IMG/VR virus record: IMGVR_UViG_3300050821_002514
Coordinates: 1 to 50,454 of that record
Strand: one strand, 5' to 3'
Length of the DNA stretch: 50,454 nt
DNA from: a virus
Shown one piece after another: positions 1 to 50,454 of this stretch. Within the stretch, counting starts at the first letter, position 1; the number at the start of each line of letters is the position of its first letter. A program made the position numbers and the translations under genes. The notes under the pieces are model-generated. The model made no database searches. It worked only from the letters and a program-made list of their open reading frames with translations, and was not told the origin of the DNA.

Positions 1-461
1 GCATAAGCCGCCGCATTAGCCGCCGCATAAGCCGCATAAGCCGCATTAGCCGCCGCATAAGCCGCCGCATTAGCCGCCGCATTAGCCGCATAAGCCGCAT
101 TAGCCGCCGCATAAGCCGCCGCATTAGCCGCCGCATAAGCCGCATAAGCCGCATTAGCTGTAATTTTATTTGGACTTTGAAGATAAGCTAAAGCCGCATT
201 AATAGCATTTCTAGGACGATCATCGGTCGGATATTTAGCTTCAGACAATTCAAGAACTTGTTGGGCTGCAAAAATTGCATATTGTACTTTTTGCCTATGG
301 GTCATAAGTCGAACAATTAGCCAATTAGCCCAACTTACTTTGTTTTTCTTTAGTAGGTTCAAAATTCCTTTTTCATGATCTAATATATTTTCGCTAAGAA
401 AAAATTCTTTACCTTCTGCACAAGCATTATGCTTTTCTAAAAACTTGCGAGTGATTTTCAT
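1..461 (-). CDS. Ala/Asn/Tyr repeat protein, N-terminal part (gene cut by contig end)
   Basis: The start ATG (459-461) has a strong AGGGAGG ribosome site, one base after the stop of the upstream gene. About 90 residues of globular sequence (beginning MKITRKFLEKHNAC, containing WANWLIVRLMTHRQK) are followed by a low-complexity tract of AAAN, AAAY, AAN and AAY units that runs off the left edge. The remainder is at the right edge (50249-50454). Proteins with this layout are common in phages, and some are labelled putative immunity (Imm-5-like) proteins; that label is recalled and tentative. Each repeat unit is 9 or 12 bases, so copy-number change keeps the frame. Function unknown. Confidence 0.85.
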   Translation of the reverse strand, partial: MKITRKFLEKHNACAEGKEFFLSENILDHEKGILNLLKKNKVSWANWLIVRLMTHRQKVQYAIFAAQQVLELSEAKYPTDDRPRNAINAALAYLQSPNKITANAAYAAYAAANAAAYAAANAAYAANAAANAAAYAAANAAYAAYAAANAAAY

Positions 462-462
462 A

Positions 463-981
463 TTATCCCTCCCTTTTTCCATTGATGGTGAAAGTATATT
501 CATTCGCTAAAATATTTTCGTCTACATATTCGTCACTATTCATATAATCTAATTCTTTTTCAAACATAATTCGATAATCTTTTAATAAACTATACAAAAA
601 TTCTCGATCTAATTTATCAAGATTTTGATCTAGTTCATACGTATTCTCAAATTCACCATCTTCATTTCTGGGGGATTCATCTATGGTCCTATCTCTATCA
701 GCTAAATAAGTTTTAGCGGTTGTATATGTTTCGCATGACTCTCCATGATTATCAATAATTTTATGGGCGCATTCCTCTGCACTTGCAATGAATTGTCCCT
801 CATTTGCTTTATGACAATCTAATGCGAGAATCTCTAGGCCAATTTGCACTGCATCTTCTTGAGTGCTTTCCCAGGCCCATGCTGAATCTAATCTACTTTC
901 TCGATACCAATTTCTCGCTACCTCTTTTGCTTCATCTGTTAATTCATCAAACGTATAGATATTCACAATTATAGATTTCAT
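463..981 (-). CDS. Phage protein of the 'YxFdELsdeAK' family, 172 aa
   Basis: I choose the ATG at 979-981 (MKSIIVNIYTFDELTDEAK). It has a G-run ribosome site eight bases upstream and overlaps the stop of the upstream gene in an ATGA-like junction. The N-terminal motif 'YTFDELTDEAKEVA..WYR' is recognisable in many phage early proteins of unknown function, sometimes called antitoxin-like. The protein is acidic, with charged helices and no membrane segment. Its place in a tight early operon suggests a host-takeover or accessory role, but no function can be assigned. Confidence 0.8.
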   Translation of the reverse strand: MKSIIVNIYTFDELTDEAKEVARNWYRESRLDSAWAWESTQEDAVQIGLEILALDCHKANEGQFIASAEECAHKIIDNHGESCETYTTAKTYLADRDRTIDESPRNEDGEFENTYELDQNLDKLDREFLYSLLKDYRIMFEKELDYMNSDEYVDENILANEYTFTINGKREG

Positions 982-1163
982 TGAATGACCCCCCATTCTT
1001 TTAATCCTTCGATTGATAAATCACTCTGATAATTCCTATGTGTAGTTGGTGCCACAATGCGCCAAAACTTTGTTACTGTACCATCTGGCCATCGTTGATT
1101 GAATGTGCGCTTAAGAATTACTGTGCCATTCTCTTTAGGTGCTTTCAATTCGAGAGCATTCAT
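978..1163 (-). CDS. Hypothetical protein, 61 aa
   Basis: A small basic protein (MNALELKAPKENG...) with two likely beta strands around 'GTVILKRTF' and 'TVTKFWRIV'. It overlaps the next gene by four bases and the previous gene by four bases, so translation is probably coupled. I recognise no family. Confidence 0.65.
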   Translation of the reverse strand: MNALELKAPKENGTVILKRTFNQRWPDGTVTKFWRIVAPTTHRNYQSDLSIEGLKEWGVIQ

Positions 1164-1408
1164 AGACCCTTCGCTTTAGCAAGTAATTGCTTTGCTAGCT
1201 TGGCCCATTCCGGTGTAAGCATTCCATCATCCGCTACCCGTTTAACTTCTTTGACAAAATGAACCAATTCCTCATGACAGTTGACGGCACGGACGATATA
1301 AGCTCTTAACGTAACAGCATCATCGGCAAAAGAATGCCATTGATTCGGATATTTCTGTAAAAACTCAAATAACTTTAATGAATCTTGAGTATGAATTACA
1401 CTTTTCAT
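1160..1408 (-). CDS. Hypothetical alpha-helical protein, 82 aa
   Basis: Starts with MKSVIHTQDSLKLFEFLQ after a GAGG ribosome site. The protein is predicted mostly helical and charged, with no cysteine motif or membrane segment. It sits in the same closely packed minus-strand operon. I do not recognise it. Confidence 0.65.
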   Translation of the reverse strand: MKSVIHTQDSLKLFEFLQKYPNQWHSFADDAVTLRAYIVRAVNCHEELVHFVKEVKRVADDGMLTPEWAKLAKQLLAKAKGL

Positions 1409-1409
1409 A

Positions 1410-1676
1410 TTATTTCACCTCTGCGATGAGATTATCAAAGTATTCTTGCGGTCGAAATTTTGCTGATCCATCATTCACGCCTTGTCTATCAATATAACTC
1501 TCTGCTAACCATTGGTTGATATGTCTGCTAGTAGTCACAGACCATTTTTTATCAGTTCTTAAATAACCTTCACCAGACACCCAAGCTGCCACCGGCGTTT
1601 TATAGCTAAACAATACTGTTAGTTTATCATTAACATGTAATTCTGTCATATTCGCTTTGATTGGGTTAAGGTTCAT
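1410..1676 (-). CDS. Hypothetical protein, 88 aa
   Basis: I choose the ATG at 1674-1676 because AAGGAG lies six bases upstream. Upstream in-frame ATGs lack such a site. The sequence is mixed alpha/beta (YKTPVAAWVSGEGYLRTDKKW) and tryptophan-containing. 'SVTTSRHINQWL' looks like a small binding motif, as in proteins that bind nucleic acid or protein partners, but this is only an impression. Function unknown. Confidence 0.65.
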   Translation of the reverse strand: MNLNPIKANMTELHVNDKLTVLFSYKTPVAAWVSGEGYLRTDKKWSVTTSRHINQWLAESYIDRQGVNDGSAKFRPQEYFDNLIAEVK

Positions 1677-1750
1677 TTCATTCTCCTTTGGATTCATTGT
1701 GCTATCTTCCATATGTCTAGTTTAGTCTACCCCCAAAATGCCTATTTATC

Positions 1751-1770
1751 AATGGGCTAAATGGCCCATT
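1751..1770. repeat. Inverted repeat between two early genes
   Basis: Perfect 7-bp arms AATGGGC (1751-1757) and GCCCATT (1764-1770) surround a 6-base loop, at the 3' end of the 1770-2204 gene. No U-tract follows on the minus strand, so it is at best a weak terminator or an mRNA-stability hairpin. The rest of 1677-1769 shows nothing I can name. Confidence 0.5.
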
Positions 1771-2204
1771 TATGGCTGTTGCCCATGCAAATAAGTTATC
1801 TTTGCTTCGTGTTCTATTTCTGTGAATCGTCCGGCTTTCAATAAGTGTATATGCTTATCGCATAAATATGTATGCCTATCTGTGCCATTCCGTATAAAAT
1901 CATGGGTGCTTCGTTTAGTACAGCTATATTTCTGACATTCTGGCCAAAAAAAGCCGGACGTAGGAGCTACACTCTCTTTTCCTGAGCTATCAAATGCCCA
2001 AAGATCCGAATTATCCACTATAGGCTTATCAGAGTCTTTTAGGCCCTCTAATAGCCATTTACGATAGGTAGAATCGGGCATATGGACAAGGCTACAAGAT
2101 ATCGTACCCATAGACCTATCTGTTATATACCATTGTGATTCTATAAGGCTACCATCTTCGTTTGTAATACATTGACGTTCTGGGTTCCATTTCATCTTTT
2201 GCAT
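1770..2204 (-). CDS. Hypothetical Cys/His-rich protein, 144 aa
   Basis: The start ATG (2202-2204) overlaps the SprT stop (TAATG) and has GGAGG eight bases upstream. The C-terminal half has spaced Cys and His residues (C-x4-C around 'CQKYSCTKRSTH', then 'YLCDKHIHLL') that could form one zinc site. The N-terminal half is tryptophan-rich and without a known motif. It is probably co-transcribed with the SprT-like gene. No family recognised. Confidence 0.7.
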   Translation of the reverse strand: MQKMKWNPERQCITNEDGSLIESQWYITDRSMGTISCSLVHMPDSTYRKWLLEGLKDSDKPIVDNSDLWAFDSSGKESVAPTSGFFWPECQKYSCTKRSTHDFIRNGTDRHTYLCDKHIHLLKAGRFTEIEHEAKITYLHGQQP

Positions 2205-2641
2205 TATACATTCCTCCATTGAATCAAATATGCCGAATTAAATACTCCCTTGCAGCATATGCCACAAGCTATTTTCTTACGTCTAAATCGCTTTACTTCT
2301 CTCCCGCACCCAGGACATACACCTGTAAACTTAGGGGCAACAGTTATAACATTGTCTCCGTAGCATCTTTCGCCGGTACAGCCTATATCTTTGGCGACAC
2401 GTTGCCAAGTGTGCCCATGATTATCTAACGGACTCAATACATGGGCTATTTCATGAAGAATACAGTTTAGCACTTCATCGACTGTATTAAGTTCCACTAA
2501 GGCTTTGGACAACGATATGAGCTTATGCCTAGGCGAACACCGACCAAATCGGCGTACACTCTTATCAAATGTGAATCGCCAATCTTTGCAATAGAATTTA
2601 ATTAAATCCTCTGCGAATATTTGCGCTTGTTTTAGCTCCAT
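2204..2641 (-). CDS. SprT-like zinc metallopeptidase, 145 aa
   Basis: A short SprT/SprT-like domain protein. The metallopeptidase motif HEIAH (residues 63-67) is clear, with a downstream 'NHGHTW' that may supply the third ligand. The C-terminus is a zinc ribbon (CPGCGR ... CGICC). Such proteins act as metal-dependent proteases. The Spartan relatives remove DNA-protein crosslinks, and phage members are thought to act on DNA-bound proteins. It is the first gene after the divergent control region, and its promoter lies so close (2647-2675) that the message may begin at the start codon. No alternative start exists nearby. Confidence 0.88.
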   Translation of the reverse strand: MELKQAQIFAEDLIKFYCKDWRFTFDKSVRRFGRCSPRHKLISLSKALVELNTVDEVLNCILHEIAHVLSPLDNHGHTWQRVAKDIGCTGERCYGDNVITVAPKFTGVCPGCGREVKRFRRKKIACGICCKGVFNSAYLIQWRNV

Positions 2642-2646
2642 GCCAT

Positions 2647-2675
2647 AGGATAACCCCAGAACCTTATTTTGTCAA
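2647..2675 (-). promoter_or_regulatory. Sigma70-type promoter for the leftward operon
   Basis: On the minus strand, a perfect -35 TTGACA (2675-2670), a 17-base spacer and -10 TATCCT (2652-2647, four of six consensus bases). The expected start of transcription falls at about 2640-2641, the A of the SprT ATG, which implies a leaderless message. Confidence 0.6.
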
Positions 2676-2780
2676 GGTCCAAAAGACTACTGCTATACCA
2701 GATATATCAAATTATACGTTATTTATTTTTATACCCTTCTTATTTCGCATTATGACTGTCCTACGTTTTGAGCATATTGG

Positions 2781-2792
2781 CCACTATAGTGG
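2781..2792. repeat. Perfect 12-bp palindrome
   Basis: CCACTATAGTGG reads the same on both strands and lies at the edge of the AT-rich tract. It could be a dimeric regulator site. Confidence 0.5.
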
Positions 2793-2794
2793 AT

Positions 2795-3020
2795 AGGGCC
2801 TAGCTGCGTATGCGGATGGGCTCTTTCTTTTTGGGTATGGTAAGGGAGACACCCTAAAGCCTAACTCTCCGGGCGATATACAAACATTGCGGAATGTGCC
2901 TCTAGAATCTAACTAGCCGCTAGTCGCGATAACCTAAAGAATGGTTATTCGAAGATCATGCGAAAGCATAACCTGACTAAGATAGCTTGAATGGTCGCCC
3001 ATGCGGCTTACAAACATGGA
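2795..3020 (+). ncRNA. Candidate structured RNA with mutually exclusive pairings
   Basis: Visible pairings are GGAGA (2845-2849) with TCTCC (2866-2870); the odd palindrome ACTAGC-C-GCTAGT (2912-2924); and GGTTAT (2943-2948), which can pair either with ATAACC upstream (2929-2934) or with ATAACC downstream (2968-2973). The downstream option encloses a GAAA-loop hairpin ATGC-GAAA-GCAT (2958-2969). No convincing ORF fits here, and the segment is richer in G and C than its flanks. I cannot match it to a known RNA family, and the strand is uncertain. Confidence 0.25.
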
Positions 3021-3120
3021 TGATAAACGAGAATAGATCGGCGGCTGCAAAGCCTATAAACCGCGCAAGCGTCCTAATTTGCCTATCTCTATCAAAACGA
3101 TGCGATAATTTAAAGTATGA

Positions 3121-3167
3121 CTTAGCTTATAAGATATTCAAGCTAAGAGAGTTTAAGATTAGCTTAT
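3121..3167. promoter_or_regulatory. Operator-like array of TTAGCTT half-sites
   Basis: CTTAGCTT (3121-3128) and its exact inverse AAGCTAAG (3140-3147) form an 8-bp inverted repeat with an 11-base centre. The nonamer TTAGCTTAT recurs directly at 3122-3130 and 3159-3167. Position just upstream of the first rightward gene suggests a repressor or activator site. Confidence 0.4.
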
Positions 3168-3238
3168 CGTTAGTGCTTAACCGCACTATAATGCCTGAAT
3201 AAATGATTACAATGCATTTATTCACTAATCGGGGGCGT

Positions 3239-3559
3239 ATGGACGAAAATATACAATCAAATGAATATATGCCTCGTACACCAGGTAAACAGTTTGCCAA
3301 GGGTGGACGCCCCCAGAATAGCATAAATTTATATTCAAAACAGCCCAGTAGCATAGCGCAAAGGCTCAAACGCGCCGGCGTAGACTGGGTGGCTGATCTA
3401 GCCGCCGCCATTAAAGCGAATAATGAGCAACGCATAACTATGTGGCTTCGCCTATTGCCCTATCTCATTGTCACCCAGGGGCACCGGCGTATAAAGAAAG
3501 CAAAGGGTAAAGCGAGTAAGGCGGCATTGTCTGCATTAGCTGAGCTGGAGGGAAGGTAG
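3239..3559 (+). CDS. Small basic protein, possibly terminase-associated, 106 aa
   Basis: I start at ATG 3239, just after TCGGGGG. The same leader precedes the genes at 4765 and 16566; the ATG at 3203 has no ribosome site. The N-terminal stretch 'RTPGKQFAKGGRPQNSIN' resembles the glycine/arginine-rich lead of DUF5681-type phage proteins. The rest is helical (RLKRAGVDWVADLAAAIKANNEQ) with a basic tail. Small-terminase or packaging accessory is possible from position, but unproven. Confidence 0.6.
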   Translation: MDENIQSNEYMPRTPGKQFAKGGRPQNSINLYSKQPSSIAQRLKRAGVDWVADLAAAIKANNEQRITMWLRLLPYLIVTQGHRRIKKAKGKASKAALSALAELEGR

Positions 3560-3561
3560 AG

Positions 3562-3666
3562 ATGCAAGAGCCTATGTTTCCGGCTAATACAGATTTAGTT
3601 ATTGCGGTGTTCATATTCGCCATTGCTTATGTTTTGCTTTACATATTGTTTGATAGGGGAGAATAG
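3562..3666 (+). CDS. Small single-span membrane protein, 34 aa
   Basis: ATG 3562 follows GGAAGGTAGAG, and the stop abuts the next start. A hydrophobic segment 'LVIAVFIFAIAYVLLYILF' covers residues 12-30, followed by a short charged end (DRGE). It is typical of tiny phage membrane peptides. Role unknown. Confidence 0.5.
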   Translation: MQEPMFPANTDLVIAVFIFAIAYVLLYILFDRGE

Positions 3667-4065
3667 GTGCTTAACCGTATCTTAACATGGCTTAAGAATC
3701 TATTCAATTATTCGCCGGTGCATTTAGCGATAGTACGACGCTATACAGATGCGAATAGTCGTTTCGTCGGCGAATTATATCTTTATGGCGTGTTCGCTGG
3801 CGTAGGCACATATAGGCTTGTGGGCTGCTCGTTGGATAGCTTGCCATTCGATTTAGCGGCCCTATCGCTTGCCGATGAGCCTAGGACATTAGACCTAGCG
3901 CATGACTTCCTAGAGCCTATGGCGGAGAACATGCTACGCGTTGGTGCGCCTGAGCCTAAAGATAATGAGAATGTGCGGCGTATGATAAGCAACATTCCTA
4001 GGCGCAATATCCGACTAGTGATACAGAATAAGTTCATAGAGCGCGTAATGGACAAAAAAGCCTAA
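3667..4065 (+). CDS. Hypothetical protein, 132 aa
   Basis: Starts at GTG directly after the preceding stop, with GGGGAG as the ribosome site. The N-terminal part (IVRRYTDANSRFVGELYLYG) vaguely resembles the opening strands of DUF5675 proteins such as the one at 33553, but the downstream motif is missing. The C-terminal half is arginine-rich and helical. Function unknown. Confidence 0.7.
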   Translation: MLNRILTWLKNLFNYSPVHLAIVRRYTDANSRFVGELYLYGVFAGVGTYRLVGCSLDSLPFDLAALSLADEPRTLDLAHDFLEPMAENMLRVGAPEPKDNENVRRMISNIPRRNIRLVIQNKFIERVMDKKA

Positions 4066-4229
4066 TGTGTGTGGCGTGTAGCATTCCTGCACAAGCGCAT
4101 GGGCTAACGGAAAGATATCGCTGCCTTAACGAGGCATGTAAGCATGAATGGCCTGGGAGATTAGGCCCTGTTGCTTGTCCTGAATGCAATAGCGTATGGG
4201 TGGAATGGATAACACACAGAGATGAATGA
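4065..4229 (+). CDS. Zinc-ribbon mini-protein, 54 aa
   Basis: The start overlaps the previous stop (TAATG) and the end overlaps the next gene by eight bases. Cysteines occur as MCVAC, 'RCLNEAC' and 'ACPEC', enough for one four-Cys zinc site. Tryptophans flank the last pair. A nucleic-acid or protein binding adaptor is plausible. Confidence 0.6.
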   Translation: MCVACSIPAQAHGLTERYRCLNEACKHEWPGRLGPVACPECNSVWVEWITHRDE

Positions 4230-4494
4230 GCAAACTAAATCATCAGCGAATACAGACCCGCAACTGCTACTTGAATCGGGTCCTATGCTTATCCGCGACT
4301 TTAACCCGAAAGGTATACTTAGATTCACTGGACGAAAGTGCATTACTTGCGGAGGAGAAATCCTTGACCATTGGCTTAGGCCGAATGACGACCCCGATTT
4401 GCGCGGTGAGTATTGGTGTACGAAAGAAGGTAATCAATTTAGCTTAGGCATTACGGATTGCACAGTAGACATTCCAGAAGGCTTCGGCGTATGA
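4222..4494 (+). CDS. Hypothetical protein with CxxC motif, 90 aa
   Basis: ATG 4222 lies inside the end of the preceding gene. A CITCGG motif sits at residues 40-45, with two later cysteines (EYWCTKEG, ITDCTVD) that could complete a zinc site. Overlap at both ends argues for translational coupling. A second frame starting at 4226 shows no family features and is not called. Confidence 0.6.
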   Translation: MNEQTKSSANTDPQLLLESGPMLIRDFNPKGILRFTGRKCITCGGEILDHWLRPNDDPDLRGEYWCTKEGNQFSLGITDCTVDIPEGFGV

Positions 4495-4574
4495 GTGCAT
4501 GGTGTATCATATTTCCGCCATATGAGGCGGCGAAACAAGTAATCGCATGGCTTCGGGACGTGTTGTCTCGCTAA
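4491..4574 (+). CDS. Putative 27-aa peptide
   Basis: MSAWCIIFPPYEAAKQVIAWLRDVLSR is inferred from an ATGA overlap with the previous stop. It ends just before a hairpin. The helix is amphipathic. It is credible only because of the coupled start. Confidence 0.35.
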   Translation: MSAWCIIFPPYEAAKQVIAWLRDVLSR

Positions 4575-4590
4575 AAGGATAGCTTTAGAT

Positions 4591-4608
4591 TATACCCTTT
4601 TGGGTATA
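4591..4608 (+). terminator. Hairpin after the tiny-gene chain
   Basis: A perfect 7-bp stem TATACCC/GGGTATA has a TTTT loop and is followed by GTTTATAG. The missing U-run makes it a weak terminator or an RNA-processing hairpin. Confidence 0.4.
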
Positions 4609-4612
4609 GTTT

Positions 4613-4635
4613 ATAGTCAATAGTTTACTGTAAAC
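4613..4635. repeat. Palindromic element, copy 1
   Basis: ATAGTC-A-ATAGTTTACTGTAAAC contains the 13-bp palindrome GTTTAC-T-GTAAAC (4623-4635). The same 23-base element, with one change, recurs at 19614-19636. Both copies lie in intergenic space upstream of a gene group. Confidence 0.65.
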
Positions 4636-4643
4636 GTTCTTTG

Positions 4644-4667
4644 CTAGTTTAATAGTGCATAAACTAG
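4644..4667. repeat. 8-bp inverted repeat
   Basis: CTAGTTTA (4644-4651) and TAAACTAG (4660-4667) flank an 8-base loop, immediately after palindromic element copy 1. It is part of the leader of the packaging genes. Confidence 0.5.
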
Positions 4668-4700
4668 CCTAATATACCCGCTCGGGAATGTATAGCGAAT

Positions 4701-4731
4701 TTGTCATAATCAGTGATAAGGTTCATATAAA
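4701..4731 (+). promoter_or_regulatory. Weak candidate promoter before the terminase genes
   Basis: TTGTCA (4701-4706) and TATAAA (4726-4731) are separated by 19 bases, longer than ideal. Further TATAAT-like sequences follow up to 4750. It is a plausible start for the 4765 operon only. Confidence 0.3.
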
Positions 4732-4764
4732 TGGACCATATAATATAATCGGGGGATAAATAAC

Positions 4765-5139
4765 ATGAGTGAACAAGTGCAAGGACTTAACGAAGCGAAA
4801 ACTGTACCGCAACAGCCCACCAGAGAAGCGCAGCTTAAAGATATCGAAGCTATTCGAGATCTATTCGCTAGAGCGCATGACTATATTGCTCAAGCATCTC
4901 ATCCTGGGCATATGGGCATGAAGATAGCCGAAGTGCTAAACTTCTTGGCCTTCCAGCATAATGACTTCAAATTACGCGGGGAAAAGCTATCAAAGCAGAT
5001 TGAAGCGGATAAACAGAATGAATTGAGCAAAGTGGACGTAGCAGCGGCACAACAGGCAGTTGACGCTGTGCTTGTTGAGAAGCCTTCACAGGTGCAGGTA
5101 GCCGATGAGAATGGAGCGGTGGACGCGCCGAAAGCCTAG
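4765..5139 (+). CDS. Putative small terminase or packaging accessory, 124 aa
   Basis: Begins after TCGGGGG with good spacing, and its stop shares one base with the start of the large terminase gene. The protein is helical and charged with an Ala/Gln/Val-rich C-terminal half (likely coiled coil around residues 60-105). No helix-turn-helix is obvious by eye. Position directly before the large terminase is the only argument for a small-subunit role. Confidence 0.6.
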   Translation: MSEQVQGLNEAKTVPQQPTREAQLKDIEAIRDLFARAHDYIAQASHPGHMGMKIAEVLNFLAFQHNDFKLRGEKLSKQIEADKQNELSKVDVAAAQQAVDAVLVEKPSQVQVADENGAVDAPKA

Positions 5140-6617
5140 TGACTGATGCTGAGAAGGCCATTGAAGCATCATGGCAGATTGGGCGGCTATATGTCCATCT
5201 CAATCCTAGCCAACGCAAGATATACGATGCTTTCAAGATAAGTACAGGCAGAAATTCCAAGTTCGTTGTTAATTGTAGCCGCAAGATAGGCAAGAGTGTA
5301 TTGGGTTTATTTCTAGGCGCGGAAACGTGTATAGCAAATAAGAATGCGCTTGTAGCCTTCATTGCCCCTACAGTGGATGATGTGCAAGAGTATGTGAGAC
5401 AGCTCTACGATGTTGTTTTTGCCACTTGTCCTGAGCATTTAAGGCCCAAATTACGTAAAACCCAGTTAGTATTCGGTAATGGCTCAAAGATCCTTTTTCG
5501 AGGGGTAGGAAAGGGCGTAGGTACGTCTTATAACAATCTACGCTCTTTCGCCTTCGATCTTATCATTTTAGATGAAGCTGGCTTCTCAGCTAATTTAGAT
5601 GAGATAGTCGATGGTGCGTTGGTATCAACGCTTATTCCTCGTAATGGCAACATGCTTTTGTTGTCCACGCCCCCCGTCACGCCTGACCACGCGTTTAAGG
5701 CCTATTGCGACCAGGCGGAAATAGACGGGGCCTATATGAAGCTCACCATACGAGATAGTCACTACTCGTTGGAGCGGCAAGAGAAGTTCATCAAAGACCT
5801 TGGGGGCCTCACTTCCCATAAAGTACGCAGGGAGTTCTTTTGTGAGTTTGTCATTGACACCGACTTCCAGCTTTGTCCTGAATGGAAGCCGGAGTATGAA
5901 AGAGAAGTACCAAAGACTGACACTTTCAAACTGTGGTTTAAATATGATGCTCTTGACCAAGGATGGACGGATAACTCTGTCTGCGGCTTTGCCACCGTGG
6001 AGTGGGCCCCTGGGAAGCCCTCTGTTATTGTGCTTAGAGATGAAGTGTGTATGAAGAGTCCCGAACAAACTACCGATCTATTGGCAGAGCGAATTATAGC
6101 CAAAGAAAAAGAAGTGTTTGGGGATATGGAAGTAAAAAAGCGGATTGCGGATAATAATACCCCCTCTTTGCTTCAAGACTTTAATCTGCGGCATCATTTA
6201 TATTTCTCTCCGGTAGAAAGTAAGACCTACCTAGATGTGATGGTGTCAGATGTGCGAGAGCTAGTGAAAGAAGGGCGCGTGATTGTAAGCCCTAAATGTG
6301 TGCAGACGCTTGGATGTTTAAAGAATGGTGTCTGGACAAAGACAAAGGGCGGGGCAAGAGGTAAAGAGTTCTCGCGGTCAAAGACATATGGTCACTATGA
6401 CGGCTTCGCCATGCTTATGTATCTTGTGCGAAGTGTCGATCTTATCACTAATCCATTACCGCCTTCTTTTCGGCACAATGAAGAGAACACATTCATTCCA
6501 AAGAAACTACTGGAAGGCGATAAAGCACAAACAGCAGAAATTGTAAGTGCGGGTCTTGATGAAGCTATGCGGCAAACATTTAATTACACAGAACACGATA
6601 CACAAGGATATGAGTAA
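5139..6617 (+). CDS. terL: Terminase large subunit, 492 aa
   Basis: The packaging motor ATPase and nuclease. The N-terminal ATPase shows a Walker A-like CSRKIGKS (residues 46-53), a Walker B DLIILDEA (140-147) and a coupling-type 'LLLSTPP' (about 173-179). The C-terminal nuclease region shows 'KYDALDQGWTD' (268-278), with a first acidic residue near D270, and the late acidic motif 'HYDGFAMLMY'. Length is normal for the family. It starts at GTG, coupled to the preceding gene. It would act with the portal at the capsid vertex to pump and cut DNA. Confidence 0.93.
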   Translation: MTDAEKAIEASWQIGRLYVHLNPSQRKIYDAFKISTGRNSKFVVNCSRKIGKSVLGLFLGAETCIANKNALVAFIAPTVDDVQEYVRQLYDVVFATCPEHLRPKLRKTQLVFGNGSKILFRGVGKGVGTSYNNLRSFAFDLIILDEAGFSANLDEIVDGALVSTLIPRNGNMLLLSTPPVTPDHAFKAYCDQAEIDGAYMKLTIRDSHYSLERQEKFIKDLGGLTSHKVRREFFCEFVIDTDFQLCPEWKPEYEREVPKTDTFKLWFKYDALDQGWTDNSVCGFATVEWAPGKPSVIVLRDEVCMKSPEQTTDLLAERIIAKEKEVFGDMEVKKRIADNNTPSLLQDFNLRHHLYFSPVESKTYLDVMVSDVRELVKEGRVIVSPKCVQTLGCLKNGVWTKTKGGARGKEFSRSKTYGHYDGFAMLMYLVRSVDLITNPLPPSFRHNEENTFIPKKLLEGDKAQTAEIVSAGLDEAMRQTFNYTEHDTQGYE

Positions 6618-6768
6618 TCCATATTGTGAAAAAGTAAAAAAAGGCGACCACACAGCGGAAGATTTCGCCGCATTTTTACACCATTTAGATGGATGCAAGG
6701 ATTGTTGCCGTAGAATCTATAGTCGCATCGTAATCGAATTTGCGCAAAAAGAAAACGGAGATAAATAA
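6610..6768 (+). CDS. Small Cys/His protein between terminase and portal, 52 aa
   Basis: The start ATG lies within the end of the terminase gene and the stop overlaps the portal start (TAATG). The motif H-H-L-D-G-C-K-D-C-C matches the H-x3-C-x2-C pattern of anti-sigma-type zinc domains (zf-HC2). The family link is pattern-based only. It may be a packaging accessory or a small regulator. Confidence 0.6.
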   Translation: MSNPYCEKVKKGDHTAEDFAAFLHHLDGCKDCCRRIYSRIVIEFAQKENGDK

Positions 6769-8858
6769 TGGCATCAGGGTCTATGAACAGCAAGACTTTT
6801 GGCGGCGAACCCGATCAATATTTTGCCACTTTACCCGTGGAAGATCTTCTTGGCGAATGCGATAGAAGGACCAGGGATTATGAAGATTATGCGCTTCGTA
6901 CTGGTAAACTCACCACATGGCGAACAAATTGGGAAATGTGGATGCGTTCGGAGATGAAAATCGGTATTCGTTTCGGTGGCGATAGAGGGCAATATAAACT
7001 TATTGAATCGAATATATACCGCTCGATTGTTACTGGATTAATCAGCACAATCGCAAATCAACGACCCTCTTTTCAGCCCGAAGCAATCAATGACGATCAT
7101 AAGAGTATGTCTCAAGACATTATCTTCGATTCTGTTTCGAATTATTATTTAAAAGTTAAGCATATGGAAGATGCCTATAAGATGGCTCTTACATATGGCC
7201 TTGTGACAGGTGAAGGATGGATGTTTGAGAAGTGGAACGCAGATATCGGCCAAATAGTAGACGTAACAACTGATCCTTCTGGCAAGCAGATTCCCATAAA
7301 AGAAGGTGATTTTCAGTACGCAGTATTAGGACCGATGGATGTTATTCGGGATTATACCAGAATGGATGTAGATAATGACTGGTATATTATTCGTGAATAT
7401 CTTAATAAATGGGACCTTATAGCTCAGCGACCAGATCTTATGGATGAGTTGAAGGGCTATAGTATGCCTACCACTCTTCAAAGGTTTAGATTTGGTCATA
7501 TAGTTGATGCCCAAACATCAAATTCAGATTTAATTCCTGTTTATACATTCGTGCATCGTAAAACTGCGGCTTGTCCTGAAGGTCGGATTACTCAATACGT
7601 GGATGCTGATACGTGGATACTTGATACTGCGCTTCCATATGATGAGCTTCCGCTCTACCCGATGATGCCAGATCAGACGCTTTTTAACAATTTTGGTAGT
7701 ACTGTGATGACTTCTTTAGTTAAGTTGCAGTATGCCTATGATAAGACTCTTAGCGTTATCGTAACCAATCAACAAGCCTTTGCAATCACCAACATTGTCA
7801 TTGACGAGTCTACTCAGACGAAACCAGAACAGGTGATAGAGGGCTTGAATTTTATCAAGACTAACATGAAGAATGGTGTGCCGGTGGGACTAGAACTATG
7901 CAAGACCCCTGCTGAAGTGTTTAAGTTCTTGGATCTTTTAGAATCCCAGATGGAAAAACTTTCTGGACTTCCGTCTATTTTGCGGGGCCAGCCGCCCACT
8001 GGGGTGGAATCGGGTACAGCTATGGCATTCTTACAGGCCCAGGCCCTTGTTTTCAATAGTCCCATCCAACAGGCTTATATTTCATTTCTTGAGCGATCAG
8101 CGACCGGATTGTTCAATATGCTTAAGTCATTCGCCAATACAAAGCGTATGATTACAATAGCGGGAGCCAGCAAATCACCCTATATGGGCGAATTCTCAGG
8201 AGCAGATCTTTCTAATATCTCTCGCGTAATTGTATCTGCTGGAAATCCTGCTACAAGATCCGAAGCTGGAAAGTTACAGATAGCACAAGATCTTATGGCT
8301 AAGGGTCTTATAAAAGATGCTAATCAATATTTTGAGGTTCTTGCGACAGGTGAATTAGACCCTATGACAGAAGGGCCTGAAGCGGAAAACATGCTTATCA
8401 TTAAAGAGAATGAGCAACTTCGGCGTGGGATTCCCCAAATTGCTGCTCCCTGGGATAATCATGCTAATCACATTCCTCAGCATTTTGTTATTATGATGGA
8501 CCCCACTCTTCGGCAGAAACAAAATGATCCTGTCTTTGCCACTACTCTTCAGCATATTATGTCTCATGCAGGATTCTTATTCCCAGGAATTCAAACGCCT
8601 ACTGATCCTCGTTTAATGGCTTTAATGGGCAATAATGTCCAAGGATTGCCGCCGCCCCCACCAGAACAACCAACACCAGGACCAGTGGCTAATCCTTTAC
8701 CAGCAGGAGCCGCATCCGTAACAAATGCGACACCTCCCTTACTTCAGGCAAGAGCGGGTTTAAAACCGCCCCACGCACCAATTTTACCTAGAGCAACACC
8801 GCCAATCGTAACTCAAGCCGCTAGTCAAATGGGAAATGCAGCCCCGCCCAAAAAATAA
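6768..8858 (+). CDS. Portal protein, 696 aa
   Basis: A large portal-type protein for the DNA entry vertex. Features typical of podovirus portals are an aromatic/charged N-terminal stem region (DYALRTGKLTTWRTNWEMW), the 'GLVTGEGWMFEKW' segment, a long central helical region and a 'SGLPSILRGQPPTGVESGTAMAFLQ' stretch. The last 80 residues are Pro/Ala-rich and probably disordered. It lies two genes after the large terminase. The call rests on size, context and family-like sequence. Confidence 0.88.
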   Translation: MASGSMNSKTFGGEPDQYFATLPVEDLLGECDRRTRDYEDYALRTGKLTTWRTNWEMWMRSEMKIGIRFGGDRGQYKLIESNIYRSIVTGLISTIANQRPSFQPEAINDDHKSMSQDIIFDSVSNYYLKVKHMEDAYKMALTYGLVTGEGWMFEKWNADIGQIVDVTTDPSGKQIPIKEGDFQYAVLGPMDVIRDYTRMDVDNDWYIIREYLNKWDLIAQRPDLMDELKGYSMPTTLQRFRFGHIVDAQTSNSDLIPVYTFVHRKTAACPEGRITQYVDADTWILDTALPYDELPLYPMMPDQTLFNNFGSTVMTSLVKLQYAYDKTLSVIVTNQQAFAITNIVIDESTQTKPEQVIEGLNFIKTNMKNGVPVGLELCKTPAEVFKFLDLLESQMEKLSGLPSILRGQPPTGVESGTAMAFLQAQALVFNSPIQQAYISFLERSATGLFNMLKSFANTKRMITIAGASKSPYMGEFSGADLSNISRVIVSAGNPATRSEAGKLQIAQDLMAKGLIKDANQYFEVLATGELDPMTEGPEAENMLIIKENEQLRRGIPQIAAPWDNHANHIPQHFVIMMDPTLRQKQNDPVFATTLQHIMSHAGFLFPGIQTPTDPRLMALMGNNVQGLPPPPPEQPTPGPVANPLPAGAASVTNATPPLLQARAGLKPPHAPILPRATPPIVTQAASQMGNAAPPKK

Positions 8859-8873
8859 CCAAAGGAGAACCAC

Positions 8874-9254
8874 ATGAGTACCATCGTAGATGCCAGACAA
8901 GTAATTAATTTCACCAATCAAACAACGACAAAAGGAGTTGTTTTAGATCTTAGCGACATTGATATAATTTCTTTTTCTTCCACCTACACACCCGTGAGTA
9001 GTGGAACCGGAACGCTTGCCCTTTATGAATCCGTCGATGGGCAGAACTTTGTGGCTGTTTCAGGATTAACTGTAAGTATCACCATGAGCGGGACAACAAT
9101 TTGGCATTTAAGTCCTGTCTTTAGTCGTTATTATAAGATTCTTTATACAGCCTCGACAGCGGGTATGAATCTAACCGTTACTATGAATGCCAGAAATAAT
9201 TCGACCATAGGACCAGAGAATGTTGTTCCGCCCCCTTCGATTGTAAATAGTTAA
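8874..9254 (+). CDS. Putative beta-rich virion protein, 126 aa
   Basis: Preceded by AGGAG. The sequence is almost all beta-prone, with short Ser/Thr/Gly loops (SSTYTPVSSGTGTLALYES) and an aromatic strand 'SPVFSRYYKILYTA'. It resembles small jelly-roll or decoration proteins. First member of the island between portal and scaffold. Function inferred from position. Confidence 0.6.
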   Translation: MSTIVDARQVINFTNQTTTKGVVLDLSDIDIISFSSTYTPVSSGTGTLALYESVDGQNFVAVSGLTVSITMSGTTIWHLSPVFSRYYKILYTASTAGMNLTVTMNARNNSTIGPENVVPPPSIVNS

Positions 9255-9265
9255 GGTAAAATATA

Positions 9266-10978
9266 ATGGCTGATACAGATAAATCTCTTTATAATTTACG
9301 TTATAATCAACTAACGAGTAACCTTGAGGCTTTTGGTGGTGGTTCACCCCAATGGACGCTCATTACTCTTAATAATGTTGATCCCCAACAGGTACCAGTA
9401 ACACGGCAGATTAATACAACTGCGCCGCTTCAAGGCGGTGGTAATCTCACTGTAGATCGTACTTTATCCATTACGCAAGCCAATAATTCTACTGATGGTT
9501 ACTTATCTAGCGTAGATTGGAACACATTTAATAATAAACAAGCAGCGGGTAATTATATCACAGCTTTGACTGGGGATGCTTCTGCCACTGGCCCCGGTTC
9601 TGTTCCTTTAACCCTAGCCACAGTAAATGGAAACGTCGGAACATTCTCATATGCCTCTATCACAGTTAATGCAAAGGGGCTTATAACATCGGCTTCAAAT
9701 GGGGTTACTGGTAGTTTAACAGATACGGGCACAGACGGTATTATAATTACTGGGGGGACTGGAGCTGTTATTGGTTCTGGTACTTCTATAGCCCAGCATG
9801 TGGCAGATGCTACACATAACGGTTATTTAAGTTCAACCGACTGGAACACTTTTAATAATAAAGAGTCAGCCGTCCTTACAAATACTCATATTTTCGTGGG
9901 AAATGCTAGTAATGTGCCCACAGATGTTCCGCTATCTGGCGATGCCACTTTAGCGAATACAGGGGCCCTTACTCTCGCTACGGTAAATAGTAATGTTGGT
10001 TCTTTTACTAATACGTCTTTAACTGTCAATGCGAAAGGACTTATAACAGCGGCTTCTTCTGGTACTGCACCAGTTACAAGTGTTAGTGGAACAGCGGGAG
10101 ATATTAGTTCTACTGGCGGCACTACACCTATTATAGATCTTGTATCTACGGCTGTTACTCCAGGTTCTTATACAAATACTAATCTTACCGTTGATGCGAA
10201 GGGACGAATTACAGCAGCGGCAAATGGAACGGCTGGGATTACCCAACTAACGGGAGATGTTACTGCTGGACCGGGAAGTGGGAGTCAAGTAGCCACTTTA
10301 GCAACTGTTAATTCCAATGTGGGCTCTTTTACTCTAGCATCTATTACTGTTAATGCCAAAGGTTTAATTACAGCAGCTTCATCTGGTACATCTTCAGTAA
10401 CGAGTGTAAGTGGAACAGCTAATCAAATCAATTCAACTGGTGGCTCAACACCTGTTTTATCTATATCAAATACTTTTGTTTTTCCTGGTACTATTTCGGC
10501 TAATTCAAATAAAATAACTAGTTTATCAAACGGTACCGCAGCAACAGATGCAGCGGCTTTTGGTCAGATAAAATACATTCAAGCTGTCCAAGCTACAACA
10601 GCAACTTCAACTACGACTACTTCTTCCACTTTTACAGCTTTTACAGGTTTAACTGTTACTATTACTCCCACTAGTGCTAGTAATAGAATTAAGATTACTT
10701 GCCATACAATTTTAGAAACTGTTTCCGGCGGTGTAAGTTGGACACTGAAAAGAAATACTACAGAACTTTCAGGGGTTACCAATGGTTTTGGATTTACAAA
10801 TATTAATGACGCTGGTTCGGGGGCCCAAGTATCTACGCCTATTACTTATATAGATTCTCCTGCAACAACAAGTTCTACTACATATCAATACTTTTTTCGG
10901 AGTAATAATAATACATCTTCTGTTCAAGCCGGACGGTCAGATGTTCTTTCAACTATTATAGTAGAGGAAATAGTCTAA
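9266..10978 (+). CDS. Putative tail fibre or adhesin with tandem repeats, 570 aa
   Basis: The N-terminal 30 residues (MADTDKSLYNLRYNQ...AFGGGSPQW) are nearly identical to those of the protein at 11141 and are probably a shared virion anchor. The middle carries repeated blocks. 'GYLSS.DWNTFNNK' occurs twice, and 'LTGD......LATVN.NVGSF..ASITVNAKGLITAASSGT' occurs about four times in diverged form. Both motif types are usual in phage fibre shafts. The C-terminal 130 residues form a separate beta-rich domain, a likely receptor-binding tip. Confidence 0.8.
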   Translation: MADTDKSLYNLRYNQLTSNLEAFGGGSPQWTLITLNNVDPQQVPVTRQINTTAPLQGGGNLTVDRTLSITQANNSTDGYLSSVDWNTFNNKQAAGNYITALTGDASATGPGSVPLTLATVNGNVGTFSYASITVNAKGLITSASNGVTGSLTDTGTDGIIITGGTGAVIGSGTSIAQHVADATHNGYLSSTDWNTFNNKESAVLTNTHIFVGNASNVPTDVPLSGDATLANTGALTLATVNSNVGSFTNTSLTVNAKGLITAASSGTAPVTSVSGTAGDISSTGGTTPIIDLVSTAVTPGSYTNTNLTVDAKGRITAAANGTAGITQLTGDVTAGPGSGSQVATLATVNSNVGSFTLASITVNAKGLITAASSGTSSVTSVSGTANQINSTGGSTPVLSISNTFVFPGTISANSNKITSLSNGTAATDAAAFGQIKYIQAVQATTATSTTTTSSTFTAFTGLTVTITPTSASNRIKITCHTILETVSGGVSWTLKRNTTELSGVTNGFGFTNINDAGSGAQVSTPITYIDSPATTSSTTYQYFFRSNNNTSSVQAGRSDVLSTIIVEEIV

Positions 10979-11139
10979 TGACTAGCTTTCAAATCGCTAA
11001 TGCTTTAGTGACCTTAAAACCTGGGGCACAATGGAAATTCGATAATGCAGATTTATCAACTATTGTATGGCTAGATACTATACAAACTCAGCCAACAAAT
11101 GATGAGATTACCGCCCAAATAGCGGCACAAGGAGAATAA
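10978..11139 (+). CDS. Small virion-associated protein, 53 aa
   Basis: The start overlaps the fibre stop (TAATG). 'WKFDNADLSTIVWLD....QPTNDEI.AQI' is a pattern I recognise from small proteins next to phage fibre genes (XkdW-like), possibly fibre chaperones or attachment proteins. Confidence in that role is low. Confidence 0.6.
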   Translation: MTSFQIANALVTLKPGAQWKFDNADLSTIVWLDTIQTQPTNDEITAQIAAQGE

Positions 11140-11140
11140 A

Positions 11141-11791
11141 ATGGCTGACGGTGATAAAAGTTTAAATAATTTACGCTACAATCAAGTAACGCAAGGTCTT
11201 GAGGGTTTTGGTGGTGGAAGTCCCCAATGGACTTCCCTAAAGTTGGTCGCTGATGCCTCCTCTCCTGCTGGTGCTGATACACAAGTCCAATATAATAAGA
11301 GTGGTGTATTTGGGGCTGATGCAAATTTGGTATGGAACTATTCACCCATAGAACTTGCAATTAATTCTCCCACAAATCTTATGGGCTTTGGCTACAAATT
11401 ACAGGTATTATGTCCGACTGGCGGAGGTGTTGCTCTCCAAAGAGCTAATACGACTGATGCTATTCACGTTGATTTCTATGAAGCGGATGGTGTAACAAGT
11501 CCAACTCAGGTCGTTCTTGACGCATCAGCAGTACTTAATTTCGCATCGCCAGGCGGTGTACGTGTAAATTCACCGAGTGTTTCCATTAAAAGTGGAGGCG
11601 GAAGCGGAATGGATGCTAGTGCAATTTTGGCTATCTCTTCTACTACTACTGGTTTTCTTCCTCCGAGAATGACAACTACTCAGAAGAATGCTATTTCTGG
11701 CCCGACAGAAGGGCTTGTAATTTATGACCGTACTCTTCATAAATTAAGCGTGTTTACTGGATCAGTCTGGGAAACAGTAACATCTTCCTAA
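11141..11791 (+). CDS. Fibre or decoration protein with shared N-terminal anchor, 216 aa
   Basis: Residues 1-30 repeat the anchor of the 9266 gene (MADGDKSLNNLRYNQ...GFGGGSPQW). The middle (ADTQVQYNKSGVFGADANLVW) is typical of fibre proteins. The C-terminus, 'TTTQKNAISGPTEG...YDRTLHKLSVFTGSVWETVTS', is a small tip module also found in the 78-aa protein at 17867. It is likely displayed on the virion. Confidence 0.75.
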   Translation: MADGDKSLNNLRYNQVTQGLEGFGGGSPQWTSLKLVADASSPAGADTQVQYNKSGVFGADANLVWNYSPIELAINSPTNLMGFGYKLQVLCPTGGGVALQRANTTDAIHVDFYEADGVTSPTQVVLDASAVLNFASPGGVRVNSPSVSIKSGGGSGMDASAILAISSTTTGFLPPRMTTTQKNAISGPTEGLVIYDRTLHKLSVFTGSVWETVTSS

Positions 11792-11808
11792 AGCGGGGTA
11801 TATAGTCG

Positions 11809-12477
11809 ATGGCTGGACCTGTCCCCACATATAATACTACGCAGACAGCGGCCCAAACTGCCTTCACTGTTCCTTTTGGGCTTCTCGCTTTAGTTAATGG
11901 GGCTATAACTACTGCAACTGCCGCTGGTGAGTTTAATACTACAGTAGATTGTTCTTTATTCACCGCGGAAGATGTTTCTAATCTCCGCATTTATTTAGAT
12001 AGCGAAGGTTATCTCGTTGAGTTCGCTAAAAACTCCAACGAAAAAAGTTTACTTATTGATTGGGGACGTTTTCTTCAAAGTTCCAGTTCTGGTGGCTCCT
12101 CAGTCGTTACGCAGGGCACCATTCCGTGGATTGTTGCTGAAGCACCTAGTCCTACTGGTATAACCCTATTTGCCACAAGTGATACGGTACCCAGCGGCAT
12201 TGAGACAACGATTTTGTCATATACGGTAGTGCCAGTGACCTTTCATATAAGACAGGTAGTAGCATGGGGAACCTATGATGGAGAATTTCTTATACGAAGG
12301 AATGGGACTATAGTGGGCGGCGGCAGGACTTCTGCGGCAGATCGCACATTGAATATAGCTTATGAAGCAGGTCAAATAGCCGCCATCAATGGTGATACTA
12401 TAACCGTTACTATTCTGTACTATAACGTCAATACTTCGGGTGTGCATCAATTTCGAGTAAATTTGTTGGGGGAATAA
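11809..12477 (+). CDS. Putative beta-rich virion protein, 222 aa
   Basis: Begins MAGPVPTYNTTQTAAQTAFTVP. It has two parts: an N-terminal region with a 'DCSLFTAEDVSNLRIYLDSEGYLVEF' segment, then a Gly/Ser linker near residue 95 and a C-terminal beta domain with 'GEFLIRRNGTIVGGGRTS' that looks like an Ig or jelly-roll fold. Function inferred from its place in the island. Confidence 0.65.
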   Translation: MAGPVPTYNTTQTAAQTAFTVPFGLLALVNGAITTATAAGEFNTTVDCSLFTAEDVSNLRIYLDSEGYLVEFAKNSNEKSLLIDWGRFLQSSSSGGSSVVTQGTIPWIVAEAPSPTGITLFATSDTVPSGIETTILSYTVVPVTFHIRQVVAWGTYDGEFLIRRNGTIVGGGRTSAADRTLNIAYEAGQIAAINGDTITVTILYYNVNTSGVHQFRVNLLGE

Positions 12478-12672
12478 ATGTCAGATAATGATCCAAATAA
12501 GAAACTCAATGCTAAACGATTGGAAATTGAGGCTTTCGGACTTCAACTTAGCCTTAAACGGCTTGAGCTTCGTATTATGGAGATAGAAGAAGAAAAAACA
12601 AAGATTGCAGAGAATGTAGAAGCCTCAAATAAACGGATAGGGGAAATCCAGAAGATTCTAATGGAGAAATAA
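12478..12672 (+). CDS. Coiled-coil protein, 64 aa
   Basis: ATG directly follows the previous stop after GGGGG. Nearly the whole protein is one heptad-rich helix (LEIEAFGLQLSLKRLELRIMEIEEEKTKI). It may trimerise or bridge neighbouring fibre proteins. No family recognised. Confidence 0.65.
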   Translation: MSDNDPNKKLNAKRLEIEAFGLQLSLKRLELRIMEIEEEKTKIAENVEASNKRIGEIQKILMEK

Positions 12673-12673
12673 A

Positions 12674-13486
12674 ATGGCTGATTTCGATGCACAATTACCA
12701 GTACGAGCAATCCAAACTGAATTCGCAACAGAAGTATCAAATGCTTCTGGTACACTAATTAATCCGGCGGAAGATTATGCCCAAGGAAGTACTACTTCGG
12801 GAGAAAATAACGTGCTTGTTGCTGGTGCAACGACCACAGCGGCTCCTACTTATACTACGGCTACAACTAATCCTTTATCGCTTGATACAAGCGGCAATCT
12901 TCGTGTTGTAACAGGAACGGGTTCGACTACTGCGGTAACTGGAAATGTGACGGTTGTTCAACCTTCTGGCGCAAATCTTCACGTTAATGTAGATAACTTC
13001 CCAGCGGATGCTGATGCTTACGCCCAAGGGAGTACCACATCGGGTCAACTCGGCAATCTTACAATGGGAGCTGTTACTACAGTTGCCCCTACTTATACTA
13101 CGGGACAAACTGATCCTCTTTCGCTAGATACTGCTGGTAATTTACGTGTAACTGTTTCAAATCTAACGACTCCTACCGCTATTTTGACTTATTTTACAGA
13201 TGCCGCTGTCGCTACTGGGGCAACTGTTACACATTCAGTTGCTGGGCCATGTACACTCGATAAAGTTTGGGGAACGGGTTCGGGTGAACTAAAAATGACA
13301 GTAGCTATTGGTATTACAGGCAGTGAAGTAACGTATTTCAATGGGTTTTCTAGTTCGGCCAATCAAGATTGCGAATTTGAGTTGGCAAGTGGGTATACAG
13401 TTCCCTCTGGTTCTTCTGTAAAAGTTACACTTAAGAATAGAGATACAGCGGCCCAAGATTTATATTTAACGTTTGAAACGCACTAA
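12674..13486 (+). CDS. Virion protein with two 45-aa tandem repeats, 270 aa
   Basis: Two copies of 'YAQGSTTSG....L..GA.TT.APTYTT..T.PLSLDT.GNLRV' (residues about 34-77 and 115-160) precede a C-terminal beta domain (FTDAAVATGATVTHSVAGPCTL...). The repeat is familiar from environmental phages as a surface or fibre module. I infer virion display and possible polysaccharide contact. Confidence 0.7.
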   Translation: MADFDAQLPVRAIQTEFATEVSNASGTLINPAEDYAQGSTTSGENNVLVAGATTTAAPTYTTATTNPLSLDTSGNLRVVTGTGSTTAVTGNVTVVQPSGANLHVNVDNFPADADAYAQGSTTSGQLGNLTMGAVTTVAPTYTTGQTDPLSLDTAGNLRVTVSNLTTPTAILTYFTDAAVATGATVTHSVAGPCTLDKVWGTGSGELKMTVAIGITGSEVTYFNGFSSSANQDCEFELASGYTVPSGSSVKVTLKNRDTAAQDLYLTFETH

Positions 13487-13503
13487 AAATCGTGGGAGAG
13501 TAA

Positions 13504-14244
13504 ATGGCTGATCTGCCAATAACATCGGACGAAGGGGCTACACCCGTCGTCATAAATGATCCTGTCACTACGACAAATATAGCGGGGGTCAATTCATCCT
13601 CGGCTCTTAAAACGGATAGAACTACTGTAGCAGGTATTGCCGTAGCTACGGCAGCGGCGGGTATTCAGAAGATTGGTTTGACAGATGGAATAGGAACTGC
13701 CATTACTTCAACGGCCTTGGATGCAAAACAAGGATTAGATGTAAATTTAATAGCTTCTCCAAGCCAGTCTGCGGCTTCTTCGGGGCAAGTATATGTTACG
13801 GCCTTTGAGTTTAATCTTCCAACAAATGGAACGGAATCACCAGTAGTATATATAAAGAACCCAAATGCCTCTGGCAAAACACTTATACTAAAGATTTTAT
13901 CTGCTTCTTGTGAGGATGCGACAAATGGTTCTGGCATTATTCGATTATATGGCGACCCAACCACGTCAGCAAATGGAACATCGCAAACTATTTCTTCGAC
14001 AAGTATAGGGGGAGGAGCAAGTGCTTCTGCCATGACAGCCTTCTCAGGGCCTACAGTCTCCGTAAATGGCACGATAGTATTTGCCATAGCTACTGGTTCT
14101 GGAAATGTGACTACTGCTGGATCAATGCCAGTAAATTTCGACGGCCTGATTCGCTTATCGGCAAATCATACTTTATTAGTTACTGGCGAACCTTCAACAA
14201 ATAATATGAATTATACTTTTACAGTTATATGGCAAGAAATTTAG
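13504..14244 (+). CDS. Putative beta-rich virion protein, 246 aa
   Basis: After 'MADLPITSDEGATPVVIND' comes an N-terminal linker-like part with 'GLTDGIGTAITSTALDAKQGLDVNL', a motif related to that in neighbouring island proteins. A C-terminal beta sandwich-like half follows (VVYIKNPNASGKTLILKILS...). Likely a virion decoration or adhesin, inferred from context. Confidence 0.65.
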   Translation: MADLPITSDEGATPVVINDPVTTTNIAGVNSSSALKTDRTTVAGIAVATAAAGIQKIGLTDGIGTAITSTALDAKQGLDVNLIASPSQSAASSGQVYVTAFEFNLPTNGTESPVVYIKNPNASGKTLILKILSASCEDATNGSGIIRLYGDPTTSANGTSQTISSTSIGGGASASAMTAFSGPTVSVNGTIVFAIATGSGNVTTAGSMPVNFDGLIRLSANHTLLVTGEPSTNNMNYTFTVIWQEI

Positions 14245-14245
14245 C

Positions 14246-14785
14246 ATGAGAATAGCTAATATCTCATATACTCAATGGAAAAGCATTTTGGCTTCTAATG
14301 ATTTAACCGCTAATTACCTAGAAAACCCAGATAGTTATGATTTATTTGCTGTTGAGTATAATATATCATGGGAGACAAAAATTCTCAAAGATGGGGGAAG
14401 CAATCAAACCGATTTTGAGGCAAATTATAAAGCGAATGCTAATCAACCTCTTGGTGCAAGACCGACTGATACTGATTCAGTAGCAAATACATTTACTACT
14501 ACGGGAACAGGAACAATTTTAACTACTTCTCTCTCGTTCGATCAATATGCCATACAAGTACAAGTGACCGGAACAGCTACTTTAACTACTTGGAATGTTG
14601 TCTTAGAGGGAAGTTTAGACGGTGTCAATTTTTCCACAATCCTTATATCTACCCATCTCCTCGGTCAAGGTGTTATTTGGGGAAATGGTCTTACTGCTCC
14701 AACTCTTTATATCCGGTCTAGGGTGATAGCTTTGGGATTAGGCACAGCTACAAATATTATTGTAACGATCTTAGGACAGACTTGA
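14246..14785 (+). CDS. Putative virion protein, 179 aa
   Basis: A short helical N-terminal segment (YTQWKSILASNDLTANYLENP) is followed by a beta-sandwich-like domain, 'FDQYAIQVQVTGTATLTTWNVVLEGSLDGVNFSTI', a pattern common in phage proteins that resemble carbohydrate-binding domains. It belongs to the same island. Function inferred. Confidence 0.65.
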   Translation: MRIANISYTQWKSILASNDLTANYLENPDSYDLFAVEYNISWETKILKDGGSNQTDFEANYKANANQPLGARPTDTDSVANTFTTTGTGTILTTSLSFDQYAIQVQVTGTATLTTWNVVLEGSLDGVNFSTILISTHLLGQGVIWGNGLTAPTLYIRSRVIALGLGTATNIIVTILGQT

Positions 14786-14786
14786 T

Positions 14787-15644
14787 ATGGCAATACAGCA
14801 GAATATAGTTTCCTATAACAATTCAAGCACAACTATTCTCGCGGCTAATGCAACATTCACAGGTGCATTCGAGAATGTACTTCAGTATCAGGAGATTAGT
14901 TGCTTCTGTACTTCTGACGTTGGTGGAACGCTTTACTTAGATTTTAGTGTTGATGGTATTAATACTCTAGTCTCTTTTCCGTTTGTTTCAACAGGCAATA
15001 CATTTTTTCGTACGCCTAGTAGCCAGGCATATGTTAGAATCCGCTATACCAATGGGGCAACAATACAAACACAGTTTGCTTTAACTACGATATATCGTCC
15101 TATCGCTGGAAATATTGCACAATTTCCTTTTAGTTCTGCACTTATTGATGTATCACTTGCCGCCAATACAAAGACTGTTCTTTTCGGTAAGAATGCAGGT
15201 GGAACCTATACAATGGTTCCGTCTGATACTGACACGGGCCTTAGGATTACGGGTTCTTTAGGTACCACTCTTAACAAGACAAACGTTAATAAAACTGGCA
15301 CTTTAACCACTACAGCTATCACAGTAGATCAAGTCGTTTTGACTTATACAGTTACATCTGGAAAAACTTTTTATTTGCAATATGTAGATCTTAGTGCGGC
15401 TCAAACTAGCCCCGCTGGTGGTACTGCTGTTGTATTAGGTACGATTAGTTTGGAAACACCTTCTGGCACAAAAATTATAACGCGCCGAATGTTAGGTGCG
15501 GGGGCTATTGAAGCGGCATCATTTACATTACCATTTGCGGAACCGCTACCAATTTCTTCAGGAACAGTTGTACGTGTAGTGGTGACTCCTGCTTCAACTA
15601 ATAGTTTTAGTTGGAACGCCAATTTTGGTGGATACGAGAAATAA
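14787..15644 (+). CDS. Putative virion protein, 285 aa
   Basis: Two beta domains: residues 1-115 contain 'GGTLYLDFSVDGINTLVSF...AYVRIRYTNG', matching the bias-type beta sandwich of neighbouring island proteins, and residues about 165-285 form a second one. The start follows the previous stop closely. Probably displayed on the virion. Confidence 0.65.
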   Translation: MAIQQNIVSYNNSSTTILAANATFTGAFENVLQYQEISCFCTSDVGGTLYLDFSVDGINTLVSFPFVSTGNTFFRTPSSQAYVRIRYTNGATIQTQFALTTIYRPIAGNIAQFPFSSALIDVSLAANTKTVLFGKNAGGTYTMVPSDTDTGLRITGSLGTTLNKTNVNKTGTLTTTAITVDQVVLTYTVTSGKTFYLQYVDLSAAQTSPAGGTAVVLGTISLETPSGTKIITRRMLGAGAIEAASFTLPFAEPLPISSGTVVRVVVTPASTNSFSWNANFGGYEK

Positions 15645-15646
15645 TT

Positions 15647-16144
15647 ATGGCAAATACTTATTATTCTGCGCCAGTAAATATTCGTCAGTCAGCAACAACA
15701 GGAAGTGGGGCTACTGTATGGGCGATGAGAAACTCTGCTACTTCCACCATAACAGTATTTATAGAGAAGATAGAGCTTTTGATGGCATTCGACTCAGGAA
15801 CACCTATAACTCGAAGTTTGCAACGGTATGATTTAGTCAGATTTTCAACTGCTACACCAACAGGTGGAACTTCTATATCGGTTGCTCAGATGTATAGCGG
15901 TGATTCAGGCACACAAGTAACTGATGCCCGATTTCTTGACACTGGTTTAACTACTACAGGTGTTGTATTCAATCCAGCTTTTTGTACGATTGGTTGTCCA
16001 GCTACCGACGCTACGACGACAAAATATCAACGGGAAGGAATTGCTTTACTGTTGGGAATTGGTGAAGGTTTCTGTATAAAATTAAATGGTGCGGCTGTAG
16101 TTGGTCAAAGTTTAACAGGCGAGATTGTGTGGAGTGAGCGTTAA
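15647..16144 (+). CDS. Putative virion protein, 165 aa
   Basis: I choose ATG 15647 (MANTYYSAPVNIRQS), just after the previous stop, rather than the in-frame upstream ATG inside that gene. The sequence is beta-rich (TSTITVFIEKIELLMAFD) with Thr-rich loops. Last large member of the portal-to-scaffold island. Confidence 0.65.
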   Translation: MANTYYSAPVNIRQSATTGSGATVWAMRNSATSTITVFIEKIELLMAFDSGTPITRSLQRYDLVRFSTATPTGGTSISVAQMYSGDSGTQVTDARFLDTGLTTTGVVFNPAFCTIGCPATDATTTKYQREGIALLLGIGEGFCIKLNGAAVVGQSLTGEIVWSER

Positions 16145-16278
16145 TGACCATTGTAACTATTCCTGTAGCTGACCAAACAAATCCAACTGAGGTGCAAAGT
16201 TGGTTAGACGCCAATCCTACAGCAAGTGTTTGTAATGTGCTACAAAATGGTTCGTTGTTTTATGTGATATATCAATAA
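16144..16278 (+). CDS. Small protein, 44 aa
   Basis: The start overlaps the previous stop (TAATG). 'MTIVTIPVADQTNPTEVQSWLDANPTASVCNVLQNG' gives one helix and strands. Unknown. Confidence 0.5.
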   Translation: MTIVTIPVADQTNPTEVQSWLDANPTASVCNVLQNGSLFYVIYQ

Positions 16279-16292
16279 AAGGAGACGGGGAA

Positions 16293-16553
16293 ATGAAAAC
16301 AGCACCAGAGAAAGATGGCAACAAGAAAGTGACGGAAGTTGTATCTTTAGCATTCAGAGTAAAACCACACGGAGATAATCTATTCTCCGCTGAAATTCTT
16401 ATGATTTGCGGAGATGTAGTTATGGATTCTCGCCATGGAGTGGCGACTACGTTAGGCCATGCGATTGGAATGGCAGATGATCTAATGGATGGTTGGGCAT
16501 TTAACGAGATTGAACAAAAGCCAGAAGATTTTTTCAATAAGGTTTATCTGTAA
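16293..16553 (+). CDS. Hypothetical protein, 86 aa
   Basis: Follows GGAGACGGGG. Mixed alpha/beta with 'LFSAEILMICGDVVMDSRHG' and a helical 'HAIGMADDLMDGWAF'. No motif recognised. It lies between the adhesin island and the scaffold gene. Confidence 0.6.
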   Translation: MKTAPEKDGNKKVTEVVSLAFRVKPHGDNLFSAEILMICGDVVMDSRHGVATTLGHAIGMADDLMDGWAFNEIEQKPEDFFNKVYL

Positions 16554-16565
16554 ATCGGGGGATCT

Positions 16566-16832
16566 ATGCGAGAAAATATACCGTTGTATCTGTTGACATG
16601 CGCCATTTTGGGAATGGCTGTTTATCTTCATTCACCCATAGTTTGTGTGTCAATTATTGCACTATGGGGAATTAATGCGGCACAAAATGTAATGACAAGA
16701 AAAAACAGGGATGCAGATATTGCAGAGATTTTATCTACAATTGCTACACACAAAGCTCAAATGTCAATTCTTACCCAAGATATAACAAACGTGTCCAAGA
16801 GAGCGCAGGTTATTCTGGGCGAAACTTTCTAA
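16566..16832 (+). CDS. Membrane-anchored coiled-coil protein, 88 aa
   Basis: The start follows TCGGGGGATCT. Two hydrophobic segments (residues 6-20 and 24-38) are followed by a charged helical, coiled-coil-like tail (DADIAEILSTIATHKAQMSILTQ). This looks like a small holin-like or membrane-associated phage protein, but no specific family is recognised. Confidence 0.6.
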   Translation: MRENIPLYLLTCAILGMAVYLHSPIVCVSIIALWGINAAQNVMTRKNRDADIAEILSTIATHKAQMSILTQDITNVSKRAQVILGETF

Positions 16833-16847
16833 CTAAGGGGAAATAAA

Positions 16848-17828
16848 ATGGAAAATGCTACACCAGCCGCACTCGCTGCACCTGCCACATCTAGCGACGC
16901 AAATGCTACATCTGCGTCTAAAGCCGATGCCAAAGCTCCTGCACCGAAGGCTGATGTTTCACCAGCCGTTAAGGTTGATGAGAATGGCGTCGGAGAAGCA
17001 CCTAAAAAGATCTATAAGTTGAATGTGAATGGTAAAGAAGTAGAGTATGACGCTTCTAATGAAGATAAACTGAAGGCCGATCTTCAAAAAGTGTTTGGTA
17101 TCGAAGAAAAGGCTCGCACATCTGCCCAAAAAGTGGATATGGCTGAAAAACTATTGGGAATGTTACAGTCTGACCCGCTAGGATTCGAGAAACAATGCAA
17201 ACTCCAAGGTATTGATGCAACGAAACTCGCTACCGAGATTCTTTACAATCAACTCCGACTTCAGAATATGACACCAGAGCAGCGCGAATTAGAAGATTAT
17301 AAACAACGCGAGGCAGAAGCTAAGGCTATAAAAGAGCAGCAAGAAGCTGAAGCCAAAGTTGCTGAATCCAATCGAAAGACTCAAGAATGGGCACAAAAAT
17401 TTGAGAAAGAGTGTGAAGCCGCACTTAATGCGAATCAAATTCCCAAAACTCGTCTTAGCTTGGCCCTCATTGCTCAGTATATTGATGCTGGTTTGGCTGA
17501 TAAGAAAGAATATACAGTCGAACAAGTGCTTCCATATGTTGCGAGAGATCTAAAAGAAATCCACCGTTCTACTATGGAGACGCTAGATGGTGATGCGCTT
17601 CTTAATTATGTCGGTGAAACACTATCCAACAAGATTGCTAAGGCGCGTGTTGATCGTTATAAACGGACAACTGCAAATCCTGTGCCGGAAAAAAAGACAG
17701 TCAATGCTAATACGCAAGATAGAGTTGATATATCTAAATTGAAAGGGAAGGCCTATTGGAAAGCCCTTCGGCAACAGAAATCTGAGGCTGGAATTGGCCT
17801 TCATCCAGGTGCGCCAGGAAATTCATAA
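16848..17828 (+). CDS. Putative capsid scaffolding protein, 326 aa
   Basis: An Ala/Pro/Lys-rich N-terminus (residues 1-50) leads into 'KKIYKLNVNGKEVEYDASNEDKLKADLQKVF'. A long Glu/Lys/Gln-rich coiled coil (about 135-190) and a basic C-terminus follow. This layout, immediately before the capsid gene, is characteristic of podovirus scaffold or capsid-assembly proteins that are removed from the mature head. The call relies on composition and position. Confidence 0.75.
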   Translation: MENATPAALAAPATSSDANATSASKADAKAPAPKADVSPAVKVDENGVGEAPKKIYKLNVNGKEVEYDASNEDKLKADLQKVFGIEEKARTSAQKVDMAEKLLGMLQSDPLGFEKQCKLQGIDATKLATEILYNQLRLQNMTPEQRELEDYKQREAEAKAIKEQQEAEAKVAESNRKTQEWAQKFEKECEAALNANQIPKTRLSLALIAQYIDAGLADKKEYTVEQVLPYVARDLKEIHRSTMETLDGDALLNYVGETLSNKIAKARVDRYKRTTANPVPEKKTVNANTQDRVDISKLKGKAYWKALRQQKSEAGIGLHPGAPGNS

Positions 17829-17866
17829 GATTTCGGGGCATTAAAAAGTAAGGAGAACTACAAACC

Positions 17867-18103
17867 ATGTCAACTGCTACCCCTAAGCCGTATAATATAG
17901 TCTATGATGGTCCTACGCAACAAGTTCAATATATGGACCCCAATAATGGTTGGGTCGCCATTAATAATGTTCTGAATAGCTATACCACTACCCAGAAGAA
18001 TGCTCTTACTCCTCTTGTTGGAACATATATTCTGGACACAACACTAAATAAGATGTGCTTTTATGGCACCGATTTAGCGTGGCACACTGTTACATCTGCT
18101 TAA
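17867..18103 (+). CDS. Tip-module mini-protein, 78 aa
   Basis: Consists mostly of the module 'TTTQKNALTPLVGTYILDTTLNKMCFYGTDLAWHTVTS', closely similar to the C-terminus of the 11141 protein. An isolated fibre-tip-like domain directly before the capsid gene may be a head decoration or be derived from a fibre. Preceded by AGGAG. Confidence 0.65.
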   Translation: MSTATPKPYNIVYDGPTQQVQYMDPNNGWVAINNVLNSYTTTQKNALTPLVGTYILDTTLNKMCFYGTDLAWHTVTSA

Positions 18104-18270
18104 AATTGTTTTATCTGTATACCCAAGCCGTGAGGGAACCAGATTAAGCCGAAGCGGTAGATGACGAGTACCGTACCCTGAGAAAGTTGCAATAATGGAC
18201 GCTAATACCTATCCATAGTTGCAATAAGTACCTTTGATTGGTACCGATCATGCAGTAAAGGAAAATAACC
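18104..18270 (+). promoter_or_regulatory. Candidate structured leader of the capsid gene
   Basis: 167 bases without a gene. AGGGAAC (18133-18139) can pair, with one mismatch, to GTACCCT (18173-18179), enclosing a CCG-AAG-CGG hairpin (18149-18157). The 11-mer AGTTGCAATAA is directly repeated (18185-18195 and 18217-18227). GTACC/GGTAC (18228-18232/18240-18244) form a hairpin just before the ribosome site. This suggests post-transcriptional control or RNA stabilisation of capsid expression. Confidence 0.35.
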
Positions 18271-19557
18271 ATGTCAGACGTTGATTTAAGTGCATTAAAT
18301 GGTGACTTTAAACAAGCCTACCAAGACAAGATTAAAGACTTAGTTCCTAACTATGCGTATATTCTCAAGAATACGACCGTAGAAAAAGGAATGAAGCAAC
18401 TCGGAGACAAGTTCAATGCTCCGGTTAAAGTACAATCCGGCCAAGGATATACCTACAATACCGATGGAAGCGCGTTCGCTTTGAATGCGGCCATTGGATT
18501 GCAGATGGAAAACGCGCTAGTTCCGGCGTTCTCCCTTATCCGCCGAGACAACATTAGCTATACGGCTATCAGCCGTTCGGCTGGAAAGAATAGCTTCGGG
18601 AAAGCCGTTGACATTACGCTCAATGACATGACCGAAGGCGCAGGTTTCCGCCTCGAAGCGACGTATCTGCATGGTACTCGCGGTATTGGCGTGACTTCCT
18701 CGACAACTGCCGTTTCCTCAACGCAAACGACTGTCCAACTCACCGCTGCTTCTTGGGCGACGGGTATTTGGGCCTCTTCTATTGGAGCCCAGGTCCAGTT
18801 CTACGTTGTGGCTGGTGGCGCGTTGGTTTCTTCAGGCGCGGATTCAGTGTTCCAGGTTGTGGGTATGAACTTCACCGCTTTCACGATTACTGTGAATGGT
18901 ACCACGACTGGTAGCACGGCTCTCGTTGCCGCTACGGGTACACCTTTGAATGTGGCTTTTAATGGCGCGTTCGGAGCGACTTTTGCGTTGCCGATTGAAG
19001 GCGTTGGATTAATTTCTATCGCTTCCAACTTAGGAACGCTGTTTAGCATCAATTCTCAAACCTGGCCGCTTTGGCAGGGGAATATCTATGACGCGGGGGC
19101 TGCTCCGTTGTCATTTGGTAAACTTCAGAAAGCGATTACGCTTCCTGGCGATAAGGGCTTGATGGGCGAAGAATGCACCGTTTTGGTGCCTCTTACTTCC
19201 TTCAGCGATCTCTTAACCGAACAGGCTGCGGCTCGTCGATATGGCGATGTGAAAGGGAAAAAGTTTGACAACGGCTGTGATGCGTTGGAATTCTATTCCC
19301 CGTCTGGTACGATGACCATTGTTCCGCATCCGTTGATGAAACGTGGCGAAGCTCTGCTCTATCCTACCGACAGCATCACCCGCATTGGTTCTAGTGAGCT
19401 TACATTCCAGCTTCCTGGTACCTCTACGGACAGCTACCTTCAAGTTCCTCTTGGAGATTTTGCTGGATATCAGGTTCGTATTTGGGCAGATAATACGGTT
19501 TTCGCGGAAACGCCTAGCCATATGTGCCTCATCACGAACATCATTCCTCGGTCGTAA
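18271..19557 (+). CDS. Major capsid protein, 428 aa
   Basis: Follows the scaffold gene and a leader. It has a charged helical N-terminus (YQDKIKDLVPNYAYILKN), a long central beta-rich insertion with Ser/Thr/Gly loops (about 140-260) and a C-terminal core (VPLGDFAGYQVRIWADNT). The protein is the size expected for a podovirus coat protein with an inserted domain. Codon choice looks richer in G/C-ending and GCG codons than in neighbouring genes, in keeping with high expression. Fold family is not assignable by eye. Confidence 0.85.
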   Translation: MSDVDLSALNGDFKQAYQDKIKDLVPNYAYILKNTTVEKGMKQLGDKFNAPVKVQSGQGYTYNTDGSAFALNAAIGLQMENALVPAFSLIRRDNISYTAISRSAGKNSFGKAVDITLNDMTEGAGFRLEATYLHGTRGIGVTSSTTAVSSTQTTVQLTAASWATGIWASSIGAQVQFYVVAGGALVSSGADSVFQVVGMNFTAFTITVNGTTTGSTALVAATGTPLNVAFNGAFGATFALPIEGVGLISIASNLGTLFSINSQTWPLWQGNIYDAGAAPLSFGKLQKAITLPGDKGLMGEECTVLVPLTSFSDLLTEQAAARRYGDVKGKKFDNGCDALEFYSPSGTMTIVPHPLMKRGEALLYPTDSITRIGSSELTFQLPGTSTDSYLQVPLGDFAGYQVRIWADNTVFAETPSHMCLITNIIPRS

Positions 19558-19703
19558 TCCTCGCCGTCTCAATCTCTTGCTCCTGCCTCCCCGACGGGGG
19601 CAAGAATATTGGGATAGTCTATAGTTTACTGTAAACTATCAACCATCGCGTAGCACTCGCCAAGAAACGAGGTACGCATACCTCAGCCATAAAGGAGTCT
19701 TAA
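19558..19703 (+). promoter_or_regulatory. Intergenic region after the capsid gene
   Basis: Contains a CCCC-GAC-GGGG hairpin embedded in a longer CTTGC...GCAAG pairing (about 19577-19605, no U-tract, so a partial terminator), palindromic element copy 2 (19614-19639) and a GAGGTA-CGCA-TACCTC hairpin (19669-19684) just before the ribosome site of the ice-binding-type gene. Confidence 0.45.
19614..19639. repeat. Palindromic element, copy 2
   Basis: ATAGTC-T followed by the perfect 19-bp palindrome ATAGTTTAC-T-GTAAACTAT (19621-19639). The first 23 bases match copy 1 at 4613-4635 except at one position. Confidence 0.65.
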
Positions 19704-20837
19704 ATGTCACAGCATGTGGTTACAATTGTTACACCAGATAGTTGCGCTATGGTGACGGATCAGTTACATCCCGAACCGAATGCTTCATCTTTAGATTCTG
19801 TTGATCGACTTGCTCGTTATGTTGATGGAATTAGTAATGGGGCATTTTATTTTGCTTCTATTACTGAGCAACTTTGCGGAGCTTCCGCTTCAGGCACCAT
19901 CACATTGTCTGGTTTTACCGCTGCGAATACAGTCACTATTGATGGGATTACTTTTAGTCCAGTAGGTGGTGTGTTAGGAGCAGCTTCTACTTTCGGTGTG
20001 TTGGCTGGAACAGCTATTACAAACACTGGTTTCACTACGATTGCTGGTGATGTTGGTATTCAACCGGCGGGGAGTATTTCTGGTTTTCCGCCTGGGACTT
20101 ATACTGGTACACTTCATAATGGTGATGCGGTTTCATTACAGGCGCATAATGATGCGACAAATGCTGTAGCGGCTCTTGATGCTGTTACTCCTATTGTTGA
20201 TATTTCATCTACTGATCTTGGTGGAGCAACCTTTACACCTGGTCATTATGATGCCAGTTCATCCGGTACATGGTCGGCGGGGAATCTTACATTGAATGGA
20301 GCAGGAACGTATATTTTTACGTTTGATACTTCCCTCACAATGCCAGCTAGTGCCAATGTAGTTCTTACAGGTGGAGCGACCGCAAATAATGTTTACTTTA
20401 TTACGGGTACCACCTTTACATTTGGGGCCAATGATACAGTTAATGGTAATATTCTTGCCGGTACTTCTGTTACATTTGCTTCTCTCAGCGTTCTTAATGG
20501 TAGAGCTTTGACATATGGTCCCTCAGCGACAACTGTAACATTTCCTAGTGCGGCCACAGTCACGGTTCCCGCCAGTAGCCCTAACCCCAATTCATTTGTT
20601 GTGGGGGCGACGGATACTATTACGGCGGCTAATATAGCGGCGGCTGTTGATGCTTCAACTAATTCGATGATTCAGTATGTTATTACTGCGACTTCTTTAG
20701 GTCCAGTAATCACTTTCACAAGTCTTGTTCCTGGTCCCGTGGGCAATCTTGAAACGATTGCTATTTCTGGTGGTGGTACGGCTTCTGGTCCTAATCTTAC
20801 GGGTGGATCATTTGGTAGTACGACAATTCTAAAGTAA
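19704..20837 (+). CDS. Virion protein with inserted DUF3494 ice-binding-type domain, 377 aa
   Basis: Two nested units. Residues 1-88 and 292-377 together form a beta domain found in proteins encoded after phage capsid genes (SGTITLSGFTAANTVTIDGITF ... TDTITAANIAAAVDAS ... GPVGNLETIAISGGG ... LTGGS). Residues about 91-289 are inserted in the loop between those parts and match the DUF3494 ice-binding family: 'TFGVLAGTAITNTGFTTIAGDVG', 'GSISGFPPGTYTG', the helix 'AVSLQAHNDATNAVAALDA', 'DLGGATFTPGHYD', then solenoid turns to 'NGNILAGTSVTFASLSVLNGRAL'. The DUF3494 fold is a beta solenoid with an alongside helix. Both matches are by eye. Position suggests a head decoration or surface protein. Confidence 0.85.
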   Translation: MSQHVVTIVTPDSCAMVTDQLHPEPNASSLDSVDRLARYVDGISNGAFYFASITEQLCGASASGTITLSGFTAANTVTIDGITFSPVGGVLGAASTFGVLAGTAITNTGFTTIAGDVGIQPAGSISGFPPGTYTGTLHNGDAVSLQAHNDATNAVAALDAVTPIVDISSTDLGGATFTPGHYDASSSGTWSAGNLTLNGAGTYIFTFDTSLTMPASANVVLTGGATANNVYFITGTTFTFGANDTVNGNILAGTSVTFASLSVLNGRALTYGPSATTVTFPSAATVTVPASSPNPNSFVVGATDTITAANIAAAVDASTNSMIQYVITATSLGPVITFTSLVPGPVGNLETIAISGGGTASGPNLTGGSFGSTTILK

Positions 20838-20856
20838 ATCAAGGAGACTAATTAAC

Positions 20857-21360
20857 ATGAATGACGCATTCGATGAAAAAAGGGGCATGGTTAAAAAGCT
20901 ACTTGATATGCTTAAAGCCCATGCCTCTAGTGAAGTAAACAGTGGCCTTTCTAAGCCAGACGGTGAAGGAGATATGCACGGCCTTCAGGTGGAGAAGGTA
21001 GAGATTCTTCCGAATCACGAAATGGATAAATCTACACCCGAACATGAAGTTGACACAAAGTTAGTACCTGAAGGCAAAGAGACGGCGAATCTTGGCTATA
21101 GCAAGGGTGGTGTGGTGGAAAAAGTTAATGCCACTGATCCTACCCCAAAGATCCATTCCGGTCCGATTCCTTATGAATCTGCCGATGGTCAGCCAGATAA
21201 AGAAGGAGCGGTACATAAAGAAGTGCTAGAGCCGTTAGAGAAACGAGATACTCTTACTACAACCGAACATGAAGAACCCTTGGATACTCAGTATCCAGAT
21301 GCAGAAGAGGAACCAGCTTCTATGTTCAAGAGCTTCCTGAGCCGTAAGAAAAAAAAGTAG
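20857..21360 (+). CDS. Hypothetical acidic protein, 167 aa
   Basis: Begins MNDAFDEKRGMVKKLLDMLKAHASSE. The protein is highly charged, probably mostly disordered, and ends in a KKKK run. It contains 'YSKGGVVEK', a Gly-Gly motif also seen in the ejection-type proteins at 28271 and 29562. Function unknown. Confidence 0.65.
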   Translation: MNDAFDEKRGMVKKLLDMLKAHASSEVNSGLSKPDGEGDMHGLQVEKVEILPNHEMDKSTPEHEVDTKLVPEGKETANLGYSKGGVVEKVNATDPTPKIHSGPIPYESADGQPDKEGAVHKEVLEPLEKRDTLTTTEHEEPLDTQYPDAEEEPASMFKSFLSRKKKK

Positions 21361-21390
21361 TTTTTTATTACAAGAAGTTGCTAGACCGTT

Positions 21391-21415
21391 TGGGGTAATC
21401 GGCAGAAAAACCCCA
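21391..21415 (+). promoter_or_regulatory. Hairpin before the fibre gene
   Basis: TGGGGT (21391-21396) pairs with ACCCCA (21410-21415) over a 13-base loop, ahead of the TTG-started gene. It could be a weak terminator or a translation-control hairpin. Confidence 0.35.
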
Positions 21416-21436
21416 CGATTTATATAGGAGATTAAC

Positions 21437-22882
21437 TTGGCTATTCCCCTCAACATCAACGGAGCAATATTCGAGTACCCAGAAGATTTTGACGAAAGCT
21501 GGGGTATTAGCGCAACTGGTTGGGCGCAAGCTGTTACTAATGGTATGCTCCAACGACAAGGCGGTAGTTTTCCGCTTACAGCCGATGTAAACTTTGGAAC
21601 ATCATTTGGACTCGTATCCCCTTATTTCACTTCTCATACTATCAATCCAGCCACTGTTGGCACAGTTCGACTCGCCTCCGCTGATCCTGGTGTTGGTTTT
21701 AGAAATAATGCCAATAGCGGTAATTTAATTCTCACCACTGATACTTCAGACAATCTTCTATATAACGGTCATATTCTTACAGGTTCTTCTACTGGTCCTG
21801 TTACTTCTATAACCGGCACCGCTCATCAAGTGATTGCTTCCGCCGCAACTGGTGCAGTTACGTTATCTCTTCCTCAGAGTATTGACACTACCAATTCTCC
21901 CGTATTTAATGGCGAAACATTAAACGGTATTCTCTTTATGGCGAATACGAATCCTGTGGGCTTTCAAGATAGCGGAAGTCTCCATGCAGTATTCGTAAAA
22001 GCCCCGTCAACCACGACTAATTATAATCTCGTCTTGCCTCCGAATGCTGGTTTAAGTGGACAAGTTCTTCAAACGGATGGAACAGGTACTACCACTTGGG
22101 TTAATGCGACTGGTACGGGTACAGTTAATAGTGCAACAAGCGGCCAACTAGCTTATTATGCTTCAAGTAGTAATGCTGTTAGTGGTAATCCCCAACTTCT
22201 CTACACACAAGTAACTGGTACAAGTTTTCTCTCCGTAAAAGATACAGCGGGAGCTATTCTGCATCTTGAACGCACCTCTTCTACTGCGGGAGTTACAGAA
22301 ATAGGACAGTTTAACGGTGGTGTCTTTAAGATATCAGATATTGCCAATAGTGTAAATTTCTTTACTTATACCGCTGGCGGTTCTATTGCTCTGGTTACCC
22401 CACTTGATCTAGGGTCACATAATATTACTAGTGTTACTGATCCTGTAAATCCCCAAGATGCTGCTACTAAGAATTATGTCGATGCAATAGGTGTATTTGT
22501 AGAAAGTACCAGCACTAGTAGTACAGCCTATGTTACAAGCGGTACTCCACAAAATTATGTTTCTATTTCATTAGGTGCTGGAACTTGGATGATTTCTGGA
22601 ATGTTAGCGGTTACCATTAATGGTTCAACTTGGTCCAATGTATCTGTCGCCATTTCTCCTACGTCGGGCAGTTTTGGTGGCGGTTCTCCTGGTATAAGAG
22701 TGGCAAATAATACATGGGCAAATAGTAGTACAACTCCAACATTTATTACTGAAACGATTCCATCGTATATTACTGTATTAGGTACGACAACTATTTATTA
22801 TCTCGTTACTTCGGCTACTTTTTCTGCTGGCGCACCAGCTATTCAGGGTGGTCGTATTACAGCCGTTAAAATTGGTCACTAG
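21437..22882 (+). CDS. Putative tail fibre protein, 481 aa
   Basis: Starts at TTG after AGGAG with correct spacing. No ATG fits the conserved N-terminus 'MAIPLNINGAIFEYPEDFDESWGISATGWAQAVTNGMLQRQGG', a familiar fibre opening in environmental podoviruses. The middle holds fibre-shaft sequence including 'DPVNPQDAATKNYVD', a hallmark of fibre proteins. The last 120 residues are a separate beta tip (STAYVTSGTPQNYVSISL...). Confidence 0.82.
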   Translation: MAIPLNINGAIFEYPEDFDESWGISATGWAQAVTNGMLQRQGGSFPLTADVNFGTSFGLVSPYFTSHTINPATVGTVRLASADPGVGFRNNANSGNLILTTDTSDNLLYNGHILTGSSTGPVTSITGTAHQVIASAATGAVTLSLPQSIDTTNSPVFNGETLNGILFMANTNPVGFQDSGSLHAVFVKAPSTTTNYNLVLPPNAGLSGQVLQTDGTGTTTWVNATGTGTVNSATSGQLAYYASSSNAVSGNPQLLYTQVTGTSFLSVKDTAGAILHLERTSSTAGVTEIGQFNGGVFKISDIANSVNFFTYTAGGSIALVTPLDLGSHNITSVTDPVNPQDAATKNYVDAIGVFVESTSTSSTAYVTSGTPQNYVSISLGAGTWMISGMLAVTINGSTWSNVSVAISPTSGSFGGGSPGIRVANNTWANSSTTPTFITETIPSYITVLGTTTIYYLVTSATFSAGAPAIQGGRITAVKIGH

Positions 22883-22893
22883 GAGCTTTCCTG

Positions 22894-23826
22894 ATGCCTT
22901 TATCTCCTTATACAACTGATTCACTTATCCCTACATTACGTCTTTTACCATTGATGCCATCGGTACAAGCTCTGTTTAGCAATAATGACCTCGTTACGAT
23001 ACTGGACTTTGAAATGAGTTCTAAAATTATTCCACTAATTGATAATCAAGCTGAAGAATATTTTATTACTTTAGATGATATTCCCTATAATCAAGGAGTG
23101 ACAATTTATCCCCTTCCAATTCGCGCTACAGCAGATAAACTACGCTCAGTATCGTTTGTAGATTCAAACAATAACGAGATTCGCATCCCCCGTCTACGCC
23201 CCGAAGATATTATGTCCAATGTTAATTCTACAGGATTAGCGATTAATCCAGCACTATGGGGTTTTTATCTACAAAATGATAAATGCGTTTTATATCTCGG
23301 TAGCTTCACTGGTACAAGTCAAGCCTATAAGTTTCTACGCTTAAGATTTGTGCGTATGCCAAACACTCTGGTTCTTGAAGCTGCTTGCGGTCAAATTACG
23401 GCTATTGTTGGCAATGTAGTTACTGTGAGCAATCTTCCTACCACATTTGTAACTACTGTAACCTATGATATTATCTCCAATAGTCCCCAGATGTTTGTAA
23501 GTCAAGGTGATGACTTAACTATTTCAACGATTGTGGGAAATAATATTACATTTACTGCACTTCCTCCAACAGTTCAAATAGGGGATTGGGTCTGCTTAGC
23601 TATGCAATCACCCATTCCGCAAATTCCTTTCAAGCCAGGCTTTCAATTTCTATTACAGTTATCAGCGGCCAAGTGTCTCGAAATTCACGGTGATACACAA
23701 GGATTTAATGTGGCAATGTCACAAGCCGCCGATATGAAGGAATTCTTTATTTCAGTGATAACGCCTCGCGTTGATGGAAATGTGATTCGCTTAACAACGC
23801 CAAATTCACTTTACGCCTGGGATTAA
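22894..23826 (+). CDS. Putative neck or head-tail adaptor protein, 310 aa
   Basis: Follows AGGAG. 'LVTILDFEMSSKIIPLIDNQAEEYF' and 'YPLPIRATADKLRSVSF' resemble proteins encoded between the capsid and tail-hub genes of podoviruses. A C-terminal helical part (SAAKCLEIHGDTQGFNVAM) would contact the portal. A connector role between portal and tail is inferred from family-like sequence and order. Confidence 0.7.
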   Translation: MPLSPYTTDSLIPTLRLLPLMPSVQALFSNNDLVTILDFEMSSKIIPLIDNQAEEYFITLDDIPYNQGVTIYPLPIRATADKLRSVSFVDSNNNEIRIPRLRPEDIMSNVNSTGLAINPALWGFYLQNDKCVLYLGSFTGTSQAYKFLRLRFVRMPNTLVLEAACGQITAIVGNVVTVSNLPTTFVTTVTYDIISNSPQMFVSQGDDLTISTIVGNNITFTALPPTVQIGDWVCLAMQSPIPQIPFKPGFQFLLQLSAAKCLEIHGDTQGFNVAMSQAADMKEFFISVITPRVDGNVIRLTTPNSLYAWD

Positions 23827-23828
23827 TA

Positions 23829-26462
23829 ATGGTTCTTCAAACCGACCCGCAATATCTTCAGCTTGACTGTAAGGGTTTGTTCACAATGCCCAATTCACTT
23901 AGTCAAGTGCCGAAAGGTTCTCTTCTACAAGCACAAAATGTAGTGGTGGACTATAATGGCCTTCTTGATGTGCGCCGTGGGATTAAACAGTTTGGCACAA
24001 GTCTTGCAACGCTTACTGGTAACCCAAATACAGAGGTTTTTCAAGAGTTCTTCTACAAGAATAGCAAACTTATATGGTACGGGGATGCGACTGATCCTCG
24101 CCTTGACCCAGATAGGGCCTTTTTTGCCTATGATAGCGATGGACTCGGAACATGGGTACAAACTACTCACCCATTCCCTGCTCCTGCCTATGCCTTAACC
24201 GATACATATCGTTCCGCGCAAAGTAACGACAATATATACTTTACATCTGTTAATGGTATATTAAAAACGGATGAACCCGCCAATCCGCTCTATTCCGCTG
24301 GTGGGCTTCCTGGCCTTGATGGTTCGGCCACTCTTGTAGATGTAGCTGGTTTCATGTCTACAAATACGGAAGTAGCATATAGAATGACATGGGTTCTTAC
24401 TGATGCGAATCATAATGCAGTTGAAGGCACCCCAAGTACCCGTGTTGTTATAGCCAACACTTCTGGGGGAAGTAGAAATGTTCAATTAACTTTTACCATC
24501 CCGCATGGCGCAACAACCGCTAGTCAATGGGTTATTTATCGTTCTCCAATGTCTGCTACGGGTACAACTGAGCCTTCGGACGAATTACAACAAGTTTTGC
24601 AAGGTTTCCCAAGTTCTACAGATCTTACTAATGGTTTCTTTACAGTCAAAGATACCGTTCCACAAAGCCAATTAGGTGCGGCCTTATATACGAATTCTGG
24701 ACAGCAAGGAATAAGCCAAGCCAACAATATTCCCCCTCTATCCAACGATATGTGTTTCTTCTTTGGATATATGATATATGGTGCGGCCACCACCCAACAA
24801 AAGTTTCTTCTGTCATTACTTTCAGCCGAACCGCCGAATGGTATCCAGATTGGTGATACTTTTACTATAACTAATGGTCTTTCTTCTTTCACACTAACTG
24901 GTGCAGCAAGTGAAAATATTCCTCTTGGTCAATTTAAGATTTTTACAGGCGGAGATCCAGGTAGCGATATTTTACAAACCAAACAATCGCTTATCCACGT
25001 ATTGAATCGCTATAATCAAAACCTTGTCTATGCTTATGATTCTACTGATTCCACTAGCAGTACATCCTTGCCTGGCGATTTCTTCTTGCAAGAACAAAAT
25101 ATCGGGGGCGGCATTTTTGAGATTTCTTCCTCACGCTCTACTTGTTGGAATCCAGCATTAACTACGACTCCATCTGATAATCAATCTTTGGCTGGTGGTG
25201 GTCTTGGAATGGGATTCTGTTCCAAATTTCAACAACCTGAAGCCGTTCCTATTGTCAACACAATCAATGTGGGAAATCCCAATTTTGAATGGTTACGTTG
25301 TCTACCACTTCGAAATTCTGTTATAGTGCTAAAAGCAGATGGCTTATTTCAACTTACAGGACCGACGTTCCCCTTTGCAGTAACAACACTAGATACCGGC
25401 ACAATTCTAACAGCCCCTGAGTCTTGTGCTGTTATGAATAATCAAGTCTTTGCCTATACAAATCAAGGGGTAGTGGCTGTTGCTGAAACGGGGCCAGGCA
25501 TTATATCGCGGCCTATAGAAAACATATTGCAACCCTTAAGTGCATATCTGCATCCCACTTTCCCTGAAGTAACTTTTGGTACGGCCTATCAAACGGATAG
25601 AAAGTATTTAATGAGTACAATTTCTACTGATGATGGTTTTATTCTGGCAACAAGACAGTACGTATATGATACTATCACTGAGGCTTGGACTACTTATACC
25701 TATCCAGTGGCAGTTAATGATATTCTTGAGAGTCCCACAGACCATCGTTTATATGTTGCATCTGCTAATTCTACCTATCCATTTGTATTCCAAGAACGAA
25801 AATCTTTCACAAGAATTGATTTTGCTGATATTGAACTACCCGCTACAATTACAGGATCAAGCGGCACCACCGTCACTTTAACTAGTACTGCAAATGCCAC
25901 AGTAGGATGGAGTCTTGTTCAATTAACAGCAAACCAATCACAACTATTAAGTGCCTCAGTTATAGTAAAGATTTTAAATAGCACTCAAATCCAAGTAACC
26001 GATATTATAAATTGGGATTTAAGCGGTTCTTCATTTACTGCTTTTGAACAACCTATCGCTGTTGCCGTCCGTTATTGTCCTATTAGTGGGACTGGTCAAT
26101 ATGCCGGTGCCCCAGGTAATCCTGGTCTTATCAAATTCTTTAAAGAAATTCAATTCTTCTTCCAGAATGTTGAATTCAGTTTTGTAAATGTTAGCTTTTC
26201 AAGTGATTTTATATCCAACGGCACACTAATTCCCCTTGTGCCTGTTCCTGCTACCCAAGGCTGGGGCCAATTTCCGTGGGGGCAAGTGCCGTGGGGTGGC
26301 ATAGATGAATTTGCAGTATCAGCCGTTAGAACTTACATCCCTCTCTGGGCAAGACGCGCCCATTGGCTTAATGTGTCCCTCAGCGTTAGCCAAGCCATGA
26401 CAAGTTTCACATATGGCGGCTGTGTCGTACAGTATATGGATACTACGACCAGGAGCAAATAA
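23829..26462 (+). CDS. Putative tail hub or stabilisation protein, 877 aa
   Basis: Starts 'YLQLDCKGLFTMPNSLSQVPKGSLLQAQNVVVDYNGLLDVRRGI', typical of large short-tail tube or stabilisation proteins that precede ejection genes. Long beta-rich repeats (propeller-like) follow, with a tryptophan-rich motif 'WGQFPWGQVPWGG' near residue 817. Length and place match the tail tubular or hub proteins of podoviruses. Confidence 0.78.
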   Translation: MVLQTDPQYLQLDCKGLFTMPNSLSQVPKGSLLQAQNVVVDYNGLLDVRRGIKQFGTSLATLTGNPNTEVFQEFFYKNSKLIWYGDATDPRLDPDRAFFAYDSDGLGTWVQTTHPFPAPAYALTDTYRSAQSNDNIYFTSVNGILKTDEPANPLYSAGGLPGLDGSATLVDVAGFMSTNTEVAYRMTWVLTDANHNAVEGTPSTRVVIANTSGGSRNVQLTFTIPHGATTASQWVIYRSPMSATGTTEPSDELQQVLQGFPSSTDLTNGFFTVKDTVPQSQLGAALYTNSGQQGISQANNIPPLSNDMCFFFGYMIYGAATTQQKFLLSLLSAEPPNGIQIGDTFTITNGLSSFTLTGAASENIPLGQFKIFTGGDPGSDILQTKQSLIHVLNRYNQNLVYAYDSTDSTSSTSLPGDFFLQEQNIGGGIFEISSSRSTCWNPALTTTPSDNQSLAGGGLGMGFCSKFQQPEAVPIVNTINVGNPNFEWLRCLPLRNSVIVLKADGLFQLTGPTFPFAVTTLDTGTILTAPESCAVMNNQVFAYTNQGVVAVAETGPGIISRPIENILQPLSAYLHPTFPEVTFGTAYQTDRKYLMSTISTDDGFILATRQYVYDTITEAWTTYTYPVAVNDILESPTDHRLYVASANSTYPFVFQERKSFTRIDFADIELPATITGSSGTTVTLTSTANATVGWSLVQLTANQSQLLSASVIVKILNSTQIQVTDIINWDLSGSSFTAFEQPIAVAVRYCPISGTGQYAGAPGNPGLIKFFKEIQFFFQNVEFSFVNVSFSSDFISNGTLIPLVPVPATQGWGQFPWGQVPWGGIDEFAVSAVRTYIPLWARRAHWLNVSLSVSQAMTSFTYGGCVVQYMDTTTRSK

Positions 26463-26463
26463 C

Positions 26464-26889
26464 GTGCAGTTACCGATGTACCGAAGAATTACTGAGGAAG
26501 ATCTCTCAGATGCACCAAAAGGTAGTTGGAAAAGTAAACTTCTCTATTCTATTAATTTGTTTTTTCAGCAGTTGTATTATGGATTACAGAACCAACTTAC
26601 ACCCGAACAAAATGATATATGCCAAGTAAAAACTTTTACTATTACGGGTTCATCAACCCCAAGTAATAATACATATAGTTTTGCTACACTATTTTCCTAT
26701 CAGCCCAGTCGTATGACCCTAGGAAAAATTATCCCCACTGATGGATCAAGTTTTGTATTCACAACCGCCCCATTTGTAAGTTGGTCATTTGCGAACAGTA
26801 CATTTAATGTAGTAGGTATATGTGGTTTAACTGACGGTGTACCCTATAGTATAACGCTCGAAATCCGTTGGGCCCCTGTGATAAATTAG
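26464..26889 (+). CDS. Putative tail protein, 141 aa
   Basis: Starts at GTG 26464 with AGGAG eight bases upstream, one base after the hub stop. The in-frame ATG upstream lies inside the hub gene. A helical N-terminus (WKSKLLYSINLFFQQLYYGLQNQL) precedes a beta-rich C-terminal domain. A small tail component is likely from context. Confidence 0.65.
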   Translation: MQLPMYRRITEEDLSDAPKGSWKSKLLYSINLFFQQLYYGLQNQLTPEQNDICQVKTFTITGSSTPSNNTYSFATLFSYQPSRMTLGKIIPTDGSSFVFTTAPFVSWSFANSTFNVVGICGLTDGVPYSITLEIRWAPVIN

Positions 26890-26899
26890 GAGAACTATT

Positions 26900-28252
26900 G
26901 TGCCATTTGTAGCAAATATGAGCAATAATGAAGAACAAGATCCAAACTCTATACCGCAAGGTGCGGTTTCGCCTACTGGCGGGGGTGGCGGTGCTGTTCA
27001 TTTATCCCCAGCTTCAGCAGTACCTACCGTGGGCGGCGGAACAGGTGCGGCATCAAAAACTTCGACACCTGGCGGTCAATTCGCCACTCTAAATCAATAT
27101 CTTACTGCAAATCAAGGCCAAGCAGACCCACTTGCAAATAAATTGACCGCTGGAATTAACCAACAGTATAATACTCTACAGGGACAAAATACTTCCACTC
27201 TAGGCGGCATTAATAATCAGGTATCGGCTAATGCCACACCGAATAATGCCAACGATATCATTGCTCAGGAAACGGCCAATCCTGTTTCATTTGCCAATAA
27301 TCCAAGCAATATTGCTTCATTTCAAAAACTTTTGAATGCTTCATATAGTGGTCCAGCATCCGCCGAAAGTACCCCCGATTTCACGGCGCAACAAAATACT
27401 ATCAATAGTGCTATAGATACGGGACAGCAAGCAACGCAGACTGAAGCAGGGCGAGAGAATCTTCTATCGCAGAATGAAGCCACCCCCACCACTGGGGTAA
27501 CAGCTCTAAATAGTGCCATTCTCTCACAAAGCCCCACCGCTCTAGGAAATGTAGAAAGTGCCTACCAACCTTTTTCTGGTTTGCTATCTGGGCTTAGTTC
27601 AGGAGCTGCCGATATTGATAAACAAATAGCGCAGAATCAAACGAATGCGCAACAAGCTAATCAAACCTCTAACGCGGCTCTTACGGGTCAAGTAAATGCT
27701 TTAAATAACAGTCTAACTAGTACTGCCAATCAAGATTTTGCTGCTCAGGACAAGTATAATCAAGCACTTCAGCAATTTCAAAATGCGTATAATCCCGTAA
27801 GTACAGATATCAATAGCTTGAATGAGCTTATACCACAGACACTTGGGACTGGCACTCCATTAGTAACTAATCCTTTTGCACCAATACTACAGTCCCCAGT
27901 ATCGAATGTGGCATATACACCACAGGGGGTAGCTACTGCGGATCAAGCCACGCAAGCACAAGCGTTTCAGGCCTTACTCAACGGTATGAATCTTGGCTTG
28001 CCAACGCCTATTACTACTCAAGCTGGAACACTTTCAGCTCCCCCTACATTTGTACAGCCAGACACTAAGGCACTAGCACAACAAGTATGGAATGAACAAA
28101 ATAATGCGGCAAAGCCAGCAAATTGGACTAACTCTCCTAGCCAAGTTTATGGTGTCAACGGAGTCGGCCCTTGGTCGCATATACAACCAGCTTTTCAAAC
28201 ATTGATACAAGCATTGAATAATATGGGAGCGAACGGCTACCCCGTTCAATAG
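26900..28252 (+). CDS. Putative internal virion (ejection) protein, 450 aa
   Basis: GTG start after AGGAG. The protein is rich in Asn, Gln, Ala and Thr, with long helical stretches (NQTNAQQANQTSNAALTGQVNALNN) and few charges. Composition and place before glycine-zipper proteins match podovirus ejection proteins released with the DNA. Confidence 0.65.
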   Translation: MPFVANMSNNEEQDPNSIPQGAVSPTGGGGGAVHLSPASAVPTVGGGTGAASKTSTPGGQFATLNQYLTANQGQADPLANKLTAGINQQYNTLQGQNTSTLGGINNQVSANATPNNANDIIAQETANPVSFANNPSNIASFQKLLNASYSGPASAESTPDFTAQQNTINSAIDTGQQATQTEAGRENLLSQNEATPTTGVTALNSAILSQSPTALGNVESAYQPFSGLLSGLSSGAADIDKQIAQNQTNAQQANQTSNAALTGQVNALNNSLTSTANQDFAAQDKYNQALQQFQNAYNPVSTDINSLNELIPQTLGTGTPLVTNPFAPILQSPVSNVAYTPQGVATADQATQAQAFQALLNGMNLGLPTPITTQAGTLSAPPTFVQPDTKALAQQVWNEQNNAAKPANWTNSPSQVYGVNGVGPWSHIQPAFQTLIQALNNMGANGYPVQ

Positions 28253-28270
28253 TTAACAAGGAGAAACACA

Positions 28271-29560
28271 ATGGGTTTATTTGACGATTCTGATTCGAGC
28301 GCACAAAATTATTTAAATCAGGCCCTTCAAGCCTATCAAACTATAAATGTTCCTACAGTAGCGTCGGAACAGGTTAATAATATACCGCTTGAAACTGTCC
28401 AAGGCACAGTTAACCCCGCCAATATCCAGGTGGCTGAGCAAGCTCCGTCAGCTTATAATAATATAGCTTTAGATCCTGCTACTAGAGCAGCCCAAATGGC
28501 GGCTCTTGGCCAATATACAAACATTGCTAATACAGGTGGACTAGATGCAAATGCCAAACTCGCCCTACAGCAGACAATAGATGCGGCAAACGCCCAATCA
28601 CAAGGCGCACAAGGGGCTATAATGAACCAAGCCCAAGCCGAAGGCCAGGGCGGCGGTGACTTTGCTCTTGCCCAACGAGCTATTGCGGCACAAGGGGCAT
28701 CAAATAACGCGGCTACACAAGGACTCGAAACCGCCGCAATGGCAGAAGCCAACCGAGAAGCCGCACTAAATCAAATGGCGAATATTGGTGGTGGTGTGAA
28801 TGCTTCGGATTATGCGCAAGCACAGGCTAAAGCCGCTGCACAAAATCAGATTAATGCAACGAATCAGGCCGCAACGAATACAGCAAATACAGGTAATGTG
28901 GCGAATCAAATTCAAACGGGCGAATTTAACACAGGAAATGCCCAGAATGTGAATGCCGCAAATACGGCTGCTGGACAAAATAAAGTATATTATAATGCCG
29001 CTCTCCCTCAACAACAGTTTAACAATGAATTAAATAAAGCCAGTGGAATAGCTGGGGTTAGTGGAACACAAGCCGGTTTGGCGCAGAATGCACAGAATGC
29101 GGGACTTGGTTTTGCAGGATCATTACTTGGAACAGCAGGAACCATTGGAGGAGCCGCTTTGGGTGGCCCTGTAGGAGCGGCTATTGGAAATAAGGCTTTG
29201 GGTTCTCTTGCTCCTCAAGCTGGTCCGGCTACGGGAACAACGGCTCCTCTACAGCCAACGGCTACCGGATATTCAAAAGGGGGCTATACTTGTTATGCAG
29301 AGGGTGGCGTAGCTCATGACCATGCTATTTGTATGAAATTGGGCGGTCATATAGGTGGTGAAGCAAAAGTGGCGGGTGATAGCGAAGAAAATGATACAGT
29401 ACCCGCTATGCTAAGCCCTGGGGAGCTTGTTATTCCTCGCTCGGTGCCGAAGGATGGACCACATATGGAAGAGTTTGCTCGTAATGCCCCAGTAGGCGGA
29501 GACACTAAAAAGAAAGTTGATTTGACTGGCTTTACTAAAGGCTATAGAAGGAGCAGATAA
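28271..29560 (+). CDS. Putative internal virion (ejection) protein with glycine zipper, 429 aa
   Basis: Ala/Gln/Asn-rich helices are followed by a glycine-zipper hydrophobic segment, 'GFAGSLLGTAGTIGGAALGGPVGAAIG', able to insert in a membrane. The C-terminus has 'DTVPAMLSPGELVIPRS', the PGE motif shared by tape-measure and ejection proteins, plus 'YSKGG' and 'YAEGG' motifs. It likely helps move DNA across the cell envelope. Confidence 0.7.
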   Translation: MGLFDDSDSSAQNYLNQALQAYQTINVPTVASEQVNNIPLETVQGTVNPANIQVAEQAPSAYNNIALDPATRAAQMAALGQYTNIANTGGLDANAKLALQQTIDAANAQSQGAQGAIMNQAQAEGQGGGDFALAQRAIAAQGASNNAATQGLETAAMAEANREAALNQMANIGGGVNASDYAQAQAKAAAQNQINATNQAATNTANTGNVANQIQTGEFNTGNAQNVNAANTAAGQNKVYYNAALPQQQFNNELNKASGIAGVSGTQAGLAQNAQNAGLGFAGSLLGTAGTIGGAALGGPVGAAIGNKALGSLAPQAGPATGTTAPLQPTATGYSKGGYTCYAEGGVAHDHAICMKLGGHIGGEAKVAGDSEENDTVPAMLSPGELVIPRSVPKDGPHMEEFARNAPVGGDTKKKVDLTGFTKGYRRSR

Positions 29561-29561
29561 T

Positions 29562-31397
29562 ATGCCATTACATTCTGGAAAATCTAAAGAGATTATTAGC
29601 GAAAATATAAAAGAAATGCAAGCCTCTGGTCATCCACATGACCAAGCTGTTGCCGCCGCTTTGCATAATGCTCATCCGAACGGTGGGCATAATATGGCAG
29701 AAGGTGGTTTTGCTGAAGTTTTGCGCCACTATATTCTCGGTGATAAGGGTGAATCTGCGGTTAAAAAAGATGTGACTGATGCCCAAGCGGCTGATGCTGT
29801 TGATCCTGTTATTTCTGCTAGTTCTGATACGACAAAAGGATATGCAGAGGGTGGAAAAGTAGAACGATCTTCCTTGGAACATCCTGTGCCGAATGCAATG
29901 ATGGCTAGAGCGATGAATGAGGGTGGCTATCCCCATGTGACATTCCTAGAGAATGAGTCTCCCGCTACAGTGAATAAGGTTACTCATGTTGAACATGCAC
30001 CGCATACTCCCGCCACTTCTACTGAAACAGGAGAAAAGGATAATCCTACCCATATGGCAGAAGGTGGAAAGACCCCGCATTTCTTAGAAGGATTGAAGAA
30101 AGGTGCATTGCACAAAGATCTTAGCGTTTCCGAAGATAAGAATATACCAGAAAAGAAATTAGAACATGCCGCTAATTCCGATGATGAAACACTTCGCAAA
30201 CGAGCGCAGTTTGCTATAAACGCAAAAAAATGGCATCATGCTGAAGGTGGAGTGATACCCCACGAAGATAAAATGAAAGAAGTATATAAAGCTATGGGTA
30301 TAAAGAAATATGCTGATGGTGGAGGTGTTACGATTGATGGACAACCAATGGACCAAACCGCTAATCCTCCCAACCCTAGTGATCCGACATATTGGGACCA
30401 GATAAAAGCGGCTTTAGCACAAGTTACATCACCCATTACAGGAGCCGCGAAGGCTTTAACGGCTCCATTGCAATCTGCAACAACCGCTGCAATGCCATTG
30501 GTGCCCCCAACAGTAGCAGCGATAAATGATTTAACAGGTGCGAAGTTACCTGTTCCAGCGGTTCCTGCCGCTTCTCCTACTGCAAATGTACCGCCAGCGG
30601 TTGCACCTACTGCACCAGTTGCGGCCCCTATAACACCAACGCCTCCCATTCCTTCCAAGATGAATATGCCAGCATCGCCAAGCGGAATGCCAAATCTTAA
30701 TACTCTCTTTAACCAAGATACATCAAAGTTAACTTCTGGTGTAAATGCAGAGGATAGACAGGCCCTTGCAAATAAACTCCAAGAACAGCAACATGGATTG
30801 GGCACTATTATTGCCCAAGCCGTAGCTGGACTTGGGGATGCTTTAGCGGCGAAAGGCGGTAAAGAGCAACACTCCTTACAGAATATCTTTAGCCTTGAAA
30901 AAACGCAACGAGATGAAGCTCTTGCGAATTTTGACAAGGCGCGGCAAGATAGAGTAGAGAAACTACAGCTTCAAACGCAAATGGGCGACAATGCTCTGAA
31001 ACAAGCTGCCGCCGCTGACGCTTATGGAGTGGATGAACATCTAAATGGAATGATTGGGGCACCAAAAGGCACAATGAAGAAAGATCTGCCGACCTATTTC
31101 TCTCTCATGTCAGCTAATGTGGCTCGACAAGAGAAAGATGCAGATCTTTATATGAAAGCCCATGCCCAAGCCTCTACAGATGTTGATAATGCAACGAAAA
31201 ATGCTTCTGTCTTAGGGATTAAGCCGAGTGCGGCTCAACTACAAGCAAGTGGAGCGAAGTTGGCGGATCAGTATTTCAATAAAGCGAAAGGCAATATTCT
31301 TGTGAAGCCTTCTGATGGTGGACCCTCTCAGTGGATTCCAGCACAGAATATCCAAAAGGCAAAGCAAATGGACCCGAATCTTCAGATCCAACAGTAA
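29562..31397 (+). CDS. Putative internal virion protein, 611 aa
   Basis: The N-terminal 45 residues, 'GKSKEIISENIKEMQASGHPHDQAVAAALHNAH', match a small module widespread in phage proteins (DUF6496-like). Five Gly-Gly motifs follow (MAEGG, YAEGG, MAEGG, HAEGG, YADGG). Then come a Pro/Ala-rich middle and a C-terminal coiled coil. It probably goes into the cell with DNA. Exact role unknown. Confidence 0.65.
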   Translation: MPLHSGKSKEIISENIKEMQASGHPHDQAVAAALHNAHPNGGHNMAEGGFAEVLRHYILGDKGESAVKKDVTDAQAADAVDPVISASSDTTKGYAEGGKVERSSLEHPVPNAMMARAMNEGGYPHVTFLENESPATVNKVTHVEHAPHTPATSTETGEKDNPTHMAEGGKTPHFLEGLKKGALHKDLSVSEDKNIPEKKLEHAANSDDETLRKRAQFAINAKKWHHAEGGVIPHEDKMKEVYKAMGIKKYADGGGVTIDGQPMDQTANPPNPSDPTYWDQIKAALAQVTSPITGAAKALTAPLQSATTAAMPLVPPTVAAINDLTGAKLPVPAVPAASPTANVPPAVAPTAPVAAPITPTPPIPSKMNMPASPSGMPNLNTLFNQDTSKLTSGVNAEDRQALANKLQEQQHGLGTIIAQAVAGLGDALAAKGGKEQHSLQNIFSLEKTQRDEALANFDKARQDRVEKLQLQTQMGDNALKQAAAADAYGVDEHLNGMIGAPKGTMKKDLPTYFSLMSANVARQEKDADLYMKAHAQASTDVDNATKNASVLGIKPSAAQLQASGAKLADQYFNKAKGNILVKPSDGGPSQWIPAQNIQKAKQMDPNLQIQQ

Positions 31398-31408
31398 AGG
31401 ATAATATA

Positions 31409-33394
31409 ATGGATTTCTCATCTATCGGTGGCACACCCGCTCATACGGGTAAAATCGACTTCTCGGCTATTGGTGGAATACCAGCAGTAGGCCAAGATGA
31501 GCCTACAGACGAAACAACAGCCCTAGGGGCAGCTGGAAGGGGTGCTGTTGGCATGATTCCACTAGGGAACCAGGCTTATTCAGCTATTGCGGGCCAAGCA
31601 GAAGGAAAACCCTATCTCCAAGAGCGTCAAGAGCTTGAAAAAGAGATACAAGCCGATATAGCCAACCACGAACCCTCTCGTTTGGCTGGGCAAACCGCGG
31701 GGATAGTAGCTCCTGCGGTCGCTACGGGGGGTGCAAGCGCACCGGAGAGCCTTTTAAGGGCGGCAGGGCAGGGAGCGGCTATTGGAGCGGGATTTGGGGC
31801 AGGAAACGCCATAGATACGCTTGCTAGTGGGGGTAGTGGGGCTAAAGCGGCAGGAGATGTGGCTTTGGGGACTGGATTAGGGGCAGTTGGCGGCGCGGCG
31901 GGACAGAAATTAGGTAAATTAGCCCAAGGCGCGGTCCTAAAACTCGAAGAATTTGCTGCAAAGAAGGCGGCGCAGGGTGTTGGAATGGGCTCTGAAGAAC
32001 TTGGCAACATGAGCCAACAAGAGCTATTGGACACGGGCAAAATGCTCATGGACAAGAACATTGTGCGGCCTGGGGCTTCAACACAAGAAATGTTTGATAC
32101 AGCCAAGGCCATGCAAGATCAATATGGCGACCAAATCGGCCAAATCGGCAATAAAGCGGGTGAGCTTGGATTATATACCGATATAAAGCCTATTATAGAT
32201 AAACTAGATTCTAAATATCAAGCCGCTTCGGCCCTTCAAAACCCCGACGAAATGAGAAATGCTTTATTTTATAAAAAGGGTATGGCTGATATTTTAACAA
32301 TGGCACGACAGAATATATCACAAGGAGTGGCTTCTAACGAAGAAGGAATGGTGCCACAGAATATATATTTTGACCAGTTGCAAAGACTAAAGAAATCCTA
32401 TGGCAATTCAGCATTTATGAATGGCACAGTGAAAAATCCTGCCGCCGCCGATGTTTATAGTGCTTTAAGCTCAGGACAGAAAGACATTATTAATAAAGCT
32501 GTAGATAACCCCGATCTTCCTGCCCAACTCAAAGATGCCATGACAGGTTATTCAAAGCTCCATCCTGTCGTAGATGGATTACAAGATGTACTTGGCCGAG
32601 AAAGAGCCGGAAATATGCCAGCCAAAGGATTTGGTATGATAGGAAAGCTGGTGGGGCAGTTACCGGGGCAGAAAACACCAGCGATTAACGCTCTTACTTC
32701 ATTAGGCTTATTAGGTGCAGGGCATCCTCTTTGGGCTCTCGGAGCCGCTACAGCCACCCTACAAAATCCTCGCGCTATGTCCACTATGGCTCAGGGTGTA
32801 GCGAACGCGATACCAGGAGTGGCAGGGGCATTGCCAATGGCAGGAGCGCAGATAGCCGCTAGTGGACCAGTTAGCCAGAACATGGGAGAGACAAAATCTA
32901 TTCATTCAGGCTCACAAGTATCTCCTACAAAGAGCCCGACTAGCCTAAATGTGAACCATCCGGCTCTTGCACAATGGAAGCCAGTATTTCAGAAGAATGC
33001 GGCTACAGCCAAAGATACTGGTGAAGTGCAGAAATCTCAAGCTGTGACAGACTTCGTTCTTAGCCAACGAGATCCCGCTTATGCGGCGGCAAAGCAGAAA
33101 ATGGCCGACGAACCTATGGCCCAAAATAATCAAGGGCCAACAAAGATGGCGGATGGCGGTGTAATACCTGATGCAGATAGCAAGATAGATGAACCTCAAC
33201 CAGCACTAGGGAGTACATTACAGGGATTTGCGAATCAATTAAAGAATCCTACACATGAAACTGTATCGCCGCAAGAAAAGTTGCCCACTAATACTGCACA
33301 AAAATTTCATCAGCCGTTCAATACAGATATGGCGGATAAATTAGCTGAATTCTTAAATAAGAAAAAGGAGGATGCTAATGCCCAGTCTCGATAA
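31409..33394 (+). CDS. Putative internal virion (ejection) protein, 661 aa
   Basis: I start at ATG 31409, behind AGGATAATATA and after the previous stop. The N-terminus duplicates a motif (MDFSSIGGTP / IDFSAIGGIP). Gly/Ala-rich amphipathic segments (about 100-190: GAAIGAGFGAGNAID, GTGLGAVGGAAGQKLG) look membrane-active. The middle is helical with charged turns. Near the C-terminus is 'MADGGVIPDAD', again a Gly-Gly motif. Confidence 0.68.
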   Translation: MDFSSIGGTPAHTGKIDFSAIGGIPAVGQDEPTDETTALGAAGRGAVGMIPLGNQAYSAIAGQAEGKPYLQERQELEKEIQADIANHEPSRLAGQTAGIVAPAVATGGASAPESLLRAAGQGAAIGAGFGAGNAIDTLASGGSGAKAAGDVALGTGLGAVGGAAGQKLGKLAQGAVLKLEEFAAKKAAQGVGMGSEELGNMSQQELLDTGKMLMDKNIVRPGASTQEMFDTAKAMQDQYGDQIGQIGNKAGELGLYTDIKPIIDKLDSKYQAASALQNPDEMRNALFYKKGMADILTMARQNISQGVASNEEGMVPQNIYFDQLQRLKKSYGNSAFMNGTVKNPAAADVYSALSSGQKDIINKAVDNPDLPAQLKDAMTGYSKLHPVVDGLQDVLGRERAGNMPAKGFGMIGKLVGQLPGQKTPAINALTSLGLLGAGHPLWALGAATATLQNPRAMSTMAQGVANAIPGVAGALPMAGAQIAASGPVSQNMGETKSIHSGSQVSPTKSPTSLNVNHPALAQWKPVFQKNAATAKDTGEVQKSQAVTDFVLSQRDPAYAAAKQKMADEPMAQNNQGPTKMADGGVIPDADSKIDEPQPALGSTLQGFANQLKNPTHETVSPQEKLPTNTAQKFHQPFNTDMADKLAEFLNKKKEDANAQSR

Positions 33395-33551
33395 GCGTAT
33401 AGGTAGGTTAGAAGAAACTGTTGAAAAGCATTTAATCGAGTCAGGAGAAATTCGGGGGGATCTTAAGTGGCTTAAGAAGTTTATGTGGTTTGTTCTTGGT
33501 TCACCTCTTGCCATAGAGGGACTAAAGCACATTCACCTAGCAGGAAAATAA
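33378..33551 (+). CDS. Small coiled-coil and membrane protein, 57 aa
   Basis: ATG 33378 overlaps the end of the previous gene and is preceded by AAGGAGG. A charged helix (DKRIGRLEETVEKHLIESGEIRGDLKWLKK) leads into a hydrophobic segment (FMWFVLGSPLAIEGL). This resembles XhlA-type proteins that work with holins. The link is by pattern. Confidence 0.6.
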   Translation: MPSLDKRIGRLEETVEKHLIESGEIRGDLKWLKKFMWFVLGSPLAIEGLKHIHLAGK

Positions 33552-33552
33552 C

Positions 33553-34098
33553 ATGGAGATAAATGTATGGATGCGATTGTTTGCCCAGGTTGCAAGCTAT
33601 CTGTCGTCCCTATTCGCATCTTCGAGCAATCCAAAAAATCCAAACAATGGTGGCGCATCACAAAATGCCCCCGTGAACGATGCGGCTTCAATATCGACCT
33701 CGACGAGTGTGACACGCCAGGTGCTAAGAGTGGTAAGAAATCCGACTCTAGCGACGAAGGACGCTCATTTTGGCGATATGGCCTATAATGGACAATGGAT
33801 TTGTTTTACAATGGAAAGAAAATCGGTAGCGATACCCACGGGCATATACCTAACTCACAAGGAGCTAAGCCCACATTTTGGATTTGCAACACCACATCTG
33901 TCTGTCCCCGACCGCACTTACATCGAAATCCATCCAGCCAATTACCCTTCCCAGCTAGAAGGCTGTATCGCAGTAGGTACAGAAATCGACCATGACAATT
34001 TAGACAATAGCCGCCTGGCATTCGATAAGATGATGGCGATTGTTCCTGATTCATTTATAGTAGAAGTAGTATCATCGAATAACCAGCCAAAAGCATAA
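33553..34098 (+). CDS. DUF5675-family protein, 181 aa
   Basis: Residues about 56-172 show the DUF5675 pattern: 'ICFTMERKSVAIPTGIYL', 'SVPDRTYIEIHPANYPSQLEGCIAVG' with His127 and the EGC motif. DUF5675 is common at the end of phage virion or lysis modules, with unproven function. An unusual 55-residue N-terminal extension (membrane-like 'MRLFAQVASYLSSLFASSS', then Ser/Asn-rich) overlaps a zinc-ribbon gene in another frame. The first ATG has AGGA, and ATG 33571 and GTG starts further in are also possible. Confidence 0.8.
   Translation: MEINVWMRLFAQVASYLSSLFASSSNPKNPNNGGASQNAPVNDAASISTSTSVTRQVLRVVRNPTLATKDAHFGDMAYNGQWICFTMERKSVAIPTGIYLTHKELSPHFGFATPHLSVPDRTYIEIHPANYPSQLEGCIAVGTEIDHDNLDNSRLAFDKMMAIVPDSFIVEVVSSNNQPKA
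33567..33788 (+). CDS. Zinc-ribbon protein overlapping the DUF5675 gene, 73 aa
   Basis: ATG 33567 has GGAG eight bases upstream. The motif C6-P-G-C9 ... 'WWRITKC34PRERC39GFN' is a clean zinc ribbon, with aromatic residues between the Cys pairs. The gene overlaps the DUF5675 reading frame for 222 bases on the same strand. Whether both are made is the open question, but the motif is hard to attribute to chance. Confidence 0.55.
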   Translation: MDAIVCPGCKLSVVPIRIFEQSKKSKQWWRITKCPRERCGFNIDLDECDTPGAKSGKKSDSSDEGRSFWRYGL

Positions 34099-34155
34099 CC
34101 CTACCAAAGCCAAATAAATCACTCCTAAAAGAATTAAAACTCGTTCAAATTTCAT
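34072..34155 (-). CDS. Candidate 27-aa membrane peptide
   Basis: MKFERVLILLGVIYLALVGLC is the opening, then FWLVIR: a single hydrophobic helix with charged ends. It lies at the convergent end of the two blocks and overlaps the last 27 bases of the DUF5675 gene. GGGGAGAG lies about 13 bases upstream, farther than usual. Confidence 0.35.
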   Translation of the reverse strand: MKFERVLILLGVIYLALVGLCFWLVIR

Positions 34156-34176
34156 AGAGGATCAATCTCTCCCCTT

Positions 34177-34389
34177 TCACTTTCCGGCGGATTTTCGCCA
34201 AGTGTTCTCGGCTTCTGTTAACCCACAATCACAAAAAGATTGTGTATCTGCGATCCCACAACGATGCGTGGTAAATTGACCTGCGATGGCTTCCGCCGCT
34301 TCCAGACGGGCGAGGAGATCTACAATTTGATCGTACTCAAATTCGCCATAGTTTTTAAACCGCTTCAAATCCTCGTCTGAAAAACTCAT
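34177..34389 (-). CDS. Hypothetical protein, 70 aa
   Basis: The start overlaps the previous stop (TAATG) after GGAGGA. The N-terminal part is charged and helical (EDLKRFKNYGEFEYDQIVDLLARLE). Four Cys/His residues (HRC, FCDC) near residues 41-55 could bind a metal. No family recognised. Confidence 0.6.
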   Translation of the reverse strand: MSFSDEDLKRFKNYGEFEYDQIVDLLARLEAAEAIAGQFTTHRCGIADTQSFCDCGLTEAENTWRKSAGK

Positions 34390-34673
34390 TACCGTCCTCC
34401 TTCGCTAGGGGTGAGGGCACGGATACCTTCAACTACGGAATCGCAAAATCCTTCCGCTGTTTTTGATGCGCCATTAATCCATACTTCTCCTGGAACACTC
34501 GCCGCCCTCTCCCTGGCCTCCGCAAAGCCTTGATCGTAGGCTTCTTGGAGAGCATCTAAAATCCAATGTCTAGCTTCATTAGCAAAAATACGTTCTCCTA
34601 CGTCTGGAAACAATATTTTGAGAATTAGATATTTGGCTCTCTCATCCAACGTCATCGGCTTGTTAGTAGTCAT
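34389..34673 (-). CDS. Hypothetical protein, 94 aa
   Basis: I choose ATG 34671-34673 because AGGAGG lies nine bases upstream. Earlier ATGs crowd this site or lie inside the protease gene. The protein is helical (LDERAKYLILKILFPDVGERIF...DALQEAYDQGFAEARERAA). No recognisable domain. Confidence 0.65.
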   Translation of the reverse strand: MTTNKPMTLDERAKYLILKILFPDVGERIFANEARHWILDALQEAYDQGFAEARERAASVPGEVWINGASKTAEGFCDSVVEGIRALTPSEGGR

Positions 34674-34678
34674 AATTC

Positions 34679-35401
34679 TCATCCTCCTAACATTTGTAGT
34701 ATAATATTGAGAGAAGGAGCTTTCCACGCTTTCAAAAATGCGTTAATAGTTTTCGCGGCCACTCCTCCATGCACTCCGCTTTCTGCATTCTTATAAACAA
34801 GTGTCCAGTCTGTCAATGCCACCACTTCTCCATGCTCGTTAATCCACGGTCCCCCACTATTCCCTCCATAAAGCACTCCATCCGTTAGAACGTAATTCCC
34901 CCAATCCCCACTCACTATTCCAAAACTAACAAACCATCGCATAGCTCCCATTGTGTTCCCTATAATTGTTATGGGTTCACCATCATAGTGCATTTCTTGA
35001 AATATAGCATAATGGTCTAGACTCACAGGATGATTCAATTCCAAAATAGCTAAGTCATCGTTGTGACTTGCAAATATGGCTCTGCCTTTTACTACAATGC
35101 TAACAGGATAAGGATATATCCAAAAATCATCTTCTGGGCCTTCTAGCATATGAGCGCATGTGAGAACATGGGTAGGGTCAATCAAAACACCTGTACCACG
35201 TCCCACTCCGCCGAATCCTTCGTTGCTTATGAGAACGGTAAAGGACTTCGCTCTATTTATGGCTTGTCTATTGAGTTCATAGCCATGATAATGTGTAGTC
35301 GGAGCTTTTACGTGGTTTTTAGGTGAGCCCTTTGTGAGTCCTTTGGCAATTCCAAGGCCAAGCAGGGCAACAACAGCAAATACTCGTATAGTTCGTCTCA
35401 T
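34679..35401 (-). CDS. Secreted trypsin-like serine protease, 240 aa
   Basis: The N-terminus has a basic start and a hydrophobic run (MRRTIRVFAVVALLGLGIAKG), a signal peptide or membrane anchor. The catalytic triad of chymotrypsin-fold proteases is in place: His84 in LTCAHML, Asp116 in HNDDLAIL, Ser182 in GGNSGGPW. The fold is close to HtrA/DegP-type proteases but without a PDZ domain. The product would work outside the cytoplasm (periplasm or envelope). Target unknown. Envelope-protein processing or lysis help is only a guess. Confidence 0.87.
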   Translation of the reverse strand: MRRTIRVFAVVALLGLGIAKGLTKGSPKNHVKAPTTHYHGYELNRQAINRAKSFTVLISNEGFGGVGRGTGVLIDPTHVLTCAHMLEGPEDDFWIYPYPVSIVVKGRAIFASHNDDLAILELNHPVSLDHYAIFQEMHYDGEPITIIGNTMGAMRWFVSFGIVSGDWGNYVLTDGVLYGGNSGGPWINEHGEVVALTDWTLVYKNAESGVHGGVAAKTINAFLKAWKAPSLNIILQMLGG

Positions 35402-35658
35402 TTATATTTTTCCTTTAATCTTTCATATTGTGTTCGTTCTTCTTGTTCTATGCGAATTTTCTCGCGCTTTAATTCCGCGCGTTCGGCCTCAATCCACCAT
35501 TCACCCAATGGAAGTTCTTTTTCATCGGCCATATAGGCTTTTTCGGCATGAAACCCTTCTTTTTCTATGCGCCGTAAGAAATGATAACGTGCGTCTCCTT
35601 CATCTTTAGCGGTATAGATACGGCATTCATCGCCTTTTATAAGAATCACAAAACTCAT
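35398..35658 (-). CDS. Hypothetical protein, 86 aa
   Basis: ATG 35656-35658 has AGGAGA five bases upstream and is preferred to the in-frame ATG further up. It overlaps the protease gene by four bases. The N-terminus has beta strands (SFVILIKGDECRIYTAKDE), then a charged C-terminal helix (AELKREKIRIEQEERTQYERLKEKY). No family recognised. Confidence 0.65.
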   Translation of the reverse strand: MSFVILIKGDECRIYTAKDEGDARYHFLRRIEKEGFHAEKAYMADEKELPLGEWWIEAERAELKREKIRIEQEERTQYERLKEKYK

Positions 35659-35909
35659 AGGTTCTCCTTTGGTCCACACTCTGGACAATGATGCTCATCC
35701 CAGGTATTATGAGGTGGTTTAAATCCAACTTTTAATACTCTTTTGCCTTGTAAAAATGGATCTACATCTCTAAGATATTTCGCTTTCTTGCGTCTGGTTA
35801 TCTCGCGCAGAATGCAGAGTCTATCTTTCTCTTCTTTGATATGATAGCGAATGCACATACGAAAGAATAATTCAGCAGTACGTGCAGTAGTTAAAAATCC
35901 CTCACTCAT
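35655..35909 (-). CDS. Hypothetical protein with C-terminal CxxC, 84 aa
   Basis: I start at ATG 35907-35909. The upstream TTG is less likely. The protein is basic and helical, ending in 'HHCPECGPKENL', a metal-ligand cluster. It overlaps the next gene by four bases. Confidence 0.6.
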   Translation of the reverse strand: MSEGFLTTARTAELFFRMCIRYHIKEEKDRLCILREITRRKKAKYLRDVDPFLQGKRVLKVGFKPPHNTWDEHHCPECGPKENL

Positions 35910-35911
35910 AA

Positions 35912-36274
35912 TTACCAATCCGCCTTTATACTTGTTCTTTTTTCATATTCACTCCGAGTTTCACCTAAGAAATGAGTTTCTGGACTTCTGCAAAATTCGC
36001 AATTACAGATATGGGGGGATTTTTGAATTTTATCGGTCGGGCATATATCCCTAGCTATATCATTTATTGTCCTATAATTTAAATTACTACGTGCAGATAT
36101 TTCGTCCAATAATTGTTTTGTTGTAGCACAACCTAAATGAGGTTCCCATAATTCTTTATCTAGTATCTCGGCAAAAGCACCACAAAGTTTACTATCCATT
36201 TTTATATCACTAGTTTCTGGCAGTTGCCATGCCCCTACTGTCATTTCAATCGCTAATCGACTTACAGTTCTCAT
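35912..36274 (-). CDS. Hypothetical protein, 120 aa
   Basis: Begins MRTVSRLAIEMTVGAWQLP. Cysteines in 'DICPTDKIQKSPHICNCEFC' suggest a metal site. The start overlaps the previous stop (ATGA). Phage early protein of unknown function. Confidence 0.65.
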   Translation of the reverse strand: MRTVSRLAIEMTVGAWQLPETSDIKMDSKLCGAFAEILDKELWEPHLGCATTKQLLDEISARSNLNYRTINDIARDICPTDKIQKSPHICNCEFCRSPETHFLGETRSEYEKRTSIKADW

Positions 36275-36444
36275 CGCATTTCTCCATTTGTCAAACTTTC
36301 AAACCTATATTTATCCCTAAATTTACGCTTTCTACGGGCTTCACTCTTCATATCTGTATCTGATCTACCAAAAAAGTATTCGGCTGTCAATATTCCAGCA
36401 ATATATGTCTCTACAAGTAACGATAAGGCTTCATAGATGCTCAT
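36271..36444 (-). CDS. Small membrane protein with basic tail, 57 aa
   Basis: The ATG overlaps the exonuclease stop (ATGA), and its own stop overlaps the next gene. The N-terminus 'ALSLLVETYIAGILTAEYFFG' is hydrophobic, and the C-terminus is rich in Arg and Lys (EARRKRKFRDKYRFE). Likely a membrane-associated early peptide. Confidence 0.5.
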   Translation of the reverse strand: MSIYEALSLLVETYIAGILTAEYFFGRSDTDMKSEARRKRKFRDKYRFESLTNGEMR

Positions 36445-37196
36445 TTCACTCTATCACCCGTTGCCCATTTGCCACAGGTTTGGCATTGCCACTGTTGATA
36501 TTTGAATTTATTCTTGATTGATAATCCTTGCCGCGTCATATGCCCCGTTTTTCCACAGGTCTTGCATAACATAGAAACTTTATCAGTGGTAAATGGAGTA
36601 GGCATAGACTCTGGTGCCCAAGCACGTATTTTCAAATATAGTTCTTCCGTAGATAGTACATCATGGATATTATATTTTCGCATTTCTGACCATGCTTCCC
36701 TATTCCCCGCCAGGCATTCTGTCCAAAGTGAAAGCCCAGGAAATTTCTTATGCGATAGCTTTTTATACTTTGTACAGAGCTTTTGTGTCAGATAGTCAAG
36801 GCCATTCGATGTAAAAGAGGCCACTTTCCGCACAAGTCTATAGGTATCAATATGCCTATAAGGTTTTGGTGGTTTCATGCCATGCAAAATAAAACGCGCA
36901 TTAAGTTTTGGAATATCAAACTTCTCTCCATTTTGGGTTAGCACAACGTCGGCTTTGTCTAATAGTTCCCATAGGCTAGTTAATATATTACTATCATCAT
37001 AAAGATTTTTATTATAGCTTGTGTCTCTATAGATTACTTTAGAAATAGATTCCCCAAGCCATTTTGCGCCCCATGCCAATACGCACCAGTCAGTTTTTAT
37101 CTGTTTTACATCGACATATTGATCTTTAAGTCCCCAAATATAGGCCGTCATCGGCGCGGTTTCGATATCTAGGACTAAAACTTTTAAATTAGGCAC
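36441..37196 (-). CDS. DEDD-type 3'-5' exonuclease with zinc ribbon, 251 aa
   Basis: An RNase H-fold nuclease. Motif 1 LDIET (D10, E12), motif 2 'NGEKFDIPKLN' (D94) and motif 3 'YNIHDV' (Tyr175, Asp179; DEDDy type) are present. The C-terminal 45 residues form a zinc ribbon (CKTCGKTGHM ... CQTCGKW). It lies in the replication block and would degrade or proofread DNA or RNA ends. It is distinct from the exonuclease domain of the polymerase at 38285. Confidence 0.87.
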   Translation of the reverse strand: MPNLKVLVLDIETAPMTAYIWGLKDQYVDVKQIKTDWCVLAWGAKWLGESISKVIYRDTSYNKNLYDDSNILTSLWELLDKADVVLTQNGEKFDIPKLNARFILHGMKPPKPYRHIDTYRLVRKVASFTSNGLDYLTQKLCTKYKKLSHKKFPGLSLWTECLAGNREAWSEMRKYNIHDVLSTEELYLKIRAWAPESMPTPFTTDKVSMLCKTCGKTGHMTRQGLSIKNKFKYQQWQCQTCGKWATGDRVK

Positions 37197-37474
37197 TATT
37201 TAGCTCCTTTTTTAGCTATAATACCGAATCTATTACGCCTACAGTTCCAATCATCGTACAATTCCTGTTTTGATGCCTTTACGAAACGATAGCGAAATGA
37301 TTCTCTCAGAGGGATTACATCTTGACCGCCATAGCGCACATATCCAGCAAAGCCACCATCTATCATCGCCTGAAACGGACAACCGCATGTTCTATAGTCA
37401 TGCCTAGCCCTACTAAACATTTCAACGTGGCACATAGGACAAGTAATGGTCCAAACACGCGTTCTAGTTACCAT
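37196..37474 (-). CDS. Small Cys-rich protein (DUF7695-like), 92 aa
   Basis: CPMC at residues 12-15 and 'RARHDYRTCGCPFQAMIDGGFAGYVRYGG' are reminiscent of the DUF7695 family of phage proteins with a metal-binding 'RHDY..C.C' motif. Mostly recalled pattern. Shares one base with the exonuclease gene. Confidence 0.6.
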   Translation of the reverse strand: MVTRTRVWTITCPMCHVEMFSRARHDYRTCGCPFQAMIDGGFAGYVRYGGQDVIPLRESFRYRFVKASKQELYDDWNCRRNRFGIIAKKGAK

Positions 37475-37631
37475 CTTTGCTCCTCTCTTCCATAATAACT
37501 TCGGCTAATGTATTTGCACCAAGTAACATCTCATACAATACTTGTAATGACCCTTCAAATCCAAGATGCCCGTACATTTGGCGCATCTCAAACTTTAATT
37601 GGGCAATATCAAGTTCAGAAGGATCATTCAC
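37464..37631 (-). CDS. Small helical protein, 55 aa
   Basis: Starts at GTG 37629-37631, overlapping the HNH stop (GTGA), with GGAGG five bases upstream. Sequence VNDPSELDIAQLKFEMRQMY... has two amphipathic helices. It overlaps the next gene by 11 bases. Unknown. Confidence 0.55.
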   Translation of the reverse strand: MNDPSELDIAQLKFEMRQMYGHLGFEGSLQVLYEMLLGANTLAEVIMEERSKDGN

Positions 37632-37951
37632 TTTTTCCTCCGCTGTTCTGCGGTCTTTTTCTTATGACATATTTTACATATCGCTCTTTGTGGCCCGAAA
37701 AACATGCGGTCAATAAAACTAGCAACTTCTCGCCAACTTATTAATGTACCAAGAGGAGGCTCATGGTCCACTTCGGCCATTTGAATGGGCCATCGTCTAC
37801 TACAAATAGGACAATTAAACTCTTTATTTCCTGTTATATCTTCTGCCTCTACCGTAGCTGCTTTTAGAATAGCTCTGCGCTCCGCACTCCGCGACCATAT
37901 AAGTCTTATCGCAGATCTTAACTTAGTTTCAAGCGTCTTTGCTTTTTTCAT
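37628..37951 (-). CDS. HNH endonuclease-like protein, 107 aa
   Basis: I choose ATG 37949-37951 because AGAGG lies seven bases upstream. Zinc pairs C47PIC50 and C92KIC95 flank 'EVDHEPPLG' (Asp62-His63), and 'CHKKKTAEQ' follows. This is the layout of HNH nucleases of phage accessory type. It is in the early operon rather than next to the terminase, so a free-standing or host-DNA-directed nuclease is likely. Confidence 0.82.
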   Translation of the reverse strand: MKKAKTLETKLRSAIRLIWSRSAERRAILKAATVEAEDITGNKEFNCPICSRRWPIQMAEVDHEPPLGTLISWREVASFIDRMFFGPQRAICKICHKKKTAEQRRKK

Positions 37952-38108
37952 TTCCATACCTCTTTGCGTAACGCTTTAGTGCGCCAATAACAATATATTT
38001 AGGCGATTTCTTTGCTCGCTTAGCAATCGCTCTTACCATATCCCAACCGAGGTCATCAAAGTAAAGGCATTTTCCCTTCAAAATGGCATATCCGATTTTA
38101 TTAACCAT
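37929..38108 (-). CDS. Small basic protein, 59 aa
   Basis: MVNKIGYAILKGKCLYFDDLGWDMVRAIAKRAKKSPKYIVIGALKRYAKR is arranged like a ribbon-helix-helix DNA-binding domain (strand, helix, 'SPKYIVIGALKRYA' helix). The ribosome site is weak, and an upstream ATG at 38127-38129 is possible. Regulatory role is a guess. Confidence 0.55.
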   Translation of the reverse strand: MVNKIGYAILKGKCLYFDDLGWDMVRAIAKRAKKSPKYIVIGALKRYAKRYGNEKSKDA

Positions 38109-38313
38109 TTTTTCTGCACCATTCGACATATTCCCACCATGCAATAGCCATATTCGGAGTAAAGCGATAGTTGTGGTTTAATAATGTGTGCATAGCGATA
38201 TAAGGTTTATGTGCATCTCGCATAGCTTTTGCAAATCTATCTATGATTATCTCTAGTTCGGCATTTGTACGCTGTTTCTTCTTACTATTTCGCACTATTC
38301 CAATTGTTCCCAT
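38101..38313 (-). CDS. Small basic protein, 70 aa
   Basis: ATG lies inside the end of the polymerase gene, preceded by GGAGGTGGG. Lys-rich N-terminus, then helices (NAELEIIIDRFAKAMRDAH) and a tryptophan-rich end. No family recognised. Confidence 0.6.
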   Translation of the reverse strand: MGTIGIVRNSKKKQRTNAELEIIIDRFAKAMRDAHKPYIAMHTLLNHNYRFTPNMAIAWWEYVEWCRKNG

Positions 38314-40111
38314 ATCCCACCTCCGCTTTTAGTCTTAGAGTCGGCATCCATTTGGGTGCTTGTTCCATGCATTGTTTTAATATTTTAACAGTTTCTTGTG
38401 CGCTTTCAAATGGGCTAATAGCAATGATTTCGTCATGTACTTGCCCCACGACCCATAACCCTGCTGTTTCAGCTCTTTCGATAGCTTCTCTGCATAATTC
38501 TCCGGCAAGAGCTTGACAAATATTCTCAATAATTTTTCCACCATATAGTTTTGTTGCCTCCGCTTCATATACTTTGCGATATACATCATAAACCCATTCA
38601 TCGTTCACTTGTCGAAGATTGGGGTACTGTATCTTTAGGCCCGATGGCAATACAAGCATGTTTTGCTTTACTTTTATGAACGGCGCAAACCAAATACAGC
38701 CTATTCGGCCAGCAGAAATAAGCGGTAAAAGATCGTGAGCCTGCTTCCATAGTTTTGGGACATTGAAGTATACCGTTCGGTAGAGATCTACTGTTCTCCA
38801 TGCTTCCTCCTCACTTATATCCATCCCGGTTTGTGTCTTAACCGTGAATTTAAACTTCTTTGCGCCCATATTATAGCCTAGTCCAAGAATGGAACATTTG
38901 CCGAATTGTCTTTCCACTTTATCAGCTTTTGTAATGGGCCGACCATACTTTAAAGATGCGAAATCCGAATATATATCTTCATCATTAATGATCTTTCCCA
39001 TTAATTTTGGTTCTTTTGCCAACCAGGATAATAGGCGGAGTTCAATCGCCGCAAAATCTCCGACAATAAGACTATAACCATTTGGAGGACATATTGCTTC
39101 ACGAAGAAAACTTTGACGTGTAAAATTCTGCGGATTTCCACCAGCACCAGAGCCGCCTGAGTAGCGATGCGTCTGCACCGCGCCTGAAAATCCCACATCA
39201 AACGGAAAAGAACCACTTTTAGCGACAGCAAGTAAGGATTCCCCCCTAGTTTCCAGTAGATTACTTTTGCTGGCAATTCTGGCGGCATAGAGGTCTGGGG
39301 CCATGGCCAAGAGTTCGGTAAGCCCTCCATCCGTTTTTGCGAAAGCAGGGATTGATTTGCCTGTTCTTGCGCTTGTTTTGACTGGCACAGGGAATCCTGC
39401 GTGTTGTAAGTACTCGGCAAATTGCTTATTACTTGATAAGATAGATTTGTCAATCCCGCTTTTTTTAATGATTTCTTCGCGCCGCGCTTTTTCATTTTCA
39501 ACCCCTTTCCGCAATATTGTGGCATCCAAAGTGAGCCTCGGCTCGATGAAAGCTCGGATAGTCCAATCCATAGCGGATAATTGGCTTTGCGGGAATTGCG
39601 AGATGAGCTTTTCATAAATCTCCTTGCAGATTTCAACATCGTTCTTACAATACTCTCCTAAAGCGACTAACTGCTCTTGGGAAGGGTGTAGAACACCCTC
39701 GCAAGAGATTTCTCCCTTAGTAACCGCTCCCAAGTATTCAGCTAGTCGCTTTAGTGAATACCCCGATACATTTTCACCAAGTACAGCCTTTGCTAAACCA
39801 AGAGTATCCATCCACGCAAAAGGCTTAACATTAAATCGCCAAGCGAGGATAGCCCCATCAAAACGCACATTATGGGCTACCACAACCGTATTCTGCCAAT
39901 CTACAGCGTGTATCCATGCCTCAATTTGATGCGTTCCAGCTACCCAATGTGTCTTTTCATCATCCAAGAAGCGGTAGGCGAGGCCATGTGGCCAAAAGCG
40001 GCTATCGCGTACATACTCAGTACAACTTATGGATTTTAGATCATAACCAAGTTTCCTATCGTAGTAGGTTTCCCAGTCGATAATTACGATGCGTTTACCT
40101 TCGTAGGTCAC
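38285..40111 (-). CDS. polA: Family A DNA polymerase with 3'-5' exonuclease, 608 aa
   Basis: The phage replicase. The exonuclease domain has DWE (D12, E14), 'AHNVRFDG' (D85) and 'YCKNDVE' (D158). The polymerase domain has motif A 'VGDFAAIELRLLSWLA' (D352), motif B 'RQFGKCSILGLGYNMGAKKF' (R401, K405, Y413) and motif C 'GQVHDEI' (D560). No 5'-3' exonuclease domain, as usual for phages. The residue equal to E. coli Pol I Phe762 is Leu409, and the usual Gly after the motif B Tyr is Asn414. Neighbours supply the exonuclease, primase-helicase and nucleotide enzymes. Confidence 0.94.
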   Translation of the reverse strand: MTYEGKRIVIIDWETYYDRKLGYDLKSISCTEYVRDSRFWPHGLAYRFLDDEKTHWVAGTHQIEAWIHAVDWQNTVVVAHNVRFDGAILAWRFNVKPFAWMDTLGLAKAVLGENVSGYSLKRLAEYLGAVTKGEISCEGVLHPSQEQLVALGEYCKNDVEICKEIYEKLISQFPQSQLSAMDWTIRAFIEPRLTLDATILRKGVENEKARREEIIKKSGIDKSILSSNKQFAEYLQHAGFPVPVKTSARTGKSIPAFAKTDGGLTELLAMAPDLYAARIASKSNLLETRGESLLAVAKSGSFPFDVGFSGAVQTHRYSGGSGAGGNPQNFTRQSFLREAICPPNGYSLIVGDFAAIELRLLSWLAKEPKLMGKIINDEDIYSDFASLKYGRPITKADKVERQFGKCSILGLGYNMGAKKFKFTVKTQTGMDISEEEAWRTVDLYRTVYFNVPKLWKQAHDLLPLISAGRIGCIWFAPFIKVKQNMLVLPSGLKIQYPNLRQVNDEWVYDVYRKVYEAEATKLYGGKIIENICQALAGELCREAIERAETAGLWVVGQVHDEIIAISPFESAQETVKILKQCMEQAPKWMPTLRLKAEVGYGNNWNSAK

Positions 40112-40431
40112 TTACTTGTATCCTCATCATGTTCGGTTTTCAAATGGGCACCCATTTTTAACCAAAGAATATACCCATAAGTACAAATCTTTAATAGATC
40201 TTTCTCCCGTTGAAAATTCTTAAAACGAAACAAGTATTTCATCATCGTACCAAGCACCCAATCAAATTCTGATTCTCCGCCGAATATTGAAGATATAACA
40301 TCTGTAGCTTCTCTGTCATTGAATCCTTGAAGTTTATACTTATCACCGCCATGCTTGAATTGATTGCCAATAAGAGCCGCGAACTTTTCAAAGTTTGCAT
40401 TTTTCACTTCTACTGTGGTTCCATGAGACAT
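40108..40431 (-). CDS. DUF3310-like protein, 107 aa
   Basis: 'WVLGTMMKYLFRFKNFQREKDLLKICTYGYILWL' matches the C-terminal pattern of DUF3310-type proteins (KY..R.K...DLLKA..Y) linked to phage nucleotide metabolism. The match is from recall. It overlaps the polymerase start by four bases. Confidence 0.6.
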   Translation of the reverse strand: MSHGTTVEVKNANFEKFAALIGNQFKHGGDKYKLQGFNDREATDVISSIFGGESEFDWVLGTMMKYLFRFKNFQREKDLLKICTYGYILWLKMGAHLKTEHDEDTSK

Positions 40432-40432
40432 T

Positions 40433-40612
40433 CTATTCTCCTATCTTCTCATTAGCGCGAGTTCGGAGGTACATTCCGCAAGACCACATTAGCCAAGATA
40501 GCACAAGAAAAGGAATAAAAAACCAATCCCCGTGTACCGCACATATTGTGGCACATATAAAGTCTACAGTAGCAAAAAAGTAAGCTAGTTTATAGGCTGT
40601 TGATAGATGCAT
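40433..40612 (-). CDS. Two-span membrane protein, 59 aa
   Basis: ATG 40610-40612 has GGAG seven bases upstream and is favoured over the earlier ATG. Hydrophobic segments 'LAYFFATVDFICATICAVHG' and 'FFIPFLVLSWLMWSCGMYL' are separated by one turn, and the C-terminus is charged. Unknown role. Confidence 0.6.
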   Translation of the reverse strand: MHLSTAYKLAYFFATVDFICATICAVHGDWFFIPFLVLSWLMWSCGMYLRTRANEKIGE

Positions 40613-40850
40613 AAACTTCTCCATTTTCCCTAGATTTTTTATCTTCGTATGGGCTTGCTACACGCCTATATAGTTCCAACTTTGCACATTCTAAAGCACC
40701 AATAGCTTGATTAATATTCTTATAACTTAATCCTGTTTTCATTAGAAATGCATCGCATAGGCGCGTAACCAGATAATTCAATTCACCAGCTTCAGTAGGT
40801 ACTCGCCCATCCTCTAAACTTGCTCTTATACCACTATCAAGGTAAGGCAT
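40590..40850 (-). CDS. DUF6899-family protein, 86 aa
   Basis: The signature 'PTEAGELNYLVTRL', 'YKNINQAIGALECAKLELYRR' and 'PYEDKKSRENGEVY' is characteristic of DUF6899, a conserved phage protein of unknown function. It overlaps the genes on both sides. Confidence 0.8.
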   Translation of the reverse strand: MPYLDSGIRASLEDGRVPTEAGELNYLVTRLCDAFLMKTGLSYKNINQAIGALECAKLELYRRVASPYEDKKSRENGEVYASINSL

Positions 40851-40990
40851 TAGCGAATTACCTCCTCATCAATCCATCCCCATGTTACATCATGCTTCTC
40901 CATAATCTGTCGAAGCCGCCTAAGCGCAGTTAACTCGTCGAAAGTCGTTAGAACACAATCTGCATCATCAATCACTCTGTATATTTTCAC
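40850..40990 (-). CDS. Small protein, 46 aa
   Basis: GTG start overlaps the previous stop (GTGA) and its stop overlaps the next start (TAATG). VKIYRVIDDADCVLTTFDEL... is alpha/beta-like. Coupling supports reality. Function unknown. Confidence 0.55.
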   Translation of the reverse strand: MKIYRVIDDADCVLTTFDELTALRRLRQIMEKHDVTWGWIDEEVIR

Positions 40991-41427
40991 TTTAACCTAC
41001 CTTTGATATAGCGCAATGCTGATAGCTGCGTAGCGCAGATTTTTGTTGCCAGCACCGTGGTAAAATTAACCAGTTGTCTATCGAACATTCGAGGAGCAAC
41101 AAGCACAATAGGTCGCCGCCATTTAAAATACATTCGCGTAGCTTCCCACATGGTACCCGCACTTGAGCTATCCCCCGTCAGAATAAGAATAGTGCGGCAT
41201 TGATCCAAATGCTTAAAGTCCTTCTTCACATACCATTTCATGCGCTTTAAACTGGGTTTCTTATCTATTATTGCGTGAGGCTTCACGGCTTCATCTTCCG
41301 CCGGACAATAATAGCGCAAGCCAAGTTGACGACATATAGAGCGAGCGTTTTCGCGTTCGGTAAGCACATCGCGGCCTAAACGCCCGTGCATAGCTCCCGC
41401 AAGATACACATCATAGGCCAATTTCAC
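40987..41427 (-). CDS. Nucleoside 2-deoxyribosyltransferase-like protein, 146 aa
   Basis: 'DVYLAGAMHGR' near the N-terminus and 'DSSSAGTMWEATRMYF' in the middle are the substrate-binding signatures of the deoxyribosyltransferase/DUF4406 fold. Phage members are thought to take part in nucleotide salvage or signalling. Activity is inferred. Next to a MazG-like gene, which supports a nucleotide-metabolism unit. Confidence 0.75.
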   Translation of the reverse strand: MKLAYDVYLAGAMHGRLGRDVLTERENARSICRQLGLRYYCPAEDEAVKPHAIIDKKPSLKRMKWYVKKDFKHLDQCRTILILTGDSSSAGTMWEATRMYFKWRRPIVLVAPRMFDRQLVNFTTVLATKICATQLSALRYIKGRLK

Positions 41428-41717
41428 GCTCGTTTGCCCCCATGTCGAAATGGCCGAGTGCGATTATAGGCCATTTTCATTCCTAGTGCAGTAGTTAAAT
41501 CCCATCCTTTCTTACCAAAGAAATCGGCTATACGAATAACTGCATCCGCCAATTCTTCCATATGTGCATACTCGCCTTTTTCACGTACTGCTTCTGTAGC
41601 TTCGGCAATTTCTGAATGGATAAGCGCATGTATTTCCAAATCGGTGCGCGGAAATATCCACCACCCCTTGTCTATCGCAGTAGTGTGGGCTTCTCTTACT
41701 AATTGGTCAATAGTCAT
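41424..41717 (-). CDS. MazG-like nucleotide pyrophosphohydrolase, 97 aa
   Basis: I choose ATG 41715-41717 after GAGG. 'LIHSEIAEATEAV' (E36, E39) and 'MEELADAVIRIADFF' (E55, D58) give the ExxE...ExxD metal-binding pattern of all-alpha NTP pyrophosphohydrolases. These hydrolyse dNTPs or ppGpp-type nucleotides and may recycle host nucleotides during infection. Confidence 0.8.
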   Translation of the reverse strand: MTIDQLVREAHTTAIDKGWWIFPRTDLEIHALIHSEIAEATEAVREKGEYAHMEELADAVIRIADFFGKKGWDLTTALGMKMAYNRTRPFRHGGKRA

Positions 41718-41898
41718 TTTCATCCTCATAATCTTGCCAATCGAAACACTCATTATGAACTAATTCGATACACTTTGTCGGATGCTCAATAGCAAAATTA
41801 ACACTACTGTCAATTACTTTGAATTTAGCGGCCATAATAGCCACTACATCATCGCCATCACGGAAAGGATAATCGCATATAGGGCATTCTTTTTGCAT
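41707..41898 (-). CDS. Small Cys-containing protein, 63 aa
   Basis: I start at ATG 41896-41898 (MQKECPIC), which places the CPIC motif near the N-terminus. With 'HPTKCIELVHNECF' it could form a zinc site. Overlaps the MazG-like gene by 11 bases. Confidence 0.6.
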   Translation of the reverse strand: MQKECPICDYPFRDGDDVVAIMAAKFKVIDSSVNFAIEHPTKCIELVHNECFDWQDYEDENDY

Positions 41899-41902
41899 GG
41901 TT

Positions 41903-42088
41903 TTACCATTCCTCATGAAGTATGATCCAAAATCCATCGCCTATCTGTGAATCTTCACAATATGCCCTTCCAACTTTTGCCATATGATACTCAAATTTTC
42001 GGGCTTCTGTGTCAAAATAAACAGGAGATTGCCCATATCCCCGACAGATTGCTTTTAAGAGTATCCAGAAAAGTCTGTATGTGGTCAT
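41903..42088 (-). CDS. Hypothetical protein, 61 aa
   Basis: MTTYRLFWILLKAICRGYGQSPVYFDTEARKFEYHMAKVGRAY. Hydrophobic N-terminus, tryptophan-rich. Separated by one base from the upstream gene. No family. Confidence 0.6.
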   Translation of the reverse strand: MTTYRLFWILLKAICRGYGQSPVYFDTEARKFEYHMAKVGRAYCEDSQIGDGFWIILHEEW

Positions 42089-42089
42089 C

Positions 42090-42527
42090 TTAATCCCAAA
42101 GATCGAAAAAATGTTTGCGGAATAACTTCATTCCGCGATTAAACCGCCGCCATGCCGCCCGTTCTTGCGAACTTTTGTACTTATACTTCATTTCTTGTAT
42201 TTCTCGCGCCGCAATAAAGCCATCAGTCATCTTGGCCAGACATATGCGCCATCCTTTAGCTGTCATTCCGCAAGGATAGCCAATTTTATTATCTTCGAGT
42301 TGGTGCAATGCCGCGGGTAGCCAATCTGTCAAATACCAATCTATGCTCCATACATCGCAATCTGCATAGCCGCGATAGCCACGCTGAATGAACCACTTTG
42401 TTTGGCGATACCAATCTTTGACAAGTTTCCAAGGATGGATAAAATAATAGGCATAATTATAACTGCTACCAGGAGGATTATTATCAGTAGTCCATTTTGG
42501 CATGATCTTATAGTAGTCTAGTGTCAT
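42090..42527 (-). CDS. Conserved phage protein, 145 aa
   Basis: ATG 42525-42527 overlaps the previous stop (ATGA). The pattern 'CDVWSIDWYLTDWLPAALHQL...GYPCGMTAKGWRICLAKMTDGFIAA' is one I recognise in phage early proteins of unknown function. It is tryptophan-rich with a basic C-terminal helix. Confidence 0.7.
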   Translation of the reverse strand: MTLDYYKIMPKWTTDNNPPGSSYNYAYYFIHPWKLVKDWYRQTKWFIQRGYRGYADCDVWSIDWYLTDWLPAALHQLEDNKIGYPCGMTAKGWRICLAKMTDGFIAAREIQEMKYKYKSSQERAAWRRFNRGMKLFRKHFFDLWD

Positions 42528-43057
42528 CGGGATTTCTTTTTCCAACACGCCAGACAACGAGTATAAAGCCATCCTCTTTCTCGTAGTTTCCCAGGTTTGC
42601 CGCATATCTCACATATATCTTTACTTTTTCGTTCGGCTTCGACGGTGATAGCATACATTTCGTCGGTACTATGGGTTAAGTAAAAACGAAGTGTTCCGTA
42701 CTTTTCTTTAATCTGAGAAGCGCGGGGACCGCCGCCATACCAATTAAAAGCATTGTTTAAATTCGGTAACAATGTATTTGCAAGCCGATAGAGTAGTTTA
42801 AAAAGCAATGGAACTTTGGCTACCTTATATAAGATCGTGCGAACGTGTTTATACCATGATTTCTCTAAAGGAGCATATTTATCATACTCTGCTTTGCATA
42901 AAGGCTCTAGTTTTAGTGCAGCTTCTTCGAGAATTTTATACCAACCGTCGCCGCATTCGAAGCCCCAACATAGTGCGGTACTTCGCTTATCTGCGTGTCT
43001 ATCGGCAAAGAGATAGGGCGCAAGTTTACATAACTTTTCATCCAATTCTTTTTTCAT
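42524..43057 (-). CDS. Conserved phage protein with C-terminal zinc ribbon, 177 aa
   Basis: GGAG lies six bases before the start. 'FECGDGWYKIL', 'QIKEKYGTLRFYL' and 'EAERKSKDICEICGKPGKLRERGWLYTRCLAC' are the diagnostic stretches of a widespread phage family with a terminal zinc ribbon. Molecular role is not known. Confidence 0.78.
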   Translation of the reverse strand: MKKELDEKLCKLAPYLFADRHADKRSTALCWGFECGDGWYKILEEAALKLEPLCKAEYDKYAPLEKSWYKHVRTILYKVAKVPLLFKLLYRLANTLLPNLNNAFNWYGGGPRASQIKEKYGTLRFYLTHSTDEMYAITVEAERKSKDICEICGKPGKLRERGWLYTRCLACWKKKSR

Positions 43058-43060
43058 AAA

Positions 43061-43162
43061 CTACTCCTTATTCATAAAACGAGAAAATTCAATCCAACAA
43101 ATTTTACAGCATCCTTGGCGATTGCGTTTTCCGCACCATATACATTTGATTATAAATCCCAC
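43061..43162 (-). CDS. Zinc-ribbon mini-protein, 33 aa
   Basis: GTG start overlaps the methyltransferase stop (TAGTG). 'KCIWCGKRNRQGCCKICW' has two CxxC pairs in 16 residues. One of several tiny zinc-ribbon genes here. Confidence 0.5.
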   Translation of the reverse strand: MGFIIKCIWCGKRNRQGCCKICWIEFSRFMNKE

Positions 43163-44001
43163 TATTTAAGGCCCATTAAACGCTCGAATGCTTCCTTCGC
43201 TTGCGCGGGTACAACGGCATTGCCCAAGCAGCGCAAGCGGTCCACCCGCTGGGGTATCCCATAAGCCATTCTACCCACACTGGGTTCAGATAGCCACCAA
43301 TCGTTTCTGGATACCGTTCGCCCATTGCCCCTACTGTCATTTGGCCATGTGTCCTGTTCACTTCGGATGGTGCTAATGCCCGTATTTTCTTGTGTACTTG
43401 GCTCGCGGCTGGTGTTGGCCACATTTGCACTTGTGCAGGTAAATCCATTGCTATTCCTTTGTATGCTCGTCCTTGTGGTCCTTTCCAATCTCGCGCTTGC
43501 GGTGTACGCCAACAAAAACCATCGTTCTCTTTTGTGGTTCGCTCCCACGTCTGAAGCGGATAAAGTATCCCAGCGACAGTCATACCCGATCTCGGCCAAT
43601 TCTCGCACAACTCGGTTAAGTCCTTTGGTACGAATGTTTGGGACATTTTCAAGGAATATAAATATGGGTCTGATTTCTTGGGCCAAGCGCAAGATCTCGA
43701 AGAAAAGGCCACTACGCTTTCCCTCCAAGCCTTCTCGCTTTCCTGCAATACTGATATCTTGGCAAGGAAATCCACCATAGATAATATCAATTTGTGGGAG
43801 CATGGCTCCACGAAGAGTTGATACATCATCCCATATTGGTGCGAGCGGTATGTCCCTTGAGTGCATCCTAGAGAGCAGGACACCTCTGGCATAGGGCTCG
43901 ATTTCACAATAGGCAACTGGCCTAACGTAATCCTCCAAGGCTTTAGTGATTCCACCGATGCCGGAGAATAAGTCCAATCCACGCATGAGAGATATGTCCA
44001 C
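43162..44001 (-). CDS. dcm: DNA (cytosine-5) methyltransferase, 279 aa
   Basis: C5-cytosine methylase motifs in order: I 'GLDLFSGIGG' (to G17), IV 'GGFPCQDIS' with catalytic Cys80, VI 'ENV' (118-120), VIII 'HKRERW' (156-161) and X 'LGNAVVPAQA' (259-268). Uses S-adenosylmethionine, probably to shield phage DNA from restriction. GTG 43999-44001 has GGAGG six bases upstream, shared with a second frame starting two bases earlier. Overlaps the primase stop region. Confidence 0.9.
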   Translation of the reverse strand: MDISLMRGLDLFSGIGGITKALEDYVRPVAYCEIEPYARGVLLSRMHSRDIPLAPIWDDVSTLRGAMLPQIDIIYGGFPCQDISIAGKREGLEGKRSGLFFEILRLAQEIRPIFIFLENVPNIRTKGLNRVVRELAEIGYDCRWDTLSASDVGANHKRERWFLLAYTASARLERTTRTSIQRNSNGFTCTSANVANTSREPSTQENTGISTIRSEQDTWPNDSRGNGRTVSRNDWWLSEPSVGRMAYGIPQRVDRLRCLGNAVVPAQAKEAFERLMGLK

Positions 44002-44003
44002 AC
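43176..44003 (-). CDS. Second same-strand frame over the dcm gene, 275 codons
   Basis: Open for almost the full length of dcm in another frame, starting at GTG 44001-44003 with the same GGAGG. It contains sequence familiar from Dcm-associated phage proteins: 'YLYSLKMSQ' (115-122), 'LCENWPRSGMTVAGILYPL' (132-150), 'WRTPQARDWKGPQG' (165-178), 'WPTPAASQ' (195-202) and 'LNPVWVEWLMGYPSGW' (239-254). This is too patterned for an ordinary shadow. Expression is unproven. Confidence 0.4.
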   Translation of the reverse strand: MWTYLSCVDWTYSPASVESLKPWRITLGQLPIVKSSPMPEVSCSLGCTQGTYRSHQYGMMYQLFVEPCSHKLILSMVDFLAKISVLQESEKAWRESVVAFSSRSCAWPKKSDPYLYSLKMSQTFVPKDLTELCENWPRSGMTVAGILYPLQTWERTTKENDGFCWRTPQARDWKGPQGRAYKGIAMDLPAQVQMWPTPAASQVHKKIRALAPSEVNRTHGQMTVGAMGERYPETIGGYLNPVWVEWLMGYPSGWTACAAWAMPLYPRKRRKHSSV

Positions 44004-45514
44004 TAATCCTCCAATGCCCTTACTTCTATTCCATTCTCTACATCTTTGACTGTCGCATAGAAGCTCTTATGCCCTGATGCCAATGTACTCTTTGTGTGCC
44101 ACACAATACTTGTGCCCTGTTCCACCTTGCGTACTGTTAAACAGAATTCAGCCGCTGCACCAATGCCCACGCTCCCCGCCATTGTGCCCATATGCGGTTC
44201 ACCTTGCGGCTCTCCACTAGGATATGCAAATTTATTTTCGTGATTTATAAAGAGAAACGCACATCCTACCTCATCGCGCAAAGCCTTAATATTATTAAGC
44301 ACTTGCTGTATGGCCATTCGATCATTTTCAGGCGAATTGTGAAAGGTAGCGAAAGAATCCACAATTACCAGATCCGGCTGAAGAGATAATAATTCCGTCC
44401 GAAATGCCCTCAGGGAATCCTCTAAGTCGAGCTTGATAGTCGTTCCACATTTCAAAAAGAGTTTTCCCTTTAAATCGGAACGCTTCAATCCTTTCGCCGC
44501 AATAACTGCATTGAAACGCCTTTGGGTTTCCCCCTTGAATCTCTCTTGATCTATAAACAAGACTCGGCTCGAAGCTACGCCAAAAATGCCCAGCCAATTC
44601 CCTGAATCCCTCGCACTTTCTACAGCCAGATCTATTAAGAGCCAGGTTTTTAGCGTTTCCGGCAATCCAACGACGAATCCGAATGACTTTTTTGCGAAGA
44701 AGGGCTTGCATATCCATTCCACCTCTGTTAATTTATCAAGAAATTGATCTATATCTTCTGTATTTCCGGTTACATTTGATAGTGGCTGATACCGTTTCCA
44801 TATCTCTGCAATCTTATCCCGCAATCCCTCAAACGGTCGCCCATCTACTAGAGCATATGGAGATAAGAGTTTATATGTATCTTCTTCACTGAAATTGTGG
44901 CTACGAAATTTACCAAGCACACTTATTAAAGTATTATGCACATGACCTTTCTTCATTTCTTCGAGCGCACCTGCAATCCAGCCATCAGCCTTTCGTATTG
45001 TTGATACGCTTGCGCCAGATGTGGGGATTGTAGAAAAAAGAGTGGGGAGTGGTGAAAGGAGGTGCCGAGTCAATGGTTGACTTTGCCATGTATATCTTTT
45101 TCCGTTTGGATGCAGAGAAGGGGATACTACAACATATCCATTTGCACCCCTTGTATCCACTCCTGGTGCAATCTTTTTGACAGAGTTTCGCAGTTTGCCT
45201 TCGGTATCTGCGTAAAAAAGTTGTTTTCCATTCCCCGTTAGGGCAATAATATTCGAGGTTAATTGCAAACGCTTCCCTGAAATCGCACCTTCCGGCCCAT
45301 CCAGATCCACGACAGCTAGCCCTGACTTCTGACCCGTCGCTATCCCTATATTTGCGTTTGGGCATTTTGTCCACCATCCTCTTATTGTCTCTGCATCAGT
45401 CGTCGCATCAAGGCATCCATTTGGGACGAGTGTGCCAAGCGGTTCTTTGCCATTAGGGCGGCAAGGAAACACAGCGAATCCATCGGCGGCATAGCGAAGC
45501 GCATGTAACATCAT
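44003..45514 (-). CDS. Primase-polymerase/helicase fusion, 503 aa
   Basis: The N-terminal prim-pol domain has 'GIATG', VVDLDG with D70 and D72, and 'GVDTRGANGYVVVSPS' (118-133). The C-terminal RepA/RecA-type ATPase has a degenerate Walker A GLPETLKT (283-290) and Walker B 'DLVIVDSF' (381-388), followed by 'FINHENK'. It would prime and unwind DNA for the polymerase at 38285. The usual GKS/T loop carries Leu instead of Gly before the Lys, as in some RepA-like proteins. Confidence 0.88.
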   Translation of the reverse strand: MMLHALRYAADGFAVFPCRPNGKEPLGTLVPNGCLDATTDAETIRGWWTKCPNANIGIATGQKSGLAVVDLDGPEGAISGKRLQLTSNIIALTGNGKQLFYADTEGKLRNSVKKIAPGVDTRGANGYVVVSPSLHPNGKRYTWQSQPLTRHLLSPLPTLFSTIPTSGASVSTIRKADGWIAGALEEMKKGHVHNTLISVLGKFRSHNFSEEDTYKLLSPYALVDGRPFEGLRDKIAEIWKRYQPLSNVTGNTEDIDQFLDKLTEVEWICKPFFAKKSFGFVVGLPETLKTWLLIDLAVESARDSGNWLGIFGVASSRVLFIDQERFKGETQRRFNAVIAAKGLKRSDLKGKLFLKCGTTIKLDLEDSLRAFRTELLSLQPDLVIVDSFATFHNSPENDRMAIQQVLNNIKALRDEVGCAFLFINHENKFAYPSGEPQGEPHMGTMAGSVGIGAAAEFCLTVRKVEQGTSIVWHTKSTLASGHKSFYATVKDVENGIEVRALED

Positions 45515-45600
45515 TTAGATCCTAGATCCTTCCACATTTCGCGTTCTTTGCACTCTTTGCATCGGCATCTCCGCACTCGCTTACGTTTCAACGAGTCCAC
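45511..45600 (-). CDS. Candidate 29-aa basic Cys peptide
   Basis: GTG 45598-45600 lies five bases after the expected transcript start and its stop overlaps the primase start (ATGA). The sequence (VDSLKRKRVRRCRCKECKERE...) has three cysteines and is highly basic. Supported by promoter position and overlap only. Confidence 0.35.
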   Translation of the reverse strand: MDSLKRKRVRRCRCKECKEREMWKDLGSK

Positions 45601-45611
45601 CACATAACTAA

Positions 45612-45640
45612 AGTATAACAGAGAAACGCGAGTTTGTCAA
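45612..45640 (-). promoter_or_regulatory. Near-consensus sigma70 promoter for the primase operon
   Basis: On the minus strand, a perfect -35 TTGACA (45640-45635), a 17-base spacer and -10 TATACT (45617-45612, five of six). The start of transcription is expected at about 45605, right at an ATG and five bases before the GTG of the small gene. Confidence 0.75.
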
Positions 45641-45655
45641 GGAGATTCATCTCTC

Positions 45656-45829
45656 TCATTTTAACCCGCATAGTTCAACTAGCTTATTTTTCGCTTGCTG
45701 TACCATCTTATTCCATTGTGCAAGCGACTCTAGTTTACGGTTAATCTGTCTAGCAATCTTGCGAGATTCACGAATGCACACTTTGAGCTGTTTAACTGCC
45801 TGATGTTTCGTCGATGGTGGTTTTCGCAT
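45656..45829 (-). CDS. Small basic helical protein, 57 aa
   Basis: ATG 45827-45829 follows GGGAGG. 'VCIRESRKIARQINRKLESLAQWNKMVQQAKNK' forms a long basic helix, possibly coiled coil or nucleic-acid binding. Ends just upstream of the primase promoter. Confidence 0.6.
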   Translation of the reverse strand: MRKPPSTKHQAVKQLKVCIRESRKIARQINRKLESLAQWNKMVQQAKNKLVELCGLK

Positions 45830-46057
45830 TTAATCCTCCCAAGGATCAAGATGGGACTCATTGCATTGAGTCCATAGAAATTCTTTCATAGCTTCTAATG
45901 TTTCATCAGCATTTTTATATTTATGACCATACTTCAACTTATCCCGAAGAAACATAGACAGATCATATACTATGGCTTTCCAATCTGCACCATGAATAGT
46001 GCAATAGTATTCACTTTGTTCTTCGGGCAAATTGAATTCAAGGATAGCTTTACTCAT
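45830..46057 (-). CDS. Conserved phage protein 'ILEFNLPEE' family, 75 aa
   Basis: The opening 'MSKAILEFNLPEEQSEY' and 'DLSMFLRDKLKYG' define a very common phage protein with no assigned function, often next to recombination or ssDNA-binding genes, as here. Overlaps the nuclease gene by eight bases. Confidence 0.75.
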   Translation of the reverse strand: MSKAILEFNLPEEQSEYYCTIHGADWKAIVYDLSMFLRDKLKYGHKYKNADETLEAMKEFLWTQCNESHLDPWED

Positions 46058-46691
46058 AAACTTTCTCCAGTGGATTAGTAGTCACTATATCATCAAACAT
46101 TTGGCGTAGCTTTAGAAACTTCTTAAATACGCGCTTGCCAAGTTTGAATGTTTTAGTAGTAAGTTTATAGCGCGGCTTATCTTTGGATACATGCACAATA
46201 ATGCCTTCTTTAATATCTACTCCTGTCTGTTCCTTATAAGCCTGTGCATACGCGACAAGTTGTAAATCCATATCAGGATAGATACGGCTGCTTGTTTTCC
46301 AGTCTATAATCATAGTTGTCTTTCCAAGTTTACCTATCGCATCAAGCGTACCTGAATATGTATTTGTTTTACTTATTACTTTAAGTTCTGTATGATCTAT
46401 AGTTCCATCAACGTTTACTGCCCAATCAATCCAAGACTCCATCATGCCCGTCACACGCGGAATGCACGAATCATATGTGGACATAGCAACAGTGAATGTA
46501 CCCGTATCCAAATATTGTTCTATGCAATCGTGAAACGCAGTACCAATGGCATTGGCGATTTCCATTTTGCGCGTAGCTAATGTTCCCCATTTCTCGCGCC
46601 AAGCGTTTAACCACGGCTTCGGTTGTGCGCCAATTATTGTGGAAACGCTTGGATGCCAAACGCCATTTATAAAAGTCTCGCTATGTGGCAT
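46050..46691 (-). CDS. PD-(D/E)XK nuclease (Cas4/RecB-like), 213 aa
   Basis: The motif set is 'GTAFHDCIE' (His54), 'YSGTLDAIG' (Asp117), 'IIDWKTS' (Asp130, Lys132) and 'QLVAYAQAY' (Gln144, Tyr148). These are the catalytic and QxxxY signatures of the RecB-type PD-(D/E)XK family. Probably an exonuclease for recombination or DNA processing. It lies in line with an OB-fold candidate and a Gln/Ala-rich protein. Confidence 0.82.
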   Translation of the reverse strand: MPHSETFINGVWHPSVSTIIGAQPKPWLNAWREKWGTLATRKMEIANAIGTAFHDCIEQYLDTGTFTVAMSTYDSCIPRVTGMMESWIDWAVNVDGTIDHTELKVISKTNTYSGTLDAIGKLGKTTMIIDWKTSSRIYPDMDLQLVAYAQAYKEQTGVDIKEGIIVHVSKDKPRYKLTTKTFKLGKRVFKKFLKLRQMFDDIVTTNPLEKVYE

Positions 46692-47008
46692 TAGGCTTTA
46701 TTCACAAATTGCAATCCGCGCTCTGCCACTTGTTCAACGAGTTTCATATAATCTTCTAGTGTATTACCAGTGTTAAGCTGAAGAATACCCACACTCTGAA
46801 GCGCGGCTTGAAACAATCCTTGCCGTGAAATGCGAACATCTTTAGCCGCCCAGTCTGCTTTGCTCATCGTATCGCTTGCAGTAGCCTTACTAGCTTTAGC
46901 TATTGTATGCTTTGCCGCCGCTACTTGTGCAAGTTGTTCTGGGGTTGGCGATTCTTGTTTTGGTGCATCGACAGTTTGTTGCACAGGTTTAGATTTCAAT
47001 AAGGGCAT
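46691..47008 (-). CDS. Phage replication-associated protein, 105 aa
   Basis: I choose ATG 47006-47008 after GAGGTGG. Gln/Ala/Pro-rich N-terminus (disordered), then 'DVRISRQGLFQAALQSVGILQ....DYMKLVEQVAERGLQFV'. The latter pattern is recalled from phage proteins encoded beside ssDNA-binding genes. Function unknown. Confidence 0.6.
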   Translation of the reverse strand: MPLLKSKPVQQTVDAPKQESPTPEQLAQVAAAKHTIAKASKATASDTMSKADWAAKDVRISRQGLFQAALQSVGILQLNTGNTLEDYMKLVEQVAERGLQFVNKA

Positions 47009-47009
47009 A

Positions 47010-47372
47010 TTAGGCCACCTCGACATTAAAATAATGCGCGGGTTGACCGCGCCCGACTTTCTTGGTTCCCTGATAGGTAATCGTGACTGTTTCGCCGGTG
47101 TTCACTTGCGCTAATTGTCTAGCTAAGCGCGTAGGTGCAAATGCATCGACTGTATCGCCTTCTGCTGGTTGCACTTCTTTATTATCTTTGCCAATCATAA
47201 ACCGGCATGAAGCATCAAGTACTTTGAAGCTATATACAGGCTTATCACCGTATTGTGTCTTAACATCGCGCTTACTCACTAATACACCCTTGAGCATTGC
47301 ACCTTTCTCTTTCAATAAAGCGGTAGGATTAAAATCTCCACCGCCATTTGCATCTACAATAGTTCTAGGCAT
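47010..47372 (-). CDS. Putative ssDNA-binding (OB-fold) protein, 120 aa
   Basis: Five beta strands are plausible in 'LKGVLVSKRDVKTQYGDKPVYSFKVLD', 'GDTVDAFAPTRLARQL' and 'GETVTITYQGTKKVGRGQPAHYFNVEV', which suits an OB fold. Its place with nuclease, primase and polymerase genes supports a single-stranded DNA-binding role. It lacks the long acidic tail of typical SSBs. Confidence 0.6.
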   Translation of the reverse strand: MPRTIVDANGGGDFNPTALLKEKGAMLKGVLVSKRDVKTQYGDKPVYSFKVLDASCRFMIGKDNKEVQPAEGDTVDAFAPTRLARQLAQVNTGETVTITYQGTKKVGRGQPAHYFNVEVA

Positions 47373-47388
47373 TTATTATGTCTCCTTT

Positions 47389-47931
47389 TTATAATCTTAC
47401 ACTTAAAAATACAGAAAACTCTGGTTTGTGCTGTAAAATAAATGGTATTGGATTAGCCCCAATGCTCAAACTCGTATTGCTCCAAAAATTCCATCCAAGA
47501 GAAAGCATTGGTTGAAATACAGGCTTTGTATTGTCAGCTGTCCATCCAAAGGATGTTGCCGCATCGAATTGATGGAAATAGAATAGATTGCATCCAATAT
47601 AAGCGCGGCCCGTATCACTGTAACCTATACCTAAGAATGGCCGTAATTCCATTCCCCACGCATTCGCATCTACTTTAACTGTCCCATCCTTACGTATTTC
47701 TACACTAGGACTTCGACTATACTTTGTCACTGTACCTTTTGACGTAGTTACAGTAATAGTGTGGCGATTTTCATTATACGTGATTAGCTCTTTATCATTC
47801 TTTGGGAGTGTTATTTGTGGCGGCACGATTACATCATGTATCTTGTGCTTTAACCATATATAGCCCCCAAGCAATAGGGCGACTAGCGCGGCAATAACCG
47901 CGAGTGAATGCTTGAAATGAGTGCTGAACAT
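47389..47931 (-). CDS. Membrane-anchored protein with beta-rich C-terminus, 180 aa
   Basis: ATG 47929-47931 has AAGGAG eight bases upstream; an in-frame ATG 81 bases earlier is inside the preceding small gene. Residues 9-28 are one transmembrane helix. The rest is beta-rich (RPFLGIGYSDTGRAYIGCNLFYF ... MLSLGWNFWSNTSLSIGA) and ends in a hydrophobic strand. It could be an envelope-spanning or spanin-like factor, but no family is recognised. Confidence 0.6.
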   Translation of the reverse strand: MFSTHFKHSLAVIAALVALLLGGYIWLKHKIHDVIVPPQITLPKNDKELITYNENRHTITVTTSKGTVTKYSRSPSVEIRKDGTVKVDANAWGMELRPFLGIGYSDTGRAYIGCNLFYFHQFDAATSFGWTADNTKPVFQPMLSLGWNFWSNTSLSIGANPIPFILQHKPEFSVFLSVRL

Positions 47932-48059
47932 TATTGCAACTCCTTTATAGCGATAAATAATCCAGCAGAAAGTATCATAAGCAAATAGCAATAGGGTTTC
48001 GGCGCAACCCATGCTGCACTAGTGAATGCTCCGCAAATCATGGCTAAGGTAACTATCAC
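47931..48059 (-). CDS. Holin-like two-span membrane protein, 42 aa
   Basis: GTG overlaps the previous stop (GTGA); its TAA overlaps the next ATG. Two hydrophobic segments, 'VTLAMICGAFTSAAWVA' and 'YCYLLMILSAGLFIAI', are separated by a short turn (PKP). Size and setting suit a small holin or holin partner. Confidence 0.5.
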   Translation of the reverse strand: MIVTLAMICGAFTSAAWVAPKPYCYLLMILSAGLFIAIKELQ

Positions 48060-48271
48060 GATTTAGGCTTTCCAGTATTTGAATAAGCAAAAGACGCAAT
48101 CGCAGAGCTATAAAATGCCGCTTCACTTACTGTTAATGGAGGAAACTTAGCCCAAGCAGATGCGGCCACTCTTGCGATAAATACAGTTGACATAACTGCC
48201 ATGATTGCATCACCGCGCACGTCTAAAAGATCCTGAACATATGACCAAATTTGCTTGATCTTATCGCCCAT
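48056..48271 (-). CDS. Holin-like protein, 71 aa
   Basis: Hydrophobic stretches at residues 23-40 (IMAVMSTVFIARVAASAWA) and 47-65, with a charged N-terminus. Next to another small membrane protein and a regulator gene. Holin is likely from size and neighbours, not proven. Confidence 0.55.
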   Translation of the reverse strand: MGDKIKQIWSYVQDLLDVRGDAIMAVMSTVFIARVAASAWAKFPPLTVSEAAFYSSAIASFAYSNTGKPKS

Positions 48272-48675
48272 TATACTCTCCCTTTTGCAATAGCCGCTTT
48301 ACAGTATTGCTCAACAAATTTAATGGCTCTCTCTCTATATTTTTGGGCCGTTCCCTTCTCTATTCCTAGGATTTCAGCCGCCTCTGCTAGTGATTTATCT
48401 TCTCGCATCGTGAGAAAATATACTTCTTTTTGCCGCCCTTGTAAATGCCCAATCGCTTCGCCCATGAGTAATTGCGGAGTAGATGGTGCGGCGATTTCCG
48501 TTTCAGGCAATACATCTGGATTAGCACAAGGATGCTCTTGTGCATCGTCACCATTCTCGCCATGGCCCCGTGCATTTACATCATCCCAGTATGCGGATTG
48601 TTCTGTATGGGATGAGTCTTTTCTACTTTGTATTACTCTTGTCTTTTGTATTCTTGTGTGTTTAGCCACTAGCAT
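48271..48675 (-). CDS. Sigma region-4-like transcription regulator, 134 aa
   Basis: The last 65 residues 'GRQKEVYFLTMREDKSLAEAAEILGIEKGTAQKYRERAIKFVEQYC' form a sigma70 region-4-type helix-turn-helix (LAEAAEILGIEKGTAQKY), while the first half is polar and unstructured. It may switch transcription on the phage genome, such as late genes. A related class includes RinA-like activators. Confidence 0.72.
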   Translation of the reverse strand: MLVAKHTRIQKTRVIQSRKDSSHTEQSAYWDDVNARGHGENGDDAQEHPCANPDVLPETEIAAPSTPQLLMGEAIGHLQGRQKEVYFLTMREDKSLAEAAEILGIEKGTAQKYRERAIKFVEQYCKAAIAKGRV

Positions 48676-48821
48676 CCCTCATCTTCTGGTAAATCATCAG
48701 CGCATTCAGCGCATAACCCGTGTATTTGGGTTACAATAAGACTGTCAAACAACCTTCCGCAACCATTGCCTTTACCATCATCGCATAAGAAGCTATCTTC
48801 AGTTAAAGCTAAATTCATCAT
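48669..48821 (-). CDS. Small Cys-rich protein, 50 aa
   Basis: ATG at 48819-48821 has GGAG six bases upstream. 'FLCDDGKGNGCGRLF' and 'HGLCAEC' give four cysteines suitable for a zinc knuckle. Overlaps the regulator gene by seven bases. Confidence 0.5.
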   Translation of the reverse strand: MMNLALTEDSFLCDDGKGNGCGRLFDSLIVTQIHGLCAECADDLPEDEGC

Positions 48822-48844
48822 ATCATTCTCCATTTAAGGGGCCA

Positions 48845-48872
48845 ATAATAGTCATACGTAAGACACTAGCAA
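48845..48872 (-). promoter_or_regulatory. Weak candidate promoter
   Basis: On the minus strand, TTGCTA (48872-48867), a 16-base spacer and TATTAT (48850-48845), ahead of the regulator/holin-like operon. Four and five consensus matches; not decisive. Confidence 0.35.
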
Positions 48873-48879
48873 TTCTAAT

Positions 48880-49038
48880 CTATTCTTCGCTCTGTTCTAG
48901 CGATTTCCGTTTTAGGCGTAAAGATTTGCGCTGTACTCTAGCCATTTTCTTATTGGACACAAATACATCGCGTCTCATATGCTTACGTGTCATCCGAGAA
49001 GGGGTACTTTTTCTAGTGCCATAACTTTTGTAATTCAT
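48880..49038 (-). CDS. Small very basic protein, 52 aa
   Basis: ATG 49036-49038 overlaps the stop of the 3D gene (ATGA) after AAGGAG. 'RKSTPSRMTRKHMRRDVFVSNKKMARVQRKSLRLKRKSL' is mostly Arg and Lys, so nucleic-acid or membrane binding is likely. Otherwise unknown. Confidence 0.6.
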   Translation of the reverse strand: MNYKSYGTRKSTPSRMTRKHMRRDVFVSNKKMARVQRKSLRLKRKSLEQSEE

Positions 49039-49403
49039 TTTATCTCCTTGGCGATTTCTGTTTCTTCCGGCTGCCCAACTACCCATACTTTTAAATGTCT
49101 GACTCCAAAAGCCTTCTCTTCATTCTTTTCATAGACGAATAGATCAACAGAATTGTGTAAACGGCTATTAGTGGTATCGTTAACAATCCTAAAACCAATA
49201 CCAGAAATATAGAGGCAATCACGGTAGTGAACACGCCCACTACGTAAAAGATCGGGGCTAACAGCCACGCCAAGTTCTGATACATTTTCACCGATACTCG
49301 TTTCACAATTATGCCTCCCTGTACATTCCGGTTTTGTTTGCTCCGGCACAGCCCGATAAGACGTTGCTGTAAGTGTTCCAAGTAGAATTAGTTTAGCTAT
49401 CAT
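49035..49403 (-). CDS. 3D-domain protein with signal peptide, 122 aa
   Basis: A hydrophobic N-terminus (MIAKLILLGTLTATSY) suggests export. The rest matches the 3D domain of murein-active proteins: 'GVAVSPDLLRSGRVHYRDCLYISGIGFRIVNDTTNS...NSVDLFV', with the three conserved Asp positions recognisable (SPD, NDT, VDLF). 3D proteins cleave or bind peptidoglycan. It is the most likely wall-active protein in the minus block. Start ATG has GGAGG. Confidence 0.75.
   Translation of the reverse strand: MIAKLILLGTLTATSYRAVPEQTKPECTGRHNCETSIGENVSELGVAVSPDLLRSGRVHYRDCLYISGIGFRIVNDTTNSRLHNSVDLFVYEKNEEKAFGVRHLKVWVVGQPEETEIAKEIK
49091..49285 (-). CDS. Embedded membrane protein inside the 3D gene, 64 aa
   Basis: A second same-strand frame lies wholly inside the 3D-domain gene. 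From ATG 49283-49285 it codes 'MYQNLAWLLAPIFYVVGVF', then 'IASIFLVLVLGLLTIPLIAVYTILLIY', and ends in 'SSMKRMKRRLLESDI'. This gives two membrane helices and a basic tail, in keeping with the positive-inside rule. The ribosome site is weak (CGGTGAAA). An upstream in-frame start at 49381 is possible. Confidence 0.4.
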   Translation of the reverse strand: MYQNLAWLLAPIFYVVGVFTTVIASIFLVLVLGLLTIPLIAVYTILLIYSSMKRMKRRLLESDI

Positions 49404-49666
49404 ATAGCCTCCATTTCATACTCTTTATAACATTCTTTCTTGCATTCAGTCTCGCATTGCTTTATCTTCACTAGCTTTTTGTCTTTAAAGCATTTTGGGC
49501 ATGGCACATAGCCATATTTACTTTTGTTGATAGTTTTATTATATGCCGTATCGCGCCAATGATTTATATAATTAGGTAACCATTCATCCACAAAGAATTT
49601 TATACAGCATTCGGGAATAAGGCTATGCCGCCCATATGCTCGATGATATTGTGCTTCATTCGTCAT
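49400..49666 (-). CDS. Phage protein with zinc motif, 88 aa
   Basis: I start at ATG 49664-49666, overlapping the previous gene by 11 bases. 'SLIPECCIKFFVDEWLP' and 'YVPCPKCF' are a recognisable pair in a small phage family of unknown role, with additional cysteines near the C-terminus (CETECKKEC). Confidence 0.65.
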   Translation of the reverse strand: MTNEAQYHRAYGRHSLIPECCIKFFVDEWLPNYINHWRDTAYNKTINKSKYGYVPCPKCFKDKKLVKIKQCETECKKECYKEYEMEAI

Positions 49667-49985
49667 CGTTAGTCTCATCCTCGATAATCTCCGGCCATTC
49701 GTAATCTTTTTCTTTTGCATACCAATAGTCTGTTTGCGCTGCGTCTATTAATGCTTTATCTATTGAGGCACCAGGGCATTGCATAAATTCTTCCTCATCA
49801 AGCATAGATTCAAGCCTAGCGAGTATAGACCAATCATCGTTAAACCTACTCCCGCGCAATGCTTCACCAGGCAAAGAAATGATTGAGCGACAACCATTTA
49901 CTATGAGATAAAATCTATTAACGGCTTCTTTTGAAAACCTTATTCGTTGTGGCGACCATCCCCCGTTAAGTCTTACTTGGTCCAT
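49656..49985 (-). CDS. Hypothetical acidic protein, 109 aa
   Basis: MDQVRLNGGWSPQRIRFSKEAVNRFYLIVNG... with a strongly acidic tail (EIIEDETNDDE). Helical, no Cys pair beyond one. Overlaps the neighbouring zinc-ribbon gene by 20 bases. Confidence 0.6.
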   Translation of the reverse strand: MDQVRLNGGWSPQRIRFSKEAVNRFYLIVNGCRSIISLPGEALRGSRFNDDWSILARLESMLDEEEFMQCPGASIDKALIDAAQTDYWYAKEKDYEWPEIIEDETNDDE

Positions 49986-50097
49986 TAGTTTTACCCTCCC
50001 TACATTTATTGCATATGATCTTATCTAATTGTCTATCCCATGCGTCCAAAACACTACCTATTTGATCCTCTAAGCATAAACTACAGAAATACATCAT
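49966..50097 (-). CDS. Zinc-ribbon mini-protein, 43 aa
   Basis: MMYFCSLCLEDQ... 'IICNKCREGK' gives two CxxC pairs 24 residues apart, a classic zinc ribbon. It starts three bases after the preceding stop. Confidence 0.6.
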   Translation of the reverse strand: MMYFCSLCLEDQIGSVLDAWDRQLDKIICNKCREGKTNGPSKT

Positions 50098-50100
50098 ACA

Positions 50101-50247
50101 TTATCCACCTTGTGTATCGCTATAAGATGGTAACATTTCTCCGCAATCTAGGCAACGTTCCCAACGTAACCCGTCTTTATCCTCAACAAATTCTGGTCTA
50201 TGCTCTCCATATCTAAATTGTGCAGCATACGCTTGGCAATAACTCAT
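50101..50247 (-). CDS. Small CxxC protein, 48 aa
   Basis: ATG 50245-50247 follows AAAGGACAAATAAT. 'RWERCLDCGEMLP' is a single CxxC pair with a further Cys at residue 4. Lies just after the repeat gene in transcription order. Confidence 0.55.
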   Translation of the reverse strand: MSYCQAYAAQFRYGEHRPEFVEDKDGLRWERCLDCGEMLPSYSDTQGG

Positions 50248-50248
50248 A

Positions 50249-50454
50249 TTATTTGTCCTTTCCAATAAGTTTAAATCCATACCGTAATATCTTTAATGGA
50301 AGTTTCTTTTTAGCCGCATTAGCCGCCGCATTAGCCGCCGCATTAGCCGCCGCATTAGCCGCATAAGCCGCATTAGCCGCCGCATAAGCCGCCGCATTAG
50401 CCGCCGCATAAGCCGCCGCATAAGCCGCCGCATTAGCCGCCGCATAAGCCGCAT
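50249..50454 (-). CDS. Ala/Asn/Tyr repeat protein, C-terminal part (gene cut by contig end)
   Basis: The right-hand piece of the gene that starts at 461. AAAN/AAAY/AAN/AAY units run in from the contig edge and end in the unique tail KKKLPLKILRYGFKLIGKDK before TAA (50249-50251). The first and last 37 bases of the window are identical. Overlapping them gives an in-frame gene of 210 codons. The true repeat number may be larger. Confidence 0.85.
   Translation of the reverse strand, partial: AAYAAANAAAYAAAYAAANAAAYAAANAAYAANAAANAAANAAANAAKKKLPLKILRYGFKLIGKDK

Follow-up and report, generated by a model that had tools for sequence, protein, structure and literature searches.

Analysis of the window (the whole stretch of 50,454 nucleotides) confirmed that the 377-residue product of the gene next to the probable major capsid gene contains a complete DUF3494 fold, which is inserted into a loop of a small phage β domain. 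The most likely explanation is that virions display this solenoid as a module that binds ice or is at least adhesive. In the specific form that we favor, at a probability of roughly 0.6, the product is a small virion protein, probably located on the head, whose DUF3494 solenoid would display an ice-binding face, with virions adsorbing to ice. The features behind this reading were computed directly. They are the domain with its predicted fold, the fact that it is inserted and optional, its spread across virion-type proteins, its threonine face and purifying selection.

The DUF3494 solenoid and its gene context

The PF11999 (Ice_binding) profile matched residues 99–270 of the protein with E = 2.3e-35 (score 122.6 bits; cut-off 28.7). 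An earlier note on this DNA had named the ORF, its coordinates and the DUF3494 identity of the insert, with a profile search as the proposed check, and the result was in agreement on each of these points. The insert limits given there (residues 88 and 292) were very nearly right, as a profile made from the phage copies spans residues 90–288 (Table 1). Sequence matches of the protein in the PDB were DUF3494/ice-binding (antifreeze) entries, the best of which was 6eio (E = 5.9e-30), and the solenoid is 37–39% identical to the best structures. With the NCBIfam model NF045625 (IBP_CFB), the protein scored 50.4 bits, under the 400-bit requirement of that model.

In the AlphaFold model, residues 90–290 were predicted with pLDDT values above 93 (94–98 in blocks) and form the solenoid that the earlier note had expected, with a single long helix (residues 142–159) and short strands. 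A Foldseek search against the PDB returned 31 matches at E ≤ 0.001, every one an ice-binding or antifreeze structure; the top match was AnpIBP (7bwx; TM 0.88, rmsd 2.0), and EfcIBP gave a TM of 0.83. The window domain thus shares its profile with the DUF3494 type 1 ice-binding proteins (EfcIBP, 6EIO; AnpIBP, 7BWX; FfIBP, 4NU2), and its model shares with them a triangular β-solenoid with one long helix and a b-face that is co-located by alignment. These three are free or secreted cell proteins, whereas the window solenoid sits within a virion-type protein of a phage. The regions flanking the solenoid were poorly modeled (pLDDT 33–66) because few sequences cover them.

The upstream neighbor matches phrog_14242 (major head protein; E = 2.9e-4) and, under the family cut-off, the NCBIfam podovirus major capsid model NF033394 (E = 4e-6), which lends some support to its assignment as the probable major capsid gene and to the position beside the capsid gene claimed earlier. 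The core-encoding gene directly follows this probable capsid gene in the window and in its relatives, as is the case for Hoc-like head decoration proteins. In the model of the probable capsid protein, a central segment (residues about 140–230) is confidently predicted and the rest of the chain is of low confidence; this segment is possibly an inserted domain. No PHROGs family matched the 377-residue protein or the core-only protein of one relative (L092), and by such sequence searches the 60-residue core belongs to no known family. A search of 50,697 records of named phages with the window protein and a consensus solenoid also gave no matches. The window protein has no signal peptide, which together with its gene position and conservation points to a probable location in the virion.

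Table 1. Positions of the gene, its parts and neighboring genes in the window
Feature	Residues	Position	Strand	Basis or remark
Terminase large subunit		5139..6617	+	phrog_2, E = 1.4e-23
Portal protein		6768..8858	+	phrog_156, E = 5.3e-9
Probable major capsid protein	428 aa	18271..19557	+	phrog_14242, NF033394
Whole gene: core, split phage β domain and inserted DUF3494 solenoid	377 aa	19704..20837	+	
N-terminal core, conserved	1–60	19704..19883	+	entire protein in eight relatives
Small phage β domain, part one	61–88	19884..19967	+	
DUF3494/PF11999 solenoid	90–288	19971..20567	+	profile from phage copies
b-face coil 1, TAITNT	103–108	20010..20027	+	alignment to AnpIBP
b-face coil 2, SGTWSA	187–192	20262..20279	+	alignment to AnpIBP; sole coil without T-x-x-T
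b-face coil 3, TSLTMP	209–214	20328..20345	+	alignment to AnpIBP
b-face coil 4, TTFTFG	236–241	20409..20426	+	alignment to AnpIBP
b-face coil 5, TSVTFA	254–259	20463..20480	+	alignment to AnpIBP
b-face coil 6, TTVTFP	276–281	20529..20546	+	alignment to AnpIBP
Small phage β domain, part two	291–377	20574..20834	+	
Next gene downstream	167 aa	20857..21360	+	related gene follows core gene in relatives read

Occurrence in close relatives and in other viruses

The gene downstream of the capsid gene was compared among phages whose probable capsid proteins are 77–97% identical; two more relative contigs stop short of the core gene and lie outside this series. In eight relatives (L081, L082, L083, L086, L089, L090, L092 and L093), a core-only gene of 58–72 residues is present. 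In two others, L080 and L087, the core is followed by an uninterrupted small β domain (177 residues in total), and a search for further relatives with this form found none besides these two. A match of this uninterrupted domain to phrog_165 (tail sheath; residues 52–163 in L080 and 37–164 in L087) spans the insertion point. In the window and in L002, the small β domain is split by DUF3494, and in L032 DUF3494 is located after the small β domain, which stays whole. When the window flanks are joined they behave as one domain, as had been claimed: residues 291–377 align to the second half of L080/L087 (z 7–8 relative to shuffled sequences), and the first 60 residues align to L080 (z 32). The same architecture in L002, a separate contig with a protein of 82% identity, rules out an assembly chimera. 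The carrier in L049 is more distantly related, and its corresponding loop holds a DUF3494 domain of another clade. Since core-only, core-plus-domain and DUF3494-bearing forms occur in near-identical phages, the sequences indicate that the conserved core carries the solenoid as an optional module, which is accepted at two sites and from two solenoid clades. In L173 and L174, more distant phages whose capsid protein is related, no recognizable core protein follows the capsid gene. In some close relatives, ORFs of 115–149 residues resemble HNH endonucleases by eye; they adjoin the capsid gene in L082 and L086 and lie further downstream, among the tail genes, in L093.

A scan of viral sequences with six phage copies yielded 108 stretches, from which 75 loci were retained. 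PF11999 was present, in 1–5 copies each, in 54 of 54 IMG/VR records tested, all chosen because they already matched (by relatedness). Flank similarity divided the carriers into approximately 17 groups, a rough figure, as the largest group (46) lumps clearly different proteins. Among the carriers are a tail sheath (L063; PF17482, E = 2e-10; phrog_2839, E = 2e-27), a Baseplate_J protein (L048; PF04865, E = 3.5e-16) and a tail-fiber protein (L077; phrog_1980). In a crude hydropathy test, a signal-peptide-like N-terminus was absent in 71 of 74 viral DUF3494 ORFs; the same test applied to 89 cellular ORFs found it absent in 53 and present in 36. The only matches at E ≤ 0.001 in the BFVD viral structure library were Hyperionvirus proteins, which have a viral DUF3494 fold like that of the window but belong to a giant virus.

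Several copies can occur together. The 142-kb phage contig L003 (IMGVR_UViG_3300005542_000007) contains five DUF3494 domains in four ORFs (55930–56445, 77656–78171, 91084–92433 and 94004–94534), one 804-residue protein holding two of them. A 976-residue ORF in L016/L017 contains two tandem small β domains, of the type that is split in the window, followed by DUF3494; this protein is sheath-like by eye and gave no sheath profile matches.

The threonine face and its conservation

The ice-binding residues of AnpIBP are known, including by mutations (PMC7277481), and b-face positions of the window were mapped from them through sequence alignment rather than from model coordinates. The T-x-x-T pattern is present in five of the six coils, a count reached by none of 20,000 shuffles, and is limited to the mapped b-face register; one coil contains a tryptophan. 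In FfIBP, T-A/G-X-T/N repeats have been reported (PMC7277481). The window solenoid belongs to a phage-only clade of 28 domains with support of 100. On average, T-x-x-T occurs in 4.36 of six coils across the 28 distinct domains of this clade, whereas the averages are 0.57 for 95 cellular domains and 0.68 for 53 further viral ones; as the clade domains are related, this comparison amounts to one evolutionary event rather than 28. The window b-face is likewise more regular than that of the sampled cellular relatives. Clade support was still 100 after removal of the b-face columns, and the clade is therefore not an artifact of the face. At the three outward b-face columns, T, S, A, G and N account for 94% of residues in the clade, and outward positions are conserved above random columns (p = 0.012). 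The alignment thus gives the window solenoid a predicted flat b-face of small and hydroxyl residues, of the threonine-rich ice-binding type; the earlier note had named a flat face. The dN/dS between the window and L002 is ∼0.05, which indicates strong purifying selection.

Proposed virion display and ice binding, and other readings

Ice-binding proteins are known from cells, and they limit the size of ice crystals or anchor cells on ice. In the mechanism that we propose for the phage, the gene product would be a small protein of the virion that probably attaches to the head, with the 60-residue N-terminal core as its invariant part. The lineage would have gained the small β domain and, within one of its loops, the DUF3494 solenoid. 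The solenoid would project from the particle and expose a b-face with two ranks of threonines, one pair per coil, like known ice-binding sites. With many solenoids per particle, the virion would adsorb to ice or to the ice–water film; ice-bound virions would be kept where freezing concentrates hosts and let go on thaw. We infer display on the particle from the gene position, the fusion to virion-type proteins and the missing secretion signal, and ice binding from the fold and the face. A wider proposal, to which we give about even odds, is that a phage-specific DUF3494 clade with an idealized two-rank threonine face has moved among head, sheath, baseplate and fiber proteins, giving tailed-phage virions that bind ice and are transported as well as concentrated by freeze–thaw.

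The overall interpretation of the earlier note, a solenoid displayed on heads, is thus partly supported: the fold, the loop insertion, the position beside the probable capsid gene, the face and the lack of a secretion signal agree with it, and the insert-free relatives and the recurrence in other virion proteins strengthen it. The benefits it named, attachment to ice, concentration in brine and protection during freezing, may apply; attachment is more plausible than freeze protection because phages were no better protected against freezing by a polymer that inhibits ice recrystallization (PMC8672357).

DUF3494 also occurs in Kitasatospora, Streptomyces and Thermoplasmata, organisms without a link to cold, so the fold alone is no proof of ice binding. 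Many loci come from Streptomyces and Kitasatospora, and others (L116, L130, L136, L155 and L157) from archaeal (Thermoplasmata, Euryarchaeota) or actinobacterial genomes, in all cases with titles that carry no cold link. Because the family is common in such organisms, including those of soil, and because a search of papers by IMG identifier found no sample metadata on the contigs, such as sampling temperature, the main rival is a virion-displayed module that adheres to something other than ice, its threonine face weakly binding a cell-surface polymer, a mineral or an organic particle in the fashion of Ig-like domains. The module is indeed optional and shuffled among capsid-side, sheath, baseplate and fiber proteins, as Ig-like domains are (PMC9230969), but the b-face has grown more, not less, similar to a known ice-binding site in the phage clade, and every significant structural match is an ice-binding protein; we regard this reading as doubtful. 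Optional and exchangeable add-ons displayed on heads, sheaths and fibers, as proposed for the solenoid, are known in Hoc and in Ig-like decoration and sheath domains (PMC10385173, PMC9230969), and the extra domains of tail sheaths are mostly Ig-like (PMC9230969). Those add-ons have Ig-like folds and are proposed carbohydrate binders, whereas the window module is a solenoid and a proposed ice binder.

A stiff solenoid that merely lengthens or cements a virion protein is a less probable reading still: a rigid β-solenoid in loops could serve as a spacer, and the carrier accepts it at two sites, but purifying selection is strong, the exposed face is conserved, and ten close relatives have the same carrier without it. 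Viral PF11999 genes from Arctic surface-water viromes were interpreted as auxiliary genes with a possible host-protecting role (PMC11515562), and one antifreeze gene was reported from Southern Ocean viruses (PMC8407431). Like the Arctic genes, the window domain is viral-encoded, but insertion into a virion protein is not described in the passages of the Arctic report consulted. A product of this kind, which would shield infected cells or their lysate against ice, is very improbable here and was set aside, given the fusion to virion-module genes and the missing signal peptides; the window product is fused, is encoded in the structural module and lacks a signal peptide, which sets it apart from stand-alone or secreted auxiliary ice-binding products.

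Viral PF11999 genes have thus been known as host-helping auxiliary genes, and what appears to be new, judged by sequence, is PF11999 as a putative virion module, for which a literature search (with subscription papers and preprints beyond its reach) found no report. Dozens of other uncultured phages carry it as an optional addition to proteins of the tail and head regions, and some virions may stick to ice. Near-identical relatives that lack the insert make this idea directly testable. If it is true, the clade would provide very regular ice-binding sites that are ready to be studied, and an ice-binding virus particle would be a new means for phages to position themselves in freezing habitats.
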